NCBI GenBank assembly: GCA_029227035.1
Contig: JAQXZD010000022.1
Location: forward strand, 1-35,087
Reading direction: 5' to 3'
DNA: 35,087 bases
From: Lachnospiraceae bacterium
GTDB taxonomy: Bacteria; Bacillota; Clostridia; Lachnospirales; Lachnospiraceae
This document shows, in pieces, positions 1 to 35,087 of this stretch; the stretch's first letter is position 1; the number at the start of each line of letters is the position of its first letter. The notes under the pieces were generated by a model. The model did no database searches. It was not told the origin of the DNA and saw nothing but the letters and a program-made list of their open reading frames with translations. Made by a program: the position numbers and the translations under genes.

Positions 1-2
1 AC

Positions 3-59
3 CGGTTAGATGGAAGATACAACGGAATAACACCAACCTCTTTTATATCTGAATTTTGA
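3..59 (+). CDS. 3' end of an unidentified gene (partial)
   Basis: One frame is open from the window edge to a TGA at 57-59 and reads as a plausible protein C-terminus ending TPTSFISEF. A GC-rich hairpin follows 7 nt later, as expected after a gene end. Only 18 codons are visible, so no family can be named. The paired direct repeats just downstream would suit the last gene of an integrative element, but that is inference from context. Confidence 0.3.
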   Translation, partial: RLDGRYNGITPTSFISEF

Positions 60-66
60 CACACCA

Positions 67-84
67 CCCCGGAGAAATCCGGGG
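67..84 (+). terminator. GC-rich hairpin after the partial gene
   Basis: CCCCGGA (67-73) pairs perfectly with TCCGGGG (78-84) across a GAAA tetraloop. The following stretch GGATATTTTAA is only moderately T-rich, so termination strength is uncertain. Confidence 0.5.
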
Positions 85-88
85 GATA

Positions 89-340
89 TTTTAACCCCAT
101 TTTTAACCCATTTCAAAAAAGCATGACGAAATCAGACGAAACAATAACAGCACACGCAGGGGCGGGGATATTATAAAAAACACTTTCTGAGAGATAGACG
201 AAACTAGACGAAAACCGCACTAAACTAATCCCGACGATGAAGTCCATCGACAAGTAGGAATGCCCTAAAATCAAGGGTTTACGGGCTTGCGTATACAAAA
301 ATGTACGATTAGTCAGGGCGGTTGACCAATTTTTGACCAA
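89..340. repeat. cluster of paired short direct repeats (possible recombinase arm-type sites)
   Basis: Four pairs of short direct repeats with helical-turn spacing lie here. TTTTAACCC is at 89-97 and 101-109 (period 12). GACGAAA is at 125-131 and 135-141 (period 10) and again at 197-203 and 207-213 (period 10). TTGACCAA is at 322-329 and 333-340 (period 11). The region has no convincing gene; a minus-strand ORF at 113-340 has no recognisable domain. Such pairs are usual for arm-type sites of tyrosine recombinases near attachment sites or for cooperative DNA-binding proteins. No integrase is present in the window, so the role is inferred. Confidence 0.45.
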
Positions 341-421
341 GAAAAGTTATAGTCAAATAAACATGTTTAAGCTTAAATAAAGATTGCATTTGTCTGAAAC
401 TTAATAGAAATAGCATTGCTT

Positions 422-463
422 AGAGGATATTTTCTAAAGAAATTTAGAAAATGTCCTCTTTTT
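422..463 (+). terminator. strong intrinsic terminator
   Basis: A 17-bp stem (422-438 with 443-459, one G-T wobble) closes on a GAAA loop and runs into TTTTT. It insulates the starch-locus promoter, whose -35 box begins 2 nt later, from upstream transcription. Confidence 0.85.
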
Positions 464-464
464 G

Positions 465-493
465 TTGACATCTGTTATAAGAAGTGTTACAAT
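465..493 (+). promoter_or_regulatory. sigma-A promoter of the lipoprotein gene
   Basis: TTGACA (465-470), a 17-nt spacer and TACAAT (488-493) form a near-consensus promoter. The transcript would carry a leader of roughly 190 nt before the ATG at 693. The first LacI-type operator (503-517) covers the expected start site, so repression by steric block is likely. Confidence 0.8.
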
Positions 494-502
494 AAACTTA
501 AG

Positions 503-517
503 TTAATCGTTTAAGCA
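503..517 (+). promoter_or_regulatory. LacI-family operator O1
   Basis: TTAATCGTTTAAGCA contains the LacI-type core TTAA-N-CG-N-TTAA around a central CG. It overlaps the expected transcription start. An exact inverted copy lies at 612-626. The LacI regulator encoded at 1934-2731 is the obvious candidate ligand; this is inference. Confidence 0.65.
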
Positions 518-548
518 AGCCGAACAGAAGGGGTGAGTTGCTTCATAG

Positions 549-574
549 AAAAGGGCTTTGAGAAGAGCTTTTTT
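549..574 (+). other. weak hairpin followed by U-rich tail in the leader
   Basis: AAAAGGGCT (549-557) can pair with AGCTTTTTT (566-574) using two G-T pairs and an 8-nt loop. It lies between the two operators. It could act as a weak terminator or attenuator, but the stem is marginal. Confidence 0.25.
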
Positions 575-611
575 ACGAAAAGATGTTTGGTCTGCTTTTT
601 TCTTAACTTAA

Positions 612-626
612 TGCTTAAACGATTAA
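612..626 (-). promoter_or_regulatory. LacI-family operator O2 (inverted copy of O1)
   Basis: TGCTTAAACGATTAA is the exact reverse complement of 503-517, with 94 nt between the two sites. Two operators at this distance suit looping by a tetrameric regulator or a roadblock to transcription inside the leader. Confidence 0.6.
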
Positions 627-692
627 ACACAAATAGGAACCTGTGAAAATTTTTCACAAACACTTAAAATTTAAGGTAAAGGAGAAGAAATT

Positions 693-1847
693 ATGAGAAG
701 AAAAAAGGTGGCAATTTTATTGCTGACAGCAATTGTATTAGCGGGGGGAGTAATAGGGATTGCAGGATGTGGAACAACAGAAACACAGCAGGAAGAGACA
801 GAAGCAGCAGACCAGAAAGTGGCAGAAGTCTGTACCGTTACTTTTTATGATGCAGACGGAACAACCGTATTAAACACGGTAGAAGTGGAAAATGGTGGCT
901 TGGTAGAAGAATATGTACCGGAAAAAGATGGCTATACATTTGCAGGCTGGTATGCAACACCACAGATGAGTCACAAGTTTGACTTTACACAGGCAATTAC
1001 AGGAGATACAGAACTTTTTGCAGGATTTGTCTCCTATGTGGAAGACACTAGAAGCTATTCCATCGTAGGAAGTGGAACAAGTCCGGTGCTCCTAGAGTCT
1101 AACTGGGGTAAGACGATTGGAGAAGCACAGACCATGACCAAAGAAGATGTGGATGGTGAAAATGTTTATACCATCACATTGGACTTAGAAGAGGGAGATG
1201 AATTCCAGTTTGCCATTGACTCTAGCTGGAATGACCAGAGAGGATATGGTTATCTTGATACCATTTCTTTAGACGGAACGGATTATTTCCAGAACTCAGG
1301 AAGCCTTGGGGAAGCCAGTACAAAGCGTTCTAACATAAAGTGTGCAGTAGCAGGAAACTATACATTCACACTGACAACTTATCCGGGAGAGGATGAGTAC
1401 GAGACAGATAATGCAAATTATTCTGAGAAAAACAAAGAGGCATTTAACATTAACCCATATGATGTGATTACCTGGACTTATAACGGCGAGAGTATTTCAA
1501 GTGGAGAAGAAAAGCAGGTAAATTACTACATAAAGGGAGCAGAAATCACCGGATGGGAAGATGTTTATTCTGATGAAACAAAATTTGTGGAAAAAGATGG
1601 AATCTACACATTGACCGTTGATTTAACAGAGGGGGATGAATTCATGTTTACTTCCATGGTAACCGTGGGAGAAAACAGCAGTGTCGGAACAGAATACATT
1701 CGTTATACCAATATTGCAGAAGATGACACAGAAAGTCTTGGATGTGTAACAGGAACAGAGAGTGCAAACCTTGTGGCAAAACAGGCAGGAAGTTATACCT
1801 TCACTTATGATCCGGCAACTCAGATTTTAACAGTATCCTTTGAATAA
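693..1847 (+). CDS. surface lipoprotein with InlB-type repeat and two carbohydrate-binding-like modules
   Basis: The product is 384 aa. It starts with a lipoprotein signal: KK near the N-terminus, a hydrophobic stretch and lipobox IAGC with Cys26. Residues about 46-112 form a Listeria-Bacteroides (InlB B-type, Flg_new) repeat ending in GYTFAGWY and a phenylalanine-rich tail. Two related modules follow, about 120-245 and 255-384, each with a segment of the form YTxTxDLxEGDEFxF and a closing YTFT strand. They resemble SusE/SusF-like or CBM starch-binding sandwiches, so they look like an internal duplication. AAAGGAG (678-684) supports the start. The locus (GH13 amylase, MalEFG, LacI) suggests the protein captures starch or maltodextrin at the cell surface. 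The carbohydrate-binding assignment is inferred from pattern, not from a profile search. Confidence 0.75.
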   Translation: MRRKKVAILLLTAIVLAGGVIGIAGCGTTETQQEETEAADQKVAEVCTVTFYDADGTTVLNTVEVENGGLVEEYVPEKDGYTFAGWYATPQMSHKFDFTQAITGDTELFAGFVSYVEDTRSYSIVGSGTSPVLLESNWGKTIGEAQTMTKEDVDGENVYTITLDLEEGDEFQFAIDSSWNDQRGYGYLDTISLDGTDYFQNSGSLGEASTKRSNIKCAVAGNYTFTLTTYPGEDEYETDNANYSEKNKEAFNINPYDVITWTYNGESISSGEEKQVNYYIKGAEITGWEDVYSDETKFVEKDGIYTLTVDLTEGDEFMFTSMVTVGENSSVGTEYIRYTNIAEDDTESLGCVTGTESANLVAKQAGSYTFTYDPATQILTVSFE

Positions 1848-1869
1848 AAAGTGCCGCAGATGCGACACT
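1845..1869 (-). terminator. terminator for the lacI-type gene (minus strand)
   Basis: Read on the minus strand, AGTGTCGC (1869-1862) pairs with GCGGCACT (1857-1850), with one G-T pair and a 4-nt loop, and runs into TTTTTATTC. It lies 65 nt beyond the stop of the minus-strand regulator and overlaps the stop codon of the convergent lipoprotein gene. Confidence 0.6.
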
Positions 1870-1892
1870 CCTTAAAAATGTGTTGCGTTTTC
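1862..1892 (+). terminator. plus-strand terminator after the lipoprotein gene
   Basis: GCGACAC (1862-1868) pairs with GTGTTGC (1880-1886), with one wobble and an 11-nt loop, and is followed by GTTTTCCTTT. It shares bases with the minus-strand terminator, so the convergent gene pair uses one compact element for both directions. Confidence 0.5.
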
Positions 1893-1933
1893 CTTTGAAA
1901 AATCGGATATAACAATAGAATCGAAAACGCAAT

Positions 1934-2731
1934 TTATACCAGCACATCATGTTGCTCAATTGGAACTCGCTGCAGGGCATATTCAATGCTTTGCAGCAGA
2001 GCTTCCGCTTTTGCCCAGGAGATGGCAGGAGCAAAATAGACATGGTTATTTTGCTCTAAAAGGGTATGCAGTGTGTCATCTACGACAACGAGGTTTTCAC
2101 CTTGCAAATTAGCGACATCTGAAAAGTCATGAAGATAGCAGATGTCGGAAAAAATGGAGGAGAGATAGGTCACACGCTCTTGATTTTGGGTTTCTAAGAT
2201 TGCCAGTTTGAAAGGTTCTCCGTGAAAAAATGCAGCAGCATCTTTTTCGATTTTCTTGTAATCAGAATTAATCTGAAAGAAAAGAGGGTCATGAATCATA
2301 CAATCTAAGGCAACCAGAGGAATAAAATTACAATCGCCGATTTTTCGGAAATAGTCAGAGGAAATATCGTAGCAGACAATGGCGTCTGCGTGGTCGAATT
2401 TTTCCGTGCAATTTTCACTTAAATAAATCAAATCATAATTTCTTTCATGAAGAAATTTGGATAAGAAATGAATAAAATGCAGTTGTTCTGCGTTTTTTAA
2501 AATGGATACATCAGGGGACAGATAGAGGGCAATCATGTGATTTCGATTCGTTGCAAGTGCCTTTGCAGACTGATTCGGAGTGTAGTTTAACAGGTTGATA
2601 ACCTGTAAGACTTTTTTCCGGGTATTCTCGCTAATTCGCATGTCGGTGCGATTATTTACCACATAAGAAACCGTGGCAACAGAGACACCGGCTTCACGTG
2701 CAACGTCTTTAATCGTAACTTTTTGATTCAT
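1934..2731 (-). CDS. LacI-family transcriptional regulator of the starch locus (short form)
   Basis: The product is 265 aa from the chosen ATG, which has GGGAGG at proper distance; an upstream in-frame ATG at 2764 lacks a site. The N-terminus is a typical LacI helix-turn-helix (VTIKDVAREAGVSVATVSYV) with hinge helix LNYTPNQSAKALAT. The effector-binding part is shorter than the usual 270 or so residues and the family is normally 330-340 aa, so the second half of the periplasmic-binding fold is reduced. The gene is divergent from the amylase operon and convergent with the lipoprotein gene. It probably responds to a maltodextrin and binds the inverted operators at 503-517 and 612-626; both points are inferred. 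Confidence 0.85.
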   Translation of the reverse strand: MNQKVTIKDVAREAGVSVATVSYVVNNRTDMRISENTRKKVLQVINLLNYTPNQSAKALATNRNHMIALYLSPDVSILKNAEQLHFIHFLSKFLHERNYDLIYLSENCTEKFDHADAIVCYDISSDYFRKIGDCNFIPLVALDCMIHDPLFFQINSDYKKIEKDAAAFFHGEPFKLAILETQNQERVTYLSSIFSDICYLHDFSDVANLQGENLVVVDDTLHTLLEQNNHVYFAPAISWAKAEALLQSIEYALQRVPIEQHDVLV

Positions 2732-2794
2732 GATTGATTCCTCCCTGTGAAAATAACTTTTCATAACTGATTAGTTTCTTTTTTCAATGTACTT

Positions 2795-2823
2795 GTTATA
2801 AAGAATTTTTGAATATTTGTCAA
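2795..2823 (-). promoter_or_regulatory. promoter of the lacI-type gene
   Basis: On the minus strand TTGACA (2823-2818), a 17-nt spacer and TATAAC (2800-2795) form a near-consensus promoter about 65 nt upstream of the ATG. It overlaps the divergent amylase promoter. A 7-bp inverted repeat TTGTTAT/ATAACAA (2793-2799 and 2823-2829) frames the shared region. Confidence 0.7.
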
Positions 2824-2837
2824 TAACAAAATACAAC
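2809..2837 (+). promoter_or_regulatory. promoter of the amylase-malEFG operon
   Basis: TTGAAT (2809-2814), a 17-nt spacer and TACAAC (2832-2837) precede the GH13 gene. It overlaps the divergent lacI promoter, so the two may compete for polymerase. No copy of the TTAA-CG-TTAA operator was seen here. Confidence 0.5.
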
Positions 2838-2864
2838 TACAAAAATAATTAAAGGATGGATATT

Positions 2865-4643
2865 ATGAACGAACATGCTATTTTACATATCCCGGATTCC
2901 CGTTATTGTTTTGCAACAGCCGAGAAAGAATTGGTTCTGCGTTTACGGATGGCGCGGGAAGATGAGGATGCAAATGTATATTTAATTTATGCACAGAAAT
3001 ACGATTTCTCACTGAGACGTCAGAAACTCAAGATGGAAATCAGCTATAGCGACAGGCTTTATCATTTTTATGAAGTGAAGTTAAAGCTGGAAGATGTAAG
3101 ATTTGCGTACATTTTTCAAATCGAACAAGAAGGAGAAACCTATTACTTCAGTGAGGATGGAATTACCAAAACCTATTGTTTTGAAGAAGGGTTTTACAAC
3201 TTTTTCCAGATGCCATATATTAACAAAAACGATGTGTTAGAAGTTGTGGGCTGGATGAGGGATGCAGTTTTCTATCAGATTTTTGTAGAACGCTTTGCAC
3301 GTGGAAATACAACAAAAGATACGTCCTACATTGACATGGAGTGGGGAGGCGTTCCGACACCAAAAAATTTTGCGGGTGGTGATCTGAGAGGAATCATTGA
3401 GAAGCTCGATTACTTAAAAGAACTTGGTATTACGGCAATTTATTTAACGCCAATTTTTCGATCCATTTCAAATCACAAATATGATATTATGGACTACATG
3501 CAGGTAGATTCACAGTTTGGCAGCAAGGAAGATTTAATAGAGTTGGTAGAGAAAGCTCATGAAAAAGGGATGCGGATTGTTCTGGATGCAGTATTTAACC
3601 ATTGCAGTATGCAGTTAAAACAATTTGAGGATGTTTTAGAAAAGGGAAGAGATTCCAAGTATTATGATTGGTTTTTGATTGAGGGAGACTTCCCGGATCC
3701 TGAAAAAGGAAATTATGAATGTTTTGCGGCCTGTACGTACATGCCAAAATTCAATACCGCCAATCAGGAGGTACAGGATTTTCTAATAAAGGTTGCACGT
3801 TACTGGATAGAGGAAGCTGACATTGACGGATGGAGACTTGATGTATCGGATGAAGTTTCCCATGTATTCTGGAGAAGATTTCGTCAGGAAGTGAAATCTT
3901 TAAAACCGGATTGTGTGATTATCGGTGAGAACTGGCATGACGCATATCCGTATCTGATGGGAGATCAGTTTGACAGCATTATGAACTATTCGTTTACCAA
4001 GGCTTGCCTGGATTATTTCGCAAAAGGTGAATTTAGTGCAAAGCAGATGTCAGAAAAGTTAAATAGTAACCTGATGCGTAATCTGGAACAGGTCAATGAT
4101 ATGATGCTGAATTTGTTAGATTCACATGATACGCACCGCTTTTTTACTGAAGTGGGAAAGAATAAAGAAAAGCTACTGGCGGCAATTGCGTTGGAGATGG
4201 TATTCCCGGGTGCCCCATGCCTTTATTACGGAACAGAACTCTGTATGGAAGGCGGTTATGATCCGGATTCCCGCAGATGTTTTCCTTGGAATCAAAAAGA
4301 ATGGGATTATGATTTTCTTGCAAAAGTAAAAGAGCTGATTGCTTTAAGAAAAAAGAAAGAAATTGCGTATGGTGCGGTGCGTATTGGTGCAAAAAATGGA
4401 ATGCTATGCGTAGAACGGCGTCTTGGGGAAGAAGCAATTGCAGCGCAGTTAAAGCCTGCGGGAAGTGAGGCAGGTGTAGCACAGATTAAGCCTCGAGAAA
4501 AGGAAGCAAGTAGTATTCGCCTCTGGATTAACCTCACGGAAAATGCGGTAGAGCTGCCAGAAAAAGCCGGTAGAACGATTTTAGCATCCAATCGTTTGGA
4601 AGGAACAAAAATAAATCAAAATGGATTTGCAGTTGTAATGTAA
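2865..4643 (+). CDS. intracellular GH13_20 amylase (neopullulanase / cyclomaltodextrinase type)
   Basis: The product is 592 aa from ATG 2865; an in-frame ATG at 2856 lies inside the AAAGGATGG ribosome site and is less likely. No signal peptide is present, so it acts in the cytoplasm on imported maltodextrins or cyclodextrins. Residues about 1-115 are a CBM34-like N-terminal module, then a GH13 barrel. Conserved regions are visible: DAVFNH (about 241-246), GWRLDV with nucleophile Asp326, GENW with acid/base Glu355, and LDSHDTHRF with transition-state Asp422. The C-terminal domain carries an odd charged segment between the barrel and the last beta strands (about residues 525-550). It heads an operon with malE-malF-malG. 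Confidence 0.9.
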   Translation: MNEHAILHIPDSRYCFATAEKELVLRLRMAREDEDANVYLIYAQKYDFSLRRQKLKMEISYSDRLYHFYEVKLKLEDVRFAYIFQIEQEGETYYFSEDGITKTYCFEEGFYNFFQMPYINKNDVLEVVGWMRDAVFYQIFVERFARGNTTKDTSYIDMEWGGVPTPKNFAGGDLRGIIEKLDYLKELGITAIYLTPIFRSISNHKYDIMDYMQVDSQFGSKEDLIELVEKAHEKGMRIVLDAVFNHCSMQLKQFEDVLEKGRDSKYYDWFLIEGDFPDPEKGNYECFAACTYMPKFNTANQEVQDFLIKVARYWIEEADIDGWRLDVSDEVSHVFWRRFRQEVKSLKPDCVIIGENWHDAYPYLMGDQFDSIMNYSFTKACLDYFAKGEFSAKQMSEKLNSNLMRNLEQVNDMMLNLLDSHDTHRFFTEVGKNKEKLLAAIALEMVFPGAPCLYYGTELCMEGGYDPDSRRCFPWNQKEWDYDFLAKVKELIALRKKKEIAYGAVRIGAKNGMLCVERRLGEEAIAAQLKPAGSEAGVAQIKPREKEASSIRLWINLTENAVELPEKAGRTILASNRLEGTKINQNGFAVVM

Positions 4644-4701
4644 CAGATGTAACAGTAAAGAAAAAATGGGTTACCACAAGGGATGTATTGTGGAGAAAGG
4701 T

Positions 4702-6186
4702 ATGGTGGTCAGAATGAAAAGAAGAAAAATCGCACTAGCAATGGCAATGATGCTTTGTGTGGGTCAGTTGGCAGGTTGTGGGGATGCAGCGGACACCTCA
4801 GGAGGTACAGAAAGCAGCGCAGGTCAGACATCGACGGCAAGCAGTGTTTTTACTGGCGAATTGGAAGAAAATGTAACAATTCAGGTATTAGAGAATGACA
4901 CTGCAATTTCCAAAGGGTACTTTGAAGAGTTAATCAACGCGTTTAACGAAACATATGCAGAGTATGGAATTACTGCGGTAGACGCTAACATGGATCAGTA
5001 TCTAGATTTGGCAAATGATGGCCCTTACGGATATGGACCGGATGTTTTGTATCAGGCAAATGACATTATTATGCAGTATGCAACCGGAAAGCACATTTAT
5101 CCGCTTCCGGTAGAAAAGTTAGAGTGTTATGACTCTATTCCGGAAGCAGCATGGAATGCTTACAAAACAGAAGTGGATGGAACAACTTACTACTGTGGAG
5201 TTCCGGTAAATGTGCAGGCACCAATGCTTTATTATCGAACAGACTTGCTTCCGGAAGACTGGAAAACAACTTGGGATGACAACGGAAATCAAATTCCGGA
5301 TATGATTGAAAACTGGAATGATATGTATGCTTTCTCAGTGGAAAGACATGGAGAAGACAGTTCTAAATATGGCTATATGAAATCTCTCTATGACGTTTAC
5401 TTTTCCAGCGGATTTTTGTTCTCTTACGGAGGATATGTGTTTGGCTCTGACAATACAGACCCGTCTGATGTTGGATTTTCCAAAGGAGAGGCAGAAAAAG
5501 GAGCGTGGGTTTTACAGCAGCTTGCAGGAGTTATGAATGAGGAATGTATTGATGACACAATTACGACAAATGCTTACAGTAAATTAGCAGACGGAACTTA
5601 TTTTGCCACGATTTCTACACCTGATGTATATTCTACGTTTTTGGATGAATTAGTAGCACAGTATGAAAGCGAGGGAATGAGTGCGATAGAATCAGAGGAA
5701 AAAGCAAAAGAAAATTTGGTAATGACAACACTACCGCAGCTTCCGGTGAGTGGAGATTTAACAGAGGAAAATCCAGAATTAGTTGATAGTAAGGCAATGG
5801 GGGGTGTCAATGGATATGCCATTAGTGCATACACAAAATATCCGAATGCTTGTCTTGCATTTATTGATTTTGCAACCAGCTATGACATGATGGTCACAAG
5901 AAGTGAGATGCTTGGAGTCGCACCGGCTAGAGAAGATGCAGCAGAGACTGCAGGTGGAACATCCGAGCTTCTTTACGAAAGTTTAGAAAATGGAAATATC
6001 AGCTTAATGCCGTCTATTCAGGAAGTTTCACAGATATGGACACCGGGACAAACTTTCTTTACGGATTTAGCGAAGGATGCTTTTAGGGATGAGAGTGAGA
6101 GAAAATATAAAGACCTTGCGTCTTTGAAAGCAGGTTTGGAAGAAGTCGACCAGCAGATTTATGATGCAATTTTTACATTAAAATAG
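4702..6186 (+). CDS. malE: maltodextrin ABC transporter, substrate-binding lipoprotein
   Basis: This is a family 1 extracellular solute-binding protein of 494 aa from ATG 4702, chosen because GGAG (4692-4695) sits 6 nt upstream. ATG 4714 is also possible; the in-frame ATG 4666 has no site. The signal has MKRRK, a hydrophobic core and lipobox LAGC. The mature start is a Ser/Thr-rich linker, followed by ITVQVLEN-like family features. It lies 58 nt after the amylase and just before two permeases with EAA loops, so it should capture maltodextrin for MalFG. No ATPase gene is in the operon; a shared MsmK/MalK-type ATPase elsewhere in the genome is the usual arrangement in Firmicutes. Confidence 0.88.
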   Translation: MVVRMKRRKIALAMAMMLCVGQLAGCGDAADTSGGTESSAGQTSTASSVFTGELEENVTIQVLENDTAISKGYFEELINAFNETYAEYGITAVDANMDQYLDLANDGPYGYGPDVLYQANDIIMQYATGKHIYPLPVEKLECYDSIPEAAWNAYKTEVDGTTYYCGVPVNVQAPMLYYRTDLLPEDWKTTWDDNGNQIPDMIENWNDMYAFSVERHGEDSSKYGYMKSLYDVYFSSGFLFSYGGYVFGSDNTDPSDVGFSKGEAEKGAWVLQQLAGVMNEECIDDTITTNAYSKLADGTYFATISTPDVYSTFLDELVAQYESEGMSAIESEEKAKENLVMTTLPQLPVSGDLTEENPELVDSKAMGGVNGYAISAYTKYPNACLAFIDFATSYDMMVTRSEMLGVAPAREDAAETAGGTSELLYESLENGNISLMPSIQEVSQIWTPGQTFFTDLAKDAFRDESERKYKDLASLKAGLEEVDQQIYDAIFTLK

Positions 6187-6224
6187 TTAAGACACAAATA
6201 GTAGTGCGGAAGTGGGTGATCGTG

Positions 6225-7544
6225 TTGAAGCAAAAAATAAAAAAGTTTGGAGAATGTTGCCGTGACAGTAGTTGGCAGGTTAGACTGTCGGCTGTTTTCA
6301 TGGGAGGGGGGCAAATCTGTTATGGAAGACCGGCAAAGGGCATTTTGTTGCTGTTTGCAGAGATTAGCATTCTTACTTATTTCATTACCAGAGGATGGCG
6401 TGATATACAGGGATTTTTTACCTTGGGAACACAAAAAGGAGATGCATGGCTTGGCATAGAAGGAGATAATTCCGTTGTTATGCTTTTGATGGGAATCTTT
6501 GCATGGATTGTAATTGGTGTGTTTATCGCACTTTACAGATTAAATCTGAAAGATGTCTATCATATGCAAAAAAGAAAAGAGCAGGGAAAGCAGTTATTGA
6601 CTTTCAGGGAAGAAGCGGCACAGCTTTTAGATAAAAAATTCTATGTAACGGTACTGGTTCTTCCAGTGATTGGAGTCTGTATTTTTAACATTCTTCCAAT
6701 TGTGTTTATGATTTTAATCGCATTTACCAATTATGGAGGCGATATTGTACCACCGGAACTTGTTGACTGGGTAGGATTTGATAATTTTAAGAAACTTGCG
6801 ACGCTTTCACAATTTGCACCTACCTTTTTTAAGATTCTTGGCTGGAACCTTGTATGGGCATTTATTTCGACTGTACTGAATTATTTTGCAGGACTTGGAC
6901 TGGCACTCCTGCTGGATAAGAAGTGTGTTAAAGGAAAGGCATTCTGGCGTGCTTTTCCAATTCTTGCTTATGCGATTCCCGGTTTCATCACGCTGATGGC
7001 ATTCAAATTTATGTTTTCTTATGGTGGACCTATAAATCAGATGATTGTGGCAAACGGAGGAACGGCCATTGGTTTTCTGGATTTGGATGCGAAGTGGACA
7101 GCAAGACTAATTGGCTTTTTGGTAAACTGCTGGATTAGTGTTCCATCTATTATGCTGCTTGCGACGGGGTACCTTTCGAACCGTGATGTTACTCTTTACG
7201 AGGCAGCGCGAATTGATGGGGCAAGTAGATGGAAACAGTTTCAGAAGATTACAATGCCATTTATGCTTTTTTCAACAACACCGGTTCTTTTAGGACAGTT
7301 TACCGGAAATTTCAATAACTTTGGAATTTTCTACTTTTTGAGGGGCGGCTTATACTTGGATGGTTATTTTCTTGCGAGTGATACCGATTTGCTGATTAAC
7401 TGGCTTTATAACCTTTCAATTGATAATAATTATTATTGTATTGGGGCAGCAATCAGCCTTATCATTTTTATGATTACGTCAGTTATTTCACTTATGGTTT
7501 ACATAAAATCACCATCCTATCGGGAGGAGGACACATTTCAATGA
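6225..7544 (+). CDS. malF: maltodextrin ABC transporter permease (MalF type)
   Basis: Multi-pass membrane protein of about 440 aa. It begins with an extra N-terminal membrane segment pair (residues about 20-110) as in MalF relatives with long N-termini. It then has the BPD_transp_1 domain with the cytoplasmic EAA loop YEAARIDGASRWKQFQKI near residues 325-342. The start is uncertain. GTG 6204 has no site upstream, whereas TTG 6225 follows GGGTGATC (6214-6221); GTG 6222 is also possible. It overlaps malG by an ATGA junction, so the two subunits are translationally coupled. Confidence 0.88.
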   Translation: MKQKIKKFGECCRDSSWQVRLSAVFMGGGQICYGRPAKGILLLFAEISILTYFITRGWRDIQGFFTLGTQKGDAWLGIEGDNSVVMLLMGIFAWIVIGVFIALYRLNLKDVYHMQKRKEQGKQLLTFREEAAQLLDKKFYVTVLVLPVIGVCIFNILPIVFMILIAFTNYGGDIVPPELVDWVGFDNFKKLATLSQFAPTFFKILGWNLVWAFISTVLNYFAGLGLALLLDKKCVKGKAFWRAFPILAYAIPGFITLMAFKFMFSYGGPINQMIVANGGTAIGFLDLDAKWTARLIGFLVNCWISVPSIMLLATGYLSNRDVTLYEAARIDGASRWKQFQKITMPFMLFSTTPVLLGQFTGNFNNFGIFYFLRGGLYLDGYFLASDTDLLINWLYNLSIDNNYYCIGAAISLIIFMITSVISLMVYIKSPSYREEDTFQ

Positions 7545-8380
7545 GAAAAAAATGGAAGCTGGGACATACTATAGATACCGGAGTTACTTATATTATATTG
7601 ATAGCCGTGGCAATTATCTTCTTTTTCCCATGCCTTTGGCTGATATTAGCCTCTTTTTCAAAGTCGGGAACAATCTATTCCTTTGATGGATTTTTCCCAA
7701 CAGAATATAGCCTGGCAAGTTTTAAAAAACTTTTTACGGATACAACGCTTTATAATTATCCAAAATGGTTTCTGAATACGCTATTTGTAGCGACGGGAAG
7801 TTGCATTTTAGGAACTTTTCTTGTCATCTTGACAGCATATACAATGTCAAGGTTTGAATTTAAAGCCAGAAAACCAATGATGAAAACCACAATGGTACTT
7901 GGAATGTTTCCGTCTTTTATGGGAATGACAGCTGTTTATCTTTTGATGACACAGTTTAATCTGATTAATCACTTGTGGGGATTGATTTTGATTTATGCAG
8001 CAGGCGCACCGATGGGGTATTTGACGCAAAAGGGATTTTTTGACACGATTCCAAAAGCAATTGATGAGGCTGCCAGAATTGATGGTGCAACCAATTTTCA
8101 AATTTTTACAAAAATCAATCTGCCATTATCAAAACCAATCATTGTATACACTGCTTTGACGTCCATTACATGGCCGTGGAGTGATTTCATTTTGCCAAAA
8201 CTTCTTTTGAAAGAAAAAGATCTCTACACGGTTGCGGTTGGTCTGATGAGCCTGGATGAAACGGAGTTCGCAAGATTTGCAGCTGGAAGTGTTTTTATTG
8301 CAGTGCCAATTGTAGTTCTTTATTTCTTCCTTGTAAAAGATATGGTGAATGGTATGGCACAGGGAGCAGTAAAAGGATAG
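7541..8380 (+). CDS. malG: maltodextrin ABC transporter permease (MalG type)
   Basis: Membrane protein of 279 aa starting at the ATG that overlaps the malF stop (ATGA at 7541-7544). GGGAGGAGG (7522-7530) serves as ribosome site inside the malF end. Six hydrophobic segments and the EAA loop IDEAARIDGATNFQIF (about residues 185-200) mark the BPD_transp_1 family. It forms the heterodimeric channel with MalF. No terminator was seen before the next unit, whose own promoter starts at 8455. Confidence 0.9.
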   Translation: MRKKWKLGHTIDTGVTYIILIAVAIIFFFPCLWLILASFSKSGTIYSFDGFFPTEYSLASFKKLFTDTTLYNYPKWFLNTLFVATGSCILGTFLVILTAYTMSRFEFKARKPMMKTTMVLGMFPSFMGMTAVYLLMTQFNLINHLWGLILIYAAGAPMGYLTQKGFFDTIPKAIDEAARIDGATNFQIFTKINLPLSKPIIVYTALTSITWPWSDFILPKLLLKEKDLYTVAVGLMSLDETEFARFAAGSVFIAVPIVVLYFFLVKDMVNGMAQGAVKG

Positions 8381-8454
8381 GTTTTCAGAAAGCAGCCGGA
8401 ATGGATAGGCATGAAAAAGTAAAGGAGAAAGAGGAAGTGGCAAGAAAAAACTGA

Positions 8455-8493
8455 TTGAAGCTGTGGGATAATAATGGTATAATTGTCCCACAG
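8455..8493 (+). promoter_or_regulatory. toxin-antitoxin promoter with embedded operator
   Basis: TTGAAG (8455-8460), a 17-nt spacer and TATAAT (8478-8483) with an extended TGG form a strong promoter. A perfect 8-bp inverted repeat, CTGTGGGA (8461-8468) and TCCCACAG (8486-8493), frames the -10 box. This is the classic place for autorepression by an antitoxin or antitoxin-toxin complex. The AAGGAGGT ribosome site begins 4 nt after it. Confidence 0.75.
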
Positions 8494-8510
8494 TTAAGGA
8501 GGTGCATATT

Positions 8511-8771
8511 ATGCCACAGATTATTCCAATTAAAGACTAAAAAAATACTTCAGAAATCTCGGAAATGTGTCATAAAGCGGAAGAACCAATTTATATAACC
8601 AAAAACGGATATGGAGATATGGTTATCATGAGTATGGAGAACTATGAAGAGATGATTCACAAACGCAGTGTTTATAGAGAACTTGAGATATCTGAACAGC
8701 AAATTACAGAGGGAAGAACAAAAGAAGCAAGAAGTTCTTTAAGTTCTATGAGGGAAAAATATGGCTTATAG
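8511..8771 (+). pseudogene. Phd/YefM-type antitoxin with in-frame stop at codon 10
   Basis: ATG 8511 follows a strong AAGGAGGT (8497-8504) and encodes MPQIIPIKD, then TAA at 8538-8540. The same frame then continues without interruption for 76 codons, through an antitoxin-like body (EEPIYITKNGYGDMVIMSM and EARSSLSSMREKYGL), to TAG at 8769. A single change such as TTA to TAA explains the stop. Restart at ATG 8565 would give a 68-aa protein without the N-terminal strand and helix needed for DNA binding, and no good ribosome site is seen there. The 3' end overlaps the toxin start by 11 nt. It is probably a recent pseudogene. Confidence 0.85.
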
Positions 8772-9072
8772 ACTTAACATTACTGATAGGGCGGAGGAAT
8801 TACTTGATCAACTAGTAAATTATATGTTGTTTAAGTTCAAGAATAAGGCAGCAGTGAAACATTTGTTGGATGGCATTGATTAGTTGTATGGCCGTTTGGA
8901 GGATAATTCATATCAATTTGCAGATTGTAGAGATTCTTTTTTAAAGAGTAAAGGGTATAAAGAAGCTGTAGTGAAGGATATGGACTATATTTTGATTTTT
9001 CGAATTGAGGGCAATGTCGTATATGTACTTGGAATCTTTCATCAGTTAGAAAATTACAAAGATAAATTATAA
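8761..9072 (+). pseudogene. RelE/ParE-superfamily toxin with in-frame stop at codon 41
   Basis: ATG 8761 opens a 103-codon frame starting MAYRLNITDRAEELLDQLV and ending YVLGIFHQLENYKDKL, matching the RelE/ParE toxin pattern. The only interruption is TAG at 8881-8883. All other codons keep the frame and family pattern, so the gene died recently by one substitution. A 62-aa distal piece could start at ATG 8887 but lacks the first helices. Losing the toxin would make the antitoxin nonsense mutation harmless, which suggests the order of loss. Confidence 0.85.
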
Positions 9073-9076
9073 TGTG

Positions 9077-9109
9077 AAGCATCAGACTGTAAAAAGTCTG
9101 GTGCTTTTT
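9077..9109 (+). terminator. terminator of the toxin-antitoxin operon
   Basis: AGCATCAGACT (9078-9088) pairs with AGTCTGGTGCT (9095-9105), with one G-T pair and a 6-nt loop, followed by TTTTT. Confidence 0.9.
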
Positions 9110-9174
9110 AATGTCTTGAAAGCGGTTCATTGAAATGCTGATGATTTACCCTTTTTCTTATACTCGAAAACCGA

Positions 9175-9180
9175 TATAAT
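9175..9180 (+). promoter_or_regulatory. -10 box of the methyltransferase-helicase operon
   Basis: A perfect TATAAT stands about 60 nt before the methyltransferase ATG. The -35 region 17 nt upstream is only TTTTTC, so an activator or a weak promoter is likely. Confidence 0.45.
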
Positions 9181-9240
9181 ATATATGTCAATGTGAAAGT
9201 TCAGATTATGAAGTATTGGTGAAGAGAAGGATCAGACGTA

Positions 9241-9840
9241 ATGCAAGAAAACAAAACCTTAGAATACTATAATAAAAATGCAGAATCTTTTGTAGAAGGA
9301 ACAGTTGCAGTAGATTTTGAACAGACGCAACTAAGATTTATTTCTAAGCTGAAAGTAGGAGATTATATTCTTGACTTTGGCTGTGGTTCCGGAAGAGATA
9401 CAAAATATTTTCTGGAAAAGGGATTTAAAGTTGATGCTGTTGATGGCTCGGAGGAACTTTGCAAAAAAGCAAGCAAGATTACCGGAATAGAGGTAAGGCA
9501 GATGCTGTTTCAGGAATTGAACGAGGTCTCAAAATATAATGGCATTTGGGCATGCTCATCCATTCTTCATTTGCCGAAGTCTGAGTTAAAAGTGGTTTTA
9601 AGAAAAATGTTAATTGCACTGAAAGATCATGGAGTGATATACACATCTTTTAAGTACGGTGATTTTGAAGGAATGCGCAATGGAAGACATTTTACTGACT
9701 TTACATTGGAAGCATTACAGGAGTTTATCAAAGAGATTTCCGGAGCAGCAATTGAAGGAAGTTGGATTACCGGGGATGTACGTCCGGGGAGAGGTGAGGA
9801 GAAATGGCTGAATCTTCTATTAAGGAAGACCAATTTCTAA
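9241..9840 (+). CDS. class I SAM-dependent methyltransferase
   Basis: The product is 199 aa with a Rossmann-fold SAM-binding motif I (LDFGCGSGRDTKYF, about residues 45-58) and an acidic motif II (VDAVDGS). It lacks the (N/D)PPY motif of amino-methylating DNA methyltransferases, so DNA is not an obvious substrate; small molecules, tRNA or protein are possible. GAAGGA upstream supports the start. The last 37 nt overlap the next gene, a nuclease-helicase, implying coupled translation and a joint job. The target is unknown. Confidence 0.8.
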   Translation: MQENKTLEYYNKNAESFVEGTVAVDFEQTQLRFISKLKVGDYILDFGCGSGRDTKYFLEKGFKVDAVDGSEELCKKASKITGIEVRQMLFQELNEVSKYNGIWACSSILHLPKSELKVVLRKMLIALKDHGVIYTSFKYGDFEGMRNGRHFTDFTLEALQEFIKEISGAAIEGSWITGDVRPGRGEEKWLNLLLRKTNF

Positions 9841-12326
9841 GTCAACATACAGATTTTAACCTGAAAGAAGAAGTCACTTATCCCAATGGAGGAACAAGTA
9901 GGTTTTATGAGAATGGCACCGATATGGTTATCATAGATGATGATATCTGTGATATTGGGGAAAAAGAAGTACCTTTTTCTTATATGTTGATTACTGATAA
10001 ACAGAATCATTATATGAATCAGTATCGCAGAGTATTTCGGCTTTTAGGGTATTTGCGTTCTGATGTGGATAAGTATTTGGAGAGTCAGGATTTATCAATG
10101 GTATCGGATTATACGATCCGGGTAAATGACCGTGCAGATCTGGCTGAAGTCTCTCCGTTAGAGTTACACTTTGAGCAAAATTTTTCAAATGTTTATGGCA
10201 TGAACGCATTGAAATATTTGACTAGGGAATACGGAATTTGTGATGAGCAGGGACATAACTTTTTTCTGGATTATCTGGTCAATACATTCAAAGGGAAAGT
10301 GGCGGTGGAGGAGAATGGAGTTAAATATCATCATCCGCAGATCATCGGTAAAGAGAAGTATAAGAATCAGTTGACTAAGCAAAATACCTGTGCTTTATGG
10401 GGAATCAAGTTATTCCGATTTTCTACAGAGGACTGTGCTTTTGACAACAGAATTGAAGATGATATCAAAGAATATTTTGGAAGCGATACAGAGGGTTTTG
10501 TTGCGGATGGTCTTAAGGTAGACCGCAAGGTAGAGTTATATGATCATCAAACGCTCAGCCTTGAAGCAATTCAAAACAGACGAAATAATGGAATAAAAGC
10601 CTTTTTAGTTGTGTTGCCTACTGCCACCGGAAAATCTCGTATTGTAGAAGAAGATATAAAGATTTTTGCAGAGAATAAACCGGAGTTCAAAGGATTGATT
10701 CTGGTTCCGGGTATTAATACATTATCGGATTGGAAAGCCAGAGTGAAAGCATCTCTGCCGGAGCTTGAGGATAAAATCGAGGTATGCACTTATGCATATA
10801 TGGCGAAACATTATACGGAAAAACCAAGAAATTATTATAATTATCTGGTAGTGGATGAGGCTCATCATGCGGTTGCTCCTGTGCTAAAGCGGGTAATTCA
10901 ATATTTTGATACGGATTTTACAATAGGTCTTACGGCAACGGACCAAAGACCGGACAAGAAAAAGCTGGAGTCGGTATTTGGAAGTTATACAACTTCCTTA
11001 TCCCTGAAGGATGCAATGGAAAAGGGAATTGTTGCCCGGGCTAATGTTTACAGAATTGAAACGAATATTGATTTATCGCAGGTGCGGTTCAACGGAAAAG
11101 ACTATGTCAATGCAGATTTGGAGAAACGCATACGGGTTACTTCCCGAAATGAACTGATTATCGATGTGCTGTCTGAGTATTTTACAGAAGGTGAAGCAGG
11201 GGAACGTCAGGGGATTATTTTCTGCGTAAATGTAGTACACGCAAATGAAATGGCTCGATTATTAAATAAAGCAGGGATATCGGCACAAAGCTACACGGGT
11301 CAGACGAAAAATGCAACAGAGGTTATAGAAGACTTCAAAAATCATAAAATACGATTCCTATGTAGCTGCAATATGATTTCGGAAGGATGGGATTATCCGG
11401 AACTTGGAATTTTAGTAATGGCAAGACCAACCTTGTCCAAGGTGCTATATCTGCAACAGATTGGAAGAGGACTAAGAAAAACGGATACCAAAAAGAACGT
11501 GATTGTCATTGATATGGTGGATGAATATGGTGCCATGGCAAAAGCCTGTTCTATGCATTCTATTTTTGCCAATCCGTATTATGTGCCATTTGGAGATATT
11601 ACAAGAGATAATTATGTTCCGGGCGAGATGATTGTTATTGATGGTATCACGGAAAGAATCGAGCGTATTCAGGAAGTAGATATCAATACCTTTGAAGAAA
11701 AGTATGGGGATTATCTGAGCCAGGAGCAGGTGGCAAGAGAATATTTTGTCAGTACCGGAACGGTTACCAGTTGGATAAAAAAAGGTAAGATTGTTCCTTC
11801 GGTGAAGTATAAGTTTGGCAGTAAGTCAATGTATTTATTCAGTCCGGAAGATGTGGATAAATATCGCAAAGAACTGGGAATTAAGACACATGATGATAGT
11901 ACTATTAAGGAAGATTTCTTTAAGTTTTTGGAAGAAAGAGATTATTCATTATCGTATAAGATGCCATTTATGCTGGCTTTGATTGAGGAGATGAATACCA
12001 TTGGTGATGCAGATATTGATGCTGTCCTGACAAAATACATAGAGTTTTACCGGGACAGAATTCAAAGAGGATTGCCGGTGGACAGAAGCACCTGTCCTTA
12101 TAATGAAGAAACCTTAAAGGACAGAAATACAATACGCAGAAGTATGCTGGCGAATCCTTTTGAAAAGTTTGAACGAAAAAGATTTATGTATTATTCGAAG
12201 GATCTTAGTATCATTTCTTTCAATCATGCATTGTTCAGCCGAATGACATCGGAGGATTGGGACCGGGTCAAAAAGCAAATGAATGAAGATCTGGAAAATT
12301 ATTACAAAGAACTTGGGGGCAATTAG
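9804..12326 (+). CDS. nuclease-SF2 helicase-HTH fusion protein
   Basis: The product is 840 aa. Residues about 110-225 look like a Vsr/DUF559-type PD-(D/E)XK nuclease: FFLDYLV with Asp156, VAVEENGVKYHHP with Glu169/170, then QLTKQN and a closing FRFS strand. An SF2 helicase core follows: LPTATGKS (271-278, motif I), DEAH (351-354, motif II), TAT (377-379, motif III), SEGWDYPEL (motif V) and QIGRGLR (552-558, motif VI). Residues about 637-692 resemble a MerR/excisionase-type HTH (LSQEQVAREYFVSTGTVTSWIKKG). GGTGAGGAGAA precedes the ATG inside the methyltransferase gene. The build recalls restriction-type or anti-phage helicases, but I cannot match it to a named system. Confidence 0.82.
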   Translation: MAESSIKEDQFLSQHTDFNLKEEVTYPNGGTSRFYENGTDMVIIDDDICDIGEKEVPFSYMLITDKQNHYMNQYRRVFRLLGYLRSDVDKYLESQDLSMVSDYTIRVNDRADLAEVSPLELHFEQNFSNVYGMNALKYLTREYGICDEQGHNFFLDYLVNTFKGKVAVEENGVKYHHPQIIGKEKYKNQLTKQNTCALWGIKLFRFSTEDCAFDNRIEDDIKEYFGSDTEGFVADGLKVDRKVELYDHQTLSLEAIQNRRNNGIKAFLVVLPTATGKSRIVEEDIKIFAENKPEFKGLILVPGINTLSDWKARVKASLPELEDKIEVCTYAYMAKHYTEKPRNYYNYLVVDEAHHAVAPVLKRVIQYFDTDFTIGLTATDQRPDKKKLESVFGSYTTSLSLKDAMEKGIVARANVYRIETNIDLSQVRFNGKDYVNADLEKRIRVTSRNELIIDVLSEYFTEGEAGERQGIIFCVNVVHANEMARLLNKAGISAQSYTGQTKNATEVIEDFKNHKIRFLCSCNMISEGWDYPELGILVMARPTLSKVLYLQQIGRGLRKTDTKKNVIVIDMVDEYGAMAKACSMHSIFANPYYVPFGDITRDNYVPGEMIVIDGITERIERIQEVDINTFEEKYGDYLSQEQVAREYFVSTGTVTSWIKKGKIVPSVKYKFGSKSMYLFSPEDVDKYRKELGIKTHDDSTIKEDFFKFLEERDYSLSYKMPFMLALIEEMNTIGDADIDAVLTKYIEFYRDRIQRGLPVDRSTCPYNEETLKDRNTIRRSMLANPFEKFERKRFMYYSKDLSIISFNHALFSRMTSEDWDRVKKQMNEDLENYYKELGGN

Positions 12327-12327
12327 T

Positions 12328-12777
12328 ATGCAGATTTTTGTAGATGCGGATGCTTGTCCTGTTGTTGGTATAGTGAAAAATATAGCCGAGAAATATGATA
12401 TTTCCGTGACATTGCTTTGTGATACCAATCATGTACTTTGTTCTGACTACAGTGAAGTGATTGTTGTAGGAGCAGGAGCAGATGCTGTAGATTACAAGTT
12501 AATCAACATTTGTCATAAGGGTGATATTGTCGTTTCACAAGATTATGGAGTGGCAGCTATGGCACTTGGTAAAGGAGCTTATGCAATTCATCAGTCTGGA
12601 AGATGGTATACCAATGAGAATATTGACCAGATGCTTATGGAAAGACATTTAAGCAAGAAGGCAAGGCGAGGTTCTCATAAGAATCATATGAAAGGACCGA
12701 GAAAACGAACAGATGAGGATGACGAAAGATTTGCACAATCTTTTGAAAAGCTTGTGCTGATGGCAATGAGAAACTGA
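12328..12777 (+). CDS. YaiI/YqxD family protein (DUF188)
   Basis: The product is 149 aa, starting one nucleotide after the helicase stop codon; GGGGG upstream lies in the helicase end. It has the family signature VDADACPV near the N-terminus, a conserved SQDYGVAAMAL segment, and a basic C-terminal part (KKARRGSHKNH). DUF188 proteins are usually grouped with PIN/NYN-like nuclease folds and their function is poorly defined. Tight spacing suggests one transcript with the methyltransferase and helicase. Confidence 0.88.
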   Translation: MQIFVDADACPVVGIVKNIAEKYDISVTLLCDTNHVLCSDYSEVIVVGAGADAVDYKLINICHKGDIVVSQDYGVAAMALGKGAYAIHQSGRWYTNENIDQMLMERHLSKKARRGSHKNHMKGPRKRTDEDDERFAQSFEKLVLMAMRN

Positions 12778-12787
12778 GGTGTTGTTA

Positions 12788-13006
12788 ATGGGATTATTTA
12801 AGAAGAAAGTGGCAGTACAGCACTATGATAAAGAAAATATGAAACCTGTTATTAGGGCAAGCATTTGTACCGGTGAACAGGTGGCAGGTTTTAAGGATGT
12901 TCATACAGGTAAGATAGAAGAAGTTATGTTGATTAGAAATTCGACAGACCTTGAGAAGTTCAAGGCGATGTATGGAATAGAGGAAGAAATTGTGAAGGAA
13001 TATTAG
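12788..13006 (+). CDS. 72-aa conserved small protein of unknown function
   Basis: It starts at ATG 12788 with GAGGTG (12776-12781) overlapping the previous stop. The sequence begins MGLFKKK, has a SICTGEQVAGF segment with a lone cysteine and ends IVKEY. I recognise the type as a small protein common in Lachnospiraceae but know no function. A degraded copy of its last 24 codons stands directly before the second macrodomain gene (32721-32795), so this family may normally neighbour a macrodomain gene. Confidence 0.75.
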   Translation: MGLFKKKVAVQHYDKENMKPVIRASICTGEQVAGFKDVHTGKIEEVMLIRNSTDLEKFKAMYGIEEEIVKEY

Positions 13007-13009
13007 ACT

Positions 13010-13078
13010 ATGGCAAAGACGAAAGTACATAAGAAAATAGATGGAACCTATGTGAGTTTTTATAAAATCAAAAACTGA
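13010..13078 (+). other. possible 22-aa micro-ORF or gene remnant
   Basis: ATG 13010, 3 nt after the previous stop, encodes MAKTKVHKKIDGTYV and then a short tail to TGA. It has a protein-like basic start but no separate ribosome site and may be the head of a truncated gene. Confidence 0.25.
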
Positions 13079-13143
13079 GATACTATAAAAACGAAAAGAG
13101 GTACACTTTTCCGAAAAGGGAGATAAAATACAGGAGAACTATG

Positions 13144-14475
13144 ATGGAAATTAAGTTATCAGAGCATTTTACTTATAAAAAGCTATTAAAATTTGTTCTT
13201 CCGTCAATCGTCATGATGATATTTACATCTATCTATAGTGTGGTTGACGGACTTTTTGTGTCAAATTATGCGGGAAAAACAGCACTTGCATCAATCAATC
13301 TTATATTTCCGTTTCTGATGGGAATATCTGCACTTGGATTTATGATAGGAACCGGAGGAAGCGCTATTGTTGGTAAGACGCTTGGTGAAGGAAAAAGAGA
13401 GGAAGCAAACGAATACTTTTCTCTTCTTGTGTATGTTACAGTGATATTTGGGGTTGTACTTACCATTGTTGGCATTATTTTTTTACCATCGGTTGCAAGA
13501 TTGCTCGGAGCCAGGGGCGAACTTTTGGAAAATTGCATCATGTATGGAAGAGTGACTTTTATATCTATGCCGGCATTTATGTTACAGAACGTGTTCCAAA
13601 GTTTTTTTGTTACGGCAGAAAAGCCAAAGCTTGGACTTGCTGTAATTATTACGGCCGGAGTTACAAATATGGTGCTGGATTTGCTGTTTGTCGGAATTTT
13701 GGGATATGGGCTTTTAGGCGCGGCGGTTGCAACTGTTTGCGGAGAACTTATCGGAGGTCTCTTTCCGATTGCGTATTTTGCAAGAAAAAACGCAAGCCTG
13801 TTAAAACTTGGGAAGACACATTTTAATAAAAGTGTGCTTATAAAAACATGTGTCAATGGTTCTTCGGAACTTATGACCAACCTGTCAAGTTCAGTCGTAA
13901 ATGCACTGTATAATATACAGCTGATGAAGATTGCGGGCGAAAATGGTGTGGCTGCGTATGGTACGATTATGTATGTAAACTTTATTTTTGTGGCAATATT
14001 CATTGGATATTCCATTGGAAGTGCGCCTATAATCAGCTTTCATTATGGTGCTGGAAACCATGATGAGCTTAAGAATATGTTTAAAAAGAGTATCAGTCTT
14101 GTGGCAATGTGGGGTGTCGGAATTGCAGTGTTGGCACAGATCCTTGCTTTGCCACTTTCAAAAGTGTTTGTCGGATATGACAGGGAACTTCTTGCCATGA
14201 CGGAAAACGGATTCAGGATTTACTGTCTGGTATATCTGATAAATGGTTTTAACATATTTGCTTCATCTTTTTTTACAGCGTTGAACAATGGTATCGTGTC
14301 TGCAATCATTTCGTTTATGAGGACACTCGTATTTCAGATAGGTGCAATACTGATTCTGCCGGTTTTGTTTGGTATAAACGGAGTATGGGGTGCAATTATT
14401 GCGGCAGAACTTCTGACATTATGTATTACGGTGTTCTTTTTTATACGACAGAAAAAACGCTACCATTATATTTGA
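13144..14475 (+). CDS. MATE-family multidrug efflux transporter
   Basis: The product is 443 aa with twelve predicted membrane segments and the two-bundle MATE pattern. An early SIVMMIFTSIYSVVDGLFV helix and GTGGSAIVGKTLGEG loop resemble MepA/NorM-type exporters driven by Na+ or H+. AGGAG (13132-13136) fits ATG 13144 better than the adjacent ATG 13141. It stands alone between the helicase cluster and a convergent HD-GYP gene. The substrate is unknown. Confidence 0.88.
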   Translation: MEIKLSEHFTYKKLLKFVLPSIVMMIFTSIYSVVDGLFVSNYAGKTALASINLIFPFLMGISALGFMIGTGGSAIVGKTLGEGKREEANEYFSLLVYVTVIFGVVLTIVGIIFLPSVARLLGARGELLENCIMYGRVTFISMPAFMLQNVFQSFFVTAEKPKLGLAVIITAGVTNMVLDLLFVGILGYGLLGAAVATVCGELIGGLFPIAYFARKNASLLKLGKTHFNKSVLIKTCVNGSSELMTNLSSSVVNALYNIQLMKIAGENGVAAYGTIMYVNFIFVAIFIGYSIGSAPIISFHYGAGNHDELKNMFKKSISLVAMWGVGIAVLAQILALPLSKVFVGYDRELLAMTENGFRIYCLVYLINGFNIFASSFFTALNNGIVSAIISFMRTLVFQIGAILILPVLFGINGVWGAIIAAELLTLCITVFFFIRQKKRYHYI

Positions 14476-14495
14476 GTAATGAGAGCATAAAATAA

Positions 14496-15815
14496 TTAGT
14501 TGTTTTCAGCATCCCGGTAAGAAGTGCAGATTTTTTCCACCTCGTCCCGGGCTGACAGAAATACTTTTGCAATGACAGGGTCAAAATCCTGACCACTTCC
14601 ATCTGCAATAATCTGGAAACACTGCTCCAGCGGCATTGCGTCCCGGTAGCAGCGCTTTGCGGACACCGCATCAAACACATCCGCCACTGCCATAATCCGT
14701 GCACTTAAAGGAATTTCTTTGCCGCTGAGTCCCTCCGGATATCCTTTCCCATTCCATTTTTCATGGTGATATCTCGCTACCTGAAAAGCAACATCCTGAT
14801 ATTGTCCATCCTCCATATTGCCAAAGGTATCGCGGATAATCTTTCCACCTCGGGCAGCGTGGGTTTTCATGACCTCAAATTCTTCCGGTGTCAGGCGTCC
14901 CGGTTTCTGCAGAATGGCATCCGGTATGCTGATTTTGCCAATGTCATGCATAGGTGCTGCCTTTACCAGATTTTTGCGGTAATCCCTGGTCAGTTCATCC
15001 TTATAGATCCCTTTGGCACGCAGTTCTTTGGAAATCAGTTCCACATAGGCGGTGGTTCGCTTAATATGCCCACCGGTGCTGTCATCTTTATTTTCCACCA
15101 GTGTGGCAAAACCCATAATCATTTCATCGTGATATTGAGACAAACGGGCAAAGGCCGGATCCTCCTGATTCATATAGACACCCATCACGATGATGGTAGA
15201 AGTAAGAGCAGTAATCAGAATGTCCGGAACCAGCATCTGGTATACGCTGACACCAATCACAACCGTTAAATAAGTCAGAATACTAATCCGCTTGTTTCCC
15301 TCAATGTAATTCCAATGGCGGTGGAACATGATAAGAGAAGCGGCAATATAGATGATTACCATGGTATAGCAGGTATATGCGGGAATTCCCATGGAATAAT
15401 TGCTCATTTTTCCGGTACGGTACTCCAATGACGGCATACTGACCATCACAATCACAATATTTACAATCAGTGGAATATACAACAGTCTTCTCTGGTATTT
15501 CTTCTTGGGCGTTCCCTCTGTAATGGAAAGCATGTATAGGAAAAACATGAACATCAGCACATCTAAGGATATCAGAAAACAAATATGTAAAAATCCGTTG
15601 ATAACCGCCGGTACCTTGTCAAGATTATTAACGCTATACGCTGTTGCTGCATCAAAAATCAAATTGACAATTCCCACAGCAAGAAGTTTGTCAAACATGG
15701 TTTTATGCCTTTTAATTTTGTATATTTTACATTCTCTCAGATATAGTAGTGCCAGATATAGGACAATTATGAGACAGCCCACCTGTAATTTTATATACTG
15801 CATGTGGATTTTCAT
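14496..15815 (-). CDS. membrane HD-GYP protein (putative c-di-GMP phosphodiesterase)
   Basis: About 439 aa. The N-terminal half has seven or so hydrophobic helices, a membrane sensor. The C-terminal half is an HD-GYP domain with the metal-binding MHDIGKI motif, HHEKWNGKGYPEGL (the GYP signature) and DVFDAVSA. The domain hydrolyses cyclic di-GMP. ATG 15815 was chosen over TTG 15830; the ribosome site is weak in both cases. Its sensor matches that of the broken GGDEF gene at 21813-22612 (FDxxTxYxV near the start and QxxVPxxL near the end), so the two are paralogous sensors with opposite enzymatic heads. Confidence 0.85.
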   Translation of the reverse strand: MKIHMQYIKLQVGCLIIVLYLALLYLRECKIYKIKRHKTMFDKLLAVGIVNLIFDAATAYSVNNLDKVPAVINGFLHICFLISLDVLMFMFFLYMLSITEGTPKKKYQRRLLYIPLIVNIVIVMVSMPSLEYRTGKMSNYSMGIPAYTCYTMVIIYIAASLIMFHRHWNYIEGNKRISILTYLTVVIGVSVYQMLVPDILITALTSTIIVMGVYMNQEDPAFARLSQYHDEMIMGFATLVENKDDSTGGHIKRTTAYVELISKELRAKGIYKDELTRDYRKNLVKAAPMHDIGKISIPDAILQKPGRLTPEEFEVMKTHAARGGKIIRDTFGNMEDGQYQDVAFQVARYHHEKWNGKGYPEGLSGKEIPLSARIMAVADVFDAVSAKRCYRDAMPLEQCFQIIADGSGQDFDPVIAKVFLSARDEVEKICTSYRDAENN

Positions 15816-15956
15816 CTTCTTTCGTATCAATTTTATTTAAACTACAGGCTCAGTATAATCTTATGATATATATTTTGCAAGAAATATGGGTTAAAGAGCT
15901 GCAAAGATTGCAGGACATATAAGTTGCACGATTTTTACCCTGAAAAGCCGATTTTT

Positions 15957-15965
15957 TGGTATAAT
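15957..15965 (+). promoter_or_regulatory. extended -10 promoter of the def-like/macrodomain unit
   Basis: TGGTATAAT is a consensus extended -10 element 33 nt before ATG 15998. The -35 region is poor, as is usual for extended -10 promoters. Confidence 0.55.
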
Positions 15966-15997
15966 GATGTTGACAGTGTGCAGAAAGGATGGAATGA

Positions 15998-16408
15998 ATG
16001 GTAAAGAAGATAATGCGTGATCCACTGTTTCTTGCACAGAAATCAGTGGATGCAACAGAGGCAGATCAGCAGGTGGTAACCGATTTACTGGATACACTTA
16101 GAGCAAATCTGGACCATTGCGTTGGCATGGCGGCTAATATGATTGGTGTTAAAAAGAGAATTATCGTTGTTGCAGCAGGACCATTTCAGTTTGCAATGAT
16201 AAATCCGTTGATCACAAAGAAATCCGGAGCATATCAGACGGAGGAAGGATGTCTTTCATTGGAAGGAGTTAGACCGTGTACCAGATATCAGGAGATAGAA
16301 GTGGATTATCTGGATCAGAATTTCAAGAGACAACATGGAAAGTATTCCGGTTGGACCGCGCAGATTATTCAGCATGAAATTGATCATTGCAATGGAATCG
16401 TAATATAG
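15998..16408 (+). CDS. atypical peptide deformylase-like protein
   Basis: The product is 136 aa, near the lower size limit for deformylases. It shows EGCLSL (motif II, metal-binding Cys) and QHEIDHCNG (motif III, two His and catalytic Glu). Motif I is GMAANMIG where classical enzymes have GxGLAAxQ, so the conserved glutamine that stabilises the transition state is replaced. It starts after AAAGGATGG. It lies 18 nt before a macrodomain gene and seems co-transcribed. It may be a second, specialised deformylase, for example one less sensitive to inhibitors, or may act on another N-terminal group. Confidence 0.8.
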   Translation: MVKKIMRDPLFLAQKSVDATEADQQVVTDLLDTLRANLDHCVGMAANMIGVKKRIIVVAAGPFQFAMINPLITKKSGAYQTEEGCLSLEGVRPCTRYQEIEVDYLDQNFKRQHGKYSGWTAQIIQHEIDHCNGIVI

Positions 16409-16426
16409 AAGCAAGGAGGTGCCACG

Positions 16427-17476
16427 ATGCCATTTAAAATAGTCCGCAATGACATAACAAAAGTAAAAGCGGATATTATTGTGAATACAGCAAACCCGAA
16501 TCCGGTATGTGCCAGTGGTACGGACCTTGCAATTTATGAGGCGGCCGGCAGGGAACAGCTTCTTGCAGAGCGGGCACAGATTGGAAAGATTGCAAGGGGA
16601 GAAATTGCAGTTACCGGAGCCTACAACCTGAATGCGAAATACATTATACATACTGTCGGCCCAGTCTGGGAAGATGGAAAGCATCATGAGTTTGATATAT
16701 TGGAGAGCTGTTACAGAAAATCGCTTCAAAAGGCATTGGAGCTTGGATGTGAAAGCATAGCTTTTCCTCTTATATCAACCGGAGTCTATGGTTTTCCAAA
16801 GGATAAGGCATTGCAGATAGCGGTATTTGTTTTCAGTGAGTTTCTTCTGGAAAATGACATGCAGATTATTCTTGTGGTGTTTGACAAGAAATCATTTCAG
16901 CTTTCCGGACAGATTGTTGGAGACATTGATTCATATATAGATGCCAACTATGTCAGGGACAGTCATAAAAAAGAATATCCTGCAAGGAGTAGAAGAAGTA
17001 CCAGAGGCAGGGAAATAGCAGAAGAAGTTTTCTGCGGAGAAATGCTTCAAAGGGATATAGCAGAGGAAAGTGAAGCTCTGGCGAAACCATGTATGCCTTT
17101 GGCAGATATGTCACTGGAAGAGCAGCTGGAAAATATGGGAGTATCTTTCCATGACAAATTGTTTGAACTAATAGATGCATCCCACTTGGAGAATAAGGAT
17201 GTATGGAAGCGGGCAAATCTTGACAGAAAGCATTTTTCCAAGATTCAGTGTGATGCCAATTACCATCCAAAAAAGAAAACGGTAATGGCACTTTGTATCG
17301 CATTGGAACTTGACCTGGAACAGTCCAAGGATCTTTTGGCAAGAGCAGACTGGGCATTCAGTCCAAGCAGTAAAGTAGATCTGATCGTACAGAAAGCGAT
17401 TATTGACAAGCAGTATGATATCATGCAGTTGAATATAACATTATTTAAATATACAAATGAGATATTGGGGGTATAA
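16427..17476 (+). CDS. macrodomain protein with C-terminal helical/HTH-like domain
   Basis: The product is 349 aa, with AAGGAGGTG before the ATG. Residues 1-165 form a macrodomain: VNTANPNPVCASGTDLAI is loop 1 in a variant without the usual GGGVD, and PLISTGVYGFP (114-124) is the phosphate-binding loop. Macrodomains bind or hydrolyse ADP-ribose. A charged linker (about 175-230) leads to a C-terminal domain (about 232-349) with FHDKLFELID and DRKHFSKIQ; it is an XRE-like helical domain often fused to macrodomains in Firmicutes. With the next gene, an ADP-ribosylglycohydrolase, it points to ADP-ribose turnover. Confidence 0.82.
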   Translation: MPFKIVRNDITKVKADIIVNTANPNPVCASGTDLAIYEAAGREQLLAERAQIGKIARGEIAVTGAYNLNAKYIIHTVGPVWEDGKHHEFDILESCYRKSLQKALELGCESIAFPLISTGVYGFPKDKALQIAVFVFSEFLLENDMQIILVVFDKKSFQLSGQIVGDIDSYIDANYVRDSHKKEYPARSRRSTRGREIAEEVFCGEMLQRDIAEESEALAKPCMPLADMSLEEQLENMGVSFHDKLFELIDASHLENKDVWKRANLDRKHFSKIQCDANYHPKKKTVMALCIALELDLEQSKDLLARADWAFSPSSKVDLIVQKAIIDKQYDIMQLNITLFKYTNEILGV

Positions 17477-17491
17477 CCATAAGAATGGGAA

Positions 17492-17529
17492 CGCCGGTAC
17501 TGATAAAAAAGTATCGGCGCTTTTCTTTT
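17492..17529 (+). terminator. terminator after the macrodomain-HTH gene
   Basis: CGCCGGTACT (17492-17501) pairs with AGTATCGGCG (17510-17519), with one G-T pair, followed by CTTTTCTTTT. It separates the def/macro unit from the ADP-ribosylglycohydrolase gene. Confidence 0.85.
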
Positions 17530-17571
17530 GATGAAAAGTGTCGCCCCGACAGCGACCATACGGTGTAGATT

Positions 17572-17598
17572 CCTTGTTATACTTCTTTTGTAACAAGG
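17572..17598 (+). promoter_or_regulatory. inverted repeat framing a -10-like box before the ARH gene
   Basis: CCTTGTTA (17572-17579) and TAACAAGG (17591-17598) form a perfect 8-bp inverted repeat with an 11-nt spacer. TATACT (17578-17583) sits inside it and could be a -10 box, though the -35 region is weak. It may be an operator or a leader hairpin. The AGGAGG ribosome site is at 17630-17635. Confidence 0.4.
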
Positions 17599-17640
17599 AG
17601 AGATGAACTGCCGGAGCTTATCCGGGGACAGGAGGCAATT

Positions 17641-18930
17641 ATGTATGGAGCAATTTTAGGTGACATTATAGGAAGCCCGTTTGAATTTGACAGAGGCGAA
17701 AAGACAAAAGATTTTGATTTATTTTCAGGAGACTGTGGATTTACAGATGATTCCGTTATGACGATAGCGGTAGCTGAGGCTTTACTTGCTGTGGGGCAGG
17801 ATGCAGGCGTACCGGAAATAAAAGAAGCTGTCATTGCAAACATGCAGGATTGGGGAAGAAGATATCCTTATGCTGGATATGGCGGCAGATTCAGTCACTG
17901 GCTGGCGGAAACCAATCCAAAGCCATACGGAAGTTATGGAAATGGTTCTGCCATGAGGGTTTCTGCAGCAGGCTGGCTTTACTCGACCATTGAAAGAACC
18001 AGGGAAGTGGCACAGGCTACAGCAGAGGTGACACATAACCACCCGGAAGGAATAAAGGGAGCGGTTGCCACAGCAAGTTGCATCTTTATGGCAAGAAACG
18101 GAGCCTCCAAGGAGGAAATCAAGCAATATGTGGAGCGTGAATTCCAGTATGACCTTGACAGAACACTGGCAGAAATCAGACCAGCCTATCATCATGTGGA
18201 AAGTTGTCAGCAGACGGTGCCGGAGGCAATCATAGCTTTTCTGGAGGCAGAGAGTTTTGAAGATGCGGTGCGGAATGCCGTATCCTTAGGTGGAGATACC
18301 GATACACTGGCGGCCATTACAGGCAGTATTGCCGAGGCTTTCTTTGGAATCCCGGCATTTTTAAAAGCGGAATGCCGTCGCAGAATTGATGATGAGATGC
18401 GCCGGGTTTTGGAAGCATTTGATGAAGCTTTGGGAAAAAGTACGGGAAATCCGGATGAAAGAATGGAGGGCAATGCGCTGATCGAAAAAGCGATAGACCG
18501 CATTTATGAAGAACCGGATAGTGATAACCTTATAGATTTTCTTACTGTGTTGTGTATTCGCATGAAGGCGGATGGATGTGGCTTGGTGCCATTTGTAACA
18601 GTGGGGGAAGGAGTGTTTCCTGACCTGGATGTGTATAGTCTGCAAGAAGGAGATACCATAACATTGGATCATGAAGTGGGAATTCGCATGGATACCGTAA
18701 CGGAAGGCGACGGAAAAGAGTGGTTCTATATTTTTACCAATGGTGAAGAAATGCATAAAAAACCGGTTCCGGATGTGGTTATGGAGATTCCGTTTGCCGA
18801 AATATTGGAGGCGGCAAAAAAGAGCAATAAGGTAAACGGTGTAGTCATGAATCCCTTTGGGAAGTATTTCAAGTTAGACAAGAAATTAATTGAATGTACA
18901 TTTGAAGTATTAAAGCACATGGAGGAGTAG
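17641..18930 (+). CDS. ADP-ribosylglycohydrolase fused to an SseB-like domain
   Basis: The product is 429 aa. Residues 1-265 are an ADP-ribosylglycohydrolase (ARH/DraG family): GAILGDIIGSPFEF at the start, magnesium-binding FTDDS (about 37-41) and SLGGDTDTLAA (about 219-229). These enzymes remove ADP-ribose from arginine or other acceptors. Residues about 285-429 resemble the SseB N-terminal domain, with FLTVLC, then VVMEIPFAEIL and GVVMNPFGKYF. SseB-like domains are of unclear role and may act in protein interaction. The ribosome site is GGAGG. It sits between two macrodomain genes. Confidence 0.85.
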   Translation: MYGAILGDIIGSPFEFDRGEKTKDFDLFSGDCGFTDDSVMTIAVAEALLAVGQDAGVPEIKEAVIANMQDWGRRYPYAGYGGRFSHWLAETNPKPYGSYGNGSAMRVSAAGWLYSTIERTREVAQATAEVTHNHPEGIKGAVATASCIFMARNGASKEEIKQYVEREFQYDLDRTLAEIRPAYHHVESCQQTVPEAIIAFLEAESFEDAVRNAVSLGGDTDTLAAITGSIAEAFFGIPAFLKAECRRRIDDEMRRVLEAFDEALGKSTGNPDERMEGNALIEKAIDRIYEEPDSDNLIDFLTVLCIRMKADGCGLVPFVTVGEGVFPDLDVYSLQEGDTITLDHEVGIRMDTVTEGDGKEWFYIFTNGEEMHKKPVPDVVMEIPFAEILEAAKKSNKVNGVVMNPFGKYFKLDKKLIECTFEVLKHMEE

Positions 18931-18933
18931 GGC

Positions 18934-19047
18934 ATGATGAACAGAACAATAAGAGTAACAGGAAAAGGTAAGATATCGGTAAAGCCGGATAATATTGATA
19001 TGACGGATACGGTAACGGTGGTATGGAGTCTGTCAGATTATATTTGA
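18934..19047 (+). pseudogene. N-terminal fragment of a SIMPL (DUF541) protein
   Basis: ATG 18934 (or 18937), just after the ARH stop and with GGAGGAG upstream, encodes NRTIRVTGKGKISVKPDNI. This is the typical first strand of SIMPL/DUF541 proteins, which are normally over 200 aa. After about 22 codons the similarity stops and a TGA closes the frame at codon 38. The remainder of the gene is missing, so this looks like a deletion scar. Confidence 0.6.
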
Positions 19048-19178
19048 TGGTTCTTAATATTTTGCACGGTCACTTGAAATATAAAAATCCAAGAGATATT
19101 ATAATGATATAGGTTTGTTGGAGGAAGGGTTATATTTCCATAGTAGTATTCGGGGATATTTAGATTGGAGTGTTGTTT

Positions 19179-19712
19179 ATGAATTTAATCAAAACAGTAA
19201 GAGGAGATATAACAAAAATTCAAGATGTACAAGCTATTGTAAATGCTGCAAATTCATCACTACTTGGCGGCGGTGGTGTGGACGGAGCCATTCATCGTGC
19301 AGCAGGACCGGAACTTTTGGCAGAGTGCCGGACTCTTCACGGATGTGAAACGGGACAGGCAAAGATTACAAAAGCATATAAATTGCCCTGTGACTATGTG
19401 ATACATACAGTAGGTCCAATTTGGAATGGCGGAAAAGCAAATGAAGAGGAGCTGCTTGCAAACTGCTATTATAATTCCATGCAGGTGGCTATGGATAATG
19501 GAATAAGAACAATTGCGTTTCCGTCCATTTCGACAGGTGTATATCGTTTTCCGGTTGAATTGGCTGCAAAGATTGCAGTACATACAGTAGAGAGATTTCT
19601 GGATGCAAATGAAGGGAAATTTGATTTGGTAGAATGGGTGCTTTTTGATGAAAGGACGGAAAAAGTATACGAAACAGAAGTCGATAGATTATGTAAAGGA
19701 ATGAATCATTAA
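19179..19712 (+). CDS. stand-alone macrodomain protein, copy A (ADP-ribose hydrolase type)
   Basis: 177 aa from ATG 19179, with GGAGTG upstream. It has the full catalytic pattern: [18 protein letters not shown] (residues about 22-39), [20 protein letters not shown], and [10 protein letters not shown]. This is the MacroD-type (YmdB/AF1521-like) fold that removes ADP-ribose from acidic side chains or hydrolyses O-acetyl-ADP-ribose. A second gene at 32797-33333 is about 95% identical by eye. A promoter-like TTGAAA...TATAAT lies at 19074-19105, but with a 20-nt spacer. Confidence 0.9.
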
Positions 19713-19784
19713 AGGTATATCAGACTAAAAACAAAGCGTTATAGGAAATTGAAGCGAAAATATCAAAAACAAGGATAAAATCGG

Positions 19785-19813
19785 TTGTATTTCTTTCTGA
19801 CTGTGGGTATACT
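19785..19813 (+). promoter_or_regulatory. promoter of the rloAB operon
   Basis: TTGTAT (19785-19790), a 17-nt spacer and TATACT (19808-19813) precede AGGAGGTG (19823-19830). The leader would be only about 15 nt, so rloAB has its own promoter and a very short 5' end. Confidence 0.65.
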
Positions 19814-19835
19814 TAAAATAGTAGGAGGTGCTAAA

Positions 19836-21134
19836 ATGCTGATAGAATTTCGATTTAGGAATTATAGGTCTTTTAAAGATGAGGCTGTATTATCGATGGA
19901 GGCAACCGGTTTATCTGCATTTAAAGGATGTTTGATTCCTTGCGGAAGTATAAAATTATTGCCGGGTGCTGCAATATACGGGAAGAATGGTGGAGGAAAA
20001 AGTAATGTAATTCGAGCTTTTTGGTTGGCAGTGCAGTTTATCAGGAATGCACAGAGAACACAGCATGAAAAAGCGGCGGTTCCGGTAGTACCATTTATGC
20101 TTAATGATACATCGAGAAATGAACCAACAGAGTTTACGTTTGAATATACAGTTGATAATATAAAATATTGGTATACTTTTGAGGCAACAAGAGAGCGTAT
20201 TGTAAAGGAAGCATTGTATCATGCACCAAAAGGACAGAAGGCATTGGTATTCTCACGTGAAGGACAAAGCTTTAATTTTACAGAGGACAAATCCAGAAGA
20301 AAGCTGATTAGCGAAGCAGTAGCAGAGAATCAATTGTTTTTCTCTGTTGCCTGTACAATGAATGATATAAATTGTGTTAAGGCCATGAAATGGTTTAGAG
20401 AACAGATTTTCTTTTCCAGAGATTATGCAGACATTCCAAGGCAGTTATTAGATTATTCAAATGATACAAATATGTTGAAGGCTATTTCGGATTATGCAAA
20501 AGCAGCAGATTTTGGAATTGAAGATATGCAGTTTGAAATAGACAGTAAAGAAATTGATGAGGGACTTGAATTTCCAAGGGATATCCCAGAGGGGATAAAG
20601 GAAGCATTAACTCAGTTTATGCATGTGCTTTCAGAAACATCCAATAATTCAGAATCGAGATTGAAACTCGGTCAGGTAAAGGCAACATCTCTTCATCCGG
20701 GAATGGGCGATGATGGAACGAGTCATTTATATCCACTTGATTTGTCGGAAGAATCTGATGGTACTAGAAAGTTGATGTCGGTAGCACCGGCGATAGAGTC
20801 AACTTTGCAGAAAGGTGGAGTTTTATTAATTGATGAAATAGAGAGGGAACTTCATCCTATGTTAGTGGACTATATTGTTGCAAAATTTCAGAGCAAGGAC
20901 TCTAATCCAAAGGGTGCCCAGATTATTTTTACAACGCACAATACAGAACTGATGAATATGGAACTTCTTAGAAAGGATCAGATATATTTCGCAGATAAAG
21001 AACGAGAAACCGGCTTGTCAGAATTGTATAGTATCAGTGAGTTTTCAACGAAGACCACGGAGAATATCCGAAAAGGATACTTGTTAGGAAAGTATGGAGC
21101 GACACCTGATGTTGAAATTGAGGAGGTAGAATAA
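19836..21134 (+). CDS. rloA: RloA-like AAA ATPase (AAA_15/AAA_21, OLD/ABC-type) of a defence pair
   Basis: The product is 432 aa from ATG 19836, chosen for the perfect AGGAGGTG at 19823-19830. The start MLIEFRFRNYRSF is the usual first strand of SMC/ABC-like defence ATPases. Walker A is GKNGGGKS (49-56), an ABC-like signature is LSEESDGTRKL (303-313), Walker B is VLLIDEIE (329-336) and the H-loop is FTTHNTELM. It overlaps rloB by TAATG. Such pairs act in abortive infection: AbiL is of this build, and PARIS AriA is a related ATPase. It is likely to sense infection and hold the partner nuclease; this is inference. Confidence 0.85.
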   Translation: MLIEFRFRNYRSFKDEAVLSMEATGLSAFKGCLIPCGSIKLLPGAAIYGKNGGGKSNVIRAFWLAVQFIRNAQRTQHEKAAVPVVPFMLNDTSRNEPTEFTFEYTVDNIKYWYTFEATRERIVKEALYHAPKGQKALVFSREGQSFNFTEDKSRRKLISEAVAENQLFFSVACTMNDINCVKAMKWFREQIFFSRDYADIPRQLLDYSNDTNMLKAISDYAKAADFGIEDMQFEIDSKEIDEGLEFPRDIPEGIKEALTQFMHVLSETSNNSESRLKLGQVKATSLHPGMGDDGTSHLYPLDLSEESDGTRKLMSVAPAIESTLQKGGVLLIDEIERELHPMLVDYIVAKFQSKDSNPKGAQIIFTTHNTELMNMELLRKDQIYFADKERETGLSELYSISEFSTKTTENIRKGYLLGKYGATPDVEIEEVE

Positions 21135-21784
21135 TGGCTCGTCAATTGAAAAACACAAAACCACTCATTTATGTCTTTTGTGAAGGGGAAAGCGAACAAG
21201 TTTATACAGATTATTTGAAGAAAGTATTTGAAAATGTGGCGGTTATTCGAAGACCAAAAGAAACTGGCTTGTTTGAGTTGGCTGATCGTTTTTTTAAGAA
21301 TAATCAGAAATATAAGAACAGTGCAGAAGTGACGGATGAAATTTGGTTCTTTTTTGATGTGGAAATGGAAGATGTCAATAAGTGGAATAAGAGGCTTACC
21401 ATTATAAAACGTTTGCGAAAACTTAGAAAAAATCCTAATATACGTGTAAGATTGCTGATGACAACCGGTTGCATAGAATATTGGTTGATGTTACATTATA
21501 AGATGTATGTACCGCCTTTACAAACTGTTGCAGACAAAGAAAAAGTAATTTCAGAGCTTAAGATCAAGGAGCCTACTTATGCAAAGGGAGATAGGAACTC
21601 TACATTTAAGATTGCGGAGAATTATAAGACAGCCAATGTAAATGCTGAGAAAACAGTAAGGAATCTTTTACAGGATGGATTGCCGGGATTGGAAGACACA
21701 GATATTCGAAATCAGTGGCTATGCGCTAATTGCAAAACCTTCTCAAATGTATATGAAGCAATTAATTATTTAGAGAATTTATAA
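21134..21784 (+). CDS. rloB: RloB-like protein (putative TOPRIM-like effector)
   Basis: The product is 216 aa, starting in the rloA stop (TAATG). It begins with a strand and acidic turn YVFCEGESEQVY, has WFFFDVEMED (an acidic DxxxED-type site) near residues 71-80, and TTGCIEYWLMLHY near 113-125. The last matches the RloB hallmark of the type S-x-P-x-F-E-x-W-L-L-L-H, with some changes. RloB is thought to be TOPRIM-like, as is the AriB effector of PARIS. Together with RloA it forms a compact two-gene system. Confidence 0.82.
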   Translation: MARQLKNTKPLIYVFCEGESEQVYTDYLKKVFENVAVIRRPKETGLFELADRFFKNNQKYKNSAEVTDEIWFFFDVEMEDVNKWNKRLTIIKRLRKLRKNPNIRVRLLMTTGCIEYWLMLHYKMYVPPLQTVADKEKVISELKIKEPTYAKGDRNSTFKIAENYKTANVNAEKTVRNLLQDGLPGLEDTDIRNQWLCANCKTFSNVYEAINYLENL

Positions 21785-21804
21785 AACTTTTGGTTTCAGT
21801 CTGA

Positions 21805-21826
21805 CGGCACAGTTACTGCTGTGCCG
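21805..21826. terminator. bidirectional hairpin between rloB and the GGDEF pseudogene
   Basis: CGGCACAG (21805-21812) and CTGTGCCG (21819-21826) form a perfect 8-bp stem with a 6-nt loop, between convergent genes. The T-rich tails are short on both strands. The stem overlaps the end of the minus-strand frame. Confidence 0.55.
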
Positions 21827-22612
21827 ATTTCATGATCGCTTTATTTTCATACATTTTTTTGTCTGCACTGCGGATAGTCTCCTGGAGAGTGGCGAATTCA
21901 TTTGTCGTAGCATATCCGAGTGCCATGGAAAACGGAAGTCCGCAGGAGGTTTTAGCACTTTCAGATCCTTTTTTCAACATTTGGATTTCGTTTTCGATTA
22001 CGGCGGGTTTTTCATTAATGTACAATGTTGCAAATTCATCACCGCCAATGCGGTAAATCCGGTATGCATGTTTGAAATGTGTGGTTAAAAGCCGTGCTGC
22101 CAGGCGAATCAAGTCATCGCCATAGGTATGGCCATAAGTATCATTTGCTTTTTTCAAATCGTTTAAATCACAAATGATATAAGTGATTTCTGTTTTTTCA
22201 CTCTGGTATGTCAGTCTTTGTTCTAAAGATTTGATGTCTTCATCATAGCTGTTTCGGTTGCGAAGTCCGGTTCCCATGTCAAAAAATGCCTGCTGTTTAT
22301 ATTTGCTGACTGGATTTTCGACAGCGACATACATTGCCACAACAACTAATGTAACTCCGGCACCGGTAAAGAGAAGTTCAGGAACAAAAATCTGGATAAC
22401 AACGGATATCAGCATCAGGGTAAGCATAGGTAATAATATATGACGGTATAAATGGTAATCAAATCAAAGGTTACATGTCCAAGTGCGAACAGGCACATTT
22501 TTAAAAAGGAATGCTTTTCTTCATTTTCCAAATAACGAAAACTAAAGTAGAATAAAAAGAGAAGAATTGCCAGACAAACACATTCGGAACGGGCAACAAG
22601 TATGATATTCAT
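21813..22612 (-). pseudogene. membrane GGDEF diguanylate cyclase with internal deletion
   Basis: ATG 22612 follows AAGGAGG and encodes the first membrane helices up to FDLITIYTVI. The frame then ends at 22415. A second frame from 22427 carries the last two helices (QIFVPELLF) and a complete GGDEF domain with RIGGDEFATLY and MALGYA. Compared with the sensor of the HD-GYP protein at 14496-15815, about 115 residues of the central membrane part are missing at 22430-22440 and the frame changes there. The cyclase domain could be made alone from ATG 22427 as a 204-aa protein, but no good ribosome site is evident. The active-site motif itself is intact. Confidence 0.75.
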
Positions 22613-22794
22613 ATGGCTTTCCTCCTTTTTCCTGATCACATTCTGATAATTTTTAGTATAACAATTTTGAGTGACATATTGAAGTGGGGGAATGTAAAAA
22701 TGAGAGTATTATAGAAAATATATTGATTTTGGAAAATAGAAACATCATAATAAAGCTGAGGTGATGGAAACCTGAATTGAAAAGAGAAATAAGG

Positions 22795-23260
22795 TGGAAC
22801 TGATTAGAATACTATTGGATTGGTTTGGGGGAGCGATTGTATCGCTTCCGCTTGCATTGATATTTATGTTTTTCGTTGATAAAAAAAGATTTGTAAAAAA
22901 ATGGGGATGATTTTGAATATTGCATTGTTCATCCCGTTTGGCGGATTTTTGAAAATCTACTTCAAGTATTTTTGCAATGTAAAAAGAACAGCTTTGGCAG
23001 GCTTTTTGATGTCCTTATCGATAGAACTATTGCAGTTATTGACTTTCCGTGCAACAGATGTGGATGATCTTATCATGAATACGATTGGTACCCTCGCAGG
23101 CTATGGAATTGCAAAACTAATCCGGAAAAAGAGTAAAAGTGTTGATGAGGAAGATAGAAATAGAATGAAATTAATTGGTTTGATTCTTCTTGTTGGACTT
23201 GTTATTGTTTTTATTCGATATCCTTTAATGGCATTTTTATTCAGAATACTGGGATTATAG
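22795..23260 (+). pseudogene. VanZ-like membrane protein, frameshifted at an A7 tract
   Basis: A first frame from GTG 22795 encodes a membrane helix (SLPLALIFMFFVDKKRFVKK) and stops at 22911. The VanZ core follows in another frame from 22901: NIALFIPFGGFL, SLSIELLQLL and RATDVDDLIMNTIGTLAGY, then a last helix, to 23260. One more A in the run of seven at 22895-22901 would join the frames as VKKMGMILNI, the normal order in VanZ proteins. It may be a pseudogene, a phase-variable or slippage-expressed gene, or a sequencing error. VanZ-like proteins link to low-level glycopeptide tolerance; the role here is unknown. The stretch 22613-22794 before it holds no gene that I can see. Confidence 0.65.
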
Positions 23261-23299
23261 AATAAACAAAAAATTTTTACATAAGAAAGGGAATATTTT

Positions 23300-24709
23300 A
23301 TGAAAACAAAATTTAAACTAGCAGATGAAGCCTTCCAATTTGAAGGTAAAATGCCGCTTCGACAGGCAATTCCATTAGGACTTCAGCATGTTCTTGCCAT
23401 GTTTGTAGGAAATCTGACTCCACTGCTCATTATCACCGGTGCTTGTGGACTTGCCGGCGGCGAATTTGCAACTCTGCAGGTATCGCTTCTGCAAAATGCC
23501 ATGCTTGTGGCCGGTATCGTTACTCTGATTCAGCTCTTTTCCATCGGTCCGGTTGGCGGTAAAGTTCCTATCATTATGGGAACCTCTTCCGGTTTTATCG
23601 GCGTATTTAATTCGGTAGCAGCCAGTATGGGCGGCGGCGTGTTGGCGTACGGAGCCATTATGGGTGCATCTATAATCGGCGGTCTGTTCGAGGCTGTTTT
23701 GGGATTCTTTCTAAAACCGCTCCGCAAATTCTTTCCGTCCGTAGTAACCGGAACCGTAGTGCTTTCCATCGGTCTGAGTCTGATTTCGGTCGGTGTCAAC
23801 TCCTTTGGAGGTGGCAATAACTCTCCGGACTTTGGTTCTATGGAAAATCTTTTGCTGGCAATTTTTGTACTGACAGTCATCCTTGTGGTAAAGCATGCAA
23901 CCACCGGTTTCTTGAGTTCTTCTTCGATTCTGATTGGGATTATAGCAGGTTACATTGCAGCCGCTCTCATGGGAATTTTCCTTCCGACCACAGGCGTTAC
24001 GGCAGACGGAGTGGAATATACCAAATCATGGGTATTAAACTGGGACAAGGTTGCCCAGGCCAGCTGGTTCGCACTTCCGGATCTCATGCCGGTGAAGATT
24101 CGCTTTGATATGCGTGCCATCCTACCAGTTCTGATTATGTTTATTGTTACGGCAGTTGAGACGGTCGGCGATATATCCGGCGTAATCGTTGGCGGTATGG
24201 ATCGCGAAGCAACCGACAAGGAACTGTCCGGCGGTGTCATCTGCGACGGTGTCGGTTCCTCTTTTGCTGCACTTTTTGGAGTCCTTCCAAATACTTCTTT
24301 CAGCCAGAATGTCGGTTTGGTTACCATGACAAAAGTGGTAAATCGTTTTGCGCTGGCAACCGGTGCTGTTTTCTTAATTCTCTGCGGCCTTATTCCTAAG
24401 CTGGGTGCGCTGGTATCCATTATGCCTCAATCCGTTCTCGGCGGTGCAGCAGTCATGATGTTTTCTTCCATCGTAATCAGCGGTATTCAGCTGATTACCA
24501 AAGAGCCTCTGACTCCGCGTAATCTTTCTATTGTATCGGTTGCTCTTGGTGTTGGATACGGCATCGGTGCCAATTCTGCCATCCTTGCACAGGCGCCGCA
24601 GACTGTACAGCTGATCTTCGGCGGATCCGGTATTGTTCCGGCAGCTTTAATGGCAATTCTTTTAAACATCCTTCTTCCGAAGGATAAAGAAAAGGAAGAG
24701 GCTAAATAA
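23300..24709 (+). CDS. NCS2-family xanthine/uracil permease
   Basis: The product is 469 aa, a 14-helix NCS2 transporter. Hallmarks are QHVLAMFVGNLTPLLI near the N-terminus, AVETVGDISG (about residues 285-294) and GVLPNTSFSQNVGL (about 323-336). This is the purine branch with the Asn-Thr-Ser-Phe motif. GAAAGGG precedes the ATG. It lies 40 nt after the VanZ-like gene, with no room for a purine riboswitch. The neighbouring molybdenum hydroxylase suggests it imports xanthine or another purine. The stop overlaps that of the convergent NTPase-MocA gene by 8 nt. Base composition is higher in GC than upstream. Confidence 0.9.
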   Translation: MKTKFKLADEAFQFEGKMPLRQAIPLGLQHVLAMFVGNLTPLLIITGACGLAGGEFATLQVSLLQNAMLVAGIVTLIQLFSIGPVGGKVPIIMGTSSGFIGVFNSVAASMGGGVLAYGAIMGASIIGGLFEAVLGFFLKPLRKFFPSVVTGTVVLSIGLSLISVGVNSFGGGNNSPDFGSMENLLLAIFVLTVILVVKHATTGFLSSSSILIGIIAGYIAAALMGIFLPTTGVTADGVEYTKSWVLNWDKVAQASWFALPDLMPVKIRFDMRAILPVLIMFIVTAVETVGDISGVIVGGMDREATDKELSGGVICDGVGSSFAALFGVLPNTSFSQNVGLVTMTKVVNRFALATGAVFLILCGLIPKLGALVSIMPQSVLGGAAVMMFSSIVISGIQLITKEPLTPRNLSIVSVALGVGYGIGANSAILAQAPQTVQLIFGGSGIVPAALMAILLNILLPKDKEKEEAK

Positions 24710-25811
24710 AGAATTTTTGTAATCGTTCAAGGTCTTCTTTCCGGTCTATGTCCATAAGCTCCTTGGGGGTTTTTGCAGGGAATGTTTTTACCTGATCTTT
24801 ATATTTTTTCAGCAATACATTGCCTCCTTTTCCCTCCGGGAGATGGGCAAGTTCCTGAAATGTCCATTTGGGGAACAATACGGGAGCCCCGGCCTGATTT
24901 TGAATGCCAAGCTGCAGGATAACATCCGGGCTGTGAGCTGCGGAAATGGCCATTGCCTGGACTGTCTCTTGTAAAAGCAGCGGTTGATCACTCGGACAAA
25001 ACAGGCATCCGGTTATGGGAAGTTTTTGTGCCTCTATCCCAAGCCGTACCGTATCACTGCGCAAGGGCAGTTGATGAAAAACGGCTGTTATTTCTCGTTT
25101 CCGGCATAAATCTATAATTTCCGGATGCCTTGTCACCACCACGCGGTTTGCAAAAATGCCATCCGTGGTGTCCAAAATCCGTTCAATCAGAGGTTTTCCG
25201 CCGAAATCTGCCATCAGCTTATTGCTTCCAAATCGTTTTCCCAGACCGGAAGCCATAATCACACACCCAAGATTCCCATAAGGCCTATCCAGATCAATTG
25301 CAAAAACATCCGGACGATTGATCAGTTCTGTTAAAAATGGCAGATTCTGCTTCCTTACACAGGCAATCAGACGTTTCTCTTTCATCAGGTCTTTCAGTGC
25401 ATTTACATATGCCGGACAACCGGATTCCAGAAACCCAATCTCATCTATGGAAAACCACTCCGATGCATGATTCCTGCCGTTTTGAAGTGCCGGAATCCCA
25501 AGTTCGGTAAAACCTTCCGGCAAAAGCCGCATCTTGTTTTCCGTTCCCTGCAGTAGCTCGTCATATATGCCGATTGGTCGTTCTTTCCCCGTCAGATTCT
25601 CACGAAGATATACACCTTCGCCCCGCCGGACCCATGTCGTGATTCCCGGAACAAAAGCCTCGGAAATCATGGTCAGAAGTTTTCTGTGCAGTGTCGTCTT
25701 ACCGCTGCCTTTGCTTCCGGTCAGAAACAGGTGCTTCTTTTTACTGATCGCAAAAGATCTCCAGATAGATTCTGCGGTTGGCCTGTTCACATTTTCTTTG
25801 AAAGCTTTCAT
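24702..25811 (-). CDS. fusion of a THEP1-like NTPase and MocA-type molybdenum cofactor cytidylyltransferase
   Basis: The product is 369 aa. Residues about 25-175 are a P-loop NTPase of the NTPase_1/THEP1 type, with Walker A TGSKGSGKTT (31-40) and a Walker B-like WFSIDEIGFLE (119-129). Residues 181-369 are a MobA/MocA-like nucleotidyltransferase, with CVIMASGLGKRFGSNKLM (183-200) and a CPSDQPLLL metal site. MocA attaches CMP to molybdopterin for xanthine dehydrogenase-family enzymes, matching the enzyme encoded at 29032-32588. The ATG overlaps the end of the ModE-like gene by 71 nt and its ribosome site is poor, so a later start before the P-loop is possible. Confidence 0.85.
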   Translation of the reverse strand: MKAFKENVNRPTAESIWRSFAISKKKHLFLTGSKGSGKTTLHRKLLTMISEAFVPGITTWVRRGEGVYLRENLTGKERPIGIYDELLQGTENKMRLLPEGFTELGIPALQNGRNHASEWFSIDEIGFLESGCPAYVNALKDLMKEKRLIACVRKQNLPFLTELINRPDVFAIDLDRPYGNLGCVIMASGLGKRFGSNKLMADFGGKPLIERILDTTDGIFANRVVVTRHPEIIDLCRKREITAVFHQLPLRSDTVRLGIEAQKLPITGCLFCPSDQPLLLQETVQAMAISAAHSPDVILQLGIQNQAGAPVLFPKWTFQELAHLPEGKGGNVLLKKYKDQVKTFPAKTPKELMDIDRKEDLERLQKFFI

Positions 25812-26079
25812 ATTTTTGCAGCAATTCCTTTCCTTCCACAGTCAGCCGGCTTCCTCCTCCTGCTTTTCCACCGGTGCTTCTTATGATAAGTGTAACCCCC
25901 ATTGCCTCCTCTGCATGCTTCAGCAATTTCATTGCCTTGCTGTATGCCATATCCATGGATATGGCTGCGGCTCTTAAAGAGCCGGTCTCTTCCACCGCTT
26001 TAAACAGACGATAAGGTCCTTCCCCGAAAAACTTCTGGTGTTCATCATCTGTCAGATAAACTTTTGTCATTGGTTCCAT
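25741..26079 (-). CDS. ModE-like HTH regulator lacking the molybdate-binding domain
   Basis: 112 aa from the ATG that follows GAAGGAAGG; upstream codons lack a site. The HTH is that of the ModE N-terminal family: EETGSLRAAAISMDMAYSKA (about 30-49), a recognition-helix KAMKLLKHAEE and wing TGGKAGGGSRLTVEG (69-83). E. coli ModE has two C-terminal MOP domains that bind molybdate; they are absent, so sensing must be different. The gene is in the minus-strand operon with the ABC importer and the MocA fusion. A ModE-like palindrome at 28917-28940 in the promoter is the likely target. Confidence 0.85.
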   Translation of the reverse strand: MEPMTKVYLTDDEHQKFFGEGPYRLFKAVEETGSLRAAAISMDMAYSKAMKLLKHAEEAMGVTLIIRSTGGKAGGGSRLTVEGKELLQKYESFQRKCEQANRRIYLEIFCDQ

Positions 26080-26876
26080 GTTACGCCTTCCTTCTCTTTT
26101 AACATCACCAGATGTTTCATATTCTGATGATCCATGCATCGAATCAGACTAACTTTTCCGTAAATCTGCGAAAGTTGCGCTTCCATATTTTCAAGCGAAT
26201 CGGAAGCCGGATTTAAAATTCCTGTCACTTTTCCATCACGGAGTAAAAGAAGCCGGTCGCAATATCTTAGCGCCAGCTCCGGATCATGTAAAGTCAAAAT
26301 TGCCGCACGAGGTTCCTTCCGTACCCATTGCTTTAAAATATCCAGCATTTGATAGCGATATCGGAAATCCAACGCACTCTCAGGTTCGTCCAAAAGCAAG
26401 AGCCTGCAATCCGATACCAGTGTTCTTGCCAGAATGCAGAGCTGTTTCTGTCCTTCGCTTAGGGTAAGATAATTATCCTCTATGTGTTCTTCTAGTCCTA
26501 CCTGACAGAGCGCTGCCCGGGCTTTTTCCTGCATCTTTTTATCCGGCTGCTCCAAAAGTCCGAGCCTCGGATTATATCCCATAAGGACAACATCCATCGC
26601 CGAGATATCAATGGATATTCCGCTTCGCTGTGGAATATAACTGCAAAGTTTTGCAATTTGTCTCGGAGAAAGTTTCTCCAGAGAGATTCCATCCAGCGTG
26701 CAGTTTCCCTCATGGGGAAGCACACCACAGATGGCTTTCATGAGTGTTGTCTTGCCGCTGCCATTGGCTCCTAGTATTCCAAACAGCAATCCGGATTCAC
26801 AGAAAAAGGACACCGATTGAAGTGCCGGTTTTGCGCCATAGCCGGCCGATATCTGTTCTGCCTGAAAAAAGCTCAT
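26067..26876 (-). CDS. ABC transporter ATPase, BtuD/FepC/MolC type
   Basis: 269 aa from ATG 26876, which overlaps the permease stop (ATGA) and has GGGAGGA upstream. Walker A is GANGSGKTT (36-44), the signature is LSEGQKQL, Walker B is LLLLDEPESALD and the H-loop is LTLHD. It energises the FecCD-type permease. The 3' end overlaps the ModE-like gene by 13 nt. Metal-chelate, cobalamin, heme and molybdate importers share this type; context favours molybdate or tungstate. Confidence 0.9.
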   Translation of the reverse strand: MSFFQAEQISAGYGAKPALQSVSFFCESGLLFGILGANGSGKTTLMKAICGVLPHEGNCTLDGISLEKLSPRQIAKLCSYIPQRSGISIDISAMDVVLMGYNPRLGLLEQPDKKMQEKARAALCQVGLEEHIEDNYLTLSEGQKQLCILARTLVSDCRLLLLDEPESALDFRYRYQMLDILKQWVRKEPRAAILTLHDPELALRYCDRLLLLRDGKVTGILNPASDSLENMEAQLSQIYGKVSLIRCMDHQNMKHLVMLKEKEGVTWNQ

Positions 26877-27871
26877 AGGTTTTTCCTCCCTCTGACAACC
26901 AGACCAATGAGAAACGGTGCTCCGAGTAAACTGGTAAAAATACTGACCGGAAGTTCCGAAGCAGCAACGCATCTTGCCAGAATATCTGCACCACACAGAA
27001 TCACGCCTCCCATAAAACCGCTCAGGAGCATCGTTCCCATCCGATTGTTTTTTGTCATCAATCTTGCCGCATGCGGTGCCAGAAGTCCGACGAAACTGAT
27101 CAGTCCCGTAAGACTCACCACAGAAGCCACCGCAAGAGTGGCAGTAAGAAGGACCGCAAGCCGCAGTTTTCCAACCGAAACGCCAAGCATTCTCGCCTCG
27201 CTCTCTTCCGCAGACAGTAAAATCACCTGTCGATGCAGTCCAAAAAGCACTAGCAGGCAAAGAATACAAAGAATCATATTTTGCCCGATGGAGTGAATGC
27301 TGATTCCGCCCAGGCTTCCCATAATCCAGTATTCAATGGAAGCAAGTTCTTTTTCCGGATCCGCGGTCAGCTTTAATACCATTAGCACGGTCTGTGCCAG
27401 TGCATGTACCGCAATTCCCGCCAGTACAATTGTGCTGTTTTTTCCGCTTCGATCCAATGAGGATATCCCCAGCGCAGCAATCACTGCAAGCAAAGCTCCC
27501 ACAAAAGAGGAGACCGTTACCGCAACGGCACCTGACAGAAACAGAATTCCAACTGCCGCACCGGCACTGGCTCCGGATGCTACGCCAATAATATCGGGGG
27601 ATGCCAGCGGATTACGAAAAACCGTCTGATAGACAAAACCGGTAACGCCAAGCGCAAAGCCCCCGATGACTCCCACCAGCACACGGCTCAGACGAAGGGT
27701 AAGAAACACATTCAACTGTTTTTCATTTCCTGCCAGAAGTTCCGATACAGTCAATGGATATCTTCCTACAAATAGTCCGAGCAATGCCAGTAAAAGTAAG
27801 GTTATCCCTGCTACGATACAAAATATGGACGTTCTATTTTTCTGAGTATGAGAAATCATAGAATGTTTCAT
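26873..27871 (-). CDS. ABC transporter permease, FecCD/BtuC/MolB type
   Basis: The product is 332 aa with about ten membrane helices. Family motifs are LRLSRVLVGVIGGFALGVTG (about 59-78), NPLASPDIIGVASGA and GLISFVGLLAPHAARL. GAGGAATATT precedes ATG 27871, which lies inside the binding-protein gene (38-nt overlap), so translation is coupled. The fold belongs to type II importers. Confidence 0.9.
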   Translation of the reverse strand: MKHSMISHTQKNRTSIFCIVAGITLLLLALLGLFVGRYPLTVSELLAGNEKQLNVFLTLRLSRVLVGVIGGFALGVTGFVYQTVFRNPLASPDIIGVASGASAGAAVGILFLSGAVAVTVSSFVGALLAVIAALGISSLDRSGKNSTIVLAGIAVHALAQTVLMVLKLTADPEKELASIEYWIMGSLGGISIHSIGQNMILCILCLLVLFGLHRQVILLSAEESEARMLGVSVGKLRLAVLLTATLAVASVVSLTGLISFVGLLAPHAARLMTKNNRMGTMLLSGFMGGVILCGADILARCVAASELPVSIFTSLLGAPFLIGLVVRGRKNL

Positions 27872-28898
27872 AATATTCCTCTATTATCCGGTTGCAGTTC
27901 TCCTCGCTCATCTGCTCCGGATGTAAAACAGAAGCAAGCCATACCGAACCAAGGATTCCGCTTGGAACCGGGCTGTCCCATGCCTCTGCATCGCCAGGCA
28001 TCTGATAAACGTTTCCGCTTACTACTGCCTGACAGGAAGCCAGATTCGGATCATTTTTTACGTCATCACAGGTATACTCTGCATCAGAAGCCAGAATAAT
28101 ATATTCCGGATCCCATGCCAGCAGCTGTTCATAATCAATATACACCCAGTAAGTGTCTGTAATCTCATCCGCTACATTACTGCCACCGGCAAGCGCAATC
28201 ATCGATGACTGATACATATCACTTCCGGCTGTGGAAAGCAGGCTGGAATTTCCTGCCAGATATACCGTTGGTTTTTCTACATCCGAAAGGGTCTCGGCAA
28301 GATCATTTTCCGTCTGTTCTGTATAATCCAAAAGCTTTGTTGCTTCTTCCTGACTTCCGGTAGCTTCCGATACTAACTCAATCATCTCAGTAAGAAGTTC
28401 CTGATTTTCCGGATTTACAAGAATTACCGTAATTCCAAGAGACTCCAGAGTTTCTACGGAATCCTTCAGTTTCAAAGGAAGAATCACAAGATCCGGCTCT
28501 AATGCCGCACATCCCTCCATATCAAATTCCTTGGCTGTACCTACATTTGGCAGATCAATCAACTCCGGAGCACTAAGAGTATAAATTGGTCTTTCAGCTG
28601 CTTTTGCCTCAATCCCGACCAATTTCTCTTTCTGACCCAATGCAATCAAAAGACTGGTAGAGATGTAATATCCGCTGACAATTTTTTTCGGTTCCTTTTC
28701 AATCGTCACCGTCCGTCCAGCCTGATCTGTTACCGTAACCGGAAATACAGCCGCTTCCGTTTCCTGTTCCGGTAAGGCGGTACTTTCCTGTTGTGTTTCC
28801 GTGACACTTTCCTGCTGTGGTTTGGTGTTACTCTGTCCGCAAGCTGTCACTGACAGTGAGAGTACAATTGCTAAAAATAGTGCTAACATTCGTTTCAT
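27834..28898 (-). CDS. ABC transporter substrate-binding lipoprotein, BtuF/FepB/MolA type
   Basis: 354 aa with lipobox VTAC (Cys20), a Gln/Glu/Thr-rich linker to about residue 48, and a class III binding-protein fold. The N-lobe begins TVTDQAGRTVTIEKEPKKIV and includes LEPDLVILPL. The C-lobe includes DYEQLLAWDPEYIILASD and closes with a helical tail. The same family includes siderophore, cobalamin, heme and the H. influenzae MolA molybdate/tungstate binders. Neighbouring ModE-like and MocA genes and the ModE-like operator favour an oxyanion. GGAG precedes the ATG by about 10 nt. Confidence 0.88.
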   Translation of the reverse strand: MKRMLALFLAIVLSLSVTACGQSNTKPQQESVTETQQESTALPEQETEAAVFPVTVTDQAGRTVTIEKEPKKIVSGYYISTSLLIALGQKEKLVGIEAKAAERPIYTLSAPELIDLPNVGTAKEFDMEGCAALEPDLVILPLKLKDSVETLESLGITVILVNPENQELLTEMIELVSEATGSQEEATKLLDYTEQTENDLAETLSDVEKPTVYLAGNSSLLSTAGSDMYQSSMIALAGGSNVADEITDTYWVYIDYEQLLAWDPEYIILASDAEYTCDDVKNDPNLASCQAVVSGNVYQMPGDAEAWDSPVPSGILGSVWLASVLHPEQMSEENCNRIIEEYYETFYDFSYSEK

Positions 28899-28916
28899 TT
28901 CTTTTGTTCTCCATCT

Positions 28917-28940
28917 CGTTATTCTTTTAAAACTATAACG
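28917..28940 (-). promoter_or_regulatory. ModE-like operator over the importer start site
   Basis: The left half-site CGTTATTCT (28917-28925) and right half-site ACTATAACG (28932-28940) are separated by 6 nt. This gives the 9-6-9 geometry and CG-TAT outer bases of the E. coli ModE box. The outer six bases CGTTAT/ATAACG are perfectly inverted. The predicted minus-strand start (about 28936) lies inside, as in ModE repression of modABCD. Confidence 0.7.
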
Positions 28941-28942
28941 GG

Positions 28943-28971
28943 ATTATAGCAACGAAACCTTTTAAAATCAA
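28943..28971 (-). promoter_or_regulatory. promoter of the importer-ModE-MocA operon
   Basis: On the minus strand TTGATT (28971-28966), a 17-nt spacer and TATAAT (28948-28943) make a strong promoter. It lies in the 133-bp gap shared with the divergent xanthine-dehydrogenase-type operon, so the operator could affect both directions. No clear plus-strand promoter was identified. Confidence 0.75.
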
Positions 28972-29031
28972 GTCTTCTGTGCTATATTTGTTTTGATTTT
29001 ATTTACATAATAATAGAGGAGACATTTTTTT

Positions 29032-29832
29032 ATGATGACCATACAAAATTACATTAGGCCTCAGAGTCTCGAAGAAGCCTATATGTTAAATCAGAAAAAA
29101 AGCAATCGCATCATCGGTGGCATGTTATGGTTGAAAATGACAAACGGACTTGTTTCGACTGCAATCGATCTGTGTGATCTTGGATTGGATACACTGGAAG
29201 AAACAGATGACTCATTTTCTATTGGTGCCATGGTTTCTTTAAGGCAGCTGGAACTTCACGAGGGCTTAAATGCCTATACACAGGGTGCTGTTGCAAAAGC
29301 TTTGCAGGATATCGTCGGCGTTCAGTTCCGCAATATGGCTACCATAGGAGGAAGCATATTTGGCCGTTTTGGTTTTTCCGATGTACTTACGGTTTTTCTT
29401 GCTATGGATACTTATGTGGAATTATACAAAGGAGGCATCGTGCCATTACGTGAATTTGCTTCCATAAATCGGGATCGCGATGTTTTAGTCCGCATTATTG
29501 TAAAAAAGCATCCTGGCACTTTTACCTATCTTTCTATGCGAAATACCCGCACGGATTTTCCGGTACTCACCTGTGCGACATCCTGTTTTGACGGCGCATA
29601 CCACACAGTCATCGGCGCGCGTCCGGAGAGAGCCGTTTTACTGGAAGATATACAAGGAATTTTATCCGGTGGTATCAATCAACAAACTGCTTCCTCCTTT
29701 GCTGATTTTGCAGCAGAGAATATTAAAGTTGGAAGCAATGTTCGCGGAAGTGCCGCATATCGCACCCATCTGATACGGGTTCTTACAAATCGTGCTTTAC
29801 TGGAGCTGGAGGAAATGACGCATGGAAATTAA
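29032..29832 (+). CDS. xdhB: xanthine dehydrogenase-type FAD-binding subunit
   Basis: The product is 266 aa, a molybdopterin dehydrogenase FAD-binding (CoxM/XdhB) subunit. RNMATIGGSIFG (about 104-115) is the flavin-binding signature. The other flavin loop reads RIIGGMLWLKM where the family usually has GGTDL. GAGGAG is upstream of the tandem ATGs 29032/29035. It passes electrons from the 2Fe-2S clusters to an acceptor. Overlap with the next gene is 11 nt. Confidence 0.9.
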   Translation: MMTIQNYIRPQSLEEAYMLNQKKSNRIIGGMLWLKMTNGLVSTAIDLCDLGLDTLEETDDSFSIGAMVSLRQLELHEGLNAYTQGAVAKALQDIVGVQFRNMATIGGSIFGRFGFSDVLTVFLAMDTYVELYKGGIVPLREFASINRDRDVLVRIIVKKHPGTFTYLSMRNTRTDFPVLTCATSCFDGAYHTVIGARPERAVLLEDIQGILSGGINQQTASSFADFAAENIKVGSNVRGSAAYRTHLIRVLTNRALLELEEMTHGN

Positions 29833-30298
29833 AATAATATTAAACGGAAAATCCGTAACCGACCTGATTGATGCAGATACACTTCTCATCGATTTTCTTC
29901 GTTCACACGGTTGTTACAGCGTAAAAAGAGGCTGCGAAACTTCAAATTGCGGTCTGTGCACTGTCCTGATGGACGATGTGCCAATCCTTTCCTGTTCTAT
30001 GCTGGCAGCAAGAGCAGACGGTCACAACATCACTACCCTGGAAGGACTGCAGGAAGAAGCTTCCGAATTTGTCGGATTCATTGCCGATCAGGGGGCTGAT
30101 CAGTGTGGTTTCTGTAACCCAGGTTTTGTTATGAATACCATTGCGCTTTTGCGCGAAAATCCGGACCCGACAGACGATGAAATTCGCGCATATCTTGCCG
30201 GAAATCTGTGCCGCTGCTCCGGCTACGACGGACAGCTTCGCGGCATCCGCAATTTTCTGGACAGTCGCAACAAGAATGGAGGCACTCATGGAGAATAA
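29822..30298 (+). CDS. xdhC: xanthine dehydrogenase-type 2Fe-2S subunit
   Basis: The product is 158 aa with both clusters visible. The plant-ferredoxin-like set is Cys38, Cys43, Cys46 and Cys58 (CETSNCGLCTV). The helical-domain set is Cys95, Cys98, Cys130 and Cys132 (CGFCNPGF and CRCSGY). It links the molybdenum and FAD subunits. Overlaps of 11 nt on both sides show tight coupling in the operon. Confidence 0.93.
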   Translation: MEIKIILNGKSVTDLIDADTLLIDFLRSHGCYSVKRGCETSNCGLCTVLMDDVPILSCSMLAARADGHNITTLEGLQEEASEFVGFIADQGADQCGFCNPGFVMNTIALLRENPDPTDDEIRAYLAGNLCRCSGYDGQLRGIRNFLDSRNKNGGTHGE

Positions 30299-32588
30299 AG
30301 ATTATAAATCAATCAACCATTCCGTACGAAAAAAAGATTCCATGCAGCTGCTGCTTGGAAAACCGAATTATGTGGATGATATTACCCCGAAAGATGCGCT
30401 TGTGGTAAAGCTGCTGCGCAGCCCGCATCCGAATGCAATCGTACAGGAAGTTAATAAAACAGCTGCATTAAAAGTTCCCGGTGTTGTGGATATCTACACC
30501 TGGGAAGATGTCCCGACGAACCGCTTTGCCATTGCCGGACAAACCTACCCAGAGCCATCCCCTTATGACCGCCTGATTCTGGATCGCCATGTACGTTTTT
30601 CCGGTGATCCGGTGGCAATTATTGCCGCCGAAACGGAGAAGGCTGCACTTAAGGCTATGCGGCTGATCAAAGTAAAATATGAAATTCTCGAGCCGGTGCT
30701 TGATTTTCATACGGCAAAAGACAATAAAATACTGGTTCACCCGGAGGAAGACTGGTTCCCGCCATGTCCGGTAGGCGGTGACAATCACCATAATCTGGTG
30801 GCAAGCGAAGTCAACGGACAAGGGGATGTGGACACAGTTATGGCTGACTGTGATATCGTCATTGATCACACCTATCACACAAAAGCTTTCCAACAGGCGA
30901 TGATGGAAACCTTCCGCACCTATACAACGATGGACCGCTATGGCAGACTTCACGTCATATCTTCGACTCAGATTGTCTTCCATGTACGCCGCATATTATC
31001 CCGTGCACTTGGTATCCCAAAAAGCCGGATTCGTGTGGAAAAACCACGAATCGGAGGGGGATTCGGTGCAAAACAGACAGCGGTCTGCGAAGTATATCCG
31101 GCTTTTGTTACATTGAAAACCGGACGCCCGGCAAAACTGATTTATACCCGCGAGGAATGCCAGATTGCTGGTTCCCCTCGTCATGAGATGGAAGTCCGTG
31201 TCCGAATGGGCGCGGACAAAGATGGACGAATCCGCGCGCTGGATTTGTACACCCTCTCCAACACCGGTGCTTATGGAGAACACGGTCCTACAACAGTAGG
31301 ACTTTCCGGACATAAATCAATTCCGCTCTACAGTGGAAGTCTGGAAGCATACAAATTCAGCTATGATGTGGTCTATACCAACCTGCAACCAGCCGGAGCT
31401 TACCGCGGATACGGCGCTACCCAGGGTATTTTTGCACTGGAGTCAGCCGTCAACGAACTGGCGGAACGCCTTGGCATGGATCCGACAAGACTCCGCGATC
31501 AAAATATGGTCAAGGAAGGTATGACCATGCCTGCTTATTACGGCGAAACTGCCAATGCCTGTGCACTTGATAAGTGTATGGAACGCTGCCGCGAAATTTT
31601 CCACTGGGATGAAAAATACCCTGTTCGCGATATGGGAAACGGAAAAGTACGTTGCGCAGGTGTAGCCATGGCTATGCAGGGATCCGGTATCTCCAATATC
31701 GACACCGGTTCCGCTACCATAAAACTCAGCGATGACGGTACCTACAATCTGATTATCGGTGTAGCGGATATGGGTACAGGATGTGATACGATTCTTGCCC
31801 AGATGGTAGCCGAATATATGGACTGTGATGTGGATGATGTTGCCGTGTTTGGCGCAGATACGGATGTGTCTCCTTATGATTCCGGATCCTATGCCTCCTC
31901 CACCACTTACATCACCGGTAAAGCAGTAGAAAAAGCGTGCGCCGAACTGAAAAAAAATATTTGTGCCATTGCCGCGGATATGATGGAATGTGATCCGCAG
32001 GATGTAATTTTCGAGGGCTCACAGGTGCGACGCATTGATTCTGAGCAGAGTGTCAGCCTTTCCGACATTTCCTATAAGGCACAAGTGTGTAATACCCATG
32101 CGGCAGAAGTAACTGCCACGCATGCATCCCCGGTATCGCCACCGCCTTATATGGTCGGTATGGTCGAAATTGAATTGGACAAGCTGACCGGTCAGGTAAC
32201 GATTCTTGATTACAAAGCGGTTGTGGATTGTGGCATTCCGATTAATCCTGCACTTGCACGGATTCAGGCCGAGGGCGGTATTGTCCAGGGAATCGGCATG
32301 ACACTGATGGAAAATGTCAATTATGATTCCAACGGACGCCCAATTGAGTCTTCGTTCATGCAGTACAAAATTCCAACCCGCCTTGAGATGGGACAGCTTC
32401 AGGTAGAATTTGAACATAGCTATGAACCGACCGGACCGTTCGGCGCCAAATCCATCGGCGAGATTGTCATCAATACCCCGGCTCCGGCGATTGCTCATGC
32501 TATCTACCGTGCGACCGGCGTATGGCAGCGGGAGCTTCCAATTACCCCGGAAAAAATAGCCATGTCAGGAATCACAGAACAGCCATAA
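30288..32588 (+). CDS. xdhA: molybdenum hydroxylase large subunit (xanthine dehydrogenase type)
   Basis: 766 aa from ATG 30288, supported by GGAGG (30278-30282); the open frame continues upstream to 30141 but overlaps xdhC. Molybdopterin-binding motifs are visible: RIGGGFGAKQTA (about 254-265), AYRGYGATQG (about 373-382) and PFGAKSIGEI near the end, where the Glu is the expected catalytic base. The sequence resembles XdhD / selenium-dependent molybdenum hydroxylases more than classical XdhA. The purine permease nearby suggests a purine substrate, but other N-heterocycles are possible. No selD- or yqeB/yqeC-like gene is in the window. Confidence 0.9.
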   Translation: MENKDYKSINHSVRKKDSMQLLLGKPNYVDDITPKDALVVKLLRSPHPNAIVQEVNKTAALKVPGVVDIYTWEDVPTNRFAIAGQTYPEPSPYDRLILDRHVRFSGDPVAIIAAETEKAALKAMRLIKVKYEILEPVLDFHTAKDNKILVHPEEDWFPPCPVGGDNHHNLVASEVNGQGDVDTVMADCDIVIDHTYHTKAFQQAMMETFRTYTTMDRYGRLHVISSTQIVFHVRRILSRALGIPKSRIRVEKPRIGGGFGAKQTAVCEVYPAFVTLKTGRPAKLIYTREECQIAGSPRHEMEVRVRMGADKDGRIRALDLYTLSNTGAYGEHGPTTVGLSGHKSIPLYSGSLEAYKFSYDVVYTNLQPAGAYRGYGATQGIFALESAVNELAERLGMDPTRLRDQNMVKEGMTMPAYYGETANACALDKCMERCREIFHWDEKYPVRDMGNGKVRCAGVAMAMQGSGISNIDTGSATIKLSDDGTYNLIIGVADMGTGCDTILAQMVAEYMDCDVDDVAVFGADTDVSPYDSGSYASSTTYITGKAVEKACAELKKNICAIAADMMECDPQDVIFEGSQVRRIDSEQSVSLSDISYKAQVCNTHAAEVTATHASPVSPPPYMVGMVEIELDKLTGQVTILDYKAVVDCGIPINPALARIQAEGGIVQGIGMTLMENVNYDSNGRPIESSFMQYKIPTRLEMGQLQVEFEHSYEPTGPFGAKSIGEIVINTPAPAIAHAIYRATGVWQRELPITPEKIAMSGITEQP

Positions 32589-32720
32589 AATGGCTTCATT
32601 TGAACTATATGCCGGATTTGATTTGTGCAGCTTCAACTGGTACGATATCAGTAGTCATGAAACAGATATAAGCAGAATTATAATTTATTTTGATAAGTAT
32701 ATTAATCTGTGTTACGCTGC

Positions 32721-32795
32721 TTTAGAAACTCGGCAGATCTTGAGAAGTTCAAGGCAATGTATGGTATAGAGGGAGAAATTGCAAAGGAATATTAA
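32721..32795 (+). pseudogene. 3' remnant of a second copy of the 72-aa protein gene
   Basis: This 75-bp stretch encodes [18 protein letters not shown] and then a stop. It matches the last 24 codons of the gene at 12788-13006 ([18 protein letters not shown]) at both DNA and protein level. The 5' part is gone: 32589-32720 shows no related sequence and no other gene. It ends 1 nt before the second macrodomain gene, which marks the edge of a past rearrangement. Confidence 0.85.
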
Positions 32796-32796
32796 C

Positions 32797-33333
32797 ATGA
32801 ATTTAATCAAAACAGTAAGAGGAGATATCACAAAAATTCAAGATGTACAAGCTATTGTAAATGCTGCAAATTCATCACTACTTGGCGGTGGTGGTGTGGA
32901 CGGAGCCATTCATCGTGCAGCAGGATCGGAACTTTTGGCAGAGTGCCGGACTCTTCACGGATGTGAAACGGGACAGGCAAAGATTACAAAAGCATATAAA
33001 TTGCCCTGTGATTATGTGATACATACAGTTGGTCCAATTTGGAATGGCGGAAAGAAAAACGAAGAGGAACTGCTTGCAAACTGTTATTATAATTCCATGC
33101 GTGTAGCTATGGATAATGGAATAAGAACAATTGCTTTTCCGTCAATTTCGACAGGTATATATCATTTTCCGGTTGAACTGGCTGCAAAGATTGCAGTACA
33201 TACAGTTGCACGATTTCTGGATGAAAATGAAGGGAAATTTGATTTGGTGGAATGGGTACTTTTTGATGAAAATACGGAAAAAGTATACGAAACAGAAGTA
33301 GACAGATTATATAGGGAGGAAAATTTATTATGA
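32797..33333 (+). CDS. stand-alone macrodomain protein, copy B
   Basis: 178 aa from ATG 32797. It is nearly identical to copy A at 19179-19712: identical loop [18 protein letters not shown], with changes such as Pro to Ser after it, GVYRF to GIYHF in the phosphate loop, and different last residues. Catalytic positions are kept. By eye the first 200 nt differ at only a few, mostly silent positions. The ribosome site AAAGG is weak and lies in the remnant gene just upstream. Its stop overlaps the flavin reductase start (ATGA), unlike copy A. Confidence 0.9.
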
Positions 33334-33887
33334 GAAAAAATTTTGGAGCAAAACCATGGGTATATCCGATGCCGGTATTTATCATTGCAACATATGATGA
33401 AAACGGCAAAGCAAACGCAATGAATGCAGCCTGGGATGGCGTTAGCGGTGATACAGAGATTTGTATTTGTATGGGGAAAAATCATAAGACAACTGAGAAT
33501 CTTAAGAAGAATCCGGAATTTACAGTAAGTATGGCGGACATGGAACACATTGTTGCCTGCGATTATGTCGGTCTTGTATCCGGTAAAGATACACCGGATA
33601 AGATGGAGAAGGCTGGCTTTACAACCAGTAAAGCAGAGTTTGTAAATGCACCGGTTATCAATGAACTTCCGATGACAATCGAGTGCAGAATGACAAGCTA
33701 TGATGAAGAAAGCGGTCATTTGTTTGCGGATATTATCAATGTCAGCGCGGACGAGAGGATTCTCACGGATGGCGGGATCGATATTTCCAAGCTCCGTCCG
33801 ATTGCATATGATCCGGTAAGTCATGCATACGTGGAATGCAGTCAGAAGGTTGGTAATGCTTTTAAGGATGGACTTGACCTAAAGTAA
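33330..33887 (+). CDS. flavin reductase-like / flavoredoxin-type FMN-binding protein
   Basis: The product is 185 aa with the flavin_reduct split-barrel pattern: [20 protein letters not shown] near the start, [20 protein letters not shown], and [20 protein letters not shown]. These proteins bind FMN and reduce it or pass electrons from it. GGGAGGA (33314-33320) and the ATGA overlap with macrodomain copy B show coupled translation. The pairing of a flavin reductase with a macrodomain is of unknown purpose. Confidence 0.85.
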
Positions 33888-34114
33888 TAGACTGGATTAG
33901 AACGGAGATAGTATGGTATAATAAGGAACTGGAAGTTAACTATGCAAAATTCCAGAATGAACTGGCAAAAAATAGAATAGGAGGATAAGATATTGTTGAA
34001 ATGCCATTAAATAAATGTAGATTTATGATGGAAAATGCGTTGATTGTTGGCTTGATTAAGTGGATGGAATTTGAATTAGCTAGAATAGTTGAATAATTAG
34101 GTGAGGGGTTACAA
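33888..34114 (+). other. gene remnants without an intact gene
   Basis: One short stretch reads as a protein tail (KELEVNYAKFQNELAKNR, ending at a TAA near 33989). A 31-codon frame at 34001-34096 starts MPLNKCRFMMENALIVG, with AGGAGG 15 nt upstream. Neither has a recognisable domain. They look like ends of deleted genes. Confidence 0.3.
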
Positions 34115-34999
34115 ATGAAAAAGTATAAGATGGACTTACATGTCCACACACCGGCTTCTAAATGTTATTTAGGACCAAAGACGGATGATGAATATTTTGA
34201 AATTTTAAGCGCCGCAAGTAATCAAGGAATCGAAATACTCGCCATAACGGATCATAACACAGTTGCAGGTTACGAACGACTAGTGCAACTTAAAGAGGAT
34301 GTTCTGAAAAAGATAGAGTTTTTAGAACAGTATCAGAATGAATCATATAGAATGAAAGAAGAGTATGATGATATGGTTGCAAAAAGGAATTTGTTTGAGA
34401 ATCTATTGATACTCCCAGGAGTAGAGATAACCTTAAATCCAGGCATACATATACTTGTAATAGGAAATCATAATGACGTAGATAAACTGTCGGACATTCT
34501 TGATGATACTGGATATTCAAAAGAAAAAAGAGGAAGTGATAATGATAATGCTATTGATGTAGACATCGTAAATTTTCTTAAAAATCCAAAATTAAAGGGA
34601 CTAATAGTCTCAGCACCTCATATTGACAGTAAAAATGGAATATATGCCGAAATGGATGGACATTATAGATCATCGGTTATGAAAAGTGATGTAATCACAT
34701 CCTTCTCCATAAATTCTGACAGTCAAAAAGAAAACATTATAAGAATGTTTTCTTCGAATCCAGAATATAAAAGAGAGAAAATGCCAGCATTTATTAATTG
34801 CTCAGATGCGCATGAGTCTGCAAAAGTAGGGAATAAGTATTCATATGTCGAGATGGAAGCAAAGTCATTTAGTGAATTGGTGGCATTATTTGATGCACCA
34901 GATGGAAGGATAACGGATACTGATGATGATAGATTAATTATTATTCAAACTTCCCATACTGAAAACGGGCTTCGCTCCTTGAAAACTTTATATTTTTGA
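34115..34999 (+). CDS. PHP-domain protein, probably a truncated PHP-ATPase (TrlF-like)
   Basis: The product is 294 aa. PHP metal-binding motifs are visible: DLHVHTPAS (7-15), ITDHNTVAGY (44-53), LPGVEI (100-105), SAPHID (166-171) and NCSDAHES (228-235). The short coiled-coil-like part at about 55-95 and the DLHVHTPASKCY start resemble the N-terminal phosphoesterase domain of large PHP-AAA defence ATPases (TrlF family). Those continue for several hundred residues with a P-loop. Here the last 25 residues (from about 270) look unrelated and a TGA follows. An intact stand-alone PHP phosphoesterase is the alternative. AGGTGAGG precedes the ATG. Confidence 0.75.
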   Translation: MKKYKMDLHVHTPASKCYLGPKTDDEYFEILSAASNQGIEILAITDHNTVAGYERLVQLKEDVLKKIEFLEQYQNESYRMKEEYDDMVAKRNLFENLLILPGVEITLNPGIHILVIGNHNDVDKLSDILDDTGYSKEKRGSDNDNAIDVDIVNFLKNPKLKGLIVSAPHIDSKNGIYAEMDGHYRSSVMKSDVITSFSINSDSQKENIIRMFSSNPEYKREKMPAFINCSDAHESAKVGNKYSYVEMEAKSFSELVALFDAPDGRITDTDDDRLIIIQTSHTENGLRSLKTLYF

Positions 35000-35087
35000 C
35001 GATTGAATACACTTTAAGCGACTGCCGATGTGTAACCCAACGATACCTGCAGGTATTTTGGCAGCCTGTTAACGAAATCTGTAGTGA
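35000..35087. other. window end with a 14-bp palindrome; no gene seen
   Basis: ATACCTGCAGGTAT at 35043-35056 is a perfect palindrome followed by TTTTG. CTGCC and GGCAG lie on either side. It may be a protein-binding site or part of a mobile-element end. No coding frame is supported. Confidence 0.3.

Follow-up and report, generated by a model that had tools for sequence, protein, structure and literature searches.

A modular methyltransferase/nuclease unit in Lachnospiraceae with exchangeable nucleases and a probable antiviral role

The window analyzed here covers positions 1 to 35,087 of contig JAQXZD010000022.1 from the Lachnospiraceae bacterium assembly GCA_029227035.1; the gene pair described is on its forward strand. 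A class I SAM-dependent methyltransferase (MTase) gene (9241..9840, 199 aa) is followed by a gene coding for an 840-aa nuclease-helicase-HTH protein (9804..12326). Both start with ATG, and re-reading of the sequence confirms that both frames are open and overlap by 37 nt, with Pfam and the open reading frames agreeing on what the preliminary description reported. The nuclease start codon (9804..9806) is formed at the AAA|TGG junction between a lysine and a tryptophan codon of the MTase gene, and is preceded by a purine-rich Shine-Dalgarno-like stretch within the MTase codons (9790..9801), offering AGAGG with a 9-nt spacer and AGGAG with a 2-nt spacer. The same overlap layout is found in many genera, and is thus more than chance.

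The MTase matches Methyltransf_25 (7e-12), its closest solved structure is the uncharacterised protein RPA2492 (3e23), and its identity to relatives is mostly 49–68%, and 49–66% for the 13 other rows of alignment A1. Type I, II and III restriction-modification MTases are amino- or C5-methyltransferases with a catalytic [NDS]PP[YFW] or PC motif; a scan of the 199 residues found neither [NDS]PP[YFW] nor PC[QN]. We therefore reject a standard restriction-modification pair, in agreement with the preliminary description, and HNH nuclease copies whose genomes have no detected MTase (see below) speak against it as well.

In the 840-aa protein, the SF2 helicase and HTH assignments made earlier from the sequence hold up in profile searches. 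The helicase core (residues 243–572; 10530..11519) is supported by ResIII (2e-18, residues 243–379), Helicase_C (3e-12, 456–558), PADLOC models, and the motifs DEAHH at 351 and QQIGRGLR at 551; an HTH_17, excisionase-like DNA-binding domain follows (3e-6, residues 637–689; 11712..11870). The N-terminal 235 residues match no Pfam family directly, and no PDB sequence matches the N-terminal domain. The nuclease domain (residues 123–226; 10170..10481) does have five homologues (E 3e-9 to 1e-11), all of which match REase_MTES_1575 over the aligned region (3e-7 to 4e-4, below Pfam's cut-off) and three of which match DUF559 (0.003, 0.033 and 0.075). D156 and E169, the latter adjoining E170, align with the conserved D and E of these homologues. 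The Vsr/DUF559-like pattern noticed earlier therefore probably reflects a PD-(D/E)XK-like nuclease, by homology reached through intermediates only. Single-sequence AlphaFold2 gave a pLDDT of 39 for the nuclease N-terminus alone, too low to speak for any fold, and 40 in another single-sequence job.

The preliminary description overlooked that the MTase is the constant part of this arrangement and the nuclease the exchanged part. By Pfam, the MTase precedes three unrelated nucleases: the PD-(D/E)XK-helicase seen in the window (type A), a PLD-helicase (type B), and an HNH protein of about 390 aa (type C), and all three can start on the same K|W junction. A long nuclease frame opens from that junction at 34 of 42 nuclease loci, versus 2 of 67 loci with no downstream nuclease. 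For frames of at least 350 aa the counts are 5/6 for type A, 16/19 for type B, 13/17 for loci with type C downstream, and 2/67 for the others, after dropping matches shorter than 450 nt and those without the W[LIV]N motif (one paired and ten unpaired), and with the near-duplicates L088/L095 and L033/L035 included. Nuclease type varies among congeners of the window organism, and on a quick MTase tree parsimony requires a minimum of about 10 changes between types A, B and C.

The window N-terminus is unrelated to that of type B (hhalign P 0.8%), and the two helicase types share a C-terminal 'YKMP' domain (residues 690–840 of the window protein; 11871..12323). A first, smaller set gave 79–85% for A versus B and 7–12% for A versus C; with a larger set, A versus C reached P 86% over 44 columns and B versus C gave none. 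The HNH N-terminus is thus only tentatively a homologue of this domain. HTH_17 had no match in the eight partner proteins scanned of the other types (four PLD-helicases, four HNH proteins) or in the type A protein L037, so the HTH is not essential to the unit, and the earlier proposal that it chooses the target is not sustained.

Several observations bear on whether the two genes belong together at all. A 3,063-bp block with 98.1% identity is common to two congeners; its ends fall no more than 13 nt from those of the pair and the flanks are unlike, the pair having moved between the two as a block. At one locus (L085) the MTase is fused to a PLD-helicase, and at six others the nuclease gene comes first; the linkage is phylum-wide and occurs in either gene order. 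Of 120 MTase HMM matches, 63 have a nuclease of type A, B or C encoded on the same strand no more than 2 kb away, in a set that includes fragments and duplicates and is biased, as most loci were fetched because of the MTase. Against this, 56 of the 120 matches have no such nuclease nearby, including a 26-row clade in which several rows adjoin acyl-ACP thioesterase, CvfB-like or DNA polymerase III genes, while L106 has NAD-salvage-like neighbours and L298 is a fusion to a membrane protein. The enzyme family therefore has other roles, and it could be argued that the two genes have no joint defence function, the nuclease-helicase serving in DNA repair or as a type IV-like enzyme and the MTase being a metabolic hitchhiker that shares an operon with it by chance. 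We consider this very improbable given the phylum-wide linkage, the single start junction reused by three nuclease types, the block transfer and the L085 fusion. The earlier view of a real two-gene unit, for which co-occurrence was the proposed check, is upheld by this frequent linkage of MTase and nucleases.

The association is not universal. Most nuclease-type counts come from loci picked by their MTase matches, and nuclease-first counts are given separately here. In the family sample the MTase is adjacent to only three of six type A copies; the intact type A copy of genome G267 (L037) has none beside it and only a 45% identical one elsewhere in the genome. Starting from the nuclease, an MTase is present in the fetched flank of 8 of 11 type B copies and no more than 1.5 kb from 27 of 59 HNH copies; HNH and MTase occur together in 41 genomes, where 17.7 would be expected (Fisher 1.7e-12, without correction for kinship). 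In a mixed set de-duplicated by hand, 21 of 24 short PLD-helicases have the MTase and none of the 24 has a NUDIX-box gene. Among relatives of the window nuclease, seven lack an MTase in the adjacent genes, and 16 near-full HNH copies are in genomes without an MTase match at 1e-20. Nine of these 16 are 58–80% identical to MTase-paired HNH proteins; one, in G284, has MTase remnants beside it, leaving 15 in genomes with no detected MTase.

These copies weigh on two further explanations. The MTase might place an unusual mark (not base N6, N4 or C5) on host DNA, with the three nucleases cutting unmarked DNA and the shared C-terminal domain reading the mark. Such an unorthodox restriction-modification system would account for a modification gene that is first and constant, for translational coupling, and for exchanged nucleases, as is said of phosphorothioate systems (PMC10853773); it also fits the commonness of MTases without a nuclease and the finding that every classed copy of type A (6) and of type B (11) in the family sample comes from a genome with some MTase match (that of G101 being only 39% identical). 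We think it unlikely: besides lacking a DNA-methylase motif, a protein of 199 aa leaves little room for a target-recognition domain, the MTase family also occurs in unrelated neighbourhoods, the seven relatives have no MTase beside them, and the 16 HNH copies are in genomes without an MTase match at 1e-20. For type C, protection of host DNA by modification is disfavoured by the related HNH copies whose genomes show no MTase match. Of the proposal that the MTase marks or modulates the target, marking survives only as one option among several, and these close HNH relatives weaken it.

The second explanation is sensor- or antitoxin-like control, in which the MTase would bind or methylate the nuclease, or sense SAM or infection, and hold an exchangeable effector inactive until perturbed by phage. 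Short overlaps and a common start junction suggest a fixed ratio of the two proteins or a complex between them, and broken nucleases accompany an open MTase, next to it in L098 and L116 and elsewhere in the genome in G102. We regard this as quite unlikely, since one MTase would have to bind three unrelated nuclease folds, for which only the partly shared domain could serve, and the HNH copies without a detected MTase in the genome again argue against it.

Members of these nuclease families that lack an adjacent MTase often adjoin genes resembling those of nucleotide enzymes. From 32 near-full HNH matches without an adjacent MTase, 19 loci were fetched, together with a partial match in G189 (L379), and one of these 20 (L374) was set aside for its MTase remnants. 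Of the resulting 19 loci, ten have a PRA-PH-like nucleotide pyrophosphohydrolase gene on the same strand no more than 54 nt from the HNH gene, six have a MazG-like gene (PF12643 at 1.6e-18 in L360), and eight have neither. A PRA-PH-like gene also lies within 500 nt on the same strand of seven of eight PD-(D/E)XK-helicases from other families; it is present together with the MTase in L281, and the scan of the remaining loci found no such gene. Assignment to PRA-PH is weak, with one of six small members scanned apart matching PRA-PH (0.0016) and a macro-fusion member matching at 9.5e-6. The longer PLD-helicases pair with NUDIX genes; none was seen for L017, L020, L021 and L023, for which short fetched flanks may be the explanation.

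Within the window, an AbiL defence pair is located 7.5 kb away from the MTase-nuclease pair; the AAA gene at 19785 matches mad3 (1.8e-13) in PADLOC, and AbiLi far better. The flanking genes include ABC permeases, small TA-like ORFs, and YaiI, MATE and HD-domain genes by Pfam, and only two of ten neighbours of three type A loci match PADLOC models at 1e-5. The MTase is patchy, in keeping with a defence context, occurring in 9 of 60 congeneric genomes, as is the downstream YaiI gene (9 of 40, in an attempted empty-site analysis), the window's own genome being included in both counts. A scan of genome contigs gave one weak helicase-motif match, which was left unused.

A phage-borne system was also considered and rejected. 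Peptide-pattern scans of IMG/VR found no relative of the window helicase and none for the MTase alignment. The type A alignment gave at least 80 helicase-core matches there, and among the matches listed none fits the nuclease-domain HMM; with the type B alignment a single real relative (L249) came up. Two faecal scaffolds labelled 'Bacteriophage sp.' carry the pair and are 91–99% collinear with loci of the bacterial genome G118, so they are not counted as phage evidence.

The unit resembles several known systems in part. SauUSI, a type IV enzyme, combines a PLD nuclease, an SF2 helicase and DUF3427. The type B protein L041 matches a PADLOC type IV model (2e-105, residues 26–575) and these models are also matched by the helicase core of the window protein (8e-31); from their lengths we read them as standing for SauUSI-like enzymes. 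The window protein shares the SF2 core, but has a PD-(D/E)XK-like nuclease with no PLDc match, and neither it nor the scanned type B proteins contain DUF3427 (in L041 it is in a separate 1004-aa protein); the type B proteins differ further in their C-terminal domain and in having an MTase as neighbour. MADS is a multi-gene mad set in one operon; the MTase matches mad2 (6e-13) and the HTH mad1 (5e-6), which looks like generic domain similarity, and membership was rejected, as matches cover two domains only and the multi-gene set is not found around the pair. DUF3427 is the part of SauUSI proposed to recognise modified substrate (PMC3874153). Nuclease-SF2 helicases of the Vsr/DUF559/REase_MTES_1575 kind are similar in that homologues of the window domain match REase_MTES_1575 (best 3e-7, below cut-off); they differ in that the window protein has EENG where most relatives have EIDG or EVDG, and is MTase-coupled, a PRA-PH-like gene being the usual neighbour in relatives from outside the family. 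Phosphorothioate (Dnd) modification genes are said to neighbour varied nucleases (PMC10853773), and so offer a parallel of one modification module with several alternative nucleases; here the module is instead one small MTase that lacks DNA-methylase motifs, and nucleases are swapped at one overlapping start codon. No description of such an MTase/exchangeable-nuclease unit was found in the literature searched, and we consider it a modular system not yet described, and probably antiviral.

The reading we prefer, at a probability of roughly 40%, is that the pair is a modular nuclease unit, most likely directed against phages or plasmids, whose nuclease is kept off the host by a nucleotide-acting MTase. 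The nuclease-helicase would cut foreign DNA, and the translationally coupled MTase would act on a nucleotide or nucleotide-like small molecule such that the host is spared. It may clean the nucleotide pool, so that a non-canonical (deoxy)nucleotide does not enter host DNA, or it may produce or destroy a nucleotide ligand by which the nuclease is controlled; we infer the DNA target, the nucleotide substrate, the defensive purpose and the choice between these versions. A broader scheme, speculative and rather doubtful, is that self and non-self are read via the nucleotide pool by a unit with one exchangeable slot for the nuclease and another for the nucleotide enzyme (MTase, PRA-PH/MazG-like or NUDIX). 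The host would stay clear of whichever base or ligand sets off its nuclease, and nucleases would be swapped by recombination at the conserved MTase 3' end, where the KWLN codons give a ribosome site and a start codon.

If this is right, many unexplained helicase and HNH genes beside small MTases or pyrophosphohydrolases would form one modular class, and the rule separating self from non-self would lie in nucleotide chemistry, not in DNA methylation. The fixed plug-in junction would offer a simple model of nuclease-effector exchange in bacteria.

The methyltransferase ORF (9241–9840; Pfam Methyltransf_25) and the nuclease-helicase ORF (9804–12326; Pfam ResIII, Helicase_C and HTH_17) are both present, with the 37-nt overlap claimed in the preliminary description. 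A YaiI/YqxD ORF follows at 12283–12777, but because the NCBIfam model is matched only from residue 16 onward, this gene probably starts just past the end of the helicase, and it is not counted as part of the unit. Directly upstream of the methyltransferase are a Phd/YefM-type antitoxin-like ORF and a short ParE/RelE-like ORF (8565–9072), and ABC permease genes also lie upstream. An AbiL abortive-infection pair (19785–21784; AbiLi 1.5e-91, AbiLii 2e-16) is located 7.5 kb downstream. Among the genes that separate it from the pair is a consecutive run of two for macro-domain proteins and one for an ADP-ribosylglycohydrolase/SseB protein (16427–19712), behind a peptide deformylase gene.

The N-terminus of the nuclease-helicase has no match of its own in Pfam or among PDB sequences, and its AlphaFold2 model is too poor to lend structural support. 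By sequence search the domain is present in 10 of 391 genomes of the class, including its own; the relatives are one at 38% identity (G502) and others in eight genomes at nine places (E about 1e-8 to 1e-11), and eight of the ten places outside its own genome were fetched. Five of the more distant relatives were scanned, and in each the part that aligns matches REase_MTES_1575 (3e-7 to 4e-4, which falls short of the curated cut-off); DUF559 is matched as well by three of them (0.003 to 0.075), and the nearer relative in G502 matches neither. The conserved D and E of the relatives align with Asp156 and Glu169; the Vsr/DUF559-like pattern proposed earlier is therefore supported as a PD-(D/E)XK-like nuclease through intermediate homologues, on sequence grounds.

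The methyltransferase is the constant partner. It matches in 88 of 299 genomes of the bacterial family to which the window belongs (1e-20 or better); the helicase matches in 36 of 299 (E 1e-30 or better). Six helicase copies, in the window, G177, G118, G101, G267 and G102, are of the window type by their nuclease domain (type A), and a seventh, in G065, lies at the end of a contig with only its C-terminal part present and is left unclassed. The G101 copy lacks the N-terminal ~100 residues and that of G102 is interrupted by an insertion of two ORFs on the opposite strand; three of the six adjoin the methyltransferase. Other methyltransferases (49–66% identical in alignment A1, which includes that of the window) sit 5' of PLD-helicases (type B; Pfam PLDc_2, ResIII and Helicase_C), only 25–29% identical to type A over the aligned part, or of ~390-aa HNH_4 proteins (type C). 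A quick tree of 95 methyltransferases, built without the fragments at L118 and L148 and with many weak branches, requires at least 10 changes of nuclease type; the starred branches alone force two for type B, four for type C downstream, one for type A and one for type C upstream. Two of ten neighbors of three type A loci match PADLOC models.

The genomes compared throughout are partly incomplete. Within the genus of the window, 9 of 60 carry the methyltransferase, its own genome included; the other eight pair it with type A (two), type B (four) or type C (two, one of which, L329, matches only in part for both genes). In two of the congeners with type B, a block of 3,063 bp is 98.1% identical (L322:6819–9880, L323:6431–9493); its limits are no more than 13 nt from the ends of the pair, and the flanks are unlike, with no match directly beside it; the pair therefore moves as a unit, and the block is a recent transfer of the pair alone. 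The ORFs inserted in the G102 type A gene (L038:8620–10259) are 185 and 361 aa, and ORFs of the same sizes adjoin the G102 methyltransferase about 26 kb away (L091), which suggests rearrangement between the copies.

The three nuclease types share a start site within the methyltransferase gene. The tail EKWLN is encoded with AAA-TGG or AAG-TGG at the K-W boundary, which contains ATG or GTG, and the codons before it are rich in purines. That ATG or GTG is the exact start of an ORF of 350 aa or more in 5/6 type A, 16/19 type B and 13/17 downstream type C loci, and in 2/67 methyltransferases that have no such nuclease in the 1 kb that follows, with matches below 450 nt and 11 methyltransferases lacking a W[LIV]N motif left out. 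Among the exceptions, the nuclease starts 3 nt past the methyltransferase stop in L325 and is broken in L098; the junction is unused in L102, L109 and the proteobacterial plasmid loci L080, L082, L084 and L085. A Polaromonas plasmid (L085:8971–10755) has the methyltransferase, PLD nuclease and first helicase part fused in one ORF, and on a Pseudoalteromonas plasmid (L084:9598–12546) the methyltransferase is directly followed by a PLD-helicase that ends in a peptidase S24-like domain.

The C-termini of types A and B are related (hhalign P 97.5%, E 6e-12, 136 columns, with enlarged alignments), and hmmsearch recovers this in both directions. Between the type A C-terminus and the N-terminal part of the HNH protein the link is weak (P 86%, 44 columns); hhalign gives no relation between types B and C, and hmmsearch does not recover type C. 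Reversed controls stay at P ≤0.7%.

In the phylum, the methyltransferase was found in 16 of 398 genomes. The twelve loci fetched from outside the family hold seven type B nucleases (one broken), one type C and, in four, neither; the nuclease is first in most of those eight (L289, L291–L294, L296 and L297), and likewise in L281. Two faecal scaffolds labelled 'Bacteriophage sp.' (L033 and L088; MT836124 and MT836554) carry type A and type C pairs. Both match parts of a single bacterial genome, G118 (L035 and L095), at 91–99% identity, apart from some 3 kb that L033 has in addition on the upstream side of its pair, and judging from these alignments they are probably host DNA labelled as phage. 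Related methyltransferases also occur in other settings: part of a 26-row clade (L120, L122, L125, L127, L149, L152 and others) adjoins acyl-ACP thioesterase, CvfB-like and DNA polymerase III alpha genes, the neighbors being assigned by Pfam for L149 and by clustering for the rest. In L106 (5561–8341) a related methyltransferase lies 3' of a HIRAN-domain gene and directly 5' of an isochorismatase/nicotinamidase-like gene and one which, from its first residues, we take to be nicotinate phosphoribosyltransferase-like.

The partner appears to be exchanged as well. Searched on its own, the HNH protein is found in 60 of 299 family genomes, and the methyltransferase is within 1.5 kb in 27 of 59 near-full hits (at least 250 aligned residues; kinship ignored). 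Sixteen of the remaining 32 are in genomes without a methyltransferase match; one of these (G284) has methyltransferase remnants beside the HNH gene, so that 15 copies and not 16 are free of methyltransferase traces, a difference that leaves the argument as it was. Twenty loci without an adjacent methyltransferase hit were fetched (19 of the 32, plus a partial HNH hit), and 19 are counted, the locus with remnants being set aside. In 10 of the 19 a ~105-aa gene family (YNKLVRDKIPEII) is no more than 54 nt from the HNH gene, in six there is, in addition or instead, a MazG-like gene, and eight have neither. Genes of this ~105-aa family also occur within 500 nt of seven of the eight PD-(D/E)XK-helicases from other bacterial families; upstream of the remaining one is a HIT-domain gene. 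The ~105-aa family is absent from all other loci scanned; L281 holds both it and the methyltransferase. One member matches PRA-PH at 0.0016, with no relevant Pfam match for the others scanned, and the family aligns (hhalign P 99.9) with the PRA-PH-like domain of a protein that also has a macro domain and matches Pfam PRA-PH at 9.5e-6; the gene for this fusion (L287:4590–5468) is 2 nt 5' of a PD-(D/E)XK-helicase.

Among PLD-helicases, a set of mixed origin de-duplicated by hand, the longer ones (993–1128 aa; DUF3427 Pfam-checked in one) have a NUDIX-box gene, which we presume from its motif, in at least 9 of 14, a lower bound as some flanks are short, and the methyltransferase in 1 of 14; of the 24 short ones, 21 have the methyltransferase and none has a NUDIX-box gene. 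Among type B loci found by searching with the nuclease, 8 of 11 carry the methyltransferase in the flank that was fetched. In L041 (1825–5438) a PLD-helicase-DUF3427 gene and then a NUDIX gene (PADLOC PDC-S07) are directly 5' of a type B pair, and similar PLD-helicase and NUDIX pairs occur in other loci.

Oxidised or methylated dNTPs are known to be cleared by MazG- and MutT-type enzymes (PMC3855555, PMC7152754), and MazG is among the predicted, unvalidated defence domains of a recent survey (PMC13092281). A literature search on the pairing and its parts, with most subscription journals outside its reach, found no description. The methyltransferase may put a restriction-modification-like mark on DNA, or may act in a sensor or antitoxin role. 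We favour reading the unit as a putative defence nuclease paired with an interchangeable enzyme that would act on nucleotides; the nuclease would be aimed at unusual bases and a pool-cleaning partner would keep the host DNA safe.
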